NCBI GenBank assembly: GCA_021778635.1
Contig: JAJYCD010000001.1
Location: forward strand, 1-64,000
Length of the DNA stretch: 64,000 nucleotides
Origin: Actinomycetes bacterium
GTDB lineage: Bacteria; Actinomycetota; Actinomycetes; Actinomycetales; Cellulomonadaceae
Direction of reading: 5' to 3'
Shown one piece after another: positions 1 to 64,000 of this stretch. The translations under genes and the position numbers were made by a program. The notes beneath the pieces were generated by a model that saw nothing but the letters and a program-made list of their open reading frames with translations, was not told where the DNA came from and made no database searches. The first letter of the stretch is position 1. The number at the start of each line of letters is the position of its first letter.

Positions 1-1414
1 CGTCGCGGCCGACCCGGGCCACGGCGCGGTCGAGCAGGGTGATCACCAGGAACGCCGCGGCGACCACCAGCATGAACCAGCCGAGCCCGCGCAGGCCCGG
101 GGTCGTCGCCCGTGGTCCGAAGAAGAATCCGGTGCCGGCGGACGCGACCATCGCGCCGACGTACATGAAGGTGCGCAGCAGGCCGGCGGACGCGCCGAGC
201 ATGTCCGGGCGTGCCTGGTGGTAGACGGCGTTCTGGTTGGCGAGGCTCACGAGGCCTTGCGGGAGGCCGAGCACGGTCACGATCACGAGCAGCAGCCAGA
301 TCGGCGAGCTGCTGCCGACGAGGAGCATCAGGACGCACGCCACGACCTGTCCGATCGCGCCGACGACGAGCTTGAGGCGGATCTCGCTGCGCCGCCCGGT
401 GAGCGCGGTGACGACGATGCTGACCGCGAAGGTGGGCAGCAGGATCAGTCCGGCGATCGCGGGGGTCAGGCCCCGGCCCTGCTCGACCCATTGCGTGAAG
501 CCGTAGATGAACGAGTACGAGACGGTCGACGCCAGGAACGCGCGTACGTAGGTGGTCAGCAGGGGCACGTTGCCGGCGACGACGCGCACCTCGATGAACG
601 GGTTCGTGGTTCGGAGCTCCCACCGGGCGAAGGCCACACCTCCGCCGACCGCGAGCAGAAGGAGCCACCGGGGTGCGGCCTGCGGCATCATCAGGTAGAG
701 CAGCAGCGCGACGAGGGTGGTGGCGAACAGCAGGATGCCGAGGACGTCCACCCGCGGGGTGGGCGCGGGCGGAGCATCCGTGGCGGGCCGGCGTGCGGGC
801 AGGTACCGCCATCCGAGCACGAGGCACGCAGCACCGAGGACGATGTTGATGCCGATGGTGCTGCGCCAGCCTCCGACGCCGATGAGCACCCCGCCGAGCG
901 GCGGCCCGACCACCGCGATCGCCTGGGTGGTGATCGACAGGGCGCTCAGCACCCCGGCCGGGCTCGTGATCCCCGTCCGCTCCGCCTCGCCGCGGATCAG
1001 GGCCATCGCCGCGGGGTAGCCGGCGCACGTGCCGAACCCGAGGATGACGCGGGCCGCGACGAGGACCCAGATGCTCGGTGCGAGCGTGCCGACGACGCCC
1101 GCGACGAGGGTGAACGCCGCACCGATCAGGAACATGCGCCTCGCGCCGTAGCTGTCGACGAACCGGCCGATCAGCGGTTGACCGATCGCCGTGGCCAGGT
1201 ACAGCGCGGAGACCAGCCACGCCGTCTGCGACGCCGGAGCGCCGAACGCGACCCCGATCGGGACCAGAGCCACGGCGATGATCGACGAGTTGATGGGGTT
1301 GAGGATCGCGCCGAACATCATCGACGGCAGCAGCCGCCGGTCGAATCGGTCCGCCGGCGGCGTCCGCCGCGGGGCAACCTGCGGCGTCCGCCGCTCGGCG
1401 ACCTGCGGCGTCAT
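1..1414 (-). CDS. MFS drug-export-type transporter (3' end cut by window edge)
   Basis: This gene starts at ATG 1414 and reads leftward off the window, so only about 471 codons are visible. After a short basic N-terminus with a repeated TPQVA/RRTP block, the protein is almost entirely hydrophobic helices with typical MFS motifs, including LNPINSS in the first helix and a G-x-x-x-D-x-x-GARR loop. It closely resembles the 472-residue MFS protein at 22790-24208, which suggests only a few residues are missing. Its start shares one base with the stop of the upstream marR gene (TGATG), so the two are co-transcribed and probably translationally coupled. It is likely an inner-membrane proton-driven efflux pump controlled by that MarR protein. 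The substrate cannot be read from the sequence. Confidence 0.85.
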   Translation of the reverse strand, partial: MTPQVAERRTPQVAPRRTPPADRFDRRLLPSMMFGAILNPINSSIIAVALVPIGVAFGAPASQTAWLVSALYLATAIGQPLIGRFVDSYGARRMFLIGAAFTLVAGVVGTLAPSIWVLVAARVILGFGTCAGYPAAMALIRGEAERTGITSPAGVLSALSITTQAIAVVGPPLGGVLIGVGGWRSTIGINIVLGAACLVLGWRYLPARRPATDAPPAPTPRVDVLGILLFATTLVALLLYLMMPQAAPRWLLLLAVGGGVAFARWELRTTNPFIEVRVVAGNVPLLTTYVRAFLASTVSYSFIYGFTQWVEQGRGLTPAIAGLILLPTFAVSIVVTALTGRRSEIRLKLVVGAIGQVVACVLMLLVGSSSPIWLLLVIVTVLGLPQGLVSLANQNAVYHQARPDMLGASAGLLRTFMYVGAMVASAGTGFFFGPRATTPGLRGLGWFMLVVAAAFLVITLLDRAVARVGRD

Positions 1415-1887
1415 CAGGCCAGCACCCTCTCCAGCAGCGCCATCGCGGCGATGATCGTCTGCCGCTCGTCCTCGGTGTACTGCTCGGCGAGCGCGGTCTC
1501 GAGCCACTCCCTGCCGGCGTCCCGCGTCCGCTCGACGCGAGCGCGGCCGGCATCGGTCACCTGGACGAGGTGGCGCCGCCCGTCGGTGGGGTCGGGGGTG
1601 CGCAGGATGTAGCCGCGCTGCTGCAGCTCGCCGAGAGTCGCCGCGATCGCCTGCGGGCTGACGCGCTCCGCGATCGCCAGAGCGCTGGCGGTCGTCACGT
1701 CGCGACTGGCGATCCGCATCAGGACGGCTGCCTGGCCACCGGTCAGGCTCTCGTCATCGGCGACGGCCATCACCCGTCGCCGCAGCCGGCTCGTGACCGC
1801 ACGGAGATCGAGCGCGGCACGGAACGCGGAGTCGCCCGCGACGACCACCGGCTTCTGGGACTCGGTTGTGTGCTCCACGATCGTCAA
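1414..1887 (-). CDS. MarR-family transcriptional regulator
   Basis: This 157-residue protein has the winged-helix layout of MarR repressors: a helix-turn-helix around residues 60-90 (ASALAIAERVSPQAIAATL) and the wing signature DPTDGRRH at about 100-107. It lies directly upstream of, and overlaps by one base, an MFS transporter gene. It is divergent from an isochorismatase-like gene. A 26-base palindrome between the two divergent genes is the obvious operator, so it probably represses both itself plus the transporter and the hydrolase until a small ligand binds. The start taken is TTG 1887. GTG 1878 is an alternative with a TACGTT -10-like hexamer 7 bases upstream, compatible with a leaderless transcript. 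Confidence 0.9.
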   Translation of the reverse strand: MTIVEHTTESQKPVVVAGDSAFRAALDLRAVTSRLRRRVMAVADDESLTGGQAAVLMRIASRDVTTASALAIAERVSPQAIAATLGELQQRGYILRTPDPTDGRRHLVQVTDAGRARVERTRDAGREWLETALAEQYTEDERQTIIAAMALLERVLA

Positions 1888-1898
1888 CGTACACTGAT

Positions 1899-1924
1899 CA
1901 ACCTTACTTGAACAAGTAGGGTTG
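1899..1924. promoter_or_regulatory. MarR operator palindrome between divergent genes
   Basis: Two 12-base arms, CAACCTTACTTG and CAAGTAGGGTTG, are separated by AA and match as an inverted repeat at 11 of 12 positions. The palindrome sits 12 bases upstream of the marR start and 22 bases upstream of the divergent isochorismatase-like start, where it would block both promoters. Length and symmetry fit a MarR dimer site. Assignment to this regulator is inferred from position. Confidence 0.7.
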
Positions 1925-1946
1925 ACTAGTTGCCGAAGGAGACACC

Positions 1947-2513
1947 GTGCCCCTCACGACGCTGGAGCCGAGGACCGCCCTGATCGTCGTCGACCTCCAG
2001 GTCGGGATCCTCGGACACCCGACCATCGACCCCGCCGGCCAGATCGTCGCGCGCGCAGGAGCACTGGCCGACGCCTTCCGCAGCCACGGTCTCCCCGTGG
2101 TCCTGGTCAACGTCGACGGCGCCCCGGCGACCCGCACCGACCGGAACCCCACCGGGGCGGGCAGGCGGCTACCGGCGGAGCTGACCGCCCTCGTCGAGGA
2201 CCTGCACCAGCAACCCAGCGATCACACCGTCACCAAGCGGACCTGGGGGGCCTTCACCGGGACGGGCCTGGGCGAGCACCTCGCGGGCCTGGGCGTCACG
2301 CACGTCGTCCTCGCCGGGATCGCTACCAGCATCGGCGTCGAGTCCACAGCCCGGCAGGCCCACGAGAACGGGTTCCACGTCACCGTGGCGGTCGACGCCG
2401 TGACCGACACCAGCGCCGAGGCCCACGAGAACAGCATCACGCGCATCTTCCCGCGCCTCGGCGAGACCGGCACGACCCAGGACGTCATCGACCTTCTCGC
2501 GAGAACTCGCTGA
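1947..2513 (+). CDS. Isochorismatase-family hydrolase lacking the catalytic cysteine
   Basis: This 188-residue protein has the isochorismatase-like fold signature: the first-strand aspartate in IVVDLQ (Asp16), a lysine in VTKRTW (Lys97), and the GIATSIGVEST loop. In cysteine-hydrolase members (nicotinamidases, carbamoylases) this loop carries a nucleophilic Cys. Here Gly130 occupies that place, as in isochorismatases such as EntB that hydrolyse a vinyl ether without a covalent intermediate. No siderophore or phenazine genes are nearby, so the substrate is unknown. The GTG start has AAGGAG 6 bases upstream. It is divergent from marR-MFS across a palindromic operator, suggesting joint control with the efflux pump. 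It converges on the next gene with a 4-base gap. Confidence 0.8.
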   Translation: MPLTTLEPRTALIVVDLQVGILGHPTIDPAGQIVARAGALADAFRSHGLPVVLVNVDGAPATRTDRNPTGAGRRLPAELTALVEDLHQQPSDHTVTKRTWGAFTGTGLGEHLAGLGVTHVVLAGIATSIGVESTARQAHENGFHVTVAVDAVTDTSAEAHENSITRIFPRLGETGTTQDVIDLLARTR

Positions 2514-2517
2514 GCCG

Positions 2518-3135
2518 TCAGAGGCCGTCCGGGCGGCGCTTCTGCGGGTGCAACGGACGTCCGTCGGCGAGGTCGGCGACGAACCGTTCGAGCCGCCTGG
2601 CTCGGGTCTCGGGCGTCCGCGCGTCGTGCAGCCGGTAGCAGATCGCGAACCGGTTGGCGGACGTCAGGACGTCCCACCAGGCCTGCGCGCGGGGCTCGGC
2701 CGCGAGCGCGGTCAGCAGGTCCTCGGGCGGCTCCATGGCGGCGGAACCCTCGTAGGCCCGGTCCCACCGGCCGTCGACCCGCGCCGCCTCCACCTGGGCC
2801 AGCCCCGCGGGCAGCATCCGCCCCTCGCGCGCCAGCCGCTCGACGCGGGTCACATTCGTGGCGGACCACGCGCTGCGCGAGCGTCGCGGGGTGAACCGCT
2901 GGAACGACGTCTCGGCGTCGCGCGCGCGGCCCTGCCCGTCGATCCAGCCCACGCACAACGCCTCGAGGACGGCGTCCTCGTAGGTGAGACGCGTCGTCGT
3001 GCCGCCCTTCCGGGTGAGCACGAGCCAGACGCCCGCGGCCGTCGGGTGGTGCTCCGCCAACCACTCGCGCCACGCGACCGCGTCGGGCACGAGCAGGCCG
3101 GGCAGGGCGTCCGTTCCCGGGTTGTCGACGATCAT
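2518..3135 (-). CDS. YdeI/OmpD-associated family protein
   Basis: This is a 205-residue protein of the YdeI family (also called bacteriocin-protection family). It shows the usual N-terminal block WREWLAEHHPTAAGVWLVL, then the conserved EALCVGWIDGQ segment and the TPRRSRSAWSATNV motif. A C-terminal Arg-rich helix (ARTPETRARRLERFVADL) is typical of the group. The start is set at ATG 3135 because homologues begin close to this point; an in-frame extension to 3213 is possible but reads as non-conserved. The molecular function of the family is not established. It is convergent with the upstream hydrolase and divergent from the YCII gene. Confidence 0.8.
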   Translation of the reverse strand: MIVDNPGTDALPGLLVPDAVAWREWLAEHHPTAAGVWLVLTRKGGTTTRLTYEDAVLEALCVGWIDGQGRARDAETSFQRFTPRRSRSAWSATNVTRVERLAREGRMLPAGLAQVEAARVDGRWDRAYEGSAAMEPPEDLLTALAAEPRAQAWWDVLTSANRFAICYRLHDARTPETRARRLERFVADLADGRPLHPQKRRPDGL

Positions 3136-3269
3136 CGGACCAGTGTGCCGCGGCATCCTGGTGGTGCGGGCGATGTCGAGAACGGTGCGCCAGGTTCGAC
3201 CCCCGGGTGACACGCGGTCACGGCGGCCGCAGGCGTCACGCCGACGTCACAGCAGGAGAGGATCACCCC

Positions 3270-3674
3270 ATGCGATACATGCTCATGCAGGCCTACGGAG
3301 CCGTCGAGCTCGAGAACTGCCCGCCGATGTCCGAGTGGGCACCGGAGGACGTCCGGGCGCACATCGACTTCCAGCACGCGCTCAACACCGAACTGCTCGC
3401 CAGCGGCGAGCTCGTCGACGCGCAGGGCCTCGCCGGCCCGGACGTCGCGACGTTCGTCGTGTCCGACGGCGTCCACCCGGCGCGGATCATCGACGGTCCG
3501 TACCCGGAGTCCAAGGAGCTGCTGGCCGGTTACCGGTTGGTCGACGTCGAGAGCCTGGACCGCGCGCTGGAGATCGCCGCGCGCTCGTCCGCCGCCCCCG
3601 GGCCGGGAGGTGCGCCGATCCAGCAGCCCATCGAGGTGCGCCAGGTGCTGGCCGCCCCCGACCCCGAGGTGTGA
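3270..3674 (+). CDS. YCII-related (DGPF-domain) protein, partner of ECF sigma factor
   Basis: This 134-residue protein begins MRYMLMQAY and contains the family hallmark DGPYPESKELLAGY at about residues 73-86, which corresponds to the DGPF motif. It is a small ferredoxin-like-fold protein. The ATG at 3270 has an AGGAGAGG ribosome-binding site. Its stop overlaps the GTG of the sigma factor gene by four bases (GTGA), so the two are translationally coupled. DGPF proteins are the recurring neighbours of ECF42-group sigma factors. They are thought to be targets or partners of the sigma factor, but their biochemical role is unknown. Confidence 0.9.
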   Translation: MRYMLMQAYGAVELENCPPMSEWAPEDVRAHIDFQHALNTELLASGELVDAQGLAGPDVATFVVSDGVHPARIIDGPYPESKELLAGYRLVDVESLDRALEIAARSSAAPGPGGAPIQQPIEVRQVLAAPDPEV

Positions 3675-4921
3675 CTCCCGTCGAGAGCCTGCTGCGCGAG
3701 CTCGCGCCGCAGGCCCTCGGCGCGGTCGCCCGGCGGTTCGGCGACTTCACCGGTGCCGAGGACGCTGTGCAGGACGCCCTCGTCGCCGCCGCAGCCGGCT
3801 GGCCGACCGCGCTGCCCGACAGTCCGCTGGCGTGGCTGATCGCGGTGGCGTCGCGCCGGATGGTCGACGAGTACCGCCGCACCGATGCCAGGCGACGCCG
3901 CGAGGAGCTTGCGGCCTCACTCTCGATCCACCCGCAGCAGGCGGCGCCGTCGGCTGACGACTCGCTCGTGATGCTGTTCCTGTGCTGCGACGACGCGCTC
4001 ACGACGACGCTGTCGATCCCGCTCACCCTGCGCGCCGTCGCAGGCCTGACGACGCGCGAGATCGCCGCCGCCTACCTCGTCCCCGAGGCGACCATGGCGC
4101 AGCGCATCAGCCGCGCGAAAGCACGCCTACGGGGTCGCCGCTTCGAGCTCCCCACCGACCCGACCGCTCGGGTCCAGGCGGTGCGCGAGGTGCTGTACCT
4201 GCTCTTCAACGAGGGCTACACCTCCTCGAGCGGGCCAGACCTGTCACGCGTCGACCTCTCGGGCGAGGCGATCCGACTGACCCGGATGCTGCACGGCCGG
4301 GTCGCCGACGACCCGGAGGTCGCGGGACTGCTCGCGCTCATGCTCCTGACCGACGCCCGTCGGCCGGCCCGCACGTCGGTCGACGGAGCCCTCGTACCGC
4401 TGGCCCAGCAGGACCGCTCGCAGTGGGACCGCGGGCTCATCGACGAGGGCATGCGACTGCTGAACGGTGCACTCGCGGCCCGCCGCGTCGGCGAGTACCA
4501 GCTGCTCGCGTCGGTCGCCGCGCTGCACGACGAGGCGGCGTCGCACACCTCGACCCGCTGGGCGGAGATCGCGAAGACGTACACGCGTCTCGAGTCGTTG
4601 ACCGGAAACCCGATGGTGCGGCTCAACCGGGCCGTCGCGGTCGCGATGGTCGACGGACCTGCGGCCGGCCTCGCGCTCCTCGACGGTCTCGACGTGCACG
4701 ACTCCCACCGTCTGCACGCGGTCCGGGCCCACCTGCTCGAGGAGTCCGGCGACCTCGCCGGGGCGGCGCAGTCCTACACCGCGGCCGCGGTCCGCACCGG
4801 GAACGCCCGCGAGCGCGAGTACCTCGTCGAGCAGGCGGCGCGCGTCGGCGCGACGACGTCGGGGCGACGGCCGACGCCCGGGGTCACACCGACGCGAGGG
4901 CCTGCTCGACCTCGCGGGTGA
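3671..4921 (+). CDS. ECF42-type RNA polymerase sigma factor with C-terminal TPR-like extension
   Basis: This 416-residue sigma factor has region 2 near residues 15-80 (GAEDAVQDALVAA, then LAWLIAVASRRMVDEYRR), region 4 near 115-165 (TTREIAAAYLVPEATMAQRISRAK), and a long helical C-terminal extension of about 240 residues. That extension (LYLLFNEGYTSS onward, ending in repeated helices with LNRAVAVAMVDGPAAGLALL) and the adjacent DGPF gene identify the ECF42 group. In that group the extension replaces an anti-sigma factor in controlling activity. The GTG start at 3671 overlaps the upstream stop. The last 38 bases overlap the convergent thioredoxin gene, so the low-complexity C-terminus is constrained by an opposite-strand gene. 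Confidence 0.92.
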   Translation: MTPVESLLRELAPQALGAVARRFGDFTGAEDAVQDALVAAAAGWPTALPDSPLAWLIAVASRRMVDEYRRTDARRRREELAASLSIHPQQAAPSADDSLVMLFLCCDDALTTTLSIPLTLRAVAGLTTREIAAAYLVPEATMAQRISRAKARLRGRRFELPTDPTARVQAVREVLYLLFNEGYTSSSGPDLSRVDLSGEAIRLTRMLHGRVADDPEVAGLLALMLLTDARRPARTSVDGALVPLAQQDRSQWDRGLIDEGMRLLNGALAARRVGEYQLLASVAALHDEAASHTSTRWAEIAKTYTRLESLTGNPMVRLNRAVAVAMVDGPAAGLALLDGLDVHDSHRLHAVRAHLLEESGDLAGAAQSYTAAAVRTGNAREREYLVEQAARVGATTSGRRPTPGVTPTRGPARPRG

Positions 4922-5312
4922 GCACCGGCTCGGGCTGCGCGCCCACGATCCGCCGCACGACTGCGCCGTCACGGAGGAGGACCAGGGTCGGGATGCTGCT
5001 GGCGTCGAACCGCGCGGCCGTCGCCGGGTTGTGGTCGACGTCCACCTTCACGACCTTCACCCGACCGGCGAACCGCGCCGCGAGCTTCTCCAGCACGGGC
5101 GCGACCATCCGGCAGGGCGCGCACCAGGGTGCCCACAGGTCGAGGAGCACGAGCTGGGGCGTGTCGAGGGCGGCGGAGAGATCGGCGTCGGCCGCGTCGG
5201 CGATCCACGGAAGGGTCGTCTTGCACGAGGCGCATCGCGGGTGACCCGCGGCGGCTGCGGGGACCCGGTTCTTCGTCCCGCAGGACGGGCACGCGACGAC
5301 TCGTGAGGCCAT
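4884..5312 (-). CDS. trxC: Thioredoxin with N-terminal zinc ribbon (Trx2/TrxC-like)
   Basis: This 142-residue protein has an N-terminal zinc-ribbon-like segment with two CxxC pairs (ACPSCGTK and RCASCKT). The thioredoxin fold follows, with the active site WAPWCAPCRM near residue 72 and the cis-proline loop SSIPTLVLL. This is the architecture of thioredoxin 2, a cytosolic disulfide reductase linked to oxidative-stress responses. The start is set at ATG 5312, directly before the first zinc-ribbon strand. The gene follows yciO on the same strand after about 90 bases. Its 3' end overlaps the convergent sigma-factor gene by 38 bases. Confidence 0.92.
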   Translation of the reverse strand: MASRVVACPSCGTKNRVPAAAAGHPRCASCKTTLPWIADAADADLSAALDTPQLVLLDLWAPWCAPCRMVAPVLEKLAARFAGRVKVVKVDVDHNPATAARFDASSIPTLVLLRDGAVVRRIVGAQPEPVLTREVEQALASV

Positions 5313-5399
5313 GAGCCGATCATCGCACCGGGACGTCGCACGCACCCGCGGGACTCCCGGTCGGCGCCCGCACGGGACGCGTGCGGGAGCGGGACGCCC

Positions 5400-6020
5400 T
5401 CACTCGAAGCGCGACGGGTCCCCGGCGCCGACCCGGACGACCTCCGGCGCACCCTCCGACCAGTCGACGACGGTGGTCGGCTCGGTGCCGCAGTCGCCCG
5501 CGTCGATCACCGCGTCGACCAGGTGGTCCAGCTCCTCCTTGACCAACCAGCCCTCGGTCAGCGGCTCCTCGGCGCCGGGCAGCAGCAGCGTGCTCGACAG
5601 CAACGGTTCACCGAGCTCGCGCAGCAGCGCCCGGACCAGGGGATGATCCGGGATCCGCACGCCGATCGTCTTCTTCTTCGGGTGCGCGAGACGTCGTGGG
5701 ACCTCCTTGGTCGCCGGGAGGATGAACGTGTACGGACCCGGCGTCGCGGCCTTGATCGCGCGGAACGGCGCGTTGTCGAGGTGCACCAGCTGACCGAGCT
5801 GCGCGAAGTCCGCGCAGACGATCGTGAAGTGGTGGCGGTCGTCGAGGTGCCGGATCGTCCGGATGCGATCGGCACCGGTGTGGCTGCTCATCAGGCAGCC
5901 GAGCGCGTAGCAGGAGTCCGTCGGGTACGCGATGAGCCCGCCGTCGCGCAGGATCGCGACCACCTGCGCGATCGATCGCGGCTGCGGGTCCACCGGGTGC
6001 ACGTCGAAGAACCTGGCCAT
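5400..6020 (-). CDS. yciO: YciO-type Sua5/YrdC-domain protein
   Basis: This 206-residue protein is one Sua5/YciO/YrdC domain, beginning RFFDVHPVDPQPR and carrying PTDSCYALGC near residue 35 and KKKTIGVRIPDHP near 114. It has the same length as Escherichia coli YciO and matches its opening and its GVRIP and TTVVDW signatures better than those of TsaC. The family binds nucleotides and double-stranded RNA. TsaC/Sua5 members make threonylcarbamoyl-AMP for tRNA t6A, whereas YciO itself is a poor substitute, so the reaction here is uncertain. It is upstream of the thioredoxin gene on the same strand. Confidence 0.88.
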   Translation of the reverse strand: MARFFDVHPVDPQPRSIAQVVAILRDGGLIAYPTDSCYALGCLMSSHTGADRIRTIRHLDDRHHFTIVCADFAQLGQLVHLDNAPFRAIKAATPGPYTFILPATKEVPRRLAHPKKKTIGVRIPDHPLVRALLRELGEPLLSSTLLLPGAEEPLTEGWLVKEELDHLVDAVIDAGDCGTEPTTVVDWSEGAPEVVRVGAGDPSRFE

Positions 6021-6087
6021 GCGTCGAGCCTAGGTCCGTCCGCCCTGGTCAGCACGCGGCGGCGGACCCGACCGCCGGGGCGTCGGG

Positions 6088-7062
6088 TCAGCGCGCCTCG
6101 ACCGGGTCCCAGTCCGGCCACTGGTCCGCGGTCGGCGCGTCGGGCTTGCGCACCCACACCGGCACCGACGCCTCGGCCTCGGGCTCACCTCGGTAGACCA
6201 GCGTCACGTCGTGGTGCCCCGAGGCGAGGGAGTCGACGGACGCCATCGGGCCGGTCGCGACCACGTCGTCGTCGATCATCCAGACGAGCCGGTGCGGTGC
6301 GAGCGGCGATCCAGGGTGCTGGAGGTCCTCGGCGAAGCCCTCGAGGAGCATCGGCACGCCGGCCACGACGCGTTCGCCGGGAACGGGTCGGACGAGGGTG
6401 ACCTGCGGCGGGGTCGGCTCCCAGTCGAAGGGCTCCGTCGCCGCCGAGCAGCCTCGCACACCGCTGGAGTAGGTCACGAGGAACCGGCACCCGGACCCGC
6501 CGGCGAGCCCGTCCGCAGGGATCTCGACGGTGCTCTGCGGCGGTCCGACGTGCACGGTCCGGAACTCGTGCTCACCCCAGCGGTAGACGACCGTGACGGA
6601 CGCGAGCGCCTCGTCCGCGGGTGGCGAGTACGCGAGCGCCAGCACCGCGGAGCGGGTGGAGCGCACGCCGCCGCGTCTCGGCAGCCGGTCGAGGCGCACC
6701 TCGACCGTCGGCGGGCCCGGGATCCACGACTCCCAGAGGACACGGTCGTCCCGCCGGACCCTCACCTCCGACGCGCGGGCGTGCAGACCGACGTAGGCGC
6801 GAACGCGGAACGTCCTCGAGCCGCCCGGCTCGCAGACCGACTCCGCCTGCACCTCGGCGACCTCGCGCTGCAGCACCTCGCCGTCGTCGCTCACCGTCTC
6901 GACGACCACCTGGTCCGGGCCCGCGCCGAGGCGCTCGAGCTCGGCCGCCGAGGTGCCGCGCGGCCACGCGCGCACGTACGTCGTGGACGTGCAGTGGCGC
7001 GGGGTGAACCGCCCCGCCCGGTCCAGACGACCACGGATCGCCAGGTACTCCGGAACACCCAT
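6088..7062 (-). CDS. C-terminal part of split metzincin-like protein (Met-turn and Ig-like domains)
   Basis: This reading frame continues the large protein encoded just upstream but is shifted by one base. Its first usable ATG (7062) overlaps the upstream stop as TGATG. Conserved-looking sequence in this frame extends further upstream, to about 7160. It holds TEASVMGVPEY, which resembles the metzincin Met-turn, and the block continuing into YLAIRGRLDRAG. Beta-rich segments follow, including an Ig-like domain near the end (HRLVWMIDDDVVATGP, then GHHDVTLVY). Both pieces together make an ordinary multidomain metallopeptidase, so I read this as the 3' half of one frameshifted gene. Independent translation coupled through TGATG is possible, but the product would lack zinc ligands. 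Confidence 0.6.
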   Translation of the reverse strand: MGVPEYLAIRGRLDRAGRFTPRHCTSTTYVRAWPRGTSAAELERLGAGPDQVVVETVSDDGEVLQREVAEVQAESVCEPGGSRTFRVRAYVGLHARASEVRVRRDDRVLWESWIPGPPTVEVRLDRLPRRGGVRSTRSAVLALAYSPPADEALASVTVVYRWGEHEFRTVHVGPPQSTVEIPADGLAGGSGCRFLVTYSSGVRGCSAATEPFDWEPTPPQVTLVRPVPGERVVAGVPMLLEGFAEDLQHPGSPLAPHRLVWMIDDDVVATGPMASVDSLASGHHDVTLVYRGEPEAEASVPVWVRKPDAPTADQWPDWDPVEAR

Positions 7063-9710
7063 CACCGACGCCTCCGTCCACCATGTCGCAGGGCGCTCGG
7101 CGCCGACGTGCCGGGCGTCGAGGTGCCCGACGCCGACGGGCACGGCCCGGTCGACGCCCCCGTCGGGTCGGTGTGCCGTCGTGCGAGGCAGTGTGCGAGC
7201 TCGTGCGCGGCGTACGGGCTGTCGTTCGGCGGGGTCAGGCACACCGACCCCGGCACGGAGAACGCCTCACCGCAGACGAACCGACCCGGTACCAGAACCC
7301 AGATCGCCCCGTCGTCCTCCGGTGGGTCGAACCCGAGCCACGCGGCGAGCGGCTCGAACGCCGTGCAGGCGCGCCGCTCGGCCCAGTCGTCGAGCAGGGC
7401 ACGACGTTCGGCTCTCCCGTCGCTGCCCGCCGCCACGGTGACCGTCTCGACGCCCACCCCGGGGACCTCGGCGACCCCGGCGGTCGGGGTCGGCAGCAAC
7501 GGCACCACGCCGGCGAGCGTCGAGCGGCACTCCTCCGCCGAGGGCGCGGCGCCGTCCCACGCGACGCGGATGTAGCGCAGCTGCAGCGCGCGTCGCGGCT
7601 CGAACGCGAACGGTCCGACCGACCGGGCGACGCGCTCGCGGTACCCGGCGAAGCCCGCGGCGGCTCCGAAGCCCTCGACCCGGACCTCGACGTCGACCGA
7701 TGTGGCCGCGCCGCGGGCCCAGGCCGGCGGGACCAGGAAGCTGAGCGTGTCGTGCGCCCGGTCCCGGACCTGGTCCGGTGGCTCCGAGGCGGCACCGCCG
7801 CGCACCGTGATCGACGCGCCGGGGGTCGGCACGGGCACCGTGCCGCCGGCGACCGCCACGTCGAACCACGGCGAGACGCCGATCTCCGGTCCGTGCACGC
7901 GCACCCGACCACGCACGTGCGGCACCATGTCGTTGCCGAACCCCGCCAGCCCGTGCCGCAGGGCCACCCGCACGACGGTCGGTTTGGTCTCCACCAGCAC
8001 GTCAGGCTCCGGATCGGGTCGGGCGGACTGCGTCACCACGATCGACTCGATCCGCAGCGCAGGGCGCTTGCCCGCCACCACCGTGACCGTCCGGCTCACC
8101 GGGTCGCCGGTCGCCCCGGTGGCCGTGAGCCGGTAGGTCCACTGCTGCAGCGTCGCGTAGGCCGGCACCCCGAGGGCGATCGACGTCACCGCCGGGTCGA
8201 CCAGGGTCGTCGCGCCGTCGAGCAGCGGGCCGGTGACCGACGTCCGTTCGAGCGTGAGGGTCTCGACGTTGCGGACCGTCCAGCGCAGCCGCAGCGGGAT
8301 CCCCGGCTCAAGGGCGAGGACCGTCGTGCCGTTCGCGCTGAACGCAGCGATGACCGCCGCGCCGGCGCGCACCCGGTTGGTGGTCGTCGGCGGCACGCTC
8401 TCGTGGAACGGTTCGGTGAGCACGGGCACCGACCGCACGCACGGCAGGCTCGCGAGGGCGGCGTCCGCGGTGTCGCGGCGCGCCGCCCACGCGTCGTACG
8501 CGGTCACGTACTCCGCGTCCGCGAAGCCCACGGACCCCGAGACGCCGTCGGGGGGCACGGTCGCGGTGATCCGGGTGTCCGACCACGAGAGCGGGGTGAC
8601 AGGTCGAGAGCCGCGCGCCGTCGGCAGCAGCAGCACGACGCCCGCCGGTCGACGTGCGCCGAAGCCGGTCCCGACGATCGTGGCGGTCGGGCCCGCGGAC
8701 GCATCCGAGACCTCGACGCCGGTGATGCCGTCGGACCACACCGCTCCCGGCGGGCGGGCGGGCGCCGGCTCTGCGTGCTCGGTCAGCCGGCGGCGCACCT
8801 CCAGGAAGCCGCGCACCTCGTCCCACCACCGGGGGTCGACGACCTCGACCGGCGGATCCCACCACGGGTAGACGTGGTCCAGCAGGTCGGGGTCCCAGTG
8901 CGGTCGCGTCCGGAGCTGCGCCAGCAGGTCGCCCAGCGGGTCGCCGGACGCGCCGCCGAGCGGGTTGCGCACCGGCCGTCCCGTCGGTCCGCCGCGCGGT
9001 GCGGCCCAGCCGAGCGCACCCGTGGCGATCAGGGACTCGACTCCCGTGACGAGTCCGGCGGCGCCACCCTCACCGTGCGCGATCACGAGCGAGCCGAGCG
9101 TCCCGGCCGCGAGCGCGAGCACGGTCACGGCGTCGACGGCCGTGTCGCGGTGGTCCGGGCCGACGACGCGTGCGACCCCGAGGAGCACAGTCGTGAGCTC
9201 GGTCTCGTCGAGGAGGGTCGACGGAGCCGACTCGACCGGGTGCGCCTCGCCCGCAACAGCCCCGACGATCCCCGCCTCGCGTCCGTCACCGACGGGGCAG
9301 TGCATGCCGAGTGCCGCACCGAGATCGACGCGGCGCGCGAGCGTGGCCACCTCGGTGACCGAGGCCCGCACCCGGTTCACGGCGTGGTCGTCACCGGACA
9401 CCGCCCGGCCGACGTCGAGCGCGAGCTGGTCGAGCCGCCGGAGCGGCTCCGTGAGCCCGATCGCGAGCCGTTCGAGCGTGAGCCAGGACGAGCGCCCGGG
9501 CACAGCCGTCGCGGCGAGGGCACGCACGACCGTCGACACCGCACCCCACCGGACGACGGCCCCGGGTGCTCCGGCGAACCGTCCCGCGCCGCGATCGTCG
9601 ACGCCGGGCGCGTCGGAGGTCCCGGTCCCGTCGAAGCCCGTGGGTCTGCCCGCGCGGGTGGTCCCGCTCCGTGCGGAGGACTCGGCGGGCTTCTCACGGA
9701 GCTGCGCCAC
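7062..9710 (-). CDS. Large metzincin-like zinc metallopeptidase, N-terminal part, frameshifted before the Met-turn
   Basis: The 882-residue frame starts at GTG 9710 behind GGGAG. There is no signal peptide. Residues 1-330 are Ala/Val-rich helices of unknown type. An IPT/TIG-like beta domain follows (ITGVEVSDASAGPTATIVGT), then Ig-like segments, then a C-terminal catalytic region with HELAHCLARRH at 836-846. This is a metzincin-type HExxHxxxxxH, with Ala where Gly is usual. Ten residues later the frame runs into Ser/Pro/Arg-rich nonsense and stops, while the missing Met-turn lies one frame over. A run of five C on the + strand (7157-7161) is the likely slip or indel site. It may be a pseudogene, a sequencing error or recoding. 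No precise peptidase family could be assigned. Confidence 0.7.
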   Translation of the reverse strand: MAQLREKPAESSARSGTTRAGRPTGFDGTGTSDAPGVDDRGAGRFAGAPGAVVRWGAVSTVVRALAATAVPGRSSWLTLERLAIGLTEPLRRLDQLALDVGRAVSGDDHAVNRVRASVTEVATLARRVDLGAALGMHCPVGDGREAGIVGAVAGEAHPVESAPSTLLDETELTTVLLGVARVVGPDHRDTAVDAVTVLALAAGTLGSLVIAHGEGGAAGLVTGVESLIATGALGWAAPRGGPTGRPVRNPLGGASGDPLGDLLAQLRTRPHWDPDLLDHVYPWWDPPVEVVDPRWWDEVRGFLEVRRRLTEHAEPAPARPPGAVWSDGITGVEVSDASAGPTATIVGTGFGARRPAGVVLLLPTARGSRPVTPLSWSDTRITATVPPDGVSGSVGFADAEYVTAYDAWAARRDTADAALASLPCVRSVPVLTEPFHESVPPTTTNRVRAGAAVIAAFSANGTTVLALEPGIPLRLRWTVRNVETLTLERTSVTGPLLDGATTLVDPAVTSIALGVPAYATLQQWTYRLTATGATGDPVSRTVTVVAGKRPALRIESIVVTQSARPDPEPDVLVETKPTVVRVALRHGLAGFGNDMVPHVRGRVRVHGPEIGVSPWFDVAVAGGTVPVPTPGASITVRGGAASEPPDQVRDRAHDTLSFLVPPAWARGAATSVDVEVRVEGFGAAAGFAGYRERVARSVGPFAFEPRRALQLRYIRVAWDGAAPSAEECRSTLAGVVPLLPTPTAGVAEVPGVGVETVTVAAGSDGRAERRALLDDWAERRACTAFEPLAAWLGFDPPEDDGAIWVLVPGRFVCGEAFSVPGSVCLTPPNDSPYAAHELAHCLARRHTDPTGASTGPCPSASGTSTPGTSAPSALRHGGRRRR

Positions 9711-9851
9711 GGTGCGCTCCCTGAACGGGTCGGCGGCCGGTCGGTCCGGGCTCCAGTGCTGGCCAGGCGCCTGGATTGGTCCGGGATCACCTCACGCCTG
9801 GGACGCTACGCCCGTCTGCCCGACGCCGCGACAGGACGTCGGGAGCCGGAC

Positions 9852-10433
9852 CTAACGTCCCTGGAGGGCGTCGAGCGCGACGGCCATCGCGGCGGCGACC
9901 CGGCCGTCGAGGCGCGTGTCGGGCACCTCGATCACGTAGCGGTCGCGCAGCCCCCACGTCCGCACGGACGACATCACCGGTCGGCCCTGCGGGTCGGTGA
10001 AGTCGATGTGCACCGCGAGCGGGATGGCGTCGGTCACCCGCCGGACGATCGCGACGAGGACGTTGCGCTCCTGCCCGACCGCGCTCACCGCACCGGCCTC
10101 GAGGTGCCACGTGGAACGGAGCAGCGAGGCGGCGAAGTCCTTGCGGAACAGGCCGATCGGGGTGCCGGCGGCGTCCAGGACGTCGTACGTCGCGCCGAGG
10201 TCGATCGCCTGGCGCGCCCGGAACGAGAAGACCGGGATCGTGCGCGCGTCGTCCGCGTAGAAGGTCACCTGCTCCTTGAAGGCCATCCGCTTCTGCTGGG
10301 CGACCGCGAGCACCGGGCCCTCGGCGCCGTCGGTCGTGAGCGCACGGATCTCGTACCGGTTCACCATCATCGTGAGGCGCTGGGTGACGACGAATCTCCT
10401 GAGGTCCTCCCAGGTCTGTCCCTGCGCGCTCAC
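9852..10433 (-). CDS. LURP-one-related / scramblase-like family protein
   Basis: This 193-residue protein matches the LURP-one/phospholipid-scramblase-like beta-barrel family: LTMMVNRYEIRAL, the FKEQVTFY strand, FRARQAIDLGATYDV and IGLFRKDF follow each other in the expected order, and the protein ends in a C-terminal helix. I chose GTG 10433 because it has GGGAG 6 bases upstream and removes a basic, unconserved extension. The molecular role of bacterial members is not established. It lies upstream of the metzincin-like gene on the same strand with a 141-base gap, so co-transcription is possible but not shown. Confidence 0.78.
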   Translation of the reverse strand: MSAQGQTWEDLRRFVVTQRLTMMVNRYEIRALTTDGAEGPVLAVAQQKRMAFKEQVTFYADDARTIPVFSFRARQAIDLGATYDVLDAAGTPIGLFRKDFAASLLRSTWHLEAGAVSAVGQERNVLVAIVRRVTDAIPLAVHIDFTDPQGRPVMSSVRTWGLRDRYVIEVPDTRLDGRVAAAMAVALDALQGR

Positions 10434-10559
10434 GTCGCTCCCTCGCCGGCCGGCACCGGACGTCGTCCGACGTCGGCGGCCCCAGGCTCCCACACCGGGT
10501 GGCGACGTGGCCCGCCCGACGCACCGGCCTCGAGCGGGCAGCGTCTAGGTCAAAGGTCA

Positions 10560-10588
10560 TGAGGTAAGCCTTACCTTCTCCCTAGGCT
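10560..10588 (+). promoter_or_regulatory. DtxR/IdeR iron box and leaderless-type promoter of feoABC
   Basis: A perfect palindrome AGGTAAG-C-CTTACCT lies at 10562-10576 and fits the DtxR/IdeR consensus (TTAGGTTAGGCTAACCTAA) closely. A TAGGCT hexamer at 10583-10588 matches the actinobacterial TANNNT -10 and ends 6 bases before the feoA ATG, so transcription may start at the start codon itself. The iron box covers the -35 to spacer zone, where an iron-loaded repressor would block initiation. Confidence 0.8.
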
Positions 10589-10594
10589 GAGGTC

Positions 10595-10891
10595 ATGACG
10601 TTGCGCGACACCCCGGAGGGCACCCACGTGCGTCTGACCGGCCTGCGCCTGTCCGACGACGTCACGTTCCGGCTCCGCGAGATGGGCCTGCGGCCTGGGG
10701 CCGTCGCGCGGGTCGTCCTGCACACGGCCTTCGGCGGCCGGGTCGTCGCCGTCGCCGGGTCCCGCTACGCGATCGACGCGCAGACGGCCGCGCTGATCGA
10801 CGTCGACCCGATCGGGTCGCTCGACGCACGGGCGGACGCCGGTACCTCGGGTGACCGCCCTGCTCGGACGTCCGCCGTGGTCGCCCGGTGA
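10595..10891 (+). CDS. feoA: FeoA SH3-like ferrous iron transport accessory protein
   Basis: This 98-residue cytosolic protein has an SH3-like beta-barrel and the FeoA signature LREMGLRPGAVARVV in the middle, followed by VAGSRYAID. FeoA assists the FeoB permease. The ORF overlaps feoB by four bases (GTGA/ATG region at 10888), and feoB overlaps the third gene, giving a tight feoABC operon. Control by iron is indicated by the IdeR-type box immediately upstream. The last 20 or so residues are a polar tail not found in minimal FeoA proteins. Confidence 0.93.
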   Translation: MTLRDTPEGTHVRLTGLRLSDDVTFRLREMGLRPGAVARVVLHTAFGGRVVAVAGSRYAIDAQTAALIDVDPIGSLDARADAGTSGDRPARTSAVVAR

Positions 10892-12939
10892 GCTGTCACG
10901 AGACGGGTCCCGCCCCGGTCCGGGGCACCGTCGCGACCGCGCCGTCGGCGGGCCGCGTGCTCCTCGTCGGCGCCCCGAACGTCGGCAAGTCGACACTCTT
11001 CAACGCGCTGACCGGCGCACGGCAACGCACCGTCAACGCCCCCGGCACCACCGTCGAGCTCGCCACCGGGACCTGGCAGTCGGCCGGCACGCGGATCTCT
11101 CCCTCGACCACCCGCTCGCGGACCCTCGTCGACCTGCCGGGCACGTACAGCCTGCTGGCCCGATCGGCCGACGAGCAGGTCACCGCCGACGCCGTCAGCG
11201 CACTCGCGAGCACGCCCGGGTCCGGGGTCGCCGTCGTCGTCCTCGACGCGAGCGCCCTGACCCGGTCGCTGTACCTGCTGGTCCAGGTCGCGCGGACCGG
11301 GGCGCCGGTCGTCGTCGGCCTCACGATGCTCGACGTGGTCGTCCCCGACTCGCCGACCGGCGCCGCACCGCCCCAGGTGCTCGCCGGTGCGCTGGCCGAC
11401 ATCCTCGGCGTGCCGGTCGTGCCGCTCGACTGCCGCGACCGGACGCCCCGGGGCCTCGGGGCGCTCGGCGAGGCCGTCGACGCGGTGACCGCGAACCCGC
11501 GTCCCGTACGCGGCCTCCCACTCCCGTCCTGCTGCGCGGAGACCGACGTCACCGACCTCGCGACCGACCTGGCGCAGGCCGAGGTGACGTTCACGTGGGT
11601 CGAGCGCGTCGCCGCCGAGGTCGCGGGCCGGCTCGCCGCGCCGACGGACGGCCCGCGGGTGGTCGACGCGCCCCCGGCACCCGCCACGGCGTCGTTGTCC
11701 GATCGCGTGGACGGCGTCCTGCTCCACCCGTGGGCGGGCATCCCGGTCTTCCTCGCCGTCGTATGGCTGCTCTTCGAGCTGACCACCGCGTTCGCCGCCC
11801 CGCTCGTGGACCTGATCGACAGGATCGTGCACGGCCCGGTCGCCGCGATCGTCACCTGGGCGCTCGGTCGGGTCGGGCTCGACGGCGGCTGGCTGCACGG
11901 GCTCCTCGTCGACGGTCTGCTCGCGGGCGTCGGCACGGTGCTGACGTTCCTGCCGGTCATGGCCGTCATGTTCCTGGCGCTCGGCGTGCTCGAGGACTCG
12001 GGCTACCTCGCGCGCGCCGCGTTCGTCGCCGACCGCGCCATGCGGTCCCTCGGGCTGGACGGGCGCGCGCTGCTGCCGCTCGTCGTCGGGTTCGGCTGCA
12101 ACCTGCCGGCGCTCGCCGCGACACGCACCCTCCCGAACGCACGGCACCGTCTCCTGACCGGGCTGCTCATCCCGCTGACGTCGTGCTCGGCGCGGCTGAC
12201 CGTGTACGTGCTGCTCGCGGGCGCGTTCTTCCCCGGGTCTGCGGGCACCGCCATCTTCCTGATGTACGTCACGAGCGTCGCGCTCGTGCTCGGCGGGGGC
12301 CTCGTGCTGCGACGGACGGCGTTCCGCGACGTCCGGCCCGAGCCGCTCGTGCTCGTCCTGCCGGCGTACCAGCGCCCTCGGCTCCGTCCGCTGGCGCTCA
12401 CGGTCCGCGCGCGCGTCGGGGCGTTCGTCGCCGGCGCCGGCAGGATCATCGTCGCGACGATGCTGGTCGTGTGGGTGCTCATGGCGATCCCGGTCGCCGG
12501 GCAGCACGCCGTCGGCGCCGTCCCGGTCGCCGACAGCGCCTACGGACGGGTCGCCTCCACGATCACGCCGGTCTTCTCGCCGGCCGGCTTCGGCAACGAC
12601 CACGCGACCGCCGCGCTGATCACGGGGTTCGTGGCCAAGGAGGTCGTGGTCGGCTCGTTCGCCCAGTCGTACGCCGTCGCGGAGCCCGGCGACGTGGCCC
12701 GCGCCGGGAGCCTCGGGGATCGCCTCCGCGAGTCGTTCGCCGCGTCGTCCGGAGGGCACGGGGCCGCCGCTGCCGCGGCCTTCATGGTGTTCGTGCTCGC
12801 CTACACGCCGTGCGTCGCCACGCTCGCCGAGCAACGTCGGCTGTTCGGCTGGCGACCGACGCTCAGCGCCGTCGGCGCCCAGCTCGTGACCGCGTGGGTC
12901 CTCGCGGTTCTCGTCTTCCAGATCGGGTCACGGCTGTGA
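10888..12939 (+). CDS. feoB: Ferrous iron transporter FeoB
   Basis: This is a 683-residue inner-membrane Fe(II) transporter with an N-terminal G domain. G1 is GAPNVGKSTLFNAL, G3 is DLPGTYSL, and the position of G4 reads TMLD rather than the usual NxxD. A linker leads to the polytopic core, with FGCNLPALAATRTL and later LTSCSARLTVYVLL (the two Gate-type motifs with cysteines) and a C-terminal YTPCVATL. About 8-9 membrane segments lie between residues 275 and 680. It is shorter than the E. coli protein but complete at both ends. It is the second gene of feoABC, downstream of an iron box. Confidence 0.95.
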   Translation: MSCHETGPAPVRGTVATAPSAGRVLLVGAPNVGKSTLFNALTGARQRTVNAPGTTVELATGTWQSAGTRISPSTTRSRTLVDLPGTYSLLARSADEQVTADAVSALASTPGSGVAVVVLDASALTRSLYLLVQVARTGAPVVVGLTMLDVVVPDSPTGAAPPQVLAGALADILGVPVVPLDCRDRTPRGLGALGEAVDAVTANPRPVRGLPLPSCCAETDVTDLATDLAQAEVTFTWVERVAAEVAGRLAAPTDGPRVVDAPPAPATASLSDRVDGVLLHPWAGIPVFLAVVWLLFELTTAFAAPLVDLIDRIVHGPVAAIVTWALGRVGLDGGWLHGLLVDGLLAGVGTVLTFLPVMAVMFLALGVLEDSGYLARAAFVADRAMRSLGLDGRALLPLVVGFGCNLPALAATRTLPNARHRLLTGLLIPLTSCSARLTVYVLLAGAFFPGSAGTAIFLMYVTSVALVLGGGLVLRRTAFRDVRPEPLVLVLPAYQRPRLRPLALTVRARVGAFVAGAGRIIVATMLVVWVLMAIPVAGQHAVGAVPVADSAYGRVASTITPVFSPAGFGNDHATAALITGFVAKEVVVGSFAQSYAVAEPGDVARAGSLGDRLRESFAASSGGHGAAAAAAFMVFVLAYTPCVATLAEQRRLFGWRPTLSAVGAQLVTAWVLAVLVFQIGSRL

Positions 12940-13283
12940 GCCGCACCCCGGCCGCCACGGCCGTCCGCCCGGTCGACGGCGCACCGGGCGCGGTTCGCGG
13001 ACCGGAGACCCGCCCTGCACCCAGCGGGCCTCCGGGGCCCGAGACGCCACCCGCACCCGGCGCCTGGTCACGGGTGCTCGCTGAGGCGGCCGCGCGTGGC
13101 GGCACCTCGTCCCAGATCGCCGAGCGACTGGGTCTGCCGGCATCCCTGGTCAGCGCCGTGCTCGACCACGCCGAGCGCCTGGGGATCGTCGGCGTGGCGG
13201 GCCGCACCTGCGGCTCGGCCTGCCCCACCGGGCCCGAGCGCCCCCCGGCCTGCCACGGCTGTCCCCTCGGTTCCGGCCGCTGA
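12936..13283 (+). CDS. feoC: FeoC-like winged-helix protein with cysteine cluster
   Basis: This is a 115-residue protein whose GTG overlaps the feoB stop (GTGA). The first 40 residues are Pro/Ala-rich and disordered. A small winged-helix follows (WSRVLAEAAARGGTSSQIAERL, then SLVSAVLDHAERLGIV). The end is a Cys-rich loop, TCGSACPTG and CHGCPLGSG, with four cysteines that could hold an Fe-S cluster, as in FeoC. Position and architecture support a regulator or assembly factor for FeoB. Sequence identity to proteobacterial FeoC is low, so the symbol rests on context. Confidence 0.75.
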   Translation: MSRTPAATAVRPVDGAPGAVRGPETRPAPSGPPGPETPPAPGAWSRVLAEAAARGGTSSQIAERLGLPASLVSAVLDHAERLGIVGVAGRTCGSACPTGPERPPACHGCPLGSGR

Positions 13284-13309
13284 CCCCGTGGGAGGGGGGC
13301 GCGTCGCGA

Positions 13310-15379
13310 TCAGCGGGTCGGGACCGGGGCGTTCTCGGGCAGGGGTTCGTAGTGGTCGTGCGTGGCGGCGAACTCGCCGCGACCGCCGGTCAGGGAGCGG
13401 AGGTCGAGGACGTAGCGGCCCAGCTCGGCCTCGGGGACCAGCGCCGTGATCGCACTGCGGCCGTCGGCCAGGGCGCTCGTGCCGGTGATGCGACCGCGCC
13501 GCGACGAGAGGTCACCCAAGACCTCGCCCTGGAGCGCGGCGGGCACCGTGACCGTCACCGCGGAGACCGGTTCGAGGACGACGGTCCCGGCGGCGGTGAG
13601 GGCCTCGCGCAGACCGTGGGCGGCGGCGGTCTTGAAGGCCATGTCCGAGGAGTCGACGGCGTGGAACTTCCCGTCGATGCACTCGACGCGGACGTCGACC
13701 ACGGGGAAGCCGTGCAGGCCGCCGGACGCCATCGCCTCGACGATGCCGCGCTCGACGGCCGGCAGGTAGTGCCGGGGGATGGACCCGCCGACGATCTTGT
13801 CGACGAACTCGAAGCCGGAACCCCGGGGGGTCGGCTCGACCTTGAGCTGGGCGACGGCGAACTGGCCGTGGCCGCCGGACTGCTTCTTGACCTTGCCCTC
13901 GGCCTGCGTCGACCGGGCGATCGTCTCGCGGTAGGCGATCCGGACGGGCTCGGTCTCGACGTTCACGCCGAACTTCCGCGCGAGCCGCTCCAGGGCGACG
14001 GCCAGGTGCATGTCGCCGGCGCCGCGGAGCACCGTCTGGCCGGGGTCCCCCGGAGACCCGGTGCGCTCGACCGCGAGCGTCGGGTCCTCGGCGACGAGCC
14101 GCGCGAGCGACCCGGAGAGCTTGTCGTCGTCGGACTGCGTGACCGGTCGGAGCGCGAGCGCGAACGGGGTGGGACGCGGCGCGGGCCCCACGACGCGAAC
14201 CGGCGTGGCCGTGCGCGCGAGTGCCGACCCGGTCGGGCTGGCGCTGAGCTTCGCGACGGCGGCGAGGTCCCCCGCGACCACCGAGTCGGTGGGGAGGTGC
14301 TCCTTGCCGCGCAGCGTGAAGAGGCCATGGAGCCGCTCGGTCGTCCCGGTCGTCGTGTTGACCAGGTGGTCCTCGGCCGCGATCGTCCCGGAGAGCACCT
14401 TGAACAGCGACACCTGCCCGACGAAGGGGTCGGCGACCGTGCGGAAGACGTACACGAGCGGGTCGCCGGCAGGGTCGGCCGCGACCTGCACCTCGGACTC
14501 CCCCACCGTCACGGTGCGGAGCCGGTCGGCGGGCGACGGGGCGAGCTCGCACAGGAAGTCCGCGAGGCGGTCGACGCCGACGCCGGTGATCGCGGAGCCG
14601 AGGAGGACCGGGAACTCGAGGCCGTCGCGGACCTCGTGCGCGAGCGAGCGCTCGAGGTCGGACGCCGAGGGCACGTCCCCCGAGAGGTACCGCTCGAGCT
14701 GCTCGTCGTCACCCGAGACGATCTCCTCGGCGATCTCGTCGTGCAGGTCGTGCTCGGCGGAGGCGACGTCGGCGGGGAGTGCCTCGTCGTGGTGGCGGCC
14801 GGATGCGTCGTAGGCGTAGCCCTGGTCGGAGAGCACGTCGGCGAGGCCGTGCAGCGACTCCGCCTCACCGAGCGGGAGCTCGAGCGGCACGAGCCCGGCA
14901 CCGAAGGCCGCCCGGAGCTCGGCCAGGACGCGGTGGAAGTCGGCGCGCGGCTTGTCCTCCTTGGTCACGAAGACGATCCGCGGGATGCCGAGCGCGGCGC
15001 ACTGCTCCCACGCGAGCTCGGTGCCGGCCTCCACGCCGTCGACCGCGCTCACCACGAGCACGGCGACGTCGGCGACCGCGAGCGCGGCGTCGACCGCCCC
15101 GCCGAAATCGGCGTAGCCGGGGGTGTCGAGCAGGTTGATCTTGTAGGTCTCACCGTCCGGTGCGGTCCACTCGACCGGTGCGACCGCGAGCGAGAGCGAG
15201 ATGCCGCGCGCGATCTCCTCGGGCTCGTGGTCGGAGACCGTGGTGCCCTCCTCGACCCGTCCCGCACGCGTCAGGGCTCCGGACCTGAGCAGCAGCGCCT
15301 CGGTCAGCGTCGTCTTGCCGCTCCCGCTGTGGCCCACCAGGGCGACGTTGCGGATCCTCGGCGTCGTTGCCGTTCCCAT
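13310..15379 (-). CDS. fusA2: Elongation factor G-like GTPase (EF-G2 type)
   Basis: This 689-residue translational GTPase has EF-G domain order. The G domain starts at residue 10 (GHSGSGKTTL P-loop, DTPGYADF G3), followed by domain II (AGDPLVYVFRTVADPFVG), and domains III-V (GAGDMHLAVALERLARKFGV, then GSIPRHYLPAVERGI). The G4 motif reads TKEDKPRAD rather than the canonical NKxD seen in EF-G. It belongs to the EF-G-like paralogue group found in actinobacteria, whose function is uncertain; the canonical fusA normally sits in the str operon, which is not in this window. It is convergent with feoABC and not obviously in an operon. Confidence 0.9.
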   Translation of the reverse strand: MGTATTPRIRNVALVGHSGSGKTTLTEALLLRSGALTRAGRVEEGTTVSDHEPEEIARGISLSLAVAPVEWTAPDGETYKINLLDTPGYADFGGAVDAALAVADVAVLVVSAVDGVEAGTELAWEQCAALGIPRIVFVTKEDKPRADFHRVLAELRAAFGAGLVPLELPLGEAESLHGLADVLSDQGYAYDASGRHHDEALPADVASAEHDLHDEIAEEIVSGDDEQLERYLSGDVPSASDLERSLAHEVRDGLEFPVLLGSAITGVGVDRLADFLCELAPSPADRLRTVTVGESEVQVAADPAGDPLVYVFRTVADPFVGQVSLFKVLSGTIAAEDHLVNTTTGTTERLHGLFTLRGKEHLPTDSVVAGDLAAVAKLSASPTGSALARTATPVRVVGPAPRPTPFALALRPVTQSDDDKLSGSLARLVAEDPTLAVERTGSPGDPGQTVLRGAGDMHLAVALERLARKFGVNVETEPVRIAYRETIARSTQAEGKVKKQSGGHGQFAVAQLKVEPTPRGSGFEFVDKIVGGSIPRHYLPAVERGIVEAMASGGLHGFPVVDVRVECIDGKFHAVDSSDMAFKTAAAHGLREALTAAGTVVLEPVSAVTVTVPAALQGEVLGDLSSRRGRITGTSALADGRSAITALVPEAELGRYVLDLRSLTGGRGEFAATHDHYEPLPENAPVPTR

Positions 15380-15421
15380 GCGGTGCTCCTTCGTCGGAGG
15401 CGGGCCTTGGGGACAGGCTAG

Positions 15422-16090
15422 TCAGGAGGACGGCGCCGTGCTCGGGACCTTCGATGCTGGCGTCCGGCGCGGGTCCGGGGCGAGCGGTCGAGGCAGCCCC
15501 TCGAGGTCCAGCTCGGCGACGAGGGCGTCGAGGAACGCGACGACGGCGCCGCGCGACTCGACCGGGACGGCCCGGGCGATCGCCGCCATCCGCTCGTGCA
15601 TGCGGGTGAGCCGGTCGCGGATCTCCGCGTGCGCGTACGGGGTCGAGGCGAGGATCAGCGACCGGCGATCGGACGGGTGCGGCGCCCGGGTGAGGTGACC
15701 GGACGCGGTGAGGCGGTCGAGCAGCTTGGTGGTCGACGCGGACGAGATCGCGAGGTGCTCGGCGAGGTCACGCGGGGTGAGGTGGTCGTCGCGGGTCTCG
15801 GCCTCGATCACGAGCTGCAGCGCGCGGAGGTCGGTCTCGTTCATGTCCATCCCGACGCTCATCCGGCGGCGCATCTCCTGGTCGGCGCGCCGGAACCGAC
15901 GCAGTGCGCGCAGCAGTCCGACGACGCTCGCGTCGTCGTCGTACCAGTAGCCCTCGCCTCCCGACTCGTCGGGGACCCCGGGACCTCCCGGTTCGGCCGG
16001 CGCTGCCGAGTCTGCCGGTCCCCGCGACCCCGCCGACCGGTCGGTCGGGGGCCGCCGGGTGAGGTGTTCCTGAGTGCTGTCCGTTGACAC
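15422..16090 (-). CDS. crtR: MarR-family repressor of the carotenoid operon (CrtR-like)
   Basis: This 222-residue protein has a disordered N-terminal 60 residues and then a MarR winged helix: LTPRDLAEHLAISSASTTKLLDRL, with the wing APHPSDRRSL. It is divergent from idi-crtE and the rest of the C50 carotenoid operon, the same arrangement as CrtR of Corynebacterium glutamicum, a MarR repressor whose repression is relieved by isoprenyl pyrophosphates. The GTG at 16090 has no Shine-Dalgarno sequence but has TAGCAT 6 bases upstream, suggesting a leaderless transcript. The symbol is assigned by context and family. It also ends close to, and on the same strand as, the EF-G-like gene. Confidence 0.82.
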   Translation of the reverse strand: MSTDSTQEHLTRRPPTDRSAGSRGPADSAAPAEPGGPGVPDESGGEGYWYDDDASVVGLLRALRRFRRADQEMRRRMSVGMDMNETDLRALQLVIEAETRDDHLTPRDLAEHLAISSASTTKLLDRLTASGHLTRAPHPSDRRSLILASTPYAHAEIRDRLTRMHERMAAIARAVPVESRGAVVAFLDALVAELDLEGLPRPLAPDPRRTPASKVPSTAPSS

Positions 16091-16096
16091 GCTTAG

Positions 16097-16128
16097 ATGC
16101 TACCGTAACTATTAACTAGCCTGGCTAG
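16097..16128. promoter_or_regulatory. crtR/idi divergent promoter with palindromic operator
   Basis: The palindrome CTAGCC-T-GGCTAG occupies 16116-16128. On the crtR side a TANNNT -10 (TAGCAT, complement of 16097-16102) lies 6 bases from the GTG start, and the palindrome falls in its -35 zone. On the idi side TAGCCT inside the palindrome could serve as -10. A dimeric MarR protein bound here would shut off both directions. Promoter elements are pattern matches only. Confidence 0.6.
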
Positions 16129-16165
16129 CGAAATCATCAGGTCCTGACGAGGTGAGGAGAGCGCG

Positions 16166-16732
16166 ATGGACAGCCCCCGACTGCTTGACGGCGAGGCCGC
16201 GGACGACGTCGTGCTGCTCGACGACGACGGGGTCCCGGTCGGCCGCGCGTCACGGTCGACGGTGCACACCTCGACCACCCCGTTGCACCTCGCGTTCTCC
16301 TGCTACCTGGTGCGCCCCGACGGCGCGGTCCTCCTCACGCGTCGGGCGTTGACCAAGCGGACCTGGCCGGGCGTGTGGACCAACGCGTTCTGCGGCCACC
16401 CGCGCCCCGGCGAGGACGTCGCCGACGCCGTCGCGCGGCACGCCTGCCACGAGCTCGGCCTCACGGTGCACGACGCCCGCCTCGCCCTCCCAGCCTTCCG
16501 GTACCGCGCGGTCGACGCCTCGGGCACCGTCGAGAACGAGGTCTGTCCGGTGTACGTCGCCCGCGTCGACGAGACTCCCGACCCGGACCCGTACGAGGTG
16601 ATGGACCTGCGCTGGTCGACGCCCGACGAGGTCGTCGGCCTCGTGGCCGCCGCGCCGTGGGCGGTCAGCCCGTGGATGGTCGAGCAGCTGCGCGCCGGTG
16701 GCCACGACCTGCTCGTGGAGGCGGCACGATGA
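16166..16732 (+). CDS. idi: Isopentenyl-diphosphate delta-isomerase, type I
   Basis: This 188-residue Nudix-fold enzyme interconverts IPP and DMAPP. The active-site segment TWPGVWTNAFCGHPRPGE (catalytic Cys in FCGHP) and the ENEVCPVY loop carrying the second catalytic Glu are both present, as are the metal-binding His/Glu residues of RHACHELG. It supplies DMAPP for crtE and for the C5 additions made by crtEb. It is the first gene of the seven-gene operon. The ATG is preceded by GAGGAGAG, and its stop overlaps the crtE ATG (ATGA). Confidence 0.95.
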   Translation: MDSPRLLDGEAADDVVLLDDDGVPVGRASRSTVHTSTTPLHLAFSCYLVRPDGAVLLTRRALTKRTWPGVWTNAFCGHPRPGEDVADAVARHACHELGLTVHDARLALPAFRYRAVDASGTVENEVCPVYVARVDETPDPDPYEVMDLRWSTPDEVVGLVAAAPWAVSPWMVEQLRAGGHDLLVEAAR

Positions 16733-17760
16733 GCCACCACGACGCGCTGCTCGAGGAGTTCTTCGCCGACGGCACCGAACGCTCCGCGACCGTCGGCCCC
16801 GAGTTCCGCGACCTGTGGACGAGCCTGGACGCGGCGGCCCAGGGCGGCAAGCGGTTCCGACCGGCGCTCGTGACGGCCGCGTACCACGCGTTCGGGGGCA
16901 CGGACCCCGCCCTCGTCGGACGCGTCGGCGCCGCGGTCGAGCTGCTGCACACGGCCTTCGTCGTGCACGACGACGTGATCGACGGCGACGTCACCCGGCG
17001 CGGACGGCTCAACGTCTCGGGCAGCTTCTCCCGACGCGCCTCCGACGCCGGTCTCGACGACGACCGCGCGGCGACCCTCGGGCGGACGGCAGGGATCCTC
17101 GCCGGCGACCTCGCCCTCGTCGCCGCGGTGCGCATGGTCGCGCTGTGCGGGGCCGACGCCGCGACCACCCGACGCCTGCTCGATCTCCTCGACCACGCGG
17201 TGCACGTCAGCGCGGCGGGTGAGCTCGCCGACGTGACGCTCAGCATGGGGCTGTCGCCGGTGTCGCTCGGGGCGGTCCTCACGATGGAGGAGCACAAGAC
17301 CGCCGTCTACTCGTTCGAGCTCCCGCTCCAGGCGGGGGCGGTCCTCGCGGGCGCACCGGAGCCCGTCGTCGGGCGCCTGAGCGAGCTCGGTCGGCTGATC
17401 GGCGTCGGCTTCCAGCTGCTCGACGACCTCCAAGGCGTGTTCGGCGACGAGGCGGCCACCGGCAAGAGCGCGCTGACCGACCTCCGCGAGGGCAAGGCGA
17501 CCCCGCTGATCGCGTACGCGCGGAGCACGCCGGACTGGCACCTGATCGCGCCCTACGTCGGTGACCCGACGCTCGACGACGACCGTGCCGACGCGGTGCG
17601 CACCCTGCTCGCCGCGTGCGGGGCCCGCGACTTCATCGAGGACCTCGCCGACGGCTACGTGAGAGCGGCGCTCGGCGTCGCCACCGAGCTCGACCTTCCC
17701 CAGGACTTCGTCGCCTGGGTCGGGACCATGACCGACGACTTCGTCCGGAGAGCCGCATGA
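16729..17760 (+). CDS. crtE: Geranylgeranyl diphosphate synthase
   Basis: This 343-residue all-alpha trans-prenyltransferase has the first aspartate-rich motif HDDVIDGD near residue 83, the second LLDDLQGVFGD near 230, and the substrate lysine region GGKRFRPAL near 39. It condenses IPP with allylic diphosphates to make C20 GGPP, the precursor of phytoene. Chain length is inferred from context with crtB. It overlaps idi and crtB by four bases on each side. Confidence 0.94.
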   Translation: MSHHDALLEEFFADGTERSATVGPEFRDLWTSLDAAAQGGKRFRPALVTAAYHAFGGTDPALVGRVGAAVELLHTAFVVHDDVIDGDVTRRGRLNVSGSFSRRASDAGLDDDRAATLGRTAGILAGDLALVAAVRMVALCGADAATTRRLLDLLDHAVHVSAAGELADVTLSMGLSPVSLGAVLTMEEHKTAVYSFELPLQAGAVLAGAPEPVVGRLSELGRLIGVGFQLLDDLQGVFGDEAATGKSALTDLREGKATPLIAYARSTPDWHLIAPYVGDPTLDDDRADAVRTLLAACGARDFIEDLADGYVRAALGVATELDLPQDFVAWVGTMTDDFVRRAA

Positions 17761-18668
17761 GCCTCGACCAGCACCCCGCTCCGACCGCCAGGGCACACGC
17801 CGCAGCCGCGACGGGCCGAGCCCGCGAGCTGTACGACGACGCGGCGACCGCGAGCGCGGCGATCGTCATCCGTCGCTACTCGACGTCGTTCAGCCTGGCC
17901 TGCCGGTTGCTCGACGAGCCCGTCCGGACGCGCGTGCGGAACATCTACGCCCTCGTGCGGCTCGCGGACGAGATCGTCGACGGCCCGTTCAGCGCCGTCG
18001 ACCCGGACCGGACCGCTCGGCTGCTCGACGCCCTCGAGCTCGAGACCTACGACGCCGTCCGTGCCGGGTCCAGCACGAACCTCGTGGTGCACGCGTTCGC
18101 CCAGACGGCCCGCACCTGCCGGATCGGGCCGGACCTGCTCGGACCGTTCTTCGCCTCGATGCGCGCCGACCTCGACGTCAGCACCCACGACGCGGCCAGC
18201 CTGTCGACGTACGTGTACGGATCGGCCGAGGTCGTCGGGCTCATGTGCCTGCGGGCCTTCCTGGCGGGCGAGCGGCACGAGGTGGGGGCGTACGCGCTCC
18301 TCGAGCCGGGCGCCCGACGGCTCGGGGCGGCCTTCCAGAAGGTGAACTTCCTGCGGGACCTCGCCGCCGACCACGACGTGCTCGGGCGGACGTACGTGGC
18401 CGCCGCGGACGTCGAGCACCTGACGGACGCCGAGCGGGACGCCCTCCTGGACGACGTCGACGCGGACCTGGCCGTGGCCGCGGGCGCGATCGCCCACCTG
18501 CCGCGCAGCAGCCGGCGTGCCGTCGGCGCCGCCCACGGGCTGTTCGCGGAGCTGTCGCGGCGCCTGCGTCGCACGCCCGCGCCGGAGATCATGCGGAGCC
18601 GGGTGAGCGTGCCCGCCCTGGTCAAGGCGCGCATCGTGCTCGGTGCGGTCGTCAGAGGTGGCGCGTGA
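17757..18668 (+). CDS. crtB: Phytoene synthase
   Basis: This 303-residue squalene/phytoene synthase-fold enzyme joins two GGPP to 15-cis-phytoene. The two aspartate-rich sites are LADEIVDG near residue 67 and NFLRDLAAD near 197, with the conserved YSTSFSLACRLL and YVYGSAEVVGLM stretches around them. The ATG at 17757 overlaps the crtE stop, and the stop overlaps the crtI GTG. It is a peripheral membrane enzyme in the third position of the operon. Confidence 0.95.
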   Translation: MSLDQHPAPTARAHAAAATGRARELYDDAATASAAIVIRRYSTSFSLACRLLDEPVRTRVRNIYALVRLADEIVDGPFSAVDPDRTARLLDALELETYDAVRAGSSTNLVVHAFAQTARTCRIGPDLLGPFFASMRADLDVSTHDAASLSTYVYGSAEVVGLMCLRAFLAGERHEVGAYALLEPGARRLGAAFQKVNFLRDLAADHDVLGRTYVAAADVEHLTDAERDALLDDVDADLAVAAGAIAHLPRSSRRAVGAAHGLFAELSRRLRRTPAPEIMRSRVSVPALVKARIVLGAVVRGGA

Positions 18669-20365
18669 CCGCCCGCCCCGGCGCCGGGCGTCGCGTCGTC
18701 GTGATCGGCGGCGGCATCGCCGGGCTCGCCTCGGCCGCCCTGCTCGCGCGGCAGGGCTACGAGGTCGACCTGCTCGAGCGGGGCGACGCCGTGGGCGGAC
18801 GGGCGGGCTCCTGGGAGTCCGGCGGGTTCCGGTTCGACACCGGACCGTCCTGGTACCTGATGCCCGAGGTGTTCGACCACTTCTTCGCCCTGCTGGGGAC
18901 GAGCGCGGCCGAGCAGCTCGACCTCACGCTGCTGGACCCCGGGTACCGGGTGTTCTTCGAGGGCCGGCCGGGTGGGTCTCCGGACGCCGGACGACCGGAG
19001 CCGATCGACGTCCATCCGGACCGCGCCCGGAACGTCGCGACCTTCGAGGCCGTCGAGACGGGCGCCGGCCGGGCGCTCGACGCGTACCTGACGTCCGCGA
19101 AGGATGCGTACGACGTCGCCGTGCGACGGTTCCTTTACACGAGCTTCGAGTCGCTCCTCCCGCTGCTGCGCGCGGACGTCCTGCGCCGAGCACCGCGACT
19201 CGTCTCGCTGCTCGCCCGGACGCTGGACCGCCACGTCGCACGGTCGTTCAGCGACCCTCGCCTCCGGCAGATCCTGGGGTACCCGGCGGTGTTCCTCGGC
19301 TCGTCGCCGGACCGCGCGCCGAGCATGTACCACCTGATGAGCCACCTCGACCTGGCCGACGGCGTCCTGTACCCGCAGGGCGGGTTCACGCGGCTCATCG
19401 AGGCGATCGCAGACCTCGCGCGCGCCGAGGGCGTCCGGATCCACCTCGGCGCCACGGCCACCGCGATCACCACGACGGCCGCGGCAGCCACCGCGCCGCA
19501 GCAGGGTCGCGCCGCGGACGACCTCGTCGTGCGCCCCACCAGCCCTCTCCCCTCCCGTGCGCGTGGCCTTCGCCGGCGGCCGCGCGCACGGGTCACCGGC
19601 GTCGCGTACCAGGACGCCGGCGGGAGGGTCGGGCTGCTCGACGCGGACGTCGTCGTCGGCGCCGCCGACCTGCACCACCTGGAGACCGAGCTGGTCGTGC
19701 CGGGGCTGCAGACGTACCCGCAGTCCTGGTGGGACACGCGCGACCCCGGGCCGGGCGCCGTGCTCGTCTACCTCGGGGTCGAGGGCAGGATCCCGCAGCT
19801 CCCGCACCACTCGCTCTTCTTCACCGCGGACTGGCAGCAGAACTTCGACGACGTCTTCGGACCCGACCGCCGCGTGCCCGACCCCGCCTCCACCTACGTG
19901 TGCAAGCCCTCGGCGACGGACCCGACGGTCGCCCCGGACGGCGACGAGAACGTGTTCATCCTGGTCCCGGTCCCGGCGGACGTCAGGATCGGGTGCGGTG
20001 GTCTCGACGGTCGGGGCGATCCGGCCGTCGAGAAGGCGGCCGACGCCGCGATCGACCAGCTCGCGTCGTGGGCCGGGATCCCGGACCTCCGGGAACGGAT
20101 CGTCGTGCGCCGCACCGTCGGACCGGGCGACTTCGCCGCAGACCTCCACGCGTGGTCGGGCGGAGCGCTCGGACCCGCGCACACGTGGCGCCAGAGCGCG
20201 CTGCTGCGCGGACGCAACGCGTCGCGCCACATCGACGGCCTGCTCTACGCCGGCAGCAGCACGATCCCGGGCATCGGTCTGCCGATGTGCCTGATCAGCG
20301 CCGAGCTGGTGGTCAAGCACCTCGCCTCGGACCGCTCGACGGGACCCTTGGAGGCGCCGCTGTGA
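18665..20365 (+). CDS. crtI: Phytoene desaturase (CrtI type)
   Basis: This 566-residue flavoprotein converts phytoene to lycopene. The N-terminal dinucleotide-binding fold VVVIGGGIAGLASAALLARQG is followed by the CrtI signature (GGRAGSWESGGFRFDTGPSWYLMPEVF). The C-terminal FAD-binding block AGSSTIPGIGLPMCLISAEL is intact. Residues about 265-307 form an unusual Ala/Thr- then Arg/Pro-rich insertion in a surface region, which lengthens the protein. The GTG start overlaps crtB by four bases, and the stop overlaps the crtYe GTG. Confidence 0.95.
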   Translation: MTARPGAGRRVVVIGGGIAGLASAALLARQGYEVDLLERGDAVGGRAGSWESGGFRFDTGPSWYLMPEVFDHFFALLGTSAAEQLDLTLLDPGYRVFFEGRPGGSPDAGRPEPIDVHPDRARNVATFEAVETGAGRALDAYLTSAKDAYDVAVRRFLYTSFESLLPLLRADVLRRAPRLVSLLARTLDRHVARSFSDPRLRQILGYPAVFLGSSPDRAPSMYHLMSHLDLADGVLYPQGGFTRLIEAIADLARAEGVRIHLGATATAITTTAAAATAPQQGRAADDLVVRPTSPLPSRARGLRRRPRARVTGVAYQDAGGRVGLLDADVVVGAADLHHLETELVVPGLQTYPQSWWDTRDPGPGAVLVYLGVEGRIPQLPHHSLFFTADWQQNFDDVFGPDRRVPDPASTYVCKPSATDPTVAPDGDENVFILVPVPADVRIGCGGLDGRGDPAVEKAADAAIDQLASWAGIPDLRERIVVRRTVGPGDFAADLHAWSGGALGPAHTWRQSALLRGRNASRHIDGLLYAGSSTIPGIGLPMCLISAELVVKHLASDRSTGPLEAPL

Positions 20366-20763
20366 TCCGTGGTCTGTACCTGGGCGCCCTGGTCGTCTCG
20401 CTCGCGTCGATGGCCGTGCTGGACCGCCGGTGGCGGCTGTTCCTGTGGGCCGACGCCCGCCGCGGCGCGATCGTGCTGCTGGCCGGGATCGTCGTCTTCC
20501 TGTCCTGGGACGCGGCCGCGATCCGGCTCGGGTTCTTCGAGCGCGGTCACGGCCAGGCGCTCGTCGGCGTCGAGCTCGCACCGCACCTGCCCGTCGAGGA
20601 GCTGTTCTTCGTGACGTTCCTCAGCTACCTGACGATGGTCGGCCACGCGCTCGTCCGCCGGCTGCTCGACCGGCATGAGGCCGAGCGTGACACTCCGCGT
20701 GAGACCGAGCGTGAGACCGCGCGAGACGCTGCGCGCGACGCACACCGAGAGGCGCTGCGATGA
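20362..20763 (+). CDS. crtYe: C50 carotenoid cyclase subunit (CrtYe-like)
   Basis: This 133-residue membrane protein has three hydrophobic helices and the lycopene-cyclase-domain motif PVEELFFVTF. It is one half of the heterodimeric cyclase that closes the end rings of C50 carotenoids. The C-terminal 30 residues are a charged tail of ERET/ARDA-type repeats, not needed for the fold. GTG 20362 overlaps crtI, and the stop overlaps crtYf. Ring type (epsilon, gamma or beta) cannot be read from the sequence. Confidence 0.9.
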   Translation: MIRGLYLGALVVSLASMAVLDRRWRLFLWADARRGAIVLLAGIVVFLSWDAAAIRLGFFERGHGQALVGVELAPHLPVEELFFVTFLSYLTMVGHALVRRLLDRHEAERDTPRETERETARDAARDAHREALR

Positions 20764-21224
20764 CCTATCTCGGGCTCGACGCGCTCGTCGTGGCGGTGGC
20801 CGCCGTGGTGGTGCTCGTCGGGACGGTGCCACGCCGCTCCGCCCGTCGCGCGGGCCGGGCCGGCCGCCGGGGCGCGCCCGCGCGTCCCTCCCGCCCGGGC
20901 GGTCTCACCCTCACGAGCCGACGCTGGTGGCAGGCGACCGCCGTGACGGCCGCGGCGCTGATGGTGCTGACCGCGGTCTTCGACACCGTGATGATCCGGG
21001 CAGACCTGTTCCGCTACGACGCGTCGGCGCTGACCGGGCTGCGGATCGGCCTGACGCCTGTCGAGGACCTGGCGTGGCCGCTCGTCGCCGCGGTGCTGCT
21101 GCCGACACTCTGGGAGCTTCTCGGCCGACCACCCCGGCGTGGAGCGAGCCGATCGGCGGTCCCGACCGGCGCGGACGCGCCTGCTGACCCGGACGCTCCC
21201 GCACGCCCGCTGGAGACCCCGTGA
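20760..21224 (+). CDS. crtYf: C50 carotenoid cyclase subunit (CrtYf-like)
   Basis: This 154-residue partner subunit has three membrane helices and the paired motifs AVFDTVMIRADLF and GLTPVEDLAWPL, the second being the PxED cyclase motif. An Arg/Gly/Pro-rich cytoplasmic loop at residues 24-48 and a disordered C-terminal tail flank the core. It overlaps crtYe and crtEb by four bases each, which should keep the two cyclase subunits equimolar. Confidence 0.9.
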   Translation: MTYLGLDALVVAVAAVVVLVGTVPRRSARRAGRAGRRGAPARPSRPGGLTLTSRRWWQATAVTAAALMVLTAVFDTVMIRADLFRYDASALTGLRIGLTPVEDLAWPLVAAVLLPTLWELLGRPPRRGASRSAVPTGADAPADPDAPARPLETP

Positions 21225-22117
21225 CCGTGGACACCATGCGCCCCCAGACGACGGCAGCGCTCCGTCAGGTGATCGGCTCCTCGAGGCCGATCAGCTGGAT
21301 CAACACCGCGTACCCGTTCGCCGCCGCGTACCTGATGGTCGCCCGGCACGTCGACCTGACGCTCGTCGTCGGGACGGTGTACTTCCTGGTCCCGTACAAC
21401 CTGCTCATGTACGGGATCAACGACGTCTTCGACTACGAGTCGGACCTCCGGAACCCGCGCAAGGGAGGCATCGAGGGGATCGTGCTGAGCCGACGTTGGC
21501 ACCGGCTGACGCTGTGGTCCGCCGGTCTCTCCAACGTGCCGTTCCTCGCCTACCTGCTCATCGTCGGCTCGTCGGCCGCGCGGCTCACGCTGGTGGTCTC
21601 CGTGCTCGCCGTCGTGGCGTACTCGGCGCCGCGACTGCGGTTCAAGGAGCGCCCGGTGCTCGACTCGCTCACGTCGAGCACGCACTTCGTCAGCCCGGCC
21701 GTGTTCGGGCTCGCCGTCGCGGGCGGCCGGGCGTCGGTCGCCGTGGTCGCCACGTTCCTGGCGTTCTTCCTGTGGGGCGTCGCCTCCCAGGCCTTCGGTG
21801 CGGTGCAGGACGTGACCGCCGACCGCGCCGCGTCGATCGCGTCGGTCGCGACCTGGCTGGGGGCCCGCCGCACCGTGCAGTTCGCGATGACCGGTTACGC
21901 ACTCGCGGCGGTCGCGATGCTCGGCGCCGGCTGGCCCGGCGGGCTCGCGGCCGTGATCCCGCTCGGCTACCTCGCGAGCCTGGCACCGTTCCGCCGCCTC
22001 GCGGACGACGGCTGCGAGGCCGCCAACCGCGGGTGGCGGCGGTTCTTGTGGCTCAACCTGGTCAGCGGGTTCCTCGTCACACAGCTGCTCATCTGGATCA
22101 CGCTCCGGTCCCGGTGA
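21221..22117 (+). CDS. crtEb: Lycopene elongase (UbiA-family prenyltransferase)
   Basis: This 298-residue polytopic UbiA-superfamily enzyme has NDVFDYESD near residue 67 and DVTADRAAS near 196, the two Asp motifs that bind Mg-diphosphate. In this operon context it adds two DMAPP-derived C5 units to lycopene, giving a C50 flavuxanthin/nonaflavuxanthin-type product that the cyclase subunits then close. The start is GTG 21221, overlapping the crtYf stop; ATG 21236 is an alternative five codons in. It is the last gene of the operon. Confidence 0.93.
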   Translation: MTVDTMRPQTTAALRQVIGSSRPISWINTAYPFAAAYLMVARHVDLTLVVGTVYFLVPYNLLMYGINDVFDYESDLRNPRKGGIEGIVLSRRWHRLTLWSAGLSNVPFLAYLLIVGSSAARLTLVVSVLAVVAYSAPRLRFKERPVLDSLTSSTHFVSPAVFGLAVAGGRASVAVVATFLAFFLWGVASQAFGAVQDVTADRAASIASVATWLGARRTVQFAMTGYALAAVAMLGAGWPGGLAAVIPLGYLASLAPFRRLADDGCEAANRGWRRFLWLNLVSGFLVTQLLIWITLRSR

Positions 22118-22245
22118 TCGGCGCAGGTGACCGAGATCGAGCGACGGTCCGGCCCAGCGTGCGCACCGCGTCATCCCGCTGAGGTTCGCCGTGCACGCGG
22201 CTCACGGCGATGCCTGGCACGTCTGATGCGTACCAGGGCGCGACC

Positions 22246-22701
22246 CTACGAGCCGGCAATCGTGCTGAGCAACGCGCAGGCGCGGGCGATCGCGTGCTGA
22301 TCCTCGGGGCTGAGTGCGTGCAGCTGTCCGTCGAGCCAGGTGTTGCGTCGGGCGCGGGTGGCGATGGCGAGGTCGGCGCCTTCGGGAGTGGTGCTGATCA
22401 GCACCTTCCGGCGGTCGTTCGGATCGGGAGTGCGGATCGCGTAGCCGGCCGAGGTGAGCCGGTTCACGCTCTGACTCATCGAGGCGGGTGCGACGTGGGC
22501 GTCTTCGCTGAGCTGGGTCAGGGTCCGCGGGCCCTGCTTGTGCAGCCAGGTCAGGACGTCGAGCGCCGTGTCTCCGAGGGTGCCTTCGGGACGTTCGCTG
22601 CGGAACCGGCGGTAGAGCAGCCCCACCGCTGATCGCACGTGACCGCCGAGGCCGGCCTCGTCCGCCGTTCCGAGGTGTTCGGGGGTTGCCTCCGTCTCCA
22701 T
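22246..22701 (-). CDS. MarR-family transcriptional regulator
   Basis: This 151-residue protein has the MarR winged helix (RTLTQLSEDAHVAPASMSQSVNRL, wing PDPNDRRKVL) and an N-terminal dimerisation helix. It is divergent from an MFS exporter and is separated from it by two copies of a 13-base operator-like sequence. Its ATG at 22701 has no strong ribosome-binding site but a TACACT hexamer 8 bases upstream, so a leaderless transcript is possible. It likely controls itself and the exporter-PEBP unit. Confidence 0.9.
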   Translation of the reverse strand: METEATPEHLGTADEAGLGGHVRSAVGLLYRRFRSERPEGTLGDTALDVLTWLHKQGPRTLTQLSEDAHVAPASMSQSVNRLTSAGYAIRTPDPNDRRKVLISTTPEGADLAIATRARRNTWLDGQLHALSPEDQHAIARACALLSTIAGS

Positions 22702-22707
22702 GGTTCG

Positions 22708-22743
22708 TTAGTGTACCTAAACGCCAGTCCTTAGTATACCTAA
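22708..22743. promoter_or_regulatory. Duplicated MarR operators overlapping both divergent -10 elements
   Basis: The 13-mer TTAGTRTACCTAA occurs at 22708-22720 and 22731-22743, 23 bases apart (about two helical turns). Each copy is itself an inverted TTAG-N5-CTAA. On the minus strand the first copy contains TACACT, the candidate marR -10. On the plus strand the second contains TAGTAT, the candidate -10 for the MFS gene. One repressor could therefore occupy one copy per promoter. Confidence 0.7.
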
Positions 22744-22789
22744 GCACTAGGGAACCCAGATCGTCGACCCGTCTTCATCGGAGCTCGCC

Positions 22790-24208
22790 ATGACGTCCCC
22801 TCAACCCGTTGTCCGGTCGACCGTCAGGGGCACGCCGTTCTCGTGGCGGTTCACGACCCCGCTGTTCATCGGGTCCGCGCTGAACCCGATCAACAGCTCC
22901 ATGATCGCGACCGCGCTCGTGCCGATCGCGACCGGTCTGCACATCTCGGTCGGGCAGACCGCCACCCTGGTCACGGCCCTGTACCTGGCCAGTGCGATCG
23001 CCCAGCCCACGGCGGGCAAGATCGCCGATGTCGTCGGCGCCCGGCGGGTCTTCCTCGTGGGGATCGTCCTCGTGCTGCTCGGCGGGGTCGTCGGCGGCGT
23101 GGCGCGGAGCCTCACGATGCTGCTGATCGCCCGGGTGCTCATCGGGTCGGGCACCTCGTGCGCCTATCCGACGGCGATGATGCTCATCCAGCGCCGCGCC
23201 GCAGCAGCCGGGATGGAGAAGCCGCCCGGCGGCGTGCTCGGCGGTCTGCAGATCGCCGGCATCGCCACGGCAGCTCTCGGCCTGCCGATAGGCGGAGTCC
23301 TCGTCGACGCGGCCGGATGGCACTGGGTGTTCCTCATCAACATCCCGGTGGCACTGATCGCCCTGGCCGCGACACTGACCTGGATCCCGCGCGACCCCCC
23401 GCAACACGCACCGAAGAGTGCCCGCGAGGTCATCTCCCGCATCGACCTGACCGGCATCATCGGCTTCGCCCTGGCGACGACCGCACTGCTCGCCTTCCTG
23501 TTCTCGATCTCGGAACCGAGGTGGACGCTGCTGGCCGCGGCCGTGGTCCTGCTCGTCGCCCTGACCGGGTGGGAGCTGCGTGCCGCGGACCCGTTCCTCG
23601 ACGTGCGGCTCATGGTGCGCAACGGGCCGTTGACCCGGACGTATCTGCGCTTCGCCCTCGTCGGCCTGTGCGTGTACGTCGTCCTGTACGGCATCACCCA
23701 GTGGCTGGAGGCGGGCCGGGGGACGTCTGCGCTCGGCGCCGGACTGCTCCTGCTGCCGATGAGCGTGATCTCCGGAGCCGTCGTCGCCCCGCTCTCCCGA
23801 CGCAACCTCGTCCGCGGGCCCGTCATCGCCGCCGCCGCGGCCACTCTCGCGGGGTCCGTCGGCGTCCTGCTCCTCACCTCGCACACGAGCATCGTCTGGA
23901 TCGTGGTGATCACCCTGGTCTTCGGCGTCGCACTAGGCGCCGCCGCCAGCGGCAACCAGATCGCCCTGTACGTCCAAGCCCCGCCCGAGCAGCTCGGCGT
24001 CGCATCCGGACTGTTCCGCACCTTCGGCTACGTCGGGTCCATCGCCTCGTCCGCCATCACCGGCATCGTCTTCCACACCAGCGTCAGCGACGGCGGCCTG
24101 CACCTCATCGCCCTGATCATGATCGGCGTCAGCATCACCGCCGTGACTCTCACGGTCCTCGACCGCACACTCCACGACCCCGGCCTCGCGAGCCGGCCAT
24201 CGAGGTAA
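22790..24208 (+). CDS. MFS multidrug-type exporter
   Basis: This 472-residue membrane protein has 12-14 hydrophobic segments and MFS motifs: LNPINSS in helix 1, KIADVVGARR after helix 2 (motif A) and LIGSGTSCAYPTAM in helix 4. It is a close relative of the MFS protein at the left edge of the window. It is divergent from a MarR gene and is followed after 12 bases by a PEBP-family gene. It is probably a proton antiporter for small hydrophobic compounds; the substrate is unknown. Confidence 0.9.
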   Translation: MTSPQPVVRSTVRGTPFSWRFTTPLFIGSALNPINSSMIATALVPIATGLHISVGQTATLVTALYLASAIAQPTAGKIADVVGARRVFLVGIVLVLLGGVVGGVARSLTMLLIARVLIGSGTSCAYPTAMMLIQRRAAAAGMEKPPGGVLGGLQIAGIATAALGLPIGGVLVDAAGWHWVFLINIPVALIALAATLTWIPRDPPQHAPKSAREVISRIDLTGIIGFALATTALLAFLFSISEPRWTLLAAAVVLLVALTGWELRAADPFLDVRLMVRNGPLTRTYLRFALVGLCVYVVLYGITQWLEAGRGTSALGAGLLLLPMSVISGAVVAPLSRRNLVRGPVIAAAAATLAGSVGVLLLTSHTSIVWIVVITLVFGVALGAAASGNQIALYVQAPPEQLGVASGLFRTFGYVGSIASSAITGIVFHTSVSDGGLHLIALIMIGVSITAVTLTVLDRTLHDPGLASRPSR

Positions 24209-24220
24209 GGAACCACGACC

Positions 24221-24787
24221 ATGCCCGTCAACCCTCTCGGTCACGCACTGCGCAACCGACACGCTGGACACCACACGCTCGCCTGGGCCCGCCCTGACCT
24301 GCACGCGCCCGAGACCTTCACCCTCACGAGTCCCGCCTTCGACCACGGCGCCCCCATCCCCGAACGCCACCGCGGCCGACTCTTCGGCGCCGACGTCTCA
24401 CCCGCCCTCGCCTGGACACCACCACCGGCCCACACCGCAGAGCTCGTCCTCATCGTGCAGGACCCCGACGTCCCCTTCGGCAGACCCGCCACCCACGCGC
24501 TGACGCTCGGCATCGACCCCTCGCTGAGCGGCATTCCCGAGAACGGCCTCACCAACCCCAGCCCGATCCGCGGGCTCACCCACGGCAAAGGCGGACTCGG
24601 CCGACGCGGCTGGGCCGGGCCGATGCCCCCGCGGTCGCACGGACCGCACACCTACGTCTTCCAACTCTTCGCCCTGGACTACCGACCCGACCTACCCGAC
24701 ACGTTCACCCTGACCGACGTCCTGCACGCGATGACCGAGCACGTCATCGCGCGCGCCCGACTCGACGGCACCTACGAGATCAGGTAG
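24221..24787 (+). CDS. YbhB/YbcL-type phosphatidylethanolamine-binding (PEBP) family protein
   Basis: This 188-residue PEBP-fold protein has FTLTSPAFDHGAPIP, then SPALAWTPPP, LIVQDPDVPFG and the C-terminal GPHTYVFQLFALD signature that shapes the anion pocket. There is no signal peptide, so it is cytosolic. An internal Gly/Arg-rich loop (GKGGLGRRGW) replaces the shorter loop seen in YbhB. The ATG is preceded by AAGGA, and the gene lies 12 bases after the MFS gene, so the two form an operon under the nearby MarR regulator. The ligand is unknown. Confidence 0.87.
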   Translation: MPVNPLGHALRNRHAGHHTLAWARPDLHAPETFTLTSPAFDHGAPIPERHRGRLFGADVSPALAWTPPPAHTAELVLIVQDPDVPFGRPATHALTLGIDPSLSGIPENGLTNPSPIRGLTHGKGGLGRRGWAGPMPPRSHGPHTYVFQLFALDYRPDLPDTFTLTDVLHAMTEHVIARARLDGTYEIR

Positions 24788-25049
24788 CTCCTGACCAGAG
24801 AGCGGCACCCCGATCTCTCCCACCGTCGTCCCCACCCCGCTGAGTCCGGGACCGCTGTCCGCGCCGCCGTCTCGGCTGGGGCTTCCAGCCGGGCGTGTGC
24901 GACGCCGTTCGACGACGTCGACGTCGGCTCCGACGTCAACGAGCTCGGGGACACGGGCAAGCCCGCCGGAACCGCGTGGTCGGCCCGGAGTCCACGTCCG
25001 TGGCCGCTGTCGGCGCACGCCGCACCCGCTGGCCGCCTACGCTGACGCG

Positions 25050-25454
25050 ATGATGCGCTACGTCATCGACGCCCCCACGTTGGTGCACCTCGTCGACCAG
25101 GAGCTGCGCATCGACCCGAGCGTCCAGGTGGTCGCGCCGAGCTCGATCCGCTCAGAAGCGCTCCAGCTTCTGCTGCGCGACGTCAGCGAAGGCAGGCGCA
25201 CGGACGCCGCCGCCCTCGAGGCTCACGAGCGGATCACCGAGCTGAAGATGCGACTGCTGGGTGATCGGGTCTCACGCGGCACGGCGTGGCGGATCGCCCG
25301 CGAGCGCGGCTGGGACACGCTCCGCGACGCGGAGTACCTCGCGGTCACCCGACTGCAGGCCGACGCACTGGTCACGGTCGACCCCGACCTGGCAGCCAAG
25401 GCGGACGGCGTGGTCCCGGTCGCCCCGCTGCACGCCCTGCTCGACGGCGCGTAG
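25050..25454 (+). CDS. PIN-domain protein (VapC-like), no visible antitoxin
   Basis: This 134-residue protein starts at ATG 25050 and reads YVIDAPTLVHLV at the N-terminus, SSIRSEALQLL near residue 33, and TLRDAEYLAVTRL and VTVDPDLA towards the C-terminus. This provides the Asp/Glu/Asp/Asp set of PIN ribonucleases. VapC toxins usually follow a small antitoxin gene, but the 262 bases upstream hold no convincing short gene, and the next gene is on the other strand. It may be an orphan toxin or a PIN protein with another role. Confidence 0.75.
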   Translation: MMRYVIDAPTLVHLVDQELRIDPSVQVVAPSSIRSEALQLLLRDVSEGRRTDAAALEAHERITELKMRLLGDRVSRGTAWRIARERGWDTLRDAEYLAVTRLQADALVTVDPDLAAKADGVVPVAPLHALLDGA

Positions 25455-25531
25455 CAGACACGGTCGGAGCTCTCACGTCACCCCGAGCTCGACCCGACTC
25501 GGACCACCCGGTCATCGCTCCGGCGTGGGTG

Positions 25532-26086
25532 TCAGGTGCGGTTGCGGACCGCGTGGCGGAGGTAGACCACGCCGTTGCCGAAGGGCCGGTGGTCGAGCAG
25601 CTCGAGGTCGAGCCGTACGCCTCGGGGTAGCGCCGGCTTGCCGCCGCCGACGAGCACCGGGCACAGCAGCAGCACGCACTCGTCGACCAGACCGTGCCGG
25701 AAGGCCTCCGCGGCGATCCCCGCGCCCCCGATGCTCAGGTCCGGTCCGGAGGTCTCCTTCAGGCGCCGGACCGCCTCGGGGTCGAACGTCCGCTCGATCC
25801 TCGTGCGCGCGGTCGAGACGCCGGCGAGGGTCGTGGAGTAGACGATCTTGTCGGTGTCACGCCAGATGCCGGCGTACTCACGGGCCACCGCAGGCTGGTC
25901 CGCCACCCAGTCGTCGGACTCCCACACCCGCATCGTGTCGTACATGCGTCGCCCGTACAGCGACGTGCCGATGTGCCGACACCGGCAACTCCGGTCGACG
26001 GCAAGACCACCGGGCCCGCCGTCGACGAGGCCGGGGCCCGGTCGCGCTGCCGATCCCCGCGCAGAGCCCCGCGGCTGAGACGGCAT
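25532..26086 (-). pseudogene. 5'-truncated dihydrofolate-reductase/RibD-C family protein
   Basis: From about 25978 downward the frame reads GTSLYGRRMYDTMRVWE and continues through LSIGGAGIAAEAFRHGLVDE and PVLVGGGKPALPRG to a normal end. This is the C-terminal two thirds of a RibD-C/DHFR-family reductase. The expected opening (a first strand with SLDGYIA-like sequence, about 45 residues) is absent from all three minus-strand frames; upstream codons are Arg/Pro-rich. The nearest ATG (26086) adds unrelated residues. I read it as a decayed gene that lost its 5' end, possibly where the divergent methyltransferase gene joins. A new start giving a shortened protein cannot be excluded. Confidence 0.6.
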
Positions 26087-26131
26087 GCCGACGCTCCGGG
26101 TCGACTCCTGTCGGGCCCTAGGGTGTTGCCG

Positions 26132-26731
26132 GTGAAGGGACGCCGTTCGCACCCGTTCGCCGACCGGTGGAACCACAACACCCACTACCTCCCTCTGCTC
26201 GCCTCACACATCCCCCCGCGCGTGGACAGCGTTCTGGACGTGGGCTGCGGTGACGGCACCCTCCGCCGTGCCGTCGGTAGCGTCGGTCGCCGCGTGGTCG
26301 GCGTCGACCTCGACGCGTCGGTGCTCCCGGTCGACTCGTCGGGTGTGGGGTACGTCGTCGCGTCGGCCGAGGACCTGCCGTTCGCGGACCGGACGTTCGG
26401 AGTCGTCACGATGACGATGGTGCTGCACCACCTCGAGGCGGAGCGCGCTCTCGCGGAGGCCGCGCGCGTGCTCGTTCCTGGCAGTGTCCTGCTCGTCCTC
26501 GGCTACGGGCGCTACGGCGGCTGGCGCGATGCGCCGTATGAGGTTCGCGACGTCGTCACGCACCGGCTCGTCTCCCGCCGGATGCGCTTGTGGGACCCGC
26601 CGACCGCCAAGGCAGCACCGTCAGGCACCTGGTCCGAGGCCCGCGCGACAGCACGCGACGCGCTTCCTGGATGCAGCTACCGACGCCTCGCGATGTGGCG
26701 CTACCTCGTCGAGTGGACCAAGCGATGCTGA
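26132..26731 (+). CDS. Class I SAM-dependent methyltransferase
   Basis: This 199-residue protein has motif I VLDVGCGDGTLRRAV near residue 34, an acidic post-I site VVGVDLDAS, then SAEDLPFADRTFGVVTMTMVLHHLE, the usual UbiE/Methyltransf_11 pattern. The C-terminal part (GYGRYGGWRDAPYEV onward) is specific to this subgroup and may bind substrate. No ATG is available near the domain start. GTG 26132 is chosen; GTG 26123 or TTG 26126 are in frame just upstream. The substrate is unknown, and the neighbours give no clear clue. Confidence 0.85.
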   Translation: MKGRRSHPFADRWNHNTHYLPLLASHIPPRVDSVLDVGCGDGTLRRAVGSVGRRVVGVDLDASVLPVDSSGVGYVVASAEDLPFADRTFGVVTMTMVLHHLEAERALAEAARVLVPGSVLLVLGYGRYGGWRDAPYEVRDVVTHRLVSRRMRLWDPPTAKAAPSGTWSEARATARDALPGCSYRRLAMWRYLVEWTKRC

Positions 26732-27039
26732 GCAGACAGCGGCCTCGGGCCAGGATGACGTGGCACAGCAGGGCGTCCGCGCCGAGGATGCGGTGGATCG
26801 GATCCTCTGACGCCCACGCTGCCGACCGTGCCGGACGGCCCGTGGGGCACCGTCACATCGGCGCTCGGCGCGCCGGGCAGGCTAGCGTGCGGTCGCGTCG
26901 ATCGCGGTCCGCCGCGTCGATCGTGCTGAGATACGTGTCCACCTCGCCCACGCCTCGGGGCTACGCGCGGGTGGGCATGGCCGGTCAAGGCCGCGGAGGG
27001 TGCCCTCCGGAACCGGCCGGCAGCGGCTCAGGGTCCCGA
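26732..27039. other. Intergenic stretch without a recognisable gene
   Basis: About 300 bases between the methyltransferase and the convergent glycosyltransferase. Open frames here are composition-driven, and none has a ribosome-binding site or family signature. I see no terminator with a T-tract and no repeat. Confidence 0.5.
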
Positions 27040-28260
27040 TCAGGGGCGGCGACGTGGCTGCCCGTGGCCGGCTCGGTTGATGAGCTCGCGTGCGACCTGC
27101 GCAGGGCCGGGCGCGGCTGCGATCGTGCGGGCGACCGCGTCGGCGGAATCCCTGACCTGCCGGTCGCGCTCCAACGCTGCCAGGGCTGCGCTGATGGCTC
27201 CTGCCTCACGCGCGCCGATCAGGGCGCGTCCGATCGCGGCGCGGGTCACGGCCTGGGCGTTCGCGAACTGGTCACCCACCTGGGGCAGGAGCAGCTGAGG
27301 TACGGCGTGGGCGGCCGCGGCGAGGGTCGTGCCCATACCTCCGTGGTGCACGACGAGATCGGCCGTCGCCATCACAGTGTGCGCTTGCACGAGCCGATGG
27401 ACCGAGACGTTGCCCGGCAGGTCCCCAAGCCGAGCCCGGCTCACGGACGGGCCGATCGACGCGATCACGTCACCGAACCGGGCTGCCTCGACGATGACGT
27501 CACGCAGGAGCTCCGGCGTGCCGACCACGGTCCCGAGGGTCACGTAGACGAGGGGTCGCTCCCGATCGCGGCGGGTCGGCACGATCGGCGCGGCCGCCGG
27601 GTCGTCCCAGGCGACGGTGCGGATGGGGATGACATCATCGTGCTCGGCGATCGGACCGAGCTGCAGCGCCGACGGCACCGGGTCGATGTACGGGCGGGAC
27701 GGGTGCCGGCCGTCCGGTAGCGGCTCCCATGGCTGCACGTCGGGCTCGTCGAGCGCCCGCCGCGTGACTCGAGGCAGCTCGAGCATGGGCGGAAAGTAGT
27801 GGAAGACGCTGAACAGCATCGAGGGTATGCCGAGCTCGTCGGCGACGACAGCCGCACCCGGGTTGGCGGGGTCGTAGACCACCAGATCAGGACGGTCGTG
27901 CTGCCACGCCCGGCGCAGCGCAGTCACAGCCGGCAACGCGTGCATCACCCCGAAGAACGCCGCGACCCAGCGCGCCGGGACGTCGTCGACCACGGTCGGA
28001 AACCGCGCGCGGGTCAGGTCGGGAACATCGGTGGTGATCGGGTCCAGATCCGAACCGAGCACAGTGGGCAACGGAAGGGTGTCGTGGAACGGGCGGCCGA
28101 CCGCGATCTGGACGCGCGCACCGGCCTGGCGGACCGCCTCCGCCAACGGAATCACGGGATAGACGTGCCCGTAGGCGGGGACCAAGGCAAACGAGATGAA
28201 CGGACGATTCGCTCGACGGGGTGACTGCACCGCAGCGGTCTCGGGATTGGCGCGGCGCAT
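27040..28260 (-). CDS. GT-B glycosyltransferase, MGT/UGT (GT1) type
   Basis: This roughly 406-residue enzyme has the two-domain GT1 layout. The N-terminal acceptor domain starts FALVPAYGHVYPVIPLAEA. The C-terminal donor domain has PLVYVTLGTVVG near residue 240 and the donor-binding block VVHHGGMGTTLAAAAHAVPQLLLP near 305. Such enzymes glycosylate small hydrophobic acceptors such as macrolides, terpenoids or carotenoids. I set the start at ATG 28260 because AGAGAGG lies 8 bases upstream; an in-frame ATG at 28299 is weaker. It stands alone, 6 kb from the carotenoid operon, so carotenoid glycosylation is only a speculation. Confidence 0.87.
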   Translation of the reverse strand: MRRANPETAAVQSPRRANRPFISFALVPAYGHVYPVIPLAEAVRQAGARVQIAVGRPFHDTLPLPTVLGSDLDPITTDVPDLTRARFPTVVDDVPARWVAAFFGVMHALPAVTALRRAWQHDRPDLVVYDPANPGAAVVADELGIPSMLFSVFHYFPPMLELPRVTRRALDEPDVQPWEPLPDGRHPSRPYIDPVPSALQLGPIAEHDDVIPIRTVAWDDPAAAPIVPTRRDRERPLVYVTLGTVVGTPELLRDVIVEAARFGDVIASIGPSVSRARLGDLPGNVSVHRLVQAHTVMATADLVVHHGGMGTTLAAAAHAVPQLLLPQVGDQFANAQAVTRAAIGRALIGAREAGAISAALAALERDRQVRDSADAVARTIAAAPGPAQVARELINRAGHGQPRRRP

Positions 28261-28528
28261 GGCGTCGCCCTCTCTGAACCGCGCCTCCATGCCTGACACA
28301 GCCTGCCACCGACACGCGACGCTGCCGCCGATGCTACGTAGGGCCGGCGATCGGATTCAACCGGACCGCCTCGGTCCAGCGCTCGACGAGCCCCTCCCGC
28401 CACCGTCCGGACGACACTCACGCCGGTGCCTGTATCCCGGAGTACCCACCACGCGACAGCGCCGGAGGAGACCCACGGGACAGTCCCGGAGGCCCCGCGA
28501 CACCCGAAGGTCCGGCGGGGGGTGACCG

Positions 28529-30430
28529 TCAGACGCTGACCGCCAGCGGCAGCCGGGACTCGTCCGCCGCGAGAGTCAGGTGATCGGCAGGCTCCTTCGA
28601 CCCGTGCGTCGAGGCGCGCAGGGCCCAGAGGATCGTGGCGAGGTCCACGAACTCCTGGAGCCCGGCACCGACGATCGCCGGGATCCACCCGAAGGCAGCG
28701 AGCACCATGAGGGCCAGGCTCATCGCCACGCCGATGCCGATCGCCTGCATCGCGACCGAGACCGTCCGCTGCCCGATGCCCACCGCCTTCGCGGTCCGGT
28801 AGACGTCGTCGAGCATGATCACGACGTCCGCCGACTCGCTCGCAGCCGTGGAGCCGCGGGCCCCCATCGCGATGCCGACGTCCGCCGCCGCGAGCACGGG
28901 CGCGTCGTTCACGCCGTCGCCGACCATCATCACCGGGCGCACGTCGAGCGACGCGACCGCGTGCACCTTGTCCTTCGGCAGGCAGTTCGCCCGGACGTCG
29001 TCGACACCGAGATCGGCGGCGACGTGGCGCGCGGTGGTCTCGGCGTCGCCGGTCAGCATGACGACGGTCCGCACCCCGAGCCGGTGCAGCTCGGCCAGGG
29101 TCTGGCGCGCCTCCGGCCGCACCCGGTCGGAGAGCAGGATCGCGCCCGCGTACTCGCCGTCGACCCCGACGTAGACGCCCATCTGTCCCGGGGCGAGGGC
29201 GACGGGCGCGATCGTGCCGGAGGCGAGCCGCTCGGCGACGAACGCGGCCTTGCCGACGACGACGGCCCGGCCGTCGACCATCGCGGACACGCCGTGCGCC
29301 GTCGTCTCGTGCACGTCGTGACCCTCGCTGAGCGCCCCGTCCGTCGCGGCGGCGGCCGCGACGATCGACGCGGCGAGCGCGTGGCCCGAGTACTGCTCGA
29401 CGCTTGCCGCCAGGCGCAGCAGCTCGGCGGTCTCCACGCCGTCCGTGCTCACGACGGCCACGACCTCAGGGGCGCCCCGGGTGAGCGTGCCGGTCTTGTC
29501 GAACGCGGCGGTCCGGATCCGCGCGAGGCGTTCGAGCGTGCCGCCGTTCTTGACGATGATCCCGTTCTTGGCGGCGCGGGACATCCCGGCCATGAAGGCG
29601 ACCGGCGTCGCGATGAGCAGCGGGCACGGCGTCGCGACGACGAGCACCTCCGCGAACCGGATGCCGTCGCCGGAGAGCGCCCAGGCGACCCCGGCGAGCA
29701 CGAACGATACGAGCGTGAACGGCACCGCGACCCGGTCGGCGAGCCGCACGAACGGCGCCTTGGACTCCGAGGCCTCCCGGACCAGCGCGATGATCGTCTG
29801 GTACTGCGAGTCGGCCGCCGTGGCCGTCGCGCGGACCCGCACCCCCGAGGGGCCGTTGACGGAGCCGGACATCAGCGCGTCGTCGCGCACGTGCTCGACC
29901 GGCATCGACTCGCCGGTCAGCGACGACTCGTCGAAGGACGCGGCATCGGTCAGCAGCACGCAGTCGACCGGGACGACCTGCCCGGGCTTGACCATGAGCT
30001 CGTTGCCGACGACCACCGCGTCGATGTCGACGTCCTCGACGGTGCCGTCCTCGGTGACCCGGTGCGCGATGCGCGGCGCACGCTCGAGCAGGGCACTCAG
30101 CTCGCGACGCGCGCGACCGGCCGCGTAGTCCTCCAGCGCGGCGCCACCGGTGAGCATGAGGACGACGACGACGGACGCCCAGTACTCCCCGACGACCACG
30201 GTCGAGACGATCGCGGTGACGGCCAGGATGTCGATTCCCCAGGTCCCGTGCCGGATGTCGTCGATCATCCCGCGCGTCTGGACCGCCGCGATCACGAGGG
30301 CGTACCCGCTCAGCAGCCACCGGGTCCCCTCGGGGAGGCCGGCGACGGCGACGACCCCGCCGACGAGACCGACCAGGAGCGTCGTGGCGACCAGCGGGTA
30401 CGTGCGCACGGCAGTACGGATACGGTCCAT
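28529..30430 (-). CDS. Heavy-metal P1B-type ATPase without N-terminal metal-binding domain
   Basis: This 633-residue pump has an actuator TGES loop (SSLTGESMPVEH), the ion motif TPCPL in helix 6 (VVATPCPLLIATP), the phosphorylation site DKTGTLTRG, and a hinge GDGVNDAPVLAAAD. About 8 membrane helices are visible. There is no CxxC heavy-metal-associated domain at the N-terminus. The TPCP(L) motif places it in a P1B group other than the CPC copper/zinc pumps, so the metal is uncertain. The start is ATG 30430, just before the first helix. There is no metal regulator next to it. Confidence 0.9.
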   Translation of the reverse strand: MDRIRTAVRTYPLVATTLLVGLVGGVVAVAGLPEGTRWLLSGYALVIAAVQTRGMIDDIRHGTWGIDILAVTAIVSTVVVGEYWASVVVVLMLTGGAALEDYAAGRARRELSALLERAPRIAHRVTEDGTVEDVDIDAVVVGNELMVKPGQVVPVDCVLLTDAASFDESSLTGESMPVEHVRDDALMSGSVNGPSGVRVRATATAADSQYQTIIALVREASESKAPFVRLADRVAVPFTLVSFVLAGVAWALSGDGIRFAEVLVVATPCPLLIATPVAFMAGMSRAAKNGIIVKNGGTLERLARIRTAAFDKTGTLTRGAPEVVAVVSTDGVETAELLRLAASVEQYSGHALAASIVAAAAATDGALSEGHDVHETTAHGVSAMVDGRAVVVGKAAFVAERLASGTIAPVALAPGQMGVYVGVDGEYAGAILLSDRVRPEARQTLAELHRLGVRTVVMLTGDAETTARHVAADLGVDDVRANCLPKDKVHAVASLDVRPVMMVGDGVNDAPVLAAADVGIAMGARGSTAASESADVVIMLDDVYRTAKAVGIGQRTVSVAMQAIGIGVAMSLALMVLAAFGWIPAIVGAGLQEFVDLATILWALRASTHGSKEPADHLTLAADESRLPLAVSV

Positions 30431-30480
30431 GGTGTCCGGTTTACCGCCTGAGGATGGCGCGCCGCCAGCAAGGAAAGGCT

Positions 30481-31029
30481 CTACTGAGCCGATCTCGGGG
30501 TGTCCTGCCCGCCCGACGACGGGGTCCCAGGCGAGCTCTCGGGGCGCTCCGCGGCCGCCGCGCTGCCCGTGGCGGGAGCGGCGGACCGTACGTCGATCCG
30601 GCACAGCGCGAGGACCGCGGCGAAGCCGTCGGGGGTGCCCGGCCAGCTCCGTTCGAGGGCGTCCCGGCCCGCGCGTCGCGCGACCGACCGCAGCACCAGC
30701 GCGACGACCACGGCGTCGTCCGCGTAGCCGAGCACGGGAACGGCGTCGGGCACCAGGTCGAAGGGCAACGCCAGGTAGCCGAGGAGCAGCCACAACCGGA
30801 CGCGCGCGCCACGGGGCAGGTCGCGATCGGCGGCGAGACGTCGGACGAGCCGCAGGACATCGGGGAGCAACCGCAGCAGGCCGCGCAGCGTCGTCCTGTC
30901 CGGCAGCGCGAACCACAGCGCGACGACGAGAGACACCCAGACGAGCAGAAGTCCGCCGACGACCCCGAGCGCCACGTCCCAGCCGCTCGGCAGGGCCGGG
31001 AGGTCGATCCGGCCCGTCAGCCCGCTCAT
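30481..31029 (-). CDS. DUF1232 (YkvA-like) membrane protein
   Basis: This 182-residue protein has one strong N-terminal membrane helix (VALGVVGGLLLVWVSLVVAL). The DUF1232 signature follows (LWLLLGYLALPFDLVPDAVPVLGYADDAVVVALVLR), and the C-terminus is disordered and Ser/Pro-rich. The function of DUF1232 is unknown. The ATG 31029 start is chosen by domain fit; the frame is open upstream through the 15-base tandem repeat, so a longer N-terminus of AVDGP-type repeats is possible. It lies between the aminotransferase and the P1B ATPase on the same strand. Confidence 0.8.
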   Translation of the reverse strand: MSGLTGRIDLPALPSGWDVALGVVGGLLLVWVSLVVALWFALPDRTTLRGLLRLLPDVLRLVRRLAADRDLPRGARVRLWLLLGYLALPFDLVPDAVPVLGYADDAVVVALVLRSVARRAGRDALERSWPGTPDGFAAVLALCRIDVRSAAPATGSAAAAERPESSPGTPSSGGQDTPRSAQ

Positions 31030-31085
31030 CGCGCGGGCCGCCTCGACGCAGCCGTCCCGCGCGACGCGGTCCACGGCGTGACGGC

Positions 31086-31175
31086 CGACCGCGGGACCGT
31101 CGACCGCGGGACCGTCGACCGCGTGCTGGTCGACCGCGGGACCGTCGACCGCGCGCCCGCCGACCGCCGGGTCAC
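31086..31175. repeat. 15-base tandem repeat, about six copies
   Basis: The unit CGACCGCGGGACCGT is repeated from 31086 with period 15. Units 1, 2 and 4 are identical; 3, 5 and 6 have diverged. The array occupies the gap between the aminotransferase stop (31172) and the DUF1232 start and touches the aminotransferase stop codon. Because the period is a multiple of three, it would encode in-frame repeats if translated. Confidence 0.85.
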
Positions 31176-32365
31176 GACCGGAGCGTCCGCTGCCAGGCGA
31201 CGATCCGGTCCACGGCCTCGCCGACGACCTCCACCGACGAGGCGAAGGACAACCGCACCCAGTCGCCACCGGCGACGCCGTCGAAGTCGGTGCCCGGGGT
31301 GAGCGCGACGCCGGCCTCGTCGAGGGCGCGCGCGCACCAGGTCCGCGAGTCGAGCCCGGCCGCGGAGACGTCCGCGTACAGGTAGAACGCGCCGTCCGCC
31401 GGGGCGATCCGGGTCCAGCCGAGCTCCGGGAGCCGGTCGAGCAGCAACCCGCGCGCGTCGGCGTAGCGCGCGACGTTCGCCGCCGCCGCGGCGTACCCCT
31501 CCGGGCTGAACGCGGCGACGCCCGCATGCTGGGCCAGGGCCGGCGGGCAGAGCGCGACGTTCCCCGCGAGCGCGTCGACCGGGGCCACGAGGTCGTCGGG
31601 GAGCAGCAGCCACCCGAGCCGCCACCCCGTCATCGCCCAGTACTTCGAGAACGAGTTGACGACCACGGCGCCGGTCCCGAGGTGGTGCGCGGCCGTCGCC
31701 GCCGGCTCCGCGTACGTGATCCCGTGGTAGATCTCGTCGCTGATCAGACGCACGCCGTGACCGTCGCACCACGCGGCGAGCTCCGCGAGCGCCTCGGCTC
31801 CGATCATCGTGCCGGTCGGGTTCGCCGGGCTCGCGACCACGAGTCCGTCCACCGGCACGTCGAGCGCCTCGAGCTGGGCCGCGGTCGGCTGGTACCGGGT
31901 CTCCGGACCGCACGGCAGCTCGACGACCTCGCAGCCCAGCGCGGTGAGGATGTTCTTGTACGCGGGGTAGCCCGGGCGGGCGAGCGCGACGCGGTCCCCG
32001 ACGTCGAACGCCGCGAGGAACGCGAGCATGAAGCCGCCCGAGGACCCGGTCGTGACGGCGACCCGGGACGGGTCCACGTCGACGCCGTACCAACGCCCGT
32101 AGTGCGCAGCGATCTCGGCCCGCAGCGTCGGCGCGCCCATCGACTCGGTGTAGCCGAGGTCGCCGCTCGTCAGCAGCTCGATCGCGCGCTGCCGCACGAC
32201 GTCGGACGCCCCGGTGGAGGGCTCGCCCGCGCAGAGGTTGACGACGGAGTGGCCGGCGGCGCGGCGCGCGTTGGCCGTGGCCAGGATCTCCATGACCGCG
32301 AACGGCGGGACGTGGGAGCGCCGGGACACCGTCAGGCCGCTGCGCCGCTCATCGGGTGACGTCAT
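31172..32365 (-). CDS. Class I/II pyridoxal-phosphate aminotransferase
   Basis: This 397-residue fold-type I aminotransferase has the substrate and cofactor segments ARPGYPAYKNIL, VASPANPTGTMI, LISDEIYHGITY and the PLP lysine in NSFSKYWAMTGWRLGW. The C-terminal Arg that binds the substrate carboxylate is in DWVRLSFA. It resembles aspartate/aromatic aminotransferases of subgroup I-alpha/gamma; the amino-acid specificity cannot be read. It is cytosolic. It starts at ATG 32365 and is followed by a tandem repeat array and DUF1232 on the same strand. Confidence 0.92.
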   Translation of the reverse strand: MTSPDERRSGLTVSRRSHVPPFAVMEILATANARRAAGHSVVNLCAGEPSTGASDVVRQRAIELLTSGDLGYTESMGAPTLRAEIAAHYGRWYGVDVDPSRVAVTTGSSGGFMLAFLAAFDVGDRVALARPGYPAYKNILTALGCEVVELPCGPETRYQPTAAQLEALDVPVDGLVVASPANPTGTMIGAEALAELAAWCDGHGVRLISDEIYHGITYAEPAATAAHHLGTGAVVVNSFSKYWAMTGWRLGWLLLPDDLVAPVDALAGNVALCPPALAQHAGVAAFSPEGYAAAAANVARYADARGLLLDRLPELGWTRIAPADGAFYLYADVSAAGLDSRTWCARALDEAGVALTPGTDFDGVAGGDWVRLSFASSVEVVGEAVDRIVAWQRTLRS

Positions 32366-32425
32366 GACCCCATCCTTCCCGTGCCCGCTCCGGCGGGCAC
32401 GACCGCACCGCGCCCAGGCCTGCGC

Positions 32426-32965
32426 TCATCGCGCGTTCAGCTCGGCGACGACGTGCGCGACGACCGCGTCGGCAGCGGCCTCGACCTGCGCGAGGCACGC
32501 GACGAACGCACCGCGGTCGCCGTACCAGGGGTCGTCGATGTCGAGCAGGTGCTCCGGGTCACCCGGTCGCAGCACCGGCGCCGCCGGGTCGAACTCCCGG
32601 TACAGGCGTACCCGCGCGGAGAGCGACGCGTCGGCACCGGCGAGGCGCCGCAACGCACCGGCGTGCGCGGCGGTCATCGCGAGCAGGAGGTCGTGGGTGA
32701 GCAGGTCGACGGACCTGACCTGACGCGCCTGGTGCCCGCGCAGCGCGGGATCGTCGTACCCGTTCTCCAGCAGGACAGCCACCGCCCGGCGGTCCATCGG
32801 GTTGCCGTGCTCCTCGCTGCTGATCCCGGTCGAGTCGACGACGACCTCGTCGTGCAGGCCGGCCGCCGCGAAGCGGTCGCGCAGCACGACCTCGGACATG
32901 GGCGAGCGGCAGATGTTCCCCGTGCAGACGGTCATCACGCGGAACGGCGTTCGAGGATCGGTCAC
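32426..32965 (-). CDS. Low-molecular-weight protein tyrosine phosphatase
   Basis: This 179-residue protein carries the P-loop CTGNICRS (C-x5-R, Cys14 in this numbering) at the N-terminus and the general-acid loop DIDDPWYG near residue 145, as in LMW-PTPs. The GTG at 32965 overlaps by four bases the stop of a large uncharacterised gene upstream, so the two proteins are translationally coupled. It could act on tyrosine-phosphorylated proteins or low-molecular-weight phosphoesters. A matching tyrosine kinase is not present in the window. Confidence 0.92.
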   Translation of the reverse strand: MTDPRTPFRVMTVCTGNICRSPMSEVVLRDRFAAAGLHDEVVVDSTGISSEEHGNPMDRRAVAVLLENGYDDPALRGHQARQVRSVDLLTHDLLLAMTAAHAGALRRLAGADASLSARVRLYREFDPAAPVLRPGDPEHLLDIDDPWYGDRGAFVACLAQVEAAADAVVAHVVAELNAR

Positions 32966-34806
32966 CGTGCCATTGTGGCGGCAGCGTCCGGCCGGGGCTC
33001 GTGGTGGCGCGACGCGGGCGTGGTCGGGGGCGGCGAGGGTGCGGCGCCCGCGACCGGGGGGCCGGCCGGCGTGATCGCGGACTCGACGGCGGCGGACTGC
33101 CGTGCTCCGGCGACGGCCGGTCCCGGGCCAGGTGCCGACTGCGGCGACCCCGACGACGGCGGCCTCGACGACGGCGACGCGGACGACGGCGACGCGGACG
33201 ACGGCGGCCTCGGCGGAACCGCTGACGCCGACGCCACGGCGGCCGACGCCACCAGGGCCGACCCCACCGGCACCGAGCCCACCGGCACCGAGGGCACCAC
33301 GGCGCTCGATCCGGCCAGCGGCGCCGGTCCGACGTCGCGCGGTCCGACGAGCTGGAGGAACTCCTGGACCGCGGTCAGCGAGGCCGGCATGAGGGGAACG
33401 CGCTCGGCGACCACCGGCACCCCGGATCGCACCGTCGTCTGCAGGACGGGGTTCTCGGTGTCCCAGGCCGACAGCTCGTGGACCTCCCAGACGACGGTCG
33501 GGCTGAGCGCGCCGAGCTGAGCGAGCACGGGCGCGGGGACGGCCGCCGGCGACGTCTCGTCGAGGTCCTCGTCGTCGGCGGGATCGTCGTCGAGGTCCTC
33601 GTCGAGGGAGGGTTCCGCCACGTCGAGCGCGGGTCCCGTCGAATCGGCTCCAGCGAGGTCGGCCGCCGGCCGGGACGCGTCGGACACGTCCGGGCGGTTG
33701 GCGTCGCTCCACGCGCCGGCGCCCGGTGCCCCGGGACCGACCGCGACGACGACGTCGAGCACCACGGACGAGACCGACGGCACGCCGAGGTGCTCCGCGA
33801 GAGCGGCCGTGTTCTCGGTCGCCCAGATCCACGCGTCGAGCGCGCGGATCCCGAGCAGCCCCGTGCGGTGGTGCGCGACCTCCACCACGTGGAGGCGGTT
33901 CTCGGCGTCGACCCGGACGAACGGCACCCGGGCGTGCCCTCCGCCCGGCCGCAGCCCTCGGACCTGGCGGCACACGGGTCCGTCGCCCCAGTCGGTGGCG
34001 CGGCCGACCCGCTCGAGCGTCGCCGCGATGCGGTACTCGCGATACCCGGGCGCACGCTCGGCGCGTCGACGCGCGATGGCCGCCTCGACACGCACGATGA
34101 TCGCGTCGACCTGCGCGGCCGAGGTCGCCCCGGTCAGCGTGAGGGTCAGCGGCTCCGGATCCGGCAGGGAGTCGTCACGGACGCCCGCGACGACGCGCAG
34201 CCCGTTCCGGGTCGCGCGCATCGACAGCACGCGTTGTCCCTCGCAGACCCACGACCGTGCGGACTTCAGGTGCTTGGGCGTGAGGTCGAGCTCGTGGTTC
34301 GCCCAGGCCTCGATCGGCGCAGCAGTGCCCGCGAGACGCGCGGGAACCAGGTACTCCTCGGCCCGCTCGAGGCCGTCGGACTCGGCGGCTCCGCTCCGCA
34401 GCATCCGCTCGGAGAGCGGGGGGTGCACCACGGCCCGCAGGTCGTCGTAGGTGTAGAGGTCGATGGGCACCTTGCGCAGCAGGGCCGCGCGCGAGCGGGT
34501 CGCGAGGACGACGTCGTCGTCCTCGGCCGGGAGAAGGATCGCGAGCCGGCGCCCGTGCGCAGCGGCCAGCCCGAAGGCGAGGGCGCGGTCGTGGGCGCGC
34601 GGTGGGTGCACCTGCTCGACGACCACGACGATCGTGCGCTCGTCGACCGTGGCGCGGACGCCCGCAGGGACGACGCCGAACCGGTCGTCGACCTCGGTCA
34701 CCGGCAGGTGCGTCGTCGCGAGCAGCACTCTCAGCGGATCGGCCTCCTCGACCACTGCCGGCGCGGGCTCGACCACGTCGCGCTTCCTCGTGAACCACGT
34801 CACCAC
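32962..34806 (-). CDS. Uncharacterised 614-residue protein coupled to tyrosine phosphatase gene
   Basis: I do not recognise a family. Residues 20-160 look like an alpha/beta domain (RTIVVVVEQVHPPRAHDRAL, RLAILLPAED). Residues 160-360 include WANHELDLTPKHLKSARSWV and VDAENRLHVVEVAHHRTG, the latter faintly like a PD-(D/E)xK strand but with Ala in place of Lys. Residues 390-440 are very acidic, and 500-614 are disordered Ser/Pro/Ala-rich with short in-frame repeats. There is no signal peptide or membrane helix. The start is GTG 34806, and the 3' end overlaps the LMW-PTP gene. The WWE-like and nuclease-like impressions are weak, and I assign no function. Confidence 0.6.
   Translation of the reverse strand: MVTWFTRKRDVVEPAPAVVEEADPLRVLLATTHLPVTEVDDRFGVVPAGVRATVDERTIVVVVEQVHPPRAHDRALAFGLAAAHGRRLAILLPAEDDDVVLATRSRAALLRKVPIDLYTYDDLRAVVHPPLSERMLRSGAAESDGLERAEEYLVPARLAGTAAPIEAWANHELDLTPKHLKSARSWVCEGQRVLSMRATRNGLRVVAGVRDDSLPDPEPLTLTLTGATSAAQVDAIIVRVEAAIARRRAERAPGYREYRIAATLERVGRATDWGDGPVCRQVRGLRPGGGHARVPFVRVDAENRLHVVEVAHHRTGLLGIRALDAWIWATENTAALAEHLGVPSVSSVVLDVVVAVGPGAPGAGAWSDANRPDVSDASRPAADLAGADSTGPALDVAEPSLDEDLDDDPADDEDLDETSPAAVPAPVLAQLGALSPTVVWEVHELSAWDTENPVLQTTVRSGVPVVAERVPLMPASLTAVQEFLQLVGPRDVGPAPLAGSSAVVPSVPVGSVPVGSALVASAAVASASAVPPRPPSSASPSSASPSSRPPSSGSPQSAPGPGPAVAGARQSAAVESAITPAGPPVAGAAPSPPPTTPASRHHEPRPDAAATMAR
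33167..33211. repeat. 15-base in-gene tandem repeat
   Basis: GACGACGGCGACGCG is repeated twice exactly and once partially (period 15) inside the disordered C-terminal region of the 614-residue protein, where it encodes SASPS-type repeats. A second 15-base doublet lies nearby at about 33266-33296 and encodes SVPVG twice. Confidence 0.8.
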
Positions 34807-34951
34807 GCCTCGACCTCCGTCCTGTCCTGTGCTTCATCGGCACGCGGGACGGCGGAGTACAGCCCGACGCGCAGGCAGCGTGATCGCGTTCCGTCCGCCG
34901 GCGCCCGCCGCCCGGTCGCGGGCGCCTGCCATCGCGGCACGCCCCCACCGG

Positions 34952-35716
34952 TCACGGCAGGGTCAGGATGACCGGACCGTCCTCGGTGATCGCGACCGTG
35001 TGCTCGGCGTGCGCGGTCAGCGAGCCGTCGGCGCTCCGGATCGTCCAGCCGTCCGGGTCGAACACGTACGCGTCGCCGCCGGCCATGAACCACGGTTCGA
35101 TCGCGATGACGAGCCCCGGCCGCAGGGTCATCCCACGCCCCGCGGTACCCAGGTTCGGGACGTGCGGGTCCTCGTGCATCGTCCGGCCGACGCCGTGCCC
35201 GCCGAAGTCCGCGTTGATGCCGAGCCCCGCGCGGCGCCCGACCGCGCCGATCGCGGCGGAGATGTCACCCATGCGGTTGCCGGGACGCGCGGCCGCGATC
35301 CCGGCGGCCAGGGCCTGCTCCGTCGTCCGGATCAGCCCGGTGGCGTCCGCGGTCGGGGTGCCCACCTGGAACGACACCGCCGAGTCCGCGACCCAGCCGT
35401 CGACCTCGGCGGCGAAGTCGATGCTCAGGAGGTCACCGTCGGCCAGCACGTACGGCGAGGGCAGACCGTGCAGGGCCGCGTCGTTGACCGAGGTGCACAG
35501 GACCCCCGGGTACGGGATCGCACCGAAGCTGGGGTGGTAGCCGAGGTAGACGGATCGGGCACTCGCGGCGTCGATCATCTGGTGCGCGACGGAGTCGAGG
35601 TCCAGCAACGTCGTCCCGATGCGCGCGTGCTCGCGGACCGACGAGAGCACCGAGGCGACGAAGCGCCCCGCCTCCCGGATCGCCGCGATCTCGGACCGTG
35701 TCTTCAGCTCGACCAT
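34952..35716 (-). CDS. map: Methionine aminopeptidase, type I
   Basis: This 254-residue dinuclear metalloenzyme removes the initiator methionine. The metal ligands are recognisable: the two Asp in SIDFAAEVDGWVADSA, the His in GGHGVGRTMHEDP, and Glu in VIAIEPW and AEHTVAI. The ATG 35716 start has GGAGG upstream and gives the standard MVELKTRSEI opening. This copy stands alone rather than in the secY-adk-map ribosomal cluster, which suggests a second paralogue in the genome. Tandem 10-mers and a predicted structured RNA lie upstream. Confidence 0.95.
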   Translation of the reverse strand: MVELKTRSEIAAIREAGRFVASVLSSVREHARIGTTLLDLDSVAHQMIDAASARSVYLGYHPSFGAIPYPGVLCTSVNDAALHGLPSPYVLADGDLLSIDFAAEVDGWVADSAVSFQVGTPTADATGLIRTTEQALAAGIAAARPGNRMGDISAAIGAVGRRAGLGINADFGGHGVGRTMHEDPHVPNLGTAGRGMTLRPGLVIAIEPWFMAGGDAYVFDPDGWTIRSADGSLTAHAEHTVAITEDGPVILTLP

Positions 35717-35745
35717 GCGGCCATCCTCCACCCCCGTCGGCCGTG

Positions 35746-35785
35746 CACGTGACGGCACGTGACGGCGGGTGACGGCACGTGACGG
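35746..35785. repeat. 10-base tandem repeat upstream of map
   Basis: Four units of CACGTGACGG (third unit CGGGTGACGG) occupy 35746-35785, 30 bases upstream of the map start codon. Each CACGTG is a palindromic E-box-like hexamer. Whether it is a binding array or a simple duplication is not known. Confidence 0.75.
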
Positions 35786-35806
35786 CGGGCCGCGGAGAGC
35801 AGGGAA

Positions 35807-35875
35807 CAGCCCGTGGGTCGGGACCCGGGAACCGGATCCCTGTCGCACGGGACGAGTGCGCGACCCCACGGGCTG
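35807..35875. other. Predicted three-way-junction RNA/DNA structure between map and rhomboid-like gene
   Basis: A closing stem of 14 base pairs with one bulged base is formed by 35807-35820 and 35861-35875. It encloses two further hairpins: one at 35821-35839 (GGA/TCC plus CCGG-GAA-CCGG) and one at 35844-35860 (CGCAC/GTGCG). Almost every base is paired. It lies about 90 bases upstream of map on the map strand and 130 bases downstream of the rhomboid-like gene. There is no T-tract for a terminator, and it matches no riboswitch consensus I know. Confidence 0.5.
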
Positions 35876-36007
35876 CGGTGACTGCCGGGATCTCGCTCGT
35901 CGCCCCCGCATGACAGGGGTCATGGGGTGGAACGGGTGGGACCGGTTCAGTCCGTCCGAGCTGCTCGGGCGACTAGCGGACAGTCACCTCTCGCGTCCGA
36001 AGAAACA

Positions 36008-36823
36008 TCACTCTTCGACCACCTCCTTTCCCGATGGGTCGACGCTACGTCGCGCGACGTCGGCTGCCAAGGGAATTCCGCCGACGGCGTCATCGCGCGT
36101 CGCGCCGTCCGCAGCGCCGTGCGTCGCCGACCGCGCCGAGAGCACTGCGAGCGAGAGCCCGAGGACCAGAGCCGTCGCGTGACCGGCGTCGGTGAACGTC
36201 TGCGAGAACAGCGCGGGGCCGAGGAAGTAGACGACGAGCATCGCGACGTACCAGACCCGCCACCGGCGGGGGACGCGTGCCGAGAGCCAGCCGAGAAGGG
36301 CCGCGAGCGCATAGCTCACGCCGACGTCCTCGGCGTACACGACCGACCGGGGGATGAGGTGCGCGCCGAGCCCGGTGATCAGCAGGATCGCCACGAACAG
36401 GGTCGCCCCGACGTGCCCGATGACCGCCACGACGACGGTCGCGAACCGGCCGACCCACTGCTGCCCGTACGCCAGCGCCACGAGCAGGGCGAGGACGAGC
36501 AGGAGACCGTCGAGGTCGGGCACCACGAACAGGCTCGCGACCAGCACCGGGACCGGGTGCGTGCGGAGGTTCGCGAGGTTGGTGCTCGTCGAGGACACGA
36601 CCAGATGCACCACGCCGTCGGGGGAGAGCGTCAACGCGATCGTGAGCGCGGTGATGACGCCGGACACGACGAGCGCGAGGTCCGACCGGACCACGACGTG
36701 CGCGGTCCGCACGAGGGCGCCGCGGACCACCGCGCGCACCGACCGGCGGGCCGCGGCGTCGGACTGTGCCGCCGAGCTGACTGCTCCCACACCACAGACG
36801 GTAAGCCCCGAAGATGAGTGCAC
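36008..36823 (-). CDS. Rhomboid-like membrane protein
   Basis: This 271-residue protein has about 6-7 membrane helices. The block STSTNLANLRTHPVPVLVASLFV near residues 78-100 is typical of actinobacterial rhomboid-like proteins. EDVGVSYALAALLGW resembles the GxSx active-site segment, and DAGHATALVLGL could supply the His, so a serine-protease dyad may be retained. Start codon GTG 36823 lies 4 bases after the modC stop, so it could be the last gene of the modABC transcript. The C-terminal 30 residues are polar. Protease activity is uncertain because the usual GxSG reads GVSY. Confidence 0.72.
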   Translation of the reverse strand: MHSSSGLTVCGVGAVSSAAQSDAAARRSVRAVVRGALVRTAHVVVRSDLALVVSGVITALTIALTLSPDGVVHLVVSSTSTNLANLRTHPVPVLVASLFVVPDLDGLLLVLALLVALAYGQQWVGRFATVVVAVIGHVGATLFVAILLITGLGAHLIPRSVVYAEDVGVSYALAALLGWLSARVPRRWRVWYVAMLVVYFLGPALFSQTFTDAGHATALVLGLSLAVLSARSATHGAADGATRDDAVGGIPLAADVARRSVDPSGKEVVEE

Positions 36824-36826
36824 CTC

Positions 36827-37881
<1,055 letters not shown>

Positions 37882-37885
<4 letters not shown>

Positions 37886-38757
37886 CGCGGGACCCCCGAG
37901 AGCCACCGGCCGCGGAGGGTCGCGAGCACGAGCACGGACACGACGAGCAGCACGACCGAGAGCACGACCGCGGCATCGGGGTCCGTCTCGAGGGCGAGGT
38001 ACACCGACAACGGCATCGTGCGCGTGACGCCGGGGAAGCTCCCCGCGAACGTGATCGTGGCCCCGAACTCACCGAGCGCCCGCGCGAACGACAGCGCCGC
38101 GCCGGCCGCCACGCCGGGCGCCACCAACGGGAGGGTGACCCGGCGGAACGTCAGCCAGCGCGAGGCGCCGAGGGTCGCGGCGGCGTCGTCGTACCGTCGG
38201 TCGGCCGCGCGCAACGCGCCCTCGACGGAGATCACCAGGAACGGCATGGCCACGAACGCCTCGGCGATCACGACGGCCGCCGTGCTGAACGGCAGGCTGA
38301 TGCCGAACCACGCGTCGAGGTACTGACCGAGCACCCCGCGGCGCCCCAGCAGCAGGAGCAGGGCGACACCGTCGACGACGGGCGGCAGCACGAGCGGCAC
38401 GGTCACCAGCGCGCGCACCAGGCCTCGCCCGCGCAGCTCGCTCCGCGCGAGCACCCAGGCGAGAGGCACCCCGAGGAGCAGGCAGAGCGTGGTCGCGAGC
38501 GTGGCACTGACCAGCGAGAGGCGCAGGGACTCGAGCACCTCGGACCGCGCGAGCTGGTGCGGGAGGGCGGCCCACGGCGTGCGCAGGAGCACCGCGACCA
38601 CCGGGAGCACGAGAAAGGCCAGGCCGACGAGGGCGGGCACCAGCATCAGCGGCGGCACGCCGCTCCCGGGACCGCGCCGCCGGACCGCCGGGCCGCGCCG
38701 TCGAGCCCCTGGACCGTGCGGCCGGGCCGCGGGCCCGTGTGCCGGGCGGAGCGTCAT
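37882..38757 (-). CDS. modB: Molybdate ABC transporter permease
   Basis: This 291-residue permease has an Arg/Pro-rich cytoplasmic N-terminus of about 35 residues and 5-6 membrane helices. The coupling-helix EAA-like motif is AAATLGASRWLTFRRVTLPL near residue 195. The ending ALGEFGATITFAGSFPGVTRTMP is highly characteristic of ModB. The ATG overlaps the modA stop (ATGA), and the stop overlaps the modC GTG. Confidence 0.94.
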
Positions 38758-39632
38758 CCGACGTCGAACCCCGCGGCGGCGAGCACTGCGCGCCCCTGCG
38801 CCGACCGCACGAGGTCGACGAACGCCTGGGCCGCCGCCGCGTTCGGTGCGTCCGGCAACGCGACGATCGGGTCCTCGGTGACCGCGGCGGAGGATTGCGG
38901 GAAGTCGATGCCTCGGACCGCGTCGCCGCCCGCGATGACGTCCGTGCGGTAGACGAGCCCGGCGTCCACCTCGCCGAGCTCGACCTTGGTCAGCACGGCC
39001 TTGACGTCCTGCTCGAGGGTGTCGGGCGCCGGGGTGAGTCCCGCGGCGGCGAAGACGGCGGCCGCCGCGGCCCCGCACGGGACCTGCGGCGCACACAGCG
39101 CGACGCGGAGCGCCGGCCTCGTGAGGTCGACCAGGCCCGTGACGCGTCCGGGGTTACCGGCCGGTACGGCGATCTCGAGCCGGTTGCGGGCGAACACCAC
39201 CGGAACCTCTCGCCCCGTCGGGGCCGCACCCGTGACCAGGGCCATCGTCTCGGGTGAGGCCGCGGCGAACACGTCCACCGGGGCGCCGGCGAGGATCTGC
39301 TGGGCGAGCGCCGAGCTCCCGGCGAAGCTGAACCGGACGGTCGTCCCGGGGTGCGCCGCCTCGAACGCGTGGCCGAGTGCGGTGAACGTCCCGGTGAGCG
39401 AGGCGGCAGCGAAGACGGTCACCGTGCCGCTGAGGTGCGGAGAGGCGCCGGCTGGCGCCGGGCCGCCGGCTCCGGGTGACGACACCGGCCCCGGGCTCCC
39501 GCCGCCCGCGCACGCAGCCATCGAGAGCGCGCACGCGAGCCCGATCATCGCGGACGCAACCCGCGCCGGTCGGGTCGCCCGTGCGCGTTGCGCGAGGCGC
39601 GGTCGCGCCGTGCACGCGGCGTGCAGTCGCAC
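38754..39632 (-). CDS. modA: Molybdate-binding lipoprotein
   Basis: This 292-residue secreted lipoprotein has a basic n-region, a hydrophobic core and a lipobox-type MAAC at residue 42 or so. The ModA fold starts with VTVFAAASLTGTFTALGHAFE and continues FSFAGSSALAQQILAGAPVDVFAAAS; the Ser residues in these loops coordinate the oxyanion. The GTG 39632 start has GGAGGAGAG upstream. It lies 34 bases after a GGDEF-EAL gene on the same strand, so read-through from the c-di-GMP/ATPase set is possible. A tungstate specificity cannot be excluded. Confidence 0.93.
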   Translation of the reverse strand: MRLHAACTARPRLAQRARATRPARVASAMIGLACALSMAACAGGGSPGPVSSPGAGGPAPAGASPHLSGTVTVFAAASLTGTFTALGHAFEAAHPGTTVRFSFAGSSALAQQILAGAPVDVFAAASPETMALVTGAAPTGREVPVVFARNRLEIAVPAGNPGRVTGLVDLTRPALRVALCAPQVPCGAAAAAVFAAAGLTPAPDTLEQDVKAVLTKVELGEVDAGLVYRTDVIAGGDAVRGIDFPQSSAAVTEDPIVALPDAPNAAAAQAFVDLVRSAQGRAVLAAAGFDVG

Positions 39633-39666
39633 GGGCTCTCCTCCGGTGTCGAGCGGTGCGCGCCCG

Positions 39667-42075
39667 TCACTCCGGTCGGTGCGCCTCCTGGCGATCACCG
39701 TAACGCCTGGGCCTGGGGACGACCCGCAGCGATGGCAGGTCACGGATCCGGGTCGGTGCGGCGACGTGGGCGTCGAGCCACGCGTCCATCGCCGCCACCG
39801 GGAGCGGCCGGGACAGGTGGTACCCCTGGGCGACGTCGCAGCCCACGGTGGCCAACGCGGTCAGGACGTCCTCGGTCTCGACCCCCTCGGCGACGATCGT
39901 CAGGTCGAGGTTGTGGCCGAGCTCGACGATGCTGCGGACGATCAGCTCGTTGTCCGGGTCGACGTCCATGGTCGTCACGAAGGACCGGTCGATCTTCAGC
40001 TCGTCCACGGGCAGGCTCGTGATCTGACCGATGCTCGTGTACCCGACCCCGAAGTCGTCGATCGAGATCCGGATGCCGAGCCTCGACAACGCCTCGAGCA
40101 GCTGGCGGGCCGTCGCCGGCTCGGTCATGATCGCGGTCTCGGTCACCTCGAGCTCGAGCAGCTCGGGACGGACGCCGTGCTCGGCGAGGAGCCCCACGAC
40201 CTGCCCGAGCAGCACGTCGTCGACCAGGTTGCGCGCGGACAGGTTGACCGACACGACCAGCGGGCGGCCGGCATCGGCCCAGACGCGCGCCTGCGCGAGC
40301 GCGAGGTCGAGCACCCGGCGCGTGAGCGGTCCGATCAGACCCGTGTGCTCGGCCAGCGGGATGAAGTCGTCCGGCGCGACCATCCCGCGCGTCGGGTGCT
40401 CCCAGCGCACCAGGGCCTCGACACCGACCACCGCGCCGGTGCGCACCGAGACCTTGGGCTGGTAGTGCAGCACGAGCTCGTCGTGCTCGAGCGCACGGCG
40501 CAGGTCACCGAGCAGGGACACCTTCGACGGGATGCGCGCGTCGAGCTCCGGGTCGTAGACGAACACGCCCCGGGCATCGGTCTTGGCGACGTACATCGCG
40601 ATGTCGGCGCGCTGCAGCAACGTCGACGGGTCCGAGCCGTGCAGCCCGGAGAGCACGACGCCCGCGCTGGCCTCGAGGTCCAGGACCGCGCCGTCGACCA
40701 GGAACGGGATCTCGAGGGTCGCGCGGAGCGCCGCAGCAGCGGAGATCGCCGCCGTGAGGTCCCGGGTCCGGGGGAGCAGGACGGCGAACTCGTCGCCGGT
40801 GATCCGCGCGACGGTGGCGTCGGGGCCGACGACCTGGGCGAGCCGCGGCCCGACCTGGCGGAGCACCTCGTCGCCGTGGTGGTGGCCGAACGTGTCGTTG
40901 ATCTCGCGGAACCGGTCGAGGTCGAGCAGCACGAGAGCGGTGCCGACGCCGTGGTCGGCGATCAGCGCCTGGTCCATCCGGTCGGTGAGCAGCGTGCGGT
41001 TCGGCAGGCCGGTCAGGGGATCGTGCAGGGCACGCTGCTCCAGCTCGCCGAGCATGAGCAGCTTGTCCGTGACGTCGCGCGCCGTGAGCACGAGGCCGCC
41101 GACGGAGGCGTTCGCCTCGAGGTCCTGGACCGAGACCGCGAACCGTCGTGTGCCGTGGCCGCCGACGAGGCGCAGCTCGAGCTCGGCCCCGCGCTCCGGC
41201 GTCACCGCGTGCAGTCGCGCCGCGACCCGGGCCCGGTCCTGCGGGTCCACGACGGACAGCAGGTCGAACGGCACGGCCTGCGGGGACTCCCCTGCACCGA
41301 CACCCTCCGGCGTGCTCAGGAACCGCTCGGCCGACGGGCTGAGGAACACGCACCGGCCGTCCCGGTCCGTGACCAGGACGAGGTCGGACGACTGGTCGAT
41401 CAGGGTGCGGTACCGCGCCTCGCCGGCTCGCTCGGCCTCGTGCTGGACGCTGATCCGCCGACGCCGCCCCTGCACCACGCTGACGGTGACGAGTGCCAGC
41501 AGCATCACGGCCGGGCCGGCGTTGCTGTACTGCAGGGCGCGCGCCGAGTGGGCGGCGACGAGGGATCCTTCGGTCGCGAGGACCGTCTGCGCCTGCTCGA
41601 AGGCCGGGTCGACGTCGGACTCGTCGAACGTGGCGGCCTCCGCCCACCTGCCGACCGTCAGGAGCCGGAGCTCCTGGTCGACGGCGACCTGGTAGGTGTG
41701 GCTCGCCGCCCGCACGCGTTCCACCGCATCCGCGGCGAGACCCTCGTCCATCGCCCGCGCGAGGAGCTCGTCCGACCGGGCACGGGACGCGTTGATCGGT
41801 CCCTGACCGGCCCGCGCGTTCTCGCGTCCGCTGATCACGCGCCACTCCCAGCCGTCCTGCACGTGCAGCTCGGTCACGACGGACTGCAGGTCGCGCTCGA
41901 CCCGGATCCCCTGCTCGCCGAGGTGCGTGAGCTCGAGGGTGAGGAGCACCGGCGCGACGAACCCGAGGAACAGCAGCGCTGCGACACCGAGACGCCGACC
42001 GAGCTGCGGGAGGAGCCGCGGCCACGCGGCGAGCAGGGCGTTGCGGTGGCGCGAGCCGGGAAACATCGGGGTCAT
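39667..42075 (-). CDS. Membrane PAS-GGDEF-EAL cyclic-di-GMP signalling protein
   Basis: This 802-residue protein has a membrane helix at 30-50, a periplasmic four-helix-type sensor to about 190 and a second helix (AGPAVMLLALVTVSVV). A PAS domain follows (RYRTLIDQSSDLVLVTDRDGR), then a GGDEF domain with the altered motif ITGDEF, and an EAL domain with EALVRWEHP, the loop DDFGVGY, and KIDRSFV. The EAL residues appear complete, so it is a probable c-di-GMP phosphodiesterase. The GGDEF part may be regulatory because the first Gly is Thr. ATG 42075 overlaps the stop of the GGDEF gene upstream (ATGA). Confidence 0.93.
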   Translation of the reverse strand: MTPMFPGSRHRNALLAAWPRLLPQLGRRLGVAALLFLGFVAPVLLTLELTHLGEQGIRVERDLQSVVTELHVQDGWEWRVISGRENARAGQGPINASRARSDELLARAMDEGLAADAVERVRAASHTYQVAVDQELRLLTVGRWAEAATFDESDVDPAFEQAQTVLATEGSLVAAHSARALQYSNAGPAVMLLALVTVSVVQGRRRRISVQHEAERAGEARYRTLIDQSSDLVLVTDRDGRCVFLSPSAERFLSTPEGVGAGESPQAVPFDLLSVVDPQDRARVAARLHAVTPERGAELELRLVGGHGTRRFAVSVQDLEANASVGGLVLTARDVTDKLLMLGELEQRALHDPLTGLPNRTLLTDRMDQALIADHGVGTALVLLDLDRFREINDTFGHHHGDEVLRQVGPRLAQVVGPDATVARITGDEFAVLLPRTRDLTAAISAAAALRATLEIPFLVDGAVLDLEASAGVVLSGLHGSDPSTLLQRADIAMYVAKTDARGVFVYDPELDARIPSKVSLLGDLRRALEHDELVLHYQPKVSVRTGAVVGVEALVRWEHPTRGMVAPDDFIPLAEHTGLIGPLTRRVLDLALAQARVWADAGRPLVVSVNLSARNLVDDVLLGQVVGLLAEHGVRPELLELEVTETAIMTEPATARQLLEALSRLGIRISIDDFGVGYTSIGQITSLPVDELKIDRSFVTTMDVDPDNELIVRSIVELGHNLDLTIVAEGVETEDVLTALATVGCDVAQGYHLSRPLPVAAMDAWLDAHVAAPTRIRDLPSLRVVPRPRRYGDRQEAHRPE

Positions 42076-43136
42076 GTCGTCGTCCGTCCCTGGACGGGGA
42101 CGTCGCGCACGCAACCCGTGCCGGAGCTCTTCGCGCGGTACATCGCACGGTCCGCCATGCGCAGCAGCGCCTCGAGCGTGTCGGTGCGACCGCCGCCGAC
42201 CGCCGTGCCGATGCTCGCACCGACGCGCGCCGTGCCGTCGCCGACCGGAACCGGATCGCACAGGCGGCCGCAGAGCTCCTCGGCGAGGCGCTCGGCCGCC
42301 TCGGCGTCGGCACCCTCGAGAAGGACCGCGAACTCGTCGCCCCCGATGCGCGCGACGGTGTCGGTGCACCGACGACCGGCCGTGAGCCGACGCGCGGTCT
42401 CCACCAGCACGACGTCGCCGGCGGCGTGACCGAGGGTGTCGTTGACCGACTTGAAGCCGTCCAGGTCCACGAACAGCACGGCGAGCCGGGTCCCGTCGCG
42501 CTTGGCCCGGTCGAGGGCGTGCTCGCTGCGGTCGACGAACAACGCGCGGTTCGCGAGCCCGGTGAGCGGGTCGTGGAACGCCTGGTGGTACAGCGCGGCC
42601 TCGAGCCTCCTGCGCTCGGCGACGTTGCCGTCGAGCGCACTGACGAGCGTGTTGAACGCGAGCGCGGCCTCGCCGAACTCGTCCCGCGAGGTCACCGGCA
42701 ACCGGCAGCTCGCGACGCTCAGCTCCGACCAGTCGCCGGCACGGGTCGCCGCACGCACGATCTCGTCGACACGGTGCATCTGCCGCGACATGCTCCCGAG
42801 CCGGCTCCCGACGACGAGGTTCGCGAGCACGTAGTTGAGGCCGCCGACGAGCAGCCCGGCGATCAGGCACGCGACCCGGGACGGGACCGACCACGCCTCG
42901 GCGGGGGTCGCGATCGCCATCTCGTCCAGGAAGACCGGGAAGACGAGCCCGCACAGCAGACCGAGGCCGACCATCGTCAGGCCGAGGCGACCCATCACCC
43001 CGACGCGCTGGCGGCGATCGCTGCGCGTCAGGAACCCGGCGAGCCGATGGGCCATACGGTCCGGCAAGCCCCTCGCGGGGACGCCGGCGTCGGCGTCGGC
43101 GCGCGGCGTGTCGACGAGGTTCGCAGAGGGGCTCAC
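42072..43136 (-). CDS. HAMP-GGDEF diguanylate cyclase
   Basis: This 354-residue protein has two membrane helices around residues 46-72 and 84-105, a HAMP-like segment (VVGSRLGSMSRQMHRVDEI, ending FGEAALAFNTLV) and a C-terminal GGDEF domain (DPLTGLANRALF, VDLDGFKSVND, ARIGGDEFAVLL). The active-site motif is intact, so it is a probable c-di-GMP synthase. The GTG at 43136 overlaps the stop of the P-type ATPase gene, and its own stop overlaps the GGDEF-EAL gene. It sits between a pump and a phosphodiesterase in a coupled set. Confidence 0.92.
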   Translation of the reverse strand: MSPSANLVDTPRADADAGVPARGLPDRMAHRLAGFLTRSDRRQRVGVMGRLGLTMVGLGLLCGLVFPVFLDEMAIATPAEAWSVPSRVACLIAGLLVGGLNYVLANLVVGSRLGSMSRQMHRVDEIVRAATRAGDWSELSVASCRLPVTSRDEFGEAALAFNTLVSALDGNVAERRRLEAALYHQAFHDPLTGLANRALFVDRSEHALDRAKRDGTRLAVLFVDLDGFKSVNDTLGHAAGDVVLVETARRLTAGRRCTDTVARIGGDEFAVLLEGADAEAAERLAEELCGRLCDPVPVGDGTARVGASIGTAVGGGRTDTLEALLRMADRAMYRAKSSGTGCVRDVPVQGRTTT

Positions 43137-45745
43137 CCTCGGGGTATCGGCACTCTCGGGCGCCGAGATGATCCCTGCGGCCGCGCGGCCGAGCGGGTGC
43201 GCACCGCCTTCGCCGCCGTGTCGGCCGCCCAGACGCAGGGGACGGCGACCAGCGCGAGGAGCCACCCGCTCGCGCTCGGCATCGCACCACCGAGCAGGCC
43301 CGCGATCGGCGGCACACCCACGAACACCAGCAGGGTCGCGGCCTCGATCGACACCGCGACCAGCAGCAGCCGGTTCCCGGTCAGCCCGACGGCGCCGATC
43401 CACCGGCTCTCGCTCCGGCATGCGAACGCGTTCGCGAGCTGACCGAGGACGATCGCCGCGAACGCCGTGCCCGATGCTGCCGCGAGAAGGTGCAGGGACG
43501 GCGTCGACCCGGGCACCCAGCCGCCGTGCCTCAGGACGACGAGGAAGCACGCCATCGAGACGACGGCCTCGGTCGGGCCGAGGACGCCGAACGCCCGGCG
43601 GACGACCGCGCTGCTCATCAGCGCTCCGCGCCGCATCGGCCCGAGCATCGTCCGCGGGTTCGCGCGCTCCGCCCCGAGCGCGAGCGCCGGGAGCAGGTCC
43701 GTCCCGATGTCCAGCGCCAGGACCTGCAGCACGGTCAGTGCCATCGGCACCGCCCCGCCGGAGAGCGCCCACACCGCGAACGGCGTCAGCTCCGCGACGT
43801 TGTCCGTCAGGTGGTAGGTGAGGAACCGCCGGATGTTCGCGTACGTCGCGCGACCGAGCTCCACCGCCGCCACGATGCTTCCGAAGTGGTCGTCGAGCAG
43901 GACGAGGTCGGCGGCCTCCCGCGCGACGTCCGTCCCCGACGCGCCCATCGCGATGCCGATGTCCGCGGTGCGCAGCGCCGGTCCGTCGTTCACGCCGTCG
44001 CCGGTCATCGCGACGACGTGGCCCCGCAGCTGCAGGGCGCGCGCGATCCGGAGCTTGTCCTCGGGCACGACGCGCGCCACGACCACGTCGTCGCGGTCGA
44101 GCAGAGCACCGAGGGCGACGTCGTCCGCCGGCAGGTCCGTCCCCTCGACGACCAGCGGCTCGCCGACGACGAGCCCGACCTCACGGGCGATCGTCGCCGC
44201 GGTCACCGGGTGGTCTCCGGTCACCATCGCGATCCGGATCCCCGCCGTGCGGCAGGACGCGATCGCCGCCCCGACGTCGTCGCGCGGGGGGTCCTCGAGA
44301 CCGAGCAGACCGAGCAGGGTGAGGCCCCCGTGCGCGCCGTGCTCCACCTGGTCCAGCGGCAGGTCCGGGTCGTCCGCACCGGTCGCGACAGCGACGACGC
44401 GAAGCCCGCGCGAGGCCATCGCCAGCACGGCGGCCGTCGCGTCCTCGGGAACGCCCGTGCACAGGGCCAGGACCGTGCCGGGTGCTCCGACGACGTGCAC
44501 CCCGTCCCGGTCGCGCACCGTCGCGCGTCGCCGTCGCGGGTCGAAGCCTGCTCGTTCGCGCGCGACGGGGGCCTGCGGCACGCCGACCCGCGACGCGAGG
44601 ACGTGCACCGCCACGTCCATCGGGTCACCGACCGGCGACCACCCGCCACCCTCGTGCGAGGCCCGGGCGTCCGGAGAGCACCGGGCTGCGCTGTCGGCGG
44701 CCGCCCGGACCAGCGACATCGCCTCGACCGATCCGTCGACGCTCGCCACCGGCTCGTACCCCACCCCGGCGACCCGGACCGTCCCGTGGACCGTCCAGAC
44801 GTCCGTCACGGCCATCTGGTTCCGGGTGAGCGTGCCGGTCTTGTCGGTGCAGATGAACGTGGTCGACCCGAGCGTCTCGACCGCGTCGAGCCGACGGACC
44901 AGCGCGTGCCGACGCGCCATCAGCTGGGCCGCCCGGGAGAGCGACAACGTGACCGTCGGGAGCAGACCCTCGGGCACCAGCGCGACCGTCGCCCCGACGG
45001 CGAACAGGAAGCTGTCGGTCATCGGACGGCCGAGCACCACCGCGATCACGAAGAACCCGACGCCGACCACGACCGCGATCAGGGCGATGACCCGCACCAC
45101 GGTGTGCAGCTGCCTCGCGAGCGGGCTACGCGGGCGGACGGCGTCCTGCGTGACCGCGGCGATGCCCGCGAGGCGCGTGCGCCCACCGGTGGCGACGACC
45201 TCCGCCTCCCCGTGACCCTCGACGACGTACGTGCCGGCGTAGAGCGGGTCGCCGGAGCCTCGACCGACGGTCACGCTCTCGCCCGTGAGCATCGACTCGT
45301 CGACGTTGATCCGACCCGCGGCGACGAGGACGAGGTCGGCGGAGACCCTGTCGCCGGCCTCGAGGACGACGACGTCCCCGGTCACCAGATCCGCGGCGTC
45401 GACGATCCGGGTCCTGCCGTCCCGGCGGACCGTCGCCCGGACGGGCAGGAGGTCTCGCAACCGTTCCGCGGCGCGGTCCGCCCGGTACTCCTGCGCGAAC
45501 GCGAACGTGCCGTTGAGCACCACGACGACGGCGATCGCGGCGGCGAGCGCGGGCATCCGGGCGAGCCAGGCGAGAACCGCCGCGACCCACAGCATCACCG
45601 CGAAGAAGTGCACCAGCTGGCGCGCGAGCAGCAGCACGGGGTGCACACGCGGCGGCGGCGGCAGCAGGTTCGGGCCGTCGACGGCGCGACGACGGGCAGC
45701 CTCGGCGGAGGTGAGGCCTGCGGTCCCGGGCGACGGGCCGGTCAT
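43133..45745 (-). CDS. P2-type cation-transporting ATPase
   Basis: This 870-residue ATPase has the cation-ATPase N-terminal domain, the actuator INVDESMLTGESVTVG, helix 4 VALVPEGLLPTVTLSLS, phosphorylation site ICTDKTGTLTRNQM, hinge MTGDGVNDGPALRTADIGIAMG and four C-terminal helices including LQVLALDIGTDLLPALALG. The PEGLL sequence in helix 4 is the one found in Na,K-ATPase-like pumps, and differs from the PEGLP of Ca and other P2A pumps. The ion is nevertheless uncertain. Its start, ATG 45745, has no good ribosome-binding site. It is the first gene of the ATPase-GGDEF-GGDEF/EAL set. Confidence 0.9.
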   Translation of the reverse strand: MTGPSPGTAGLTSAEAARRRAVDGPNLLPPPPRVHPVLLLARQLVHFFAVMLWVAAVLAWLARMPALAAAIAVVVVLNGTFAFAQEYRADRAAERLRDLLPVRATVRRDGRTRIVDAADLVTGDVVVLEAGDRVSADLVLVAAGRINVDESMLTGESVTVGRGSGDPLYAGTYVVEGHGEAEVVATGGRTRLAGIAAVTQDAVRPRSPLARQLHTVVRVIALIAVVVGVGFFVIAVVLGRPMTDSFLFAVGATVALVPEGLLPTVTLSLSRAAQLMARRHALVRRLDAVETLGSTTFICTDKTGTLTRNQMAVTDVWTVHGTVRVAGVGYEPVASVDGSVEAMSLVRAAADSAARCSPDARASHEGGGWSPVGDPMDVAVHVLASRVGVPQAPVARERAGFDPRRRRATVRDRDGVHVVGAPGTVLALCTGVPEDATAAVLAMASRGLRVVAVATGADDPDLPLDQVEHGAHGGLTLLGLLGLEDPPRDDVGAAIASCRTAGIRIAMVTGDHPVTAATIAREVGLVVGEPLVVEGTDLPADDVALGALLDRDDVVVARVVPEDKLRIARALQLRGHVVAMTGDGVNDGPALRTADIGIAMGASGTDVAREAADLVLLDDHFGSIVAAVELGRATYANIRRFLTYHLTDNVAELTPFAVWALSGGAVPMALTVLQVLALDIGTDLLPALALGAERANPRTMLGPMRRGALMSSAVVRRAFGVLGPTEAVVSMACFLVVLRHGGWVPGSTPSLHLLAAASGTAFAAIVLGQLANAFACRSESRWIGAVGLTGNRLLLVAVSIEAATLLVFVGVPPIAGLLGGAMPSASGWLLALVAVPCVWAADTAAKAVRTRSAARPQGSSRRPRVPIPRG

Positions 45746-46105
45746 CGAGGAGGTCCCTGCCGGGGGGCCCGCCCGCGAGCGCTCGGCGGCGACGCGTGCC
45801 GATCGTGCTGCGAGGCGATCATGGGACGCTTTCGGGTCGGACGGTCCGACAGGCACCGGACGGTCACGGCAACGGTCACCCTCCGGTTTCATCCCAGGCA
45901 ACCACGCCGGGCGCGAGCGGCCACGGGACCTGGGACCCGGAGCGACCCGGGCCGACATCGACACCGACACCGACGCGGGCCGGAGCAGAGCCGCGCGGAC
46001 CCCGGCTCGCACGATCGTCCGACGCGTCGCGCAAGTTCGGGCCGCCTGTTGCCGATATGTCCGAAGGACAGCGGGACCCTGCGACGAAGCACGGAGGCGG
46101 ACACC
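45746..46105. other. Divergent intergenic region between P-type ATPase and PAS-GGDEF genes
   Basis: About 360 bases that must hold promoters for both directions. No credible small gene is visible. A ribosome-binding site GGAGG for the rightward gene is at 46093-46097. An out-of-frame ATG at 46055 opens a frame with no family features. I could not fix a -35/-10 pair. Confidence 0.5.
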
Positions 46106-47119
46106 ATCGACACCGACTTCTACGCCCACCTGCTCGACCGCGTCTCCGACGGCGTCTACTTCGTGAGCCCTGACCGGCGCATCACCTACTGGAGCGCCGG
46201 CGCCGAGGTCGTCACCGGCTACCCGGCCGAGTCCGTGGTCGGGCGGAGCTGTGCGGAGGGGATCCTGCGGCACGTGAACGACGCCGGACGGCAGGTCTGC
46301 CTGCACGGCTGCCCGCTCGCCGGGGTGATGAAGGACGGTCGACCCCGCGAGGCCCGCATGTACCTGCACCACCAGGACGGGCACCGGGTCCCGGTCACGG
46401 TCCGCAGCGAGGCGATCCGGGATGCGGTGGGCCGGATCGTCGGCGCCGCCGAGGTGTTCTCCCCGCGAGGCGCGCCGCGGGTCCGCGACGACCTCCGCGC
46501 GCAGGACGACCCCGCCCACGACCCGGTCACCGGCATCACCTCGCGGCGGTTCGGCGAGATGGCCCTCGCGCCTCTGCTCGCCGCCGTCACGGAGAGGACC
46601 GCCACGCTCGGGGTGCTGTTCCTCGACGTGGACCACTTCAAGGACGTCAATGACACCTACGGCCACCGGGTCGGCGACGAGGTGCTCAGGATGGTCGGTC
46701 AGTCGATCGCCGGTGCGCTGCGCCACGACGACGCCGCGATCCGCTGGGGCGGTGAGGAGTTCGTCGTCCTGCTCCCGGGCGTGGGGCCGTCCGACCTCGA
46801 GGTCGTCGCGGAACGGGTGCGGATGCTCGTCGAGAACTCATGGCTCGTCGCGGGCGACGAGGAGGTCCGGGTGACGGTCTCGGTCGGCGCGACGATGGCA
46901 CAGCAGACCGACGCCGTCGTCGACGTGGTCGATCGGGCCGATCGCCTGATGTACGCGAGCAAGCGCGGCGGGCGCAACTGCGTGACCGCGGACTCCGGGC
47001 GGCTCGTCAGCCGGGCCGAACGCCCGATCGTCGGCGCTGGTGTCCCGTGGGAGCAGCCCGGCGCCGAGGTCGACGGCGAGCTCGGCGAGCGTCCGGAGCC
47101 GGCGCCCGTCGTCAGCTGA
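46106..47119 (+). CDS. PAS-GGDEF diguanylate cyclase with apparent ATC start codon
   Basis: This is a 337-residue cytosolic protein. It has a PAS domain at 1-115 (DTDFYAHLLDRVSDGVYFV, RRITYWSAGAEVVTGY, and a CLHGCPLAG insertion) and a GGDEF domain from about 145 with the active motif GGEEF at 215-219. Relatives begin with Met directly before the DTxFY block. Here that position is ATC, exactly 8 bases after GGAGG (46093-46097), and no ATG, GTG or TTG exists in frame nearby upstream. Either ATC initiates or a start codon has mutated. The next in-frame GTG would cut the PAS domain. It is divergent from the ATPase/c-di-GMP set. Confidence 0.82.
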   Translation: MDTDFYAHLLDRVSDGVYFVSPDRRITYWSAGAEVVTGYPAESVVGRSCAEGILRHVNDAGRQVCLHGCPLAGVMKDGRPREARMYLHHQDGHRVPVTVRSEAIRDAVGRIVGAAEVFSPRGAPRVRDDLRAQDDPAHDPVTGITSRRFGEMALAPLLAAVTERTATLGVLFLDVDHFKDVNDTYGHRVGDEVLRMVGQSIAGALRHDDAAIRWGGEEFVVLLPGVGPSDLEVVAERVRMLVENSWLVAGDEEVRVTVSVGATMAQQTDAVVDVVDRADRLMYASKRGGRNCVTADSGRLVSRAERPIVGAGVPWEQPGAEVDGELGERPEPAPVVS

Positions 47120-47121
47120 TC

Positions 47122-47175
47122 GCGCCTCGCGCGTCGGGTTCGCGCGTCGCGCCTCGCGCGTCGGGTTCGCGCGTC
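47122..47175. repeat. 27-base exact tandem duplication
   Basis: The unit runs from 47122 to 47148 (starting GCGCCTCGCGCG) and repeats exactly at 47149-47175. It lies between the stop of the PAS-GGDEF gene and the convergent MFS gene. Its CGCG-rich sequence can fold back on itself, so it may help terminate transcription from either side. Confidence 0.85.
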
Positions 47176-47239
47176 GGCCGCGCACGAGGCGTGCGAGGCG
47201 CCGAGCCGACCGTCGGCGCGGGGATGCCCGGACCGCGGG

Positions 47240-48994
47240 TCACGGAACGCGCGTGGACCCGCTGTGGCTCGCTGCGCGCTCGTCGTGCTCCACCGGCTCG
47301 ACGGCGCCGTCGTCGTGCACGTACTTCCCGCCCCGCCGGAACGAGGCGACCGCCCCGACCAGGGACATCACGGCGGCCACGCCGAAGACGACGACGAGGC
47401 CCTGGTGGAACGGGCCGGAGATGAGCTGGGGGAAGAACTCCTTGCCCGTCAGCGCGGCGGCGTCGGACGCGGGGAGCTTGCTGAGCACGCCGGTGGGGCC
47501 GAGCAGGCTCTGGATCGGGTTGTAGCCGAGGAACGCGGCGAACAGGCTCCCGACGGGCGGGAGCTGCGCGATCTGGTTGGCGATCGCGGTCGGCACCCCG
47601 TGCGCCGTGAGGCCGACCCGCAGCGCGGACGGGAGCGACCCGGCGAGCCCGATGATCATGAGGGAGAAGAACACGCCGATCGACAGCGACGACCCGGCGT
47701 TCTGCACGGTCCCGGTGACGCCCGATGCGGCGCCGCGGTCCCCGGCCGGCACGCTGTTCATGATCGCCGACCTGTTGGGCGCGCCGAACATGCCGGTACC
47801 GATCCCGCTCAGCAGGGTGATGAGGGCGAACTGCCAGTACGTGAAGTTCACCGGGAGGACGAGGAGGGCGACGAACGTCGCGGCGACGACGACCAGTCCC
47901 GTGGTCGCGAATCCCCGCGCCCCGAAACGGTCGGACAACGTCCCCGACAACGGTCCCGCGATCAGGAACCCGATCGTGATCGGCACCATGTAGATGCCGG
48001 CCCAGAGCGGGGTGATCTCGTACGAGTAGCCGTGCCGCGGCAGCCAGATCCCCTGCAACCAGATGATGAGCATGAACTGCAGCCCGCCCTGGCCGATCGA
48101 GGAGAGCAGGCCGGCGAGGTTCCCCATGCTGAAGGCGCGGATCCGGAAGAGTCGCATGTCGAGCATCGGCGCGGGCGACAGGTACTCGATCCGCACGAAC
48201 ACCGTGAGCAGGACCAGCCCGCCGATGATCGCCCCGAGCACCCACGGGTTCAGCCACCCGGTCGCGCTGCCCCCGTAGGGCTGGATGCCGTAGGTGATGC
48301 CGGTGAGCACCGCCGTCAGGCCGAGCGCGAAGGTGATGTTCCCGGGCCAGTCCGGGTGCGCCGCGCGACGTTGGCTCGTCTCGTGCAGCGAACGGTAGGA
48401 CCAGATCGTGCCCACGATCCCGATCGGCACGCTCACGATGAAGACCGCGCGCCAGTCCACGACCGCGAGCAACCCGCCGACGAGCAGCCCGATGAAGCTC
48501 CCTGCGATCGCGGCCACCTGGTTGATCCCGAGGGCCATCCCCCGCCGGTGCACCGGGAACGCGTCGGTCAGGATCGCGGTGGAGTTCGCGAACAGCATCG
48601 CGCCGCCGACGCCCTGGACGACGCGCCAGGTGATCAGCCACATCGCACCCGGGCCCGCGGTGAACGGGTCGAGCGACAGGGCGATCGAGCCCGCGGTGAA
48701 GACGACGAACCCGAGGTTGTAGATCCGCACCCGGCCGTACATGTCCCCGAGCCGGCCGAACGTCACCACGAGCACCGCGGTCACCAGCATGTAGCCCATG
48801 AGCATCCAGAGCAGGTAGCTCACGTTCCCGGGCTGCAGGGGGTCCAGGTGGATGCCCTTGAAGATCGCCGGCAGCGAGATCAGGACGATCGAGCCGTTGA
48901 TCGTCGCCATCAGCATGCCGAGCGTGGTGTTGCTGAGGGCCACCCACTTGTACCTCGGGTGGTCCTTGGACAGGAAGGGCGTGCGTGAACTCAC
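47240..48994 (-). CDS. DHA2-family MFS drug exporter (14 helices)
   Basis: This 584-residue EmrB/QacA-type proton antiporter has helix 1 [18 protein letters not shown] (motif D1), motif [18 protein letters not shown] after helix 2, and motif C-like [21 protein letters not shown] in helix 5. About 14 hydrophobic segments are visible, with a polar C-terminal tail of 30 residues. GTG 48994 has GGAG 4-5 bases upstream. No regulator is adjacent. Upstream on the same strand is the permuted substrate-binding lipoprotein. Confidence 0.92.
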
Positions 48995-49145
48995 GGTTCT
49001 CCGGGGGCAGCAGGCGGGTGTCGTCAGTAATAACTGTACGCACCACGTATCTGTTCCGCCGAACCGTCCACGATCGCGACGGCGCGCTCGAGCGAGACGC
49101 CGCAGGGTCGCGGCGCGGGGCCGCCAGGCTCGGGACGCGCGAGGG

Positions 49146-50162
49146 TCAGGGGGCGAGCGAGGCGTCGCTGGAGAAGATCAGCCCGAGCGTGATCTTGCCC
49201 TGGCGCAGCGCGTCCTTGGTCAGGTTGCCGCCGGCGTCCAGCGACGTGAACTGGGTGATGTCCAGCCCGTAGGTCGACTTCAGCCCGACCTCGCAGAAGG
49301 TCCGGGTCGGGCACTCGGGCGGGCCGCCCAGGATGAACCCCCCGCACGCCGAGGCGAGCTGGGACAACGTCGTGACCTTGTACTTGGTGGCGAACGCGGT
49401 CGTGACCGCGAACGCGTTCTGGTCCTGGGCCGCCGCCGGGGCCCCGAACGCGAGCCCCACCCCCTTGCCCAGGTCGGTCAGCTTCGCCACCGTCGCCGTC
49501 AGGTCCGAGGTCGCCACCGGGGCCGCGTTGGCGCCGTTCTTCTTGGTGTTCAAGAACTCCGTCAGCGTGCTCACGTACTCCGGGACCACCGTGATCGCCC
49601 CGGACTCCAGGTCCGTCAGGTACAGCTCCCGGTTGCCGACGTCCTGGGTGGCGGCGTCGTAGCCCGCACTGGTCAGCACGTCGGCGTACAGGTTCGCCAA
49701 GGTCGCACCCTCGGAGAAGTTCGGCGCCCCCACGACGACCTTCTTGCCGGCGCCGACCTTGTCCGACGCCGCCAGGCCCTTCGCCTTCATGAACGCGGCC
49801 GCCGCCTGCACCGAGGTCTGGCGGTCCACGTCCACCGACTTGTTCAACCCCACGAGGGCCGGGGTGTCCAGCGCCGAGGACACCGAGTCCAGCAGCGTCG
49901 TGAGCTCAGGGTCCGCCGCGGCGGCCGCGGCGTTGACCGCCGGGATGACGTTGTCGGGGTTCTGCAGATGCTTGTCGTCGGTCAACGCCACCAGCGTGCT
50001 CCCCGCAACGGGTGCACACGCGGGCAACCCCGACGCAGCGGACGACGACCCACCCGCGGTGCTCACCCCCGACGACCCCGGCGCACCGCACCCGGACACC
50101 AGGAACACCACCCCGGCCACGACGGCACCTGCCGACATCACCGTCACTCGACGTGCACCCAT
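49146..50162 (-). CDS. OpuAC-like (glycine betaine/choline type) binding lipoprotein, apparently circularly permuted
   Basis: This 338-residue lipoprotein has lipobox LVSGC with Cys25 and a Ser/Gly linker to residue 48. Residues 58-130 ([17 protein letters not shown] through [12 protein letters not shown] to KGL) correspond to the segment that normally ends OpuAC/OsmF-type binding domains. Residues 140-338 then read from the usual domain start ([35 protein letters not shown]) to [12 protein letters not shown], where the tail would normally follow. So the order is tail first, body second. ATG 50162 has AGGAG upstream. No permease or ATPase gene is adjacent. The ligand is inferred only from family. 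Confidence 0.8.
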
Positions 50163-50250
50163 CAGCCGTCTCCTGTCCGCCGCAACGTGGGCACAATTCG
50201 AACCTGACGAACGACGCAGCGCAACCCCTGACGGGGCCCGGACGTGGGCG

Positions 50251-50535
50251 TCAGGACGCATCGACGGTGACCCCGCGCCAGAACGCGACGTGACCGGCGA
50301 TCTGGCGTGCCGCGGCCGAGGGCTCGGGGTAGGACCAGGCGACGTCCTTGCCCGGACCGCCGGCACCGCCCACCGACCAGTAGTGAGCCTGCCCCTTCCA
50401 CGGGCACGTGGAGCGGGAGTCGGACGCCTCCAGCAGGTCCCAGGCGACCGAGTCGGGCGGGAAGTAGTGGTTGCCCTCCACGACGACGGTCTTCTCGCTC
50501 TCGGCGACGACGACGCCGTTCCAGATCGCGCGCAT
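50251..50535 (-). CDS. DUF427-domain protein
   Basis: This 94-residue single-domain DUF427 protein opens with IWNGVVVAESEKTVVVEGNHYFP. It also has the hallmark STCPWKGQAHYWSV and the closing segment VAWSYPEPSAAARQIAGHVAFW. The ATG 50535 start has GGAGAAGG upstream. The function is not known; the compact beta fold with conserved Cys-Pro-Trp/Tyr-Lys-Gly suggests ligand binding. It lies downstream of the sigma/anti-sigma pair on the same strand. A double-domain DUF427 gene lies on the other side of that pair. Confidence 0.9.
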   Translation of the reverse strand: MRAIWNGVVVAESEKTVVVEGNHYFPPDSVAWDLLEASDSRSTCPWKGQAHYWSVGGAGGPGKDVAWSYPEPSAAARQIAGHVAFWRGVTVDAS

Positions 50536-50680
50536 GTCCTTCTCCTCGTCAGGCTCGATGAGACCTCGATCGCTGCACGTAACCCCGCGAGGGGCTGCGT
50601 GATTCCGCCCCGGGCGTCCGCCGGCCCAGGCGGTTCGAGGGAGGACGGGCGGGATGGCCGGCGCGTGGCGCGCCGTCATG

Positions 50681-50947
50681 TCAACCTCGCGGCTCGGCGA
50701 GGTGGTGCGCGAAGCTCCGCAGGCGCGCCACGGCGTCCTGGTCGACGGGTGCCGCGTCGTGACCCGCCTGCGTGATCGCGGCCTTGATCGTGCGGTAGGT
50801 GCTCGCCTCGAGACCGCACCTGCGGCACTCCTCGAGGTGCTGCGCGACGATCGCCGACGTGGTGTCGTCGACCTCACCGTCGAGGTAGGACTGCAGGACC
50901 CGGGTGACGCGCAGGCACCCGGAGCGCGAGAGCATGGACGGGAACAT
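50681..50947 (-). CDS. Zinc-binding anti-sigma factor (ZAS type)
   Basis: This 88-residue protein has the zinc-associated anti-sigma motif HLEECRRC at about residues 37-44, preceded by CLRVTRVLQSYLDGEVD near the N-terminus. It therefore resembles RsrA-like redox or zinc-responsive anti-sigma factors. Its ATG shares a base with the stop of the ECF sigma gene (TGATG), the normal arrangement for a sigma/anti-sigma pair. It should hold the sigma factor inactive until a signal, possibly oxidative, releases it. Confidence 0.88.
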   Translation of the reverse strand: MFPSMLSRSGCLRVTRVLQSYLDGEVDDTTSAIVAQHLEECRRCGLEASTYRTIKAAITQAGHDAAPVDQDAVARLRSFAHHLAEPRG

Positions 50948-51504
50948 CACATCAACCTCTTCTGGGGTGCCAGGCCGGCGGCGGTCAGACGGGTGCGGAT
51001 CCGGGCACGCGCCCGGTGCAGGCGGCTCATGATCGTGCCGCGCGGGATCCCGAGCGCGTCGGCCGCCTCCTGGTAGGACAGGCCCTCGATGTCGACGAGG
51101 GTCACGACCGCGCGGTGCTTGTCCGGCAGCGCGGCGAGCGCCTCGACCACCACGGCCTCGAAGAGGTCGGAGACGACGACCTCCTCCGCGGACGGTGCGA
51201 CGGGACCGAGGCGGTCGAACGTGAGCTCGACGGACTCCTCGTCGCGCAGCAGGACGGTCGATCGCCCCCGGACCCGGTTGAGGTGCGTGTGGCGCAGGAT
51301 CGTGAGCAACCAGGCCCTCGGGTGCGCGCCGTCGAAGCGCTCCACGGCCCGGAACGCGCGGATCAAGGTGTCCTGGACGAGGTCCTCCGCGTCGGCGGGC
51401 TGACCCGTCAGGGACAGCGCGACCCGGTACAGCACAGGGATCTCCGGCACGACGTGCTCGTCGAACGCCACGCGTTGACGATGGTCGCTGGCCGGCTCGG
51501 TCAT
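50947..51504 (-). CDS. ECF RNA polymerase sigma factor
   Basis: This 185-residue group 4 sigma factor has region 2 (LVQDTLIRAFRAVERFDG and HPRAWLLTILRHTHLNRVRG) and region 4 (LPDKHRAVVTLVDIEGLSYQEAADALGIPRGTIMSRLHRARARI). ATG 51504 gives the expected length, with no long extension. It is coupled to the zinc anti-sigma gene downstream, like SigR/RsrA or SigE/L-type pairs. The set of target promoters is unknown; the two flanking DUF427 genes are candidates. Confidence 0.92.
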   Translation of the reverse strand: MTEPASDHRQRVAFDEHVVPEIPVLYRVALSLTGQPADAEDLVQDTLIRAFRAVERFDGAHPRAWLLTILRHTHLNRVRGRSTVLLRDEESVELTFDRLGPVAPSAEEVVVSDLFEAVVVEALAALPDKHRAVVTLVDIEGLSYQEAADALGIPRGTIMSRLHRARARIRTRLTAAGLAPQKRLM

Positions 51505-51739
51505 GTCCCCAGGAACCCCGGCGGCGACGGCGCGATTCCATCCGGACGAACCGACCCCGCGGGGGAATCGGCAGCGGCCGAGCGCGGGTTCCTCGCGCGT
51601 GAATCCCTTCGTGCATCTCCGGCTCCGACGGTTCGCTCGCGGCCTGGACCGCTCATGAGCGACCATCGACGTGCTGCGCGCTCCGACCTCCCGTTCGCAC
51701 GTCCGTCCATCAGGTCCAGCAAGAGAGTGAGCCGATCAC

Positions 51740-52501
51740 ATGACCGAGATCGTCGAGAACCCGTTCGTCATCACGCCGGGTACCGTCCAGCAGGGTCACA
51801 AGCGCGTCCGCGCGTTCAGCGCGGGTGAGCTCGTCGTCGACTCCGGCACGCCGTTGCAGGTGTGGGAGCACCCGTACTTCCCGGAGAACTTCTTCGCCGC
51901 GGAGGATCTCGAGGTGGAGCTGCGACCGGCGGGCCGAGGTCCGCGCTCGAAGGTCCTCGGCGTCAGTGACGTCTTCGATGTCGTGATCGGGGATCGGGTG
52001 CTGCCCCGCGCGGCGAGACGGCACCCGGAGGCCGAGGTCGTCGCCCTGCGGGACGCCTATGCGCTGACCTGGTCGGCGTTCGACACCTGGATGGAGGAGG
52101 ACGAGATCGTCTTCACCCACCCCCGAAGCCCCTACGTGCGCATCGACGCCCTCGCCAGCAGCCGGCACGTCATCGCCACGCTCGGCGGCGTCGTCGTGGC
52201 GGACTCGCACCGGCCCGTGGTGCTGTTCGAGACGGGTCTCGTTCCACGCTTCTACCTCCCGCAGGTCGATGTCCGGATGGACCTGCTGACCCCCGTGGCG
52301 ACGGTCAGCCACTGCCCGTACAAGGGAACGGCAACCTACTGGGACCTGGCCGTCGACGGGACGACGGTCAGCGACGCCGCGTGGTCCTACCGCACGCCCT
52401 TGCCCGAGTCGACCAAGATCGCCGGCCTGGTCGCGTTCTGGCCGGAGAAGAGCGCCGAGCTGCACGTCACCGTCGACGGCCAGGAGATCGGCATCGCGTA
52501 G
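51740..52501 (+). CDS. Tandem DUF427-domain protein
   Basis: This 253-residue protein consists of two DUF427 units. The N-terminal unit covers about residues 20-110 (VRAFSAGELVVDSGTPLQVWEHPYFPENFF) and is degenerate. The C-terminal unit covers about 145-250 and has the complete signature VSHCPYKGTATYWDL and AAWSYRTPLPESTKIAGLVAFW. The double-domain form is common in actinobacteria and lacks a known role. It is divergent from the ECF sigma factor with 235 bases between them, where a sigma-dependent promoter could lie. Confidence 0.9.
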   Translation: MTEIVENPFVITPGTVQQGHKRVRAFSAGELVVDSGTPLQVWEHPYFPENFFAAEDLEVELRPAGRGPRSKVLGVSDVFDVVIGDRVLPRAARRHPEAEVVALRDAYALTWSAFDTWMEEDEIVFTHPRSPYVRIDALASSRHVIATLGGVVVADSHRPVVLFETGLVPRFYLPQVDVRMDLLTPVATVSHCPYKGTATYWDLAVDGTTVSDAAWSYRTPLPESTKIAGLVAFWPEKSAELHVTVDGQEIGIA

Positions 52502-52740
52502 GCCGGACCGGCGCGCGGACGGAGCGGTGCCCAACGGGGTGCACCTCGATCGGAACCGGCCGACCGTCACTCTCGCCGACATCGCCCACGGGCTCGGCGC
52601 GCAGGCGCGATCAGGGTCGGTGCCGCACATTCCAGAATGAGTCGACGATCGGCCCGGCAGACGGAAGCAATGCCCGACCAACCGGGTTTCGGGAGCACGC
52701 CGCGACCGCGGCGCGCATTCACCCGGACCTGGAGGACATG

Positions 52741-53316
52741 ATGGCCACGAAGGTCTCGACCCACGCATTTCCCGGCACCGCGACGACATCCCTGGTGGCT
52801 CCTGCCGTCCTGCGCGGCGCAGTCTTCGGCATGGCCGCGTCCCTCGTCATGGCCGCATTCGCCATGATGGCCGCAGCGACCTATCAGCACGTCGGATTCT
52901 TCTCCCCGCTCTACCACATCGCGTCGACATTCATCTCCCCGAGCACGTTGATGACATCGATGAAGAATGCGATGGCGGGAAGCTCCTTCACGTTCGTCGC
53001 CGGACCGGCCGTTCTCGGCGCGATCATCCACATGATGATCGGGGCCATGTACGGCGTGATGTTCGCGCTCGTGGCCGCCGCGCTGCGACCACGCGGTGCC
53101 GTGCTGGTCGCGGCCGCCGTCCTGTGGGGCGCCATGGCCTTCCTCGTGAGCTCGTTCGTGGCACTTCCGCTCGCGGCGAAGGTCTTCGATAGCGGCGACC
53201 AGATCACGCACATGGCGGCCACGGTCGGCTACGGCACGTTCCTCGCCGAGCACCTCGTGTTCGGGCTGGCGCTCGGCCTGCTCCTGGCGTCGCGACGGCT
53301 CGTCGCGCGCGACTGA
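52741..53316 (+). CDS. Uncharacterised small polytopic membrane protein
   Basis: I do not recognise the family. The 191-residue protein has about 5 hydrophobic helices (AVFGMAASLVMAAFAMMAAAT; HMMIGAMYGVMFALVAAAL; AVLVAAAVLWGAMAFLVSSFVAL; and a last one near the C-terminus, LVFGLALGLLLAS) with Met-rich surfaces and His residues at helix ends. ATG 52741 is chosen over ATG 52738 because GGAGG lies 5 bases before it. The preceding 240 bases are less GC-rich than the surroundings. A weak resemblance to small metal- or stress-linked membrane proteins does not justify a function. Confidence 0.7.
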   Translation: MATKVSTHAFPGTATTSLVAPAVLRGAVFGMAASLVMAAFAMMAAATYQHVGFFSPLYHIASTFISPSTLMTSMKNAMAGSSFTFVAGPAVLGAIIHMMIGAMYGVMFALVAAALRPRGAVLVAAAVLWGAMAFLVSSFVALPLAAKVFDSGDQITHMAATVGYGTFLAEHLVFGLALGLLLASRRLVARD

Positions 53317-53413
53317 GGCGCGGACGCCCCGGGTTGCGCGCCGCACGTGCGAGGCTCGGCGCCGACGACTCCCGGTCGACGGAGGCGCCGACCACCGACG
53401 GAGAGAGGCACCG

Positions 53414-56116
53414 ATGACGACGGACCGCAGCATCCCGGCGGAGATCGACCGGCTGCGCTCGATCCCGCGAGGCCGCGAGCGGACCGGACGGCCCGGCGGA
53501 CCGACGTGGGCGACCTGGGGTCCGTACGTGGCCGAGCGCGCGTGGGGCACCGTCCGCGAGGACTACTCGCCGGACGGCACCGCCTGGGACTCGTTCCCGC
53601 ACGACCACGCCCGCTCGCGCGCGTACCGCTGGAACGAGGACGGCATGGCGGCGATCTGCGACGACCGCCAGCTCCTGTGCCTGGGGCTGGCGGTGTGGAA
53701 CGGTCGCGACCCGATCCTCAAGGAGCGGATGTTCGGGCTGACCGGCGACGAGGGCAACCACGGGGAGGACGTCAAGGAGTACTGGTGGTACCAGGACTCG
53801 ACCCCGACGCACTCCTGGATGCGCTGGCGCTACCACTACCCGCAGGCCGAGTTCCCCTACGCGGACCTGGTGGCGGAGAACCGGGCGCGTGGTCGTCACG
53901 ATCCGGAGTACGAGCTGGGTGACACCGGTGTCTTCGACGAGGACCGCTACTGGGGCATCGAGGTCACGTACGCCAAGCAGGCGCCCGACGACGTCCTGAT
54001 GCTCGTGACCGTGGAGAACCGGGGCCCGGACCCGGCGACGATCTCGGTGCTGCCGACGCTGTGGTTCCGCAACACCTGGGCGTGGGGGCGGGACACGACG
54101 CCGGTGCCGACGCTCGATCTCGCCGAGCCGGGGACCGTGCGTGCACGGCACCAGGACCTCGGGGAGCTGCACCTCGCGTACGACGCGGGGGCGACCGTGC
54201 TGTTCTGCGACAACGAGACGAACAACGAGCGCCTGTTCGGCGCGCCGAACGCGTCACCGTTCCCCAAGGACGGGATCAACGACGCCGTGCTGCACGGCAG
54301 CCCGACCGTGAACCCCGAGGAGACGGGGACCAAGTGTGCGGTCCTGCACGAGCTCCACGTCGGGCCCGGCGAGCGCCGCGAGGTGCGCGTGCGCCTGGCC
54401 GCCGCGCCGACGGGCACACCGACGGGCAGGTCGACGGGCCGAACGACGGGCGGACCGGTCCGGGACCTGCAGGACGGCTTCACGGCGGTCCTGACCGAGC
54501 GGGAACGCGAGGCCGACGCCTTCTACGCAGGCCTGGTCGGCACCCGGTTCACCCCGGACGAGGCGGCACTGATCCGGCAGGCGTACGCCGGGCTGCTGTG
54601 GGGCAAGCAGTTCTACCACTTCGACGTCCACGAGTGGCTCGACGGCGACCCCGTTGGTCCGCCGCCGCCCGAGTCGCGCCGCGCGGGCCGCAACGCCGCC
54701 TGGCGTCACCTGTCGGCCCACGACGTCTTCTCGATGCCCGACGCCTGGGAGTACCCGTGGTTCGCCGCCTGGGACCTCGCGTTCCATGCGGTCGCCCTGG
54801 CGCACGTCGACCCCGAGTTCGCCAAGGGGCAGATCCTGCTGCTCCTGCAGGACACGTATATGCACCCGTGCGGGCAGCTGCCTGCGTACGAGTGGGCGTT
54901 CGGGGACGTGAACCCCCCGGTGCACGCGTGGGCCGCGCTGCGGGTGTTCCACTGCGCCGGCGACCAGGACTACGAGTTCCTCGAGCACACGTTCCACCGC
55001 CTGCTGGTCAACTTCACGTGGTGGGTCAACCGCGAGGACGCCGGCGGCGACAACGTCTTCGAGGGAGGATTCCTCGGGCTGGACAACATCGGCCCGATCG
55101 ACCGGTCCGCGCCGCTCCCGGTGGCCGGGCGGCTCGAGCAGAGCGACGGCACGGCCTGGATGGCGATGTACTGCCTGGACATGCTCGAGGTCGCGCTCGT
55201 GCTCGCCGAGCACGACGACAGCTACGAGACGATGGCCACGAAGTTCCTCGAGCACTTCGCCTACATCGCGACGGCTGCCCGCCGGCAGAACCTCTGGGAC
55301 GAGACCGACGGCTTCTACTACGACGTCCTCGCCGCGACGGACGGCACCCGCACGCCGATCCGGGTGCGTTCCCTGGTCGGGCTGCTGCCGATGATCGCGA
55401 CCACGACGCTCGGCACCGACACGCTGAACCGTCTGCCCGGGTTCGCCGCCGATCTCGACTGGTTCATGACGCAGCGACCCGAGTTCGCCGAACCGCTGAG
55501 CGTGACGCACGTGCGTGACGGCGGGCTCGGGCGTCTGCTGGCGATGGTCCCGACGGAGAACCTGCGACGGCTGCTCGCCGCCGTGTTCGACGAGGACGAG
55601 TTCCTCTCCCCGTACGGCATCCGGTCGCTGTCCAAACGGCACGACCAGCACCCGTTCGTGCTCGAGCTCCCGGGGTTCCGCGCCGAGGTCGGCTACGAGC
55701 CGGGCGAGTCGCAGAGCGGGGTGTTCGGCGGCAACTCCAACTGGCGCGGACCGGTCTGGCTGCCGGCGAACGCCATGCTCATCCACGGTCTGCACCGGTT
55801 CGCGCGCCTGTACGGTGGCGACTTCCAGCTCGAGCTCCCCACCGGGTCGGGTCGCATGATGACGCTGTCGGAGGTTGCGGCGGAGCTGACCCGGCGCCTC
55901 GGTGCCGTGCTGCTCCCCGGCGCGGACGGTCGACGCCCGGCCCTCGGCGACGGGCCGCCGTTCCGCGACGGCACCGCCTGGGACCGCGACGCGCTGTTCC
56001 ACGAGTACTTTCACGGGGACACCGGTCAGGGCCTCGGCGCGTCGCACCAGACCGGGTGGACGGCACTCGTCGCCGACCTCCTGCTGCACCGCGACACGTC
56101 CCTCGACGAGCCCTGA
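53414..56116 (+). CDS. GH63-like (MGH1-type) glucosidase
   Basis: This 900-residue glycoside hydrolase has an N-terminal beta-sandwich (residues 1-330, with WATWGPYVAERAWGTVREDYS) and an (alpha/alpha)6 barrel. The barrel carries LLWGKQFYHFDVHEWLDGD, the catalytic-acid region WEYPWFAAWDLAFHAVAL, and the base region GGNSNWRGPVWLPAN near residue 775. This layout matches the GH63/mannosyl-oligosaccharide glucosidase-like family found in many bacteria. The substrate is unknown; glucosylglycerate or alpha-glucans are plausible. A Gly/Thr/Arg-rich insert sits near 335-350. No signal peptide is present, so it is cytosolic. Confidence 0.88.
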   Translation: MTTDRSIPAEIDRLRSIPRGRERTGRPGGPTWATWGPYVAERAWGTVREDYSPDGTAWDSFPHDHARSRAYRWNEDGMAAICDDRQLLCLGLAVWNGRDPILKERMFGLTGDEGNHGEDVKEYWWYQDSTPTHSWMRWRYHYPQAEFPYADLVAENRARGRHDPEYELGDTGVFDEDRYWGIEVTYAKQAPDDVLMLVTVENRGPDPATISVLPTLWFRNTWAWGRDTTPVPTLDLAEPGTVRARHQDLGELHLAYDAGATVLFCDNETNNERLFGAPNASPFPKDGINDAVLHGSPTVNPEETGTKCAVLHELHVGPGERREVRVRLAAAPTGTPTGRSTGRTTGGPVRDLQDGFTAVLTEREREADAFYAGLVGTRFTPDEAALIRQAYAGLLWGKQFYHFDVHEWLDGDPVGPPPPESRRAGRNAAWRHLSAHDVFSMPDAWEYPWFAAWDLAFHAVALAHVDPEFAKGQILLLLQDTYMHPCGQLPAYEWAFGDVNPPVHAWAALRVFHCAGDQDYEFLEHTFHRLLVNFTWWVNREDAGGDNVFEGGFLGLDNIGPIDRSAPLPVAGRLEQSDGTAWMAMYCLDMLEVALVLAEHDDSYETMATKFLEHFAYIATAARRQNLWDETDGFYYDVLAATDGTRTPIRVRSLVGLLPMIATTTLGTDTLNRLPGFAADLDWFMTQRPEFAEPLSVTHVRDGGLGRLLAMVPTENLRRLLAAVFDEDEFLSPYGIRSLSKRHDQHPFVLELPGFRAEVGYEPGESQSGVFGGNSNWRGPVWLPANAMLIHGLHRFARLYGGDFQLELPTGSGRMMTLSEVAAELTRRLGAVLLPGADGRRPALGDGPPFRDGTAWDRDALFHEYFHGDTGQGLGASHQTGWTALVADLLLHRDTSLDEP

Positions 56117-56229
56117 CGCGGTGCACGAGCGATGTCGTCCGATCGGCCGCAGCCGTTCCGCGCGGACGGCCTCGGTACGATCGGTCCGCCCCGGAGCCAG
56201 ACCCGAACCGACCCGAGAGGGTGAGCCAC

Positions 56230-56556
56230 ATGACGCGGATCTTCGAGCTGCGCACCTACGTTGCCGAACCGGGGCGGATCGACGCCCTTCAGGCCCGGTT
56301 CCGCGACCACACGGTGGCGTTGTTCGACCGCCACGGGATGACGAGCATCGGCTACTGGGTCGAGGCCGAGAACCCCGAGACGCTCGTCTACCTGCTCGCC
56401 CACGCGGATCGCGCGTCGGCGACGGCATCGTGGGACGCGTTCCGGGCAGACCCCGAGTGGCAGCGGGTCAAGGCGGAGTCCGAGAAGGACGGCCCCGTCG
56501 TCCGATCGATCACGTCCGCGTTCCTCGACCCGACCGACTTCTCCGCGTTGCACTGA
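56230..56556 (+). CDS. NIPSNAP-family protein
   Basis: This 108-residue ferredoxin-like protein opens with FELRTYVAEPGRIDALQARF and has HGMTSIGYWVEAENPETLVYLLAHAD in the middle. That is the NIPSNAP dimeric alpha/beta-barrel pattern. The ATG 56230 has GAGAGG 9 bases upstream; GTG 56221 is an in-frame alternative. The function in bacteria is unknown. It follows the glycosidase by 113 bases on the same strand, and a 31-base duplication begins over its stop codon. Confidence 0.88.
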   Translation: MTRIFELRTYVAEPGRIDALQARFRDHTVALFDRHGMTSIGYWVEAENPETLVYLLAHADRASATASWDAFRADPEWQRVKAESEKDGPVVRSITSAFLDPTDFSALH

Positions 56557-56606
56557 CCAGCGTCTGCGCTGCGCTGCGTTGCACTGACCAGCGTCTGCGC
56601 CGCGCT
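56545..56606. repeat. 31-base tandem duplication across the NIPSNAP stop codon
   Basis: The sequence starting GCGTTGCACTGACCAGCG at 56545 recurs at 56576 with one or two changes (period 31, almost two full copies). The first copy contains the last codons and the stop of the NIPSNAP gene, and the second lies in the spacer. Confidence 0.8.
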
Positions 56607-56653
56607 GCGCTGACCGGCTCCGATCGCGTCCCCGCGCCGGCCGCGCGCCGCGG

Positions 56654-57424
56654 TCACCGCACCGTCCAGCCGCCGTCCACCATGAGGGTGTGGCCGGTGA
56701 TCAACGACGCCGCCGGCGAGGCGAGGAACACGACCGCACCCGCGACCTCCATCGGGCGCCCGATCCGGTGCAGCGCGGCGATCCGCTCGATCACGTCCGC
56801 CCGGAAGTCCGGGTCTGCGAGCGCCGGCTCGGTCCCCGGCGTCTCGATGAACGTCGGCGCCACGGTGTTCACCGTGATCCCGTGCGGCCCCCACTCCACC
56901 GCGAGGCAACGCGCCAGGTGGGCGACCGCCGCCTTCGACATGCAGTAGACCGACTCACCCGGCAGCGCGACGGCCCCCGCCTGGGACCCGATCATGACGA
57001 TCCGCCCACCACCCCGCTCGATCATGTGCCGACCGACGTACTGGCTCGTGAAGAACGTCCCCGTGACGTTGACCTGGAGCGTCGCCGCGACGTCGGCCTC
57101 GGTCACGTCCTCCGCGGGGTTGCCCGGGGCGATGCCGGCGTTGTTCACGAGGATGTCGATCCCACCGAAGTGCGCGACGGCCGCGTCCACGGCCGTCCGC
57201 ACCTGCGCGAGGTCGGTCACGTCCATCTGGAGCGGGAGCGCGCGACGTCCCAGCGCCTCGATCTCCGCGACGAGGTCCGCACCGGTGGCGACGTCACGCA
57301 GGCCGACGGCGACGTCCGCCCCCGCGGCGGCGAGGGCGACGGCGATCGCGCGGCCGAGCCCCCTCCCGGCTGCGGTGACGAGCGCAGTGCTGCCGCTCAG
57401 GTCGAAGCTCGGCAGGTCGGTCAT
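56654..57424 (-). CDS. Short-chain dehydrogenase/reductase (SDR)
   Basis: This 256-residue classical SDR has the cofactor motif TAAGRGLGR at residues 17-25 (TGxxxGxG with Ala), DVTDL, NNAGIAP, catalytic Ser in MIGSQAG and the YxxxK pair in YCMSKAAV. The C-terminal ITGHTLMVDGGWTVR is typical of FabG/3-ketoacyl reductase-like members. LRD after the second strand instead of an acidic residue suggests NADPH preference. It lies downstream of the old-yellow-enzyme gene on the same strand, separated by the 16-base tandem repeat, so the two reductases may share a transcript. Confidence 0.93.
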   Translation of the reverse strand: MTDLPSFDLSGSTALVTAAGRGLGRAIAVALAAAGADVAVGLRDVATGADLVAEIEALGRRALPLQMDVTDLAQVRTAVDAAVAHFGGIDILVNNAGIAPGNPAEDVTEADVAATLQVNVTGTFFTSQYVGRHMIERGGGRIVMIGSQAGAVALPGESVYCMSKAAVAHLARCLAVEWGPHGITVNTVAPTFIETPGTEPALADPDFRADVIERIAALHRIGRPMEVAGAVVFLASPAASLITGHTLMVDGGWTVR

Positions 57425-57467
57425 CGGGACTCCTCGGTCGCAGGCACGATCCGACGCTAGCCCCGTT

Positions 57468-57531
57468 CCGTCAAGCGCTCAGGCCGTCAAGCGCTCAGGC
57501 CGTCACGCGCTCAGGCCGTCACGCGCTCAGG
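57468..57531. repeat. 16-base tandem repeat, four copies, at an OYE gene end
   Basis: CCGTCAAGCGCTCAGG is present four times with exact period 16 (57468-57531); the last two copies read CACG instead of CAAG. On the minus strand every unit carries CTGAGCGC(G/T)TGA, that is the codons for Leu-Ser-Ala and a stop. The array therefore looks like successive duplications of the 3' end of the OYE reading frame. Confidence 0.9.
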
Positions 57532-58592
57532 CGCGGGTAGTCCGTGTACCCCTCGGGGCCCGAACCGTAGAACGTCTGGGCGTTCGGGGTGTTCTCCGCG
57601 TGGTTGCCCTGCCAGCGCTCCACGAGGTCGGGGTTCGCGATGACGAGGCGCCCGACGGCGACCGCGTCGGCGTTCGCGTCCGCGATCAGCGCGACCGCTT
57701 CCTCCCGGGTCGTGACCCTGCCGAAGCCGCTGTTCGCGATGAGCCTCCCGCCGAACCGGGCCCGCAACCCCTGGACCAGCTCACCGGCCGGCTCGCTGTG
57801 CAGGATGCTCACGTACGCAAGACCGAGCGGGGCGAGGCCGTCGACGAGCGCCCCATAGGTGGCCTGGGCGTCGGCGACGTCCGTCTCGACGACGTCCTGG
57901 ATGTTGTGCATGGGAGACAGGCGGATGCCCACCCGGCCCGCCCCGATCGCCTCCGCGACGGCCGTCGTCACCTCGACGACGAACCTCGCGCGGTTCTGCG
58001 CCGACCCGCCGTACTCGTCCTCACGGCGGTTCGACACCGGTGAGAGGAACTGGTGCAGCAGGTACCCGTTCGCGCTGTGGATCTCCACCCCGTCGAGCCC
58101 GGCCGCGATCGCGTTCCTCGCGGCTGCCACGAACTCGTCGCGCACGACTGCCAGCTCGTCGGTCGTGAGCGCGTACGGGACGGGATACGACCGCTTGCCT
58201 GTCGCGGTGTGCACCTCGCCGTCGATCGCGATCGCGCTCGGGGCGACGATCCGGTCCGTCCCGGTGATCTCCGGGTGGGAGACTCGCCCGCTGTGCATGA
58301 GCTGCATGACGATCCGGCCACCCTGGGCGTGCACGGCCTCAGCGACCCGACGCCAACCCTCGACCTGCTCCTCGGTCACGATGCCGGGCTGGCCCGGGTA
58401 GGCGCGCGACTCGTGGCTCGGGTAGGTGCCCTCCGTGATGATCAGGCCGACGCTCGCCCGCTGCGCATAGTGCTCGGCGACGATGTCGCCGGGCACTCCC
58501 GAAGCGCCGGAGCGCATCCGGGTGAGTGGCGCCATCACGACCCGGTTGGGCAGGTGCAGGTCGCCGAGGGAGACGGGCGAGAACAGAACCAT
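57519..58592 (-). CDS. Old yellow enzyme family alkene reductase (NemA-like)
   Basis: This 357-residue FMN-dependent TIM-barrel oxidoreductase has NRVVMAPLTRMRSG near the N-terminus, EIHSANGYLLHQFLSP near 180, the signature RREDEYGGSAQNRARF, and C-terminal phosphate-binding NSGFGRVTTREEA and DAVAVGRLVIANPDLVER. It reduces activated C=C bonds such as enones, maleimides and nitro-esters using NAD(P)H. The ATG 58592 start has GGAAGG about 10 bases upstream. It precedes the SDR gene on the same strand. Confidence 0.94.
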   Translation of the reverse strand: MVLFSPVSLGDLHLPNRVVMAPLTRMRSGASGVPGDIVAEHYAQRASVGLIITEGTYPSHESRAYPGQPGIVTEEQVEGWRRVAEAVHAQGGRIVMQLMHSGRVSHPEITGTDRIVAPSAIAIDGEVHTATGKRSYPVPYALTTDELAVVRDEFVAAARNAIAAGLDGVEIHSANGYLLHQFLSPVSNRREDEYGGSAQNRARFVVEVTTAVAEAIGAGRVGIRLSPMHNIQDVVETDVADAQATYGALVDGLAPLGLAYVSILHSEPAGELVQGLRARFGGRLIANSGFGRVTTREEAVALIADANADAVAVGRLVIANPDLVERWQGNHAENTPNAQTFYGSGPEGYTDYPRLSA

Positions 58593-58738
58593 CAGTCGTT
58601 GCCTTCCGTTGGGGGAGCCCCACCGCGAACACGACGTGACCCGTGGTGCCAACCGGACCCTCGGCACCGCTATTCCTCAGCCGTACCGGGCTCAGCACTC
58701 CTGCGCGCTCACCCGCCCGCGGAGGGCCACAAAACAGC

Positions 58739-58771
58739 AACCCCCGGCCGGAGAGACTCCGACCGGGGGTT
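58739..58771 (-). terminator. Rho-independent terminator of tRNA-Leu
   Basis: On the minus strand, about 38 bases after the tRNA 3' end, AACCCCCGG pairs with CCGGGGGTT, with further pairing CGGAG/CTCCG inside. The stem is followed by GCTGTTTTG, which supplies the U-rich stretch. Confidence 0.8.
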
Positions 58772-58808
58772 ACCCGAACCACCACGTGCTCGTTGAACGA
58801 ACACTCCC

Positions 58809-58894
58809 TGGTGCGCGAGGCGGGACTTGAACCCGCACGCCCTTGCGGGCACTGGCACCTGAAGCCAGCGCGTCTGCCATTTCGCCACTCGCGC
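58809..58894 (-). tRNA. tRNA-Leu (anticodon CAG)
   Basis: The minus strand folds into a class II tRNA. The acceptor stem GCGCGAG pairs with CTCGCGC (58894-58888 with 58819-58813). The anticodon stem CTGGC/GCCAG surrounds the loop TTCAGGT with anticodon CAG. There is a long variable arm (TGCCCGCAAGGGCG-like), and the T-loop is GGTTCAAGTCC. Discriminator A and an encoded CCA (58809-58811) complete it. It is divergent from the fhaA operon, a common actinobacterial neighbour pair. Confidence 0.95.
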
Positions 58895-59155
58895 GCGCCG
58901 GAGCAGACTAGCACGCAGGCCGCTCCCGCCTCACTCCCGCTCCGGATCCTCCAACCGGGCCCCCGCCCTCTGGCCCCGTACCAGGACACATCGCACCGTT
59001 TTGCCACCCGGATCGGCGGGTCAACCCAGCAGCACTGGATACCATCGGGGAAGACGCCGATCCGGCCGGGCCCCTGCGCCTCATGACCGGCGTGTCACGC
59101 GTGGAGGGCAGCCACCGGGTGCACGGCGATCGACCGACGACGTGAAGGAGGTGGC

Positions 59156-59866
59156 ATGGGCATCCTCGACAGGTTCGAACAAGGCGTCGAACGCGTGGTC
59201 AGCACCGCCTTCGCCAAGGCCTTCAGCAGCGAGGTCAAGCCGGTCGAGCTCGCGAGCGCGCTGCGCCGCGAGGTCGACGACAGGGCCGTCGTCGTCGACC
59301 GGGACCGCACCGTCGTACCGAACAGCTTCACCCTCGCCCTGTCCCCGGTGGACCACCAGCACGTCGAGGAGTGGGGCGCCGAGACCCTTGCCGACGAGCT
59401 CGCGGCGAACGTCACCGACCACGCCCTCGGGCAGCGCTACGCGTTCGTCGGTCCGGTCACCGTCACGTTCACCGAGGACGAGGAGCTCGAGACCGGCCGG
59501 TTCGAGGTGCACAGCACGACGGTGCGTGGTGCCGTCGCTCCGGCGACCACCGCCGCACCGAGCGCGCGTCATCCGTTGGTCGACATCGACGGTCAGCGCT
59601 ACCTCCTGACCGGACCGGTCACCGTGATCGGCCGCGGGTCCGAGGCCGACATCATCGTCGACGACCCCGGCGTCTCACGCCGCCACCTGGAGATCCGGGT
59701 GACGCCGGACGGCGTCATCGCGACCGATCTCGGTTCCACGAACGGTCTGTTCGTCGAGGGCCACCAGGTTCCCGCGGCCACCCTGCTCGACGGCAACGCG
59801 CTGACGATCGGACGCACCCGCATCATGTTCTGGACCGGCGTGCCCGACGACGACCAGGACGCGTGA
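59156..59866 (+). CDS. fhaA: FhaA-type protein (DUF3662 + FHA domain)
   Basis: This 236-residue protein has an N-terminal DUF3662 domain (MGILDRFEQGVERVVSTAFA, then VKPVELASALRREVDD) and a C-terminal FHA domain (GRGSEADIIVDDPGVSRRHLEI, DLGSTNGLFVEGH). The FHA part binds phosphothreonine on partners of Ser/Thr kinases such as the pseudokinase MviN/MurJ in mycobacteria, linking kinase signalling to peptidoglycan synthesis. GGAGG lies 5 bases before ATG. It is much shorter than mycobacterial FhaA, having almost no disordered linker. It starts the fhaA-fhaB-pstP-rodA-pbpA operon and overlaps fhaB. Confidence 0.95.
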   Translation: MGILDRFEQGVERVVSTAFAKAFSSEVKPVELASALRREVDDRAVVVDRDRTVVPNSFTLALSPVDHQHVEEWGAETLADELAANVTDHALGQRYAFVGPVTVTFTEDEELETGRFEVHSTTVRGAVAPATTAAPSARHPLVDIDGQRYLLTGPVTVIGRGSEADIIVDDPGVSRRHLEIRVTPDGVIATDLGSTNGLFVEGHQVPAATLLDGNALTIGRTRIMFWTGVPDDDQDA

Positions 59867-60384
59867 CCCCGGTGAACGCCCTGACGATCACCCTGCTTCG
59901 GCTGGGCTACCTGGTCCTGCTCTGGGCGTTCGTCCTCTCGGCGGTGCGGGTGCTGCGCCACGATCTCTACGGCACGCGCATCAGCACCCGGCGCGACCCC
60001 GCGCGCACCTCCGGCCCTGCGTCCGTCACCCCGAACCGGGGCGGCGCCCCGGGCCCGGCACCACGTCACGAGCCGGCCCCCCGACGGGAACCGACCGCGA
60101 CTCGTCTCGTCGTCGTCGAGGGTTCGCTGCGCGGGACGAGCGTCCCGCTCGGGACGTCGTCGGTCCTGATCGGCCGGGCGCCGTCCTGCACGCTCGTGAT
60201 CGACGACATCGCGTTGTCCTCGCGACACGCGCGTCTCTTCCCGGAGGTGAACGGCTGGGTGATCGAGGATCTGGGATCGACGAACGGCACGTTCGTCGCG
60301 GGTCGGCGGATCGATCAGCCAACCCCCGTCCCTCTGGGCGCGCAGGTGCGAGTCGGCACCAACGTCCTCGAGCTGCAGAGGTAG
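59863..60384 (+). CDS. fhaB: FhaB-type membrane-anchored FHA protein
   Basis: This 173-residue protein has one N-terminal membrane helix (LTLLRLGYLVLLWAFVLSAV region), an Arg/Pro-rich linker and a C-terminal FHA domain (LIGRAPSCTLVIDDIALSSRHARL, DLGSTNGTFVAGRRI). It is the usual second gene of the cluster, corresponding to FipA/FhaB in mycobacteria, a cell-division-linked reader of phosphothreonine. GTG 59863 overlaps the fhaA stop; GTG 59872 is an alternative. Confidence 0.93.
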   Translation: MTPVNALTITLLRLGYLVLLWAFVLSAVRVLRHDLYGTRISTRRDPARTSGPASVTPNRGGAPGPAPRHEPAPRREPTATRLVVVEGSLRGTSVPLGTSSVLIGRAPSCTLVIDDIALSSRHARLFPEVNGWVIEDLGSTNGTFVAGRRIDQPTPVPLGAQVRVGTNVLELQR

Positions 60385-60390
60385 TCCCCG

Positions 60391-61692
60391 TTGTCCATCG
60401 CCCTGCGCTATGCCGCGCGGTCCGACATCGGGCTGGTGCGCTCGAACAACCAGGACTCGGCCTATGCGGGACCTCACCTGCTGATGGTGGCCGACGGCAT
60501 GGGCGGCCACGCCGGCGGCGATGTCGCGTCCTCGATCGCGGTCGCGGCCCTGGCGCCGCTGGACGACGAGGCGCACGGGCCCGACGACGCTCTCGACGAG
60601 CTCGACGCGGCCCTGCACGCCGCACAGGACGAGCTGCTCGCCCGGGCCAAGGCGGATGCCGACCTGGGCGGGATGGGCACGACCGTCACCGCGCTGCTGC
60701 GCGCCGGCAACAAGCTCGTCATGGCGCACATCGGCGACTCGCGCGCCTACCTGCTGCGTGACGGCGAGCTGAACCAGGTCACGATCGACCACACGTTCGT
60801 CCAGCACCTCGTGAACACCGGCAAGATCACCCTCGAGGAGGCCGCGCACCACCCGCAGCGGTCCGTGGTGATGCGCGTGCTCGGCGACTTCGACATGGAG
60901 ATCGTCCCGGACCTGTCGGTGCGGGAGGCGCGACCCGGTGACCGCTGGTTGCTGTGCTCGGACGGGCTCTCGGGCGTCGTCTCCGCCGAGACGATCGCCG
61001 AGACGATGGACTCGCTCACCGATCTCGACGCGTGCGCGGACCGGCTGGTCCAGCTCGCCCTGCGCGGCGGCGGACCGGACAACGTGACCGTGATCGTCGC
61101 GGACATCGTCGACCTGGACGCCCTCCCGGACGGCGGCGCACCCACCACCGCGGCGACGGTCGTCGGCTCCGCAGCGCTCTCCCGGAACGTCCCGACCGCC
61201 GCCACCGACGGCCCGGCCGCGCGCGCGGCGACCCTCGCGCGGGCGGCGAGCGATCCCCCGGCCCCGGACGACGAGAGCGACGACGCGCCGCGCCCGCGGC
61301 GTCGTCTCGTGCGGGCCCTGCTCGTGTCCGCGCTGATCCTCGTCGTCCTCGGTGGCGCCGGCTTCGCCGGGTACCGGTGGACCCAGACGCAGTACTACGT
61401 CGGGATCGACGGCGGCACCGTCGCGATCTACCGCGGGATCGACCAGAGCGTGGGGCCGGTGCACCTCTCACGGGTCGTCGAGGAGAGCGGGGTCTCCGTC
61501 GCGAGCCTCGCGCCGTTCGTCCAGGACCGCCTTGGCCAGGGCATCGCGGCGTCGAGCCTCGCCGACGCACGGTCCCGCGTCCAGATCATCCGGACGGAGT
61601 CGGTGACCTCCGGGGCCGCCACCGTGCCGAGCGTGAGCCCGAGCACCGGTCCCAGCGCGAGCCCGAGCGCCGACGCGGGAGCGTCCGGCTGA
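60391..61692 (+). CDS. pstP: PP2C-family Ser/Thr protein phosphatase
   Basis: This 433-residue membrane phosphatase has a catalytic PP2C domain at 1-240: LVRSNNQDSAYAGP, LMVADGMGGHAGGD, GMGTTVTALL, IGDSRAYLL, LCSDGLSGVV and GGGPDNVTVIVAD give the Mg/Mn-binding Asp residues. One membrane helix (ALLVSALILVVLGGAGFAGY) near 310 leads to an extracytoplasmic domain and a Ser/Pro-rich tail. It reverses PknA/PknB-type phosphorylation; the kinases would normally lie just beyond the right edge. The start is TTG 60391 with AGAGG 9 bases upstream. It overlaps rodA by one base. Confidence 0.95.
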   Translation: MSIALRYAARSDIGLVRSNNQDSAYAGPHLLMVADGMGGHAGGDVASSIAVAALAPLDDEAHGPDDALDELDAALHAAQDELLARAKADADLGGMGTTVTALLRAGNKLVMAHIGDSRAYLLRDGELNQVTIDHTFVQHLVNTGKITLEEAAHHPQRSVVMRVLGDFDMEIVPDLSVREARPGDRWLLCSDGLSGVVSAETIAETMDSLTDLDACADRLVQLALRGGGPDNVTVIVADIVDLDALPDGGAPTTAATVVGSAALSRNVPTAATDGPAARAATLARAASDPPAPDDESDDAPRPRRRLVRALLVSALILVVLGGAGFAGYRWTQTQYYVGIDGGTVAIYRGIDQSVGPVHLSRVVEESGVSVASLAPFVQDRLGQGIAASSLADARSRVQIIRTESVTSGAATVPSVSPSTGPSASPSADAGASG

Positions 61693-63209
61693 TGGCCGTC
61701 GTCACGCCGCACGAGGTCCGGCCGGGCCGCGGCGTCGAGCTCGCCCTCCTGGTGCCTGCGCTCGCCCTCGGCATCGGCGGCTACGCGCTGGCCGGGCTCG
61801 GTGCCACGTCCCACCTGCCGCCGAACATCGTGTTCCACGCGCTGGGCCTGATCGCCCTGGCCGCGCTCATGCACGTCGTGCTGCGGCTGCGCGCACCCTA
61901 TGCGGACCAGGTCATGCTCCCCGTCGCGGTCGCGCTCAACGGGATCGGCCTGGCGATGATCTACCGGCTGGACCTCGCGAGGGCGGCGCGCGGTGTCACG
62001 ACGACGTTCGCGACCAAGCAGCTCGGCTGGACGACGATCGGTGTCCTGTTCGCGGCGCTCGTGCTGATCGTGCTGCGGGACCACCGCACGCTGCGCCGCC
62101 TCACCTACACCGCGATGGTCGTCGGTCTCGGCCTGTTCGTGCTGCCGCTGATCCCCGGGTTGGGCGCCGACGTGAACGGGGCCACGATCTGGATCCGGAT
62201 CGGGACGTTCTCGGTGCAGCCGGCCGAGTTCTCCAAGATCGCGCTGGCGGTGTTCTTCGCGGGGTACCTGGTGACCAACCGCGACACCCTGGCGCTCGCC
62301 GGACCGCGCGTGCTCGGCCTCCAGCTCCCCCGGATCCGCGACCTCGGCCCGATCCTCGTGGCCTGGCTCACGTCGGTCGCCGTTCTCGTGCTGGAGCGGG
62401 ACCTCGGCACGTCGCTGCTGTTCTTCGGGCTCTTCGTCGCGATGCTGTACCTCGCCACGGAGCGCACGAGCTGGGTCGTGATGGGTCTCGTCATGTTCGT
62501 CGTCGGCGCCTTCCTGGCGGCCAAGAGCTTCGGGCACGTCGCGGCCCGGTTCGACATCTGGCTGCACGCGATGAACAACGACGTGTTCAACAAGGCGTAC
62601 GGCGGGTCCGGGCAGCTCGTGCGGGGGCTGTTCGGCATGGCCAGCGGCGGTCTGTTCGGTACCGGCTGGGGCCTGGGCCGGCCGGACCTCGTCCCGTTCG
62701 CGGAGTCGGACTTCATCGTCGCCTCCCTGGGTGAGGAGCTCGGGCTCACCGGGCTGATCGCGATCCTGCTCGCCTACCTGGTGCTCGCCGAGCGGGGCAT
62801 GCGCACCGCCGTCGGGGTCCGTGACGGGTTCGGCAAGCTGCTCGCCGGCGGTCTCGCCTTCGTCGTGGCGCTCCAGTGCTTCGTGGTCGTCGGCGGCGTC
62901 ACGCGGGTGATCCCGCTGACCGGCCTGACGATGCCGTTCATGGCCTACGGCGGCTCGTCCCTGCTCGCCAACTGGGTGATCGTCGCGCTGCTGCTGAGGA
63001 TCTCGGACAACGCACGCCGACCGGCACCCTCGATGACCGTCCCGGTCACCACGGCGCCGACCCCCGCCGCGAGCCCGGACGCCGACCCCGAGGGGCCGGA
63101 ATCGGGGCCCTCGGGACCCGGCCGCGCTCCCCTCCCGCAGGGGGACGACAACGAGACGGCCGTCCTCACCGCCGCCGATCGCCCCGACGTGACGGGCGGA
63201 CGTGCATGA
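61692..63209 (+). CDS. rodA: SEDS-family peptidoglycan polymerase (FtsW/RodA)
   Basis: This 505-residue polytopic SEDS protein has about 12 helices. GADVNGATIWIRIGTFSVQPAEFSKI contains the conserved GA(K/N)(R/G)W-like and QPSE-like blocks. VLERDLGTSLLFFGLF carries the essential Asp, GLGRPDLVPFAESDFIVASLGEELG is intact, and the ending is LTMPFMAYGGSSLLANW. With the following class B PBP it forms a glycosyltransferase-transpeptidase pair for wall elongation. The ATG shares a base with the pstP stop (TGATG). The C-terminal 60 residues are disordered. Confidence 0.95.
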   Translation: MAVVTPHEVRPGRGVELALLVPALALGIGGYALAGLGATSHLPPNIVFHALGLIALAALMHVVLRLRAPYADQVMLPVAVALNGIGLAMIYRLDLARAARGVTTTFATKQLGWTTIGVLFAALVLIVLRDHRTLRRLTYTAMVVGLGLFVLPLIPGLGADVNGATIWIRIGTFSVQPAEFSKIALAVFFAGYLVTNRDTLALAGPRVLGLQLPRIRDLGPILVAWLTSVAVLVLERDLGTSLLFFGLFVAMLYLATERTSWVVMGLVMFVVGAFLAAKSFGHVAARFDIWLHAMNNDVFNKAYGGSGQLVRGLFGMASGGLFGTGWGLGRPDLVPFAESDFIVASLGEELGLTGLIAILLAYLVLAERGMRTAVGVRDGFGKLLAGGLAFVVALQCFVVVGGVTRVIPLTGLTMPFMAYGGSSLLANWVIVALLLRISDNARRPAPSMTVPVTTAPTPAASPDADPEGPESGPSGPGRAPLPQGDDNETAVLTAADRPDVTGGRA

Positions 63210-64000
63210 ACACCCCCCTGCGCCGACTCGCCACGGTCATGCTCAGCATGTTCCTCGTCCTGATGATCGGGACGACGTGGGTCCAGTACGTGCAGGCGTC
63301 GTCGCTCAACAACGACCCCCGCAACGTGCGCGGTCTCTACCGCGAGTTCGGCAAGGACCGCGGCCCGCTGATCGTCGCCGGCCAGGCGATCGCCTCGTCG
63401 ACGCCGGTCAAGGACGCGTTCGGCTACCAGCGGTCGTACGCGAACGGCCCGCTCTACGCACCCCTGACCGGGGCCTACTCGGTCGTGTTCCAGCCGACCG
63501 GTCTCGAGGCCACCGAGAACTCGATCCTCAACGGGACCGCCGACTCGTTGTTCCTGTCACGCCTCGGTGACCTCGTCACGGGCAAGCAGCCGCGCGGGTC
63601 CTCGGTGGAGCTCACGATCAACCCAGCCGCGCAGAAGGCCGCCTGGGACGCCCTGGGCAACCAGACCGGCGCCGTCGTCGCGATCGACCCGACGACGGGC
63701 GCGATCCTCGCGATGGTCTCGAAGCCGAGCTACGACCCGAACGTCCTGGCGGGCCACGACACCGCCGCGGTCAACGCCGCCTACCAGGCGCTGCTCGCCG
63801 ACCCGGGCAAGCCGCTGGTGAACCGCGCGATCGCCGGGGACACGTACCCGCCCGGCTCGACGTTCAAGCTCGTGACCGCCGCAGCCGCGCTCGCGTCGGG
63901 GATGACCCCGGACACCCAGATCCCCGCGCCGACCCAGCTGCAGCTCCCGCAGAGCACGTCGGTCCTCAAGAACTTCGGTGGCGAGGTCTGCAGCAGCACG
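63206..64000 (+). CDS. pbpA: Class B penicillin-binding protein PbpA (3' end outside window)
   Basis: 265 codons are visible. One N-terminal membrane anchor (LATVMLSMFLVLMIGTTWV) is followed by the FDPB dimerisation-type region and the start of the transpeptidase domain (TGAVVAIDPTTGAILAMVS). The catalytic SxxK is STFK, with Ser218 and Lys221. The SxN and KTG motifs would lie beyond the edge. ATG 63206 overlaps the rodA stop (ATGA). The order rodA-pbpA, usually followed by pknA/pknB, is conserved in actinobacteria. Confidence 0.94.
   Translation, partial: MNTPLRRLATVMLSMFLVLMIGTTWVQYVQASSLNNDPRNVRGLYREFGKDRGPLIVAGQAIASSTPVKDAFGYQRSYANGPLYAPLTGAYSVVFQPTGLEATENSILNGTADSLFLSRLGDLVTGKQPRGSSVELTINPAAQKAAWDALGNQTGAVVAIDPTTGAILAMVSKPSYDPNVLAGHDTAAVNAAYQALLADPGKPLVNRAIAGDTYPPGSTFKLVTAAAALASGMTPDTQIPAPTQLQLPQSTSVLKNFGGEVCSST

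Follow-up and report, generated by a model that had tools for sequence, protein, structure and literature searches.

The binding proteins closest to the one described here are Archaeoglobus ProX, Escherichia coli OsmF (YehZ) and EgtUC, which are type II proteins of cluster F-III with their domain in the normal order. In EgtUC, lobe D1 is formed by residues 233-331 and 445-506 and lobe D2 by residues 341-432, with the hinge strands between them (PMC9732360). Rearranged versions of binding proteins have been described before. The CPSARST study of 2008 noted that permuted forms exist among the glycine betaine-binding proteins (PMC2395249), and Tp0684 (TpMglB-2) of Treponema pallidum, which is lipid-anchored and belongs to an ABC importer, is a circularly permuted binding protein that still binds its ligand and closes on it (PMC4990184). 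Besides treponemes, Gram-positive bacteria, including many gut commensals, have proteins of the TpMglB-2 type, and a link of the permutation to tethering was suggested by the authors of that study (PMC4990184).

Here we analysed a stretch of 64,000 nucleotides from a cellulomonad actinomycete (hereafter the window), which encodes a substrate-binding lipoprotein, P0001, with its domain segments in swapped order. Our reading, to which we assign a probability of roughly 85%, is that P0001 is the circularly permuted extracytoplasmic binding protein of an OpuB/OsmU-like importer of the betaine/choline type; the estimate refers to the joint explanation, with the anchored lobe, the disulfide and the steps of origin outlined below.

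Segment order and fold of P0001

The gene for P0001 (338 amino acids plus stop) is located at positions 49146 to 50162 on the reverse strand, as are all parts of it given here. A signal peptide with the lipobox VSGCG and the lipidated Cys25 (residues 1-25, positions 50088-50162) starts the protein; Cys25 is invariant in the alignment and the lipobox is found family-wide. Alignments of 27 and 42 rows also contained invariant columns for the pocket and the cysteines. Then follows segment B (residues 54-131, 49770-50003), which corresponds to the ancestral C-terminal tail of the domain (profile positions 187-256), a linker that connects the old C-terminus to the old N-terminus (residues 132-138, 49749-49769) and segment A (residues 139-336, 49155-49748), which corresponds to the ancestral domain start (profile positions 1-183). 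According to the alignment with EgtUC, segment B contains the end of lobe D2, the second hinge strand and the remaining part of lobe D1, and segment A contains the first part of lobe D1, the first hinge strand and lobe D2.

The swapped order was recovered with several types of comparisons. A search with PF04069 matched residues 140-336 to profile positions 1-183 with a score above the family cut-off, and a genome-level profile search placed OpuAC positions 187-256 at 49785-49997 on the reverse strand, upstream of the former and in the same frame, likewise above the cut-off. These two were the only OpuAC matches in the whole genome from which the window is taken, and both are inside the P0001 gene. 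Among relatives in the PDB, positions 9-196 of the EgtUC chain aligned to residues 142-336 of P0001 and positions 201-275 to residues 57-131, and a family profile revealed the same segment swap relative to ProX of A. fulgidus.

To locate the cut, we rotated the mature chain in steps of 10 residues and scored the 29 resulting orders against a profile built from normal-order relatives only. The best rotation started at residue 139 and gave 330.0 bits in one stretch covering profile positions 1-272; with the same profile, the native order gave two stretches of 256.9 and 66.7 bits. The rotated chain also matched positions 1-256 of the 257 in PF04069 as a single stretch, and the score increased from 126.2 bits in the native order to 137.7 bits after rotation (curated cut-off 21.2 bits). 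The native chain yielded no contiguous in-order match to PF04069, nor did OpuAC of Bacillus subtilis. Scores for the OsmF equivalog NF049931 (NCBIfam) were 60.4 bits in the native order and 62.2 bits after rotation, below its cut-off of 400 bits. Neither a duplicated segment nor a second tail was found downstream of P0001, and each part is present once. The rotation, Pfam and PDB results thus show that the permutation is real and that the cut is well placed. This bears out the original prediction, which took residues 58-130 for the OpuAC tail and the arrangement for a permutation, not a duplication. Its description of the ancestral order as that of OpuAC-type proteins was apt as regards the homology of the tail, but B. 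subtilis OpuAC, which gave the domain its name, is itself permuted, at another place. Because a profile of normal-order proteins gives two separate matches, members of this actinobacterial subfamily are easily misread as truncated or fused.

A monomer model inferred with AlphaFold2 from 42 aligned sequences had a mean pLDDT of 89.6 and a pTM of 0.82, with block means of 93-99 from residue 51 onwards. Chains of the ProX, OsmF, OpuBC and EgtUC type aligned to residues ~138-338 of the model (Z 12-14, rmsd ~2.2, ~190 residues), a region to which these matches are confined since it is the part that is in order. OpuAC of B. subtilis aligned in order to residues 46-271 (Z 16.6), because it is itself a permutant. 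Matches to many ProX, OsmF and OpuBC chains place the protein in the type II (cluster F) fold; as regards the cluster B fold of TpMglB-2-like proteins, the top structural matches were all to type II proteins. We also considered that the tail and the core are not packed within one chain but exchanged between the subunits of a segment-swapped dimer. Only seven residues (132-138) link the old ends, and the structural evidence comes from modelling of a monomer. However, the model is confident across both segments (pTM 0.82) and both old ends are located in D1 in the normal-order relatives, so that a short linker can suffice, and we regard a swapped dimer as very unlikely.

Distribution and origin of the permuted order

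Most genomes of the family to which the window belongs encode a full-length permuted homologue (51-93% identity to P0001), and such homologues are also present in further families of its order and class. The named loci are from Cellulomonas, Sanguibacter, Actinotalea, Oerskovia, Promicromonospora, Isoptericola, Georgenia, Demequina, Micromonospora and a Sporichthyaceae bacterium. A classifier of domain order based on segments A and B assigned 127 hits in the fetched loci to the order B-A and 30 to the order A-B, numbers that are not frequencies, as the loci were sampled by similarity to the query. The permuted hits represent 114 distinct proteins, all of them actinobacterial and with a common cut. 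A search of actinobacterial genomes for the same order, as proposed in the original prediction, thereby returned more than 100 loci.

The number of loci also bears on whether the gene is an artefact, in which the tail of a truncated upstream gene has become fused to another, normal gene without its own end. The window genome assembly is fragmented (160 contigs), but the same open frame, lipobox, order and cut were found in more than 100 loci from many genera, single-contig genomes included, and the genes are under purifying selection; we consider the probability of such an artefact to be negligible. An assembly error is refuted by complete genomes, such as that of Luteimicrobium xylanilyticum (NZ_CP045529).

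For the phylogenetic analysis, the permuted sequences were re-set to the normal order. A single branch separated all 114 permuted rows in a tree of 144 rows. In a tree with two distant normal-order rows as the outgroup, a clade of 35 permuted rows had support values of 100/98, and the clade of all 36 had 72/77; the permuted clade was nested among normal-order relatives. Since the outgroup and the ProX, OsmF and EgtUC proteins have the normal order, the B-A order is most simply explained as derived, and as having arisen once. One permuted member, L129 (G456:C42), is highly divergent, with ~43% identity and a long branch, and is possibly the deepest permuted lineage. The support of only 72/77 for its inclusion in the clade would be compatible with more than one permutation event at the same place. 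Every member has the same cut and the same two extra cysteines, however, and the other 35 rows are a clade at 100/98, which makes a repeated origin unlikely.

The rearrangement would have occurred once, probably by tandem duplication and trimming. The gene would have been doubled within an operon that was already there, after which the first core and the last tail were lost. In keeping with this, the linker that follows segment B resembles the glycine-rich linker that precedes segment A in normal-order proteins. No intermediates with repeated segments, as a trace of the tandem duplication, were identified among the fetched loci.

Operon context and relocation of the window gene

Hits to OpuB-like permeases were present upstream and on the same strand in 77 of the 80 named permuted loci, and an ATPase gene was located nearby in 76 of them. 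The typical layout is an ATPase gene divergent from the genes for permease 1, permease 2 and the binding protein. Almost all normal-order sisters with enough flanking sequence have the permease-permease-binding protein arrangement too, and the permutation therefore took place in a type of operon that already existed. The best family for the ATPase was TIGR01186 (proV; betaine/proline/choline), with a score under the cut-off, and the permeases were nearest to choline and ProW families, also under the curated cut-offs. For loci with at least 3 kb of sequence available, a same-strand upstream permease gene was missing only in L033, which is the contig from genome G002, and in L052, where permease genes are located nearby on the opposite strand. 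That the protein is an orphan binding protein by nature is ruled out, as its orthologues reside in transporter operons.

In the window, the P0001 gene has no permease or ATPase gene of the OpuAC type next to it. Directly upstream is a DUF427 gene (PF04248; 50251-50877, reverse strand); the translation of a second gene at 51740-52501 on the forward strand appeared similar to it by eye. Scans for promoters and terminators produced nothing useful in this GC-rich sequence. The lack of adjacent transporter genes, on which the original prediction had remarked, is thus confirmed for the window genome and for its nearest relative, G002, but elsewhere the transporter genes adjoin.

The operon is intact in G001, a genome of the same genus, with the ATPase gene at 665557-666540, the permease genes from 666623 and the binding protein gene at 668068-669072. 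G002, with a binding protein 93% identical to that of the window, retains the ATPase and the two permeases, but permease 2 is directly followed by an NrdI-like gene and the binding protein gene is absent from that place. Instead, the gene is located between an MFS gene and a DUF427 gene, as in the window; the MFS gene of G001 is located elsewhere with no binding protein gene beside it. Using blastn against the intact G001 operon, the similarity at the DNA level extended over 49144-50210 in the window, such that the relocated segment, with approximate limits, consists of the gene on the reverse strand and ~48 bp upstream of it. We conclude that, both in G002 and in the window genome, the binding protein gene alone has left the operon; its solitary position is due to this local move and is no feature of the permuted system itself. 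The dN/dS ratios among the copies in the window, G002 and G001 were 0.13-0.15, and the moved copies are hence under purifying selection. The G002 contig (JAKBFW010000089.1) is titled as a Proteobacteria MAG, a label that seems wrong as its genes closely resemble those of the window's actinobacterial genus; part of a neighbouring glucosidase-like gene in it (3413-5647) reads as X due to runs of N.

We did not find the operon region in the assembly from which the window is taken; this assembly is 91.6% complete, which leaves a gap and a loss indistinguishable. In the window lineage, the moved binding protein would presumably serve the transporter in trans. The alternative is that it has become an orphan sensor or scavenger that serves no importer, for which one may cite the absence of adjoining transporter genes, the absence of any close to those of the operon elsewhere in the assembly, and the fact that the gene stays conserved. 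Against this, G002 keeps the permeases and the ATPase with no binding protein gene at the operon, which suits service in trans, and we find the orphan role rather unlikely.

Anchored lobe, cysteines and comparison with known proteins

In the alignment, residue 336 of P0001 corresponds to EgtUC residue 425 and residue 57 to EgtUC residue 430. This places the cut at EgtUC residues 426-429, within D2 and just before hinge residues 433-444. As the cut precedes the second hinge strand, both hinge strands are whole in the permuted protein, judging from this alignment. The chain would start in D2, cross the second hinge strand to D1, run through the old tail and the old start of D1, cross the first hinge strand and end in D2. 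With the ends in D2 in the permuted proteins and in D1 in the normal-order ones, the lipid anchor would be on the other lobe, D2 in place of D1, while the flytrap mechanism and the pocket would be unchanged. The suggestion that the tethered lobe changes is supported by the EgtUC lobe limits and by the permutation-specific cysteines, with the correction that the cut leaves both hinge strands whole.

A cysteine 5 or 6 residues before segment B (Cys49 in P0001, codon at 50016-50018) was present at the new N-terminus of all 127 permuted hits, and none of the 30 normal-order relatives has one at the equivalent join. Likewise, Cys273 (49344-49346), located in D2 at EgtUC position 365, was found in all 114 permuted proteins and in 0 of 30 normal-order ones. 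The deepest member, L129, has both. Cys284 and Cys290 (motif CPTRTFC, 49293-49313), which enclose the pocket residue R287, are present in 114/114 permuted and 28/30 normal-order proteins, and this pair is consequently ancestral. The pattern suggests a disulfide between Cys49 and Cys273, which would pin the new N-terminus to D2. Four normal-order proteins from one actinobacterial family (L132, L134, L135 and L138) have a cysteine just before segment A and, within that segment, a third one at D1 position 166 (EgtUC 262), a possible counterpart of Cys49 and Cys273. The N-terminal segment is thus likely to be pinned to its own lobe in both groups, to D1 in these four proteins and to D2 in the permuted ones. 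Tentatively, the move of the anchor may have been fixed in the permuted clade together with a Cys49-Cys273 disulfide, through which the tether would be coupled to D2 and the docking of the closed protein on the permease altered.

With regard to the ligand pocket, Y196, T199, E283, R287 and F330 correspond in the alignment to F293, T296, E375, R379 and Y419 of EgtUC, and D247, N249 and D70 are found in place of N339, Y341 and Y443. Y196, D247, N249 and D70 show little or no variation among the permuted proteins and are mostly common to the normal-order sisters, which indicates that the pocket predates the permutation; F330 is variable. The cage of four aromatic residues plus Asn/Asp that is typical of subcluster F-III is incomplete, with two of the four aromatics kept (Y196 and F330) and N249 and D70 at the other positions, and the full cage is likewise missing in the normal-order sisters. 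A betaine-like cation is a plausible ligand.

We found no description of this actinobacterial permutation in the open-access literature, where absence is no proof. Permuted binding proteins are already known, but the cut point of this clade was not found described; the new points are the cysteine pair confined to the permuted members and the tethered lobe, which is predicted to differ. Natural permutants for which close normal-order sisters (~50% identity) exist in operons of the same kind lend themselves to experiments, and the clade allows one to ask directly whether the anchored lobe matters for closure and docking. The rotation also offers a ready natural scaffold for binding-protein biosensors; biosensors based on this binding-protein fold are already in use.

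P0001 shares the PF04069 domain, the bilobed fold, part of the pocket (Y196, E283, R287 and F330) and the same kind of transporter genes with ProX, OsmF and EgtUC. It differs from them in segment order, in the predicted anchor on D2 and in the extra pair Cys49/Cys273, as well as in the replacement of EgtUC Y341 and Y443 by N249 and D70. OpuAC of B. subtilis (2B4L), for which we used a sequence with a mature part identical to the PDB entry, is a lipoprotein and a natural permutant of the same Pfam domain, in which profile positions 114-256 come first (residues 30-171) and the N-terminus is in D2 by homology. However, it is cut at profile position 114 (about residue 272 of our model) as compared to 184-187 in P0001, and it belongs to another subfamily with no sign of a shared origin. 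TpMglB-2 is also a circularly permuted and lipid-anchored binding protein, but with the type I (cluster B) fold of sugar-binding proteins and another cut point.
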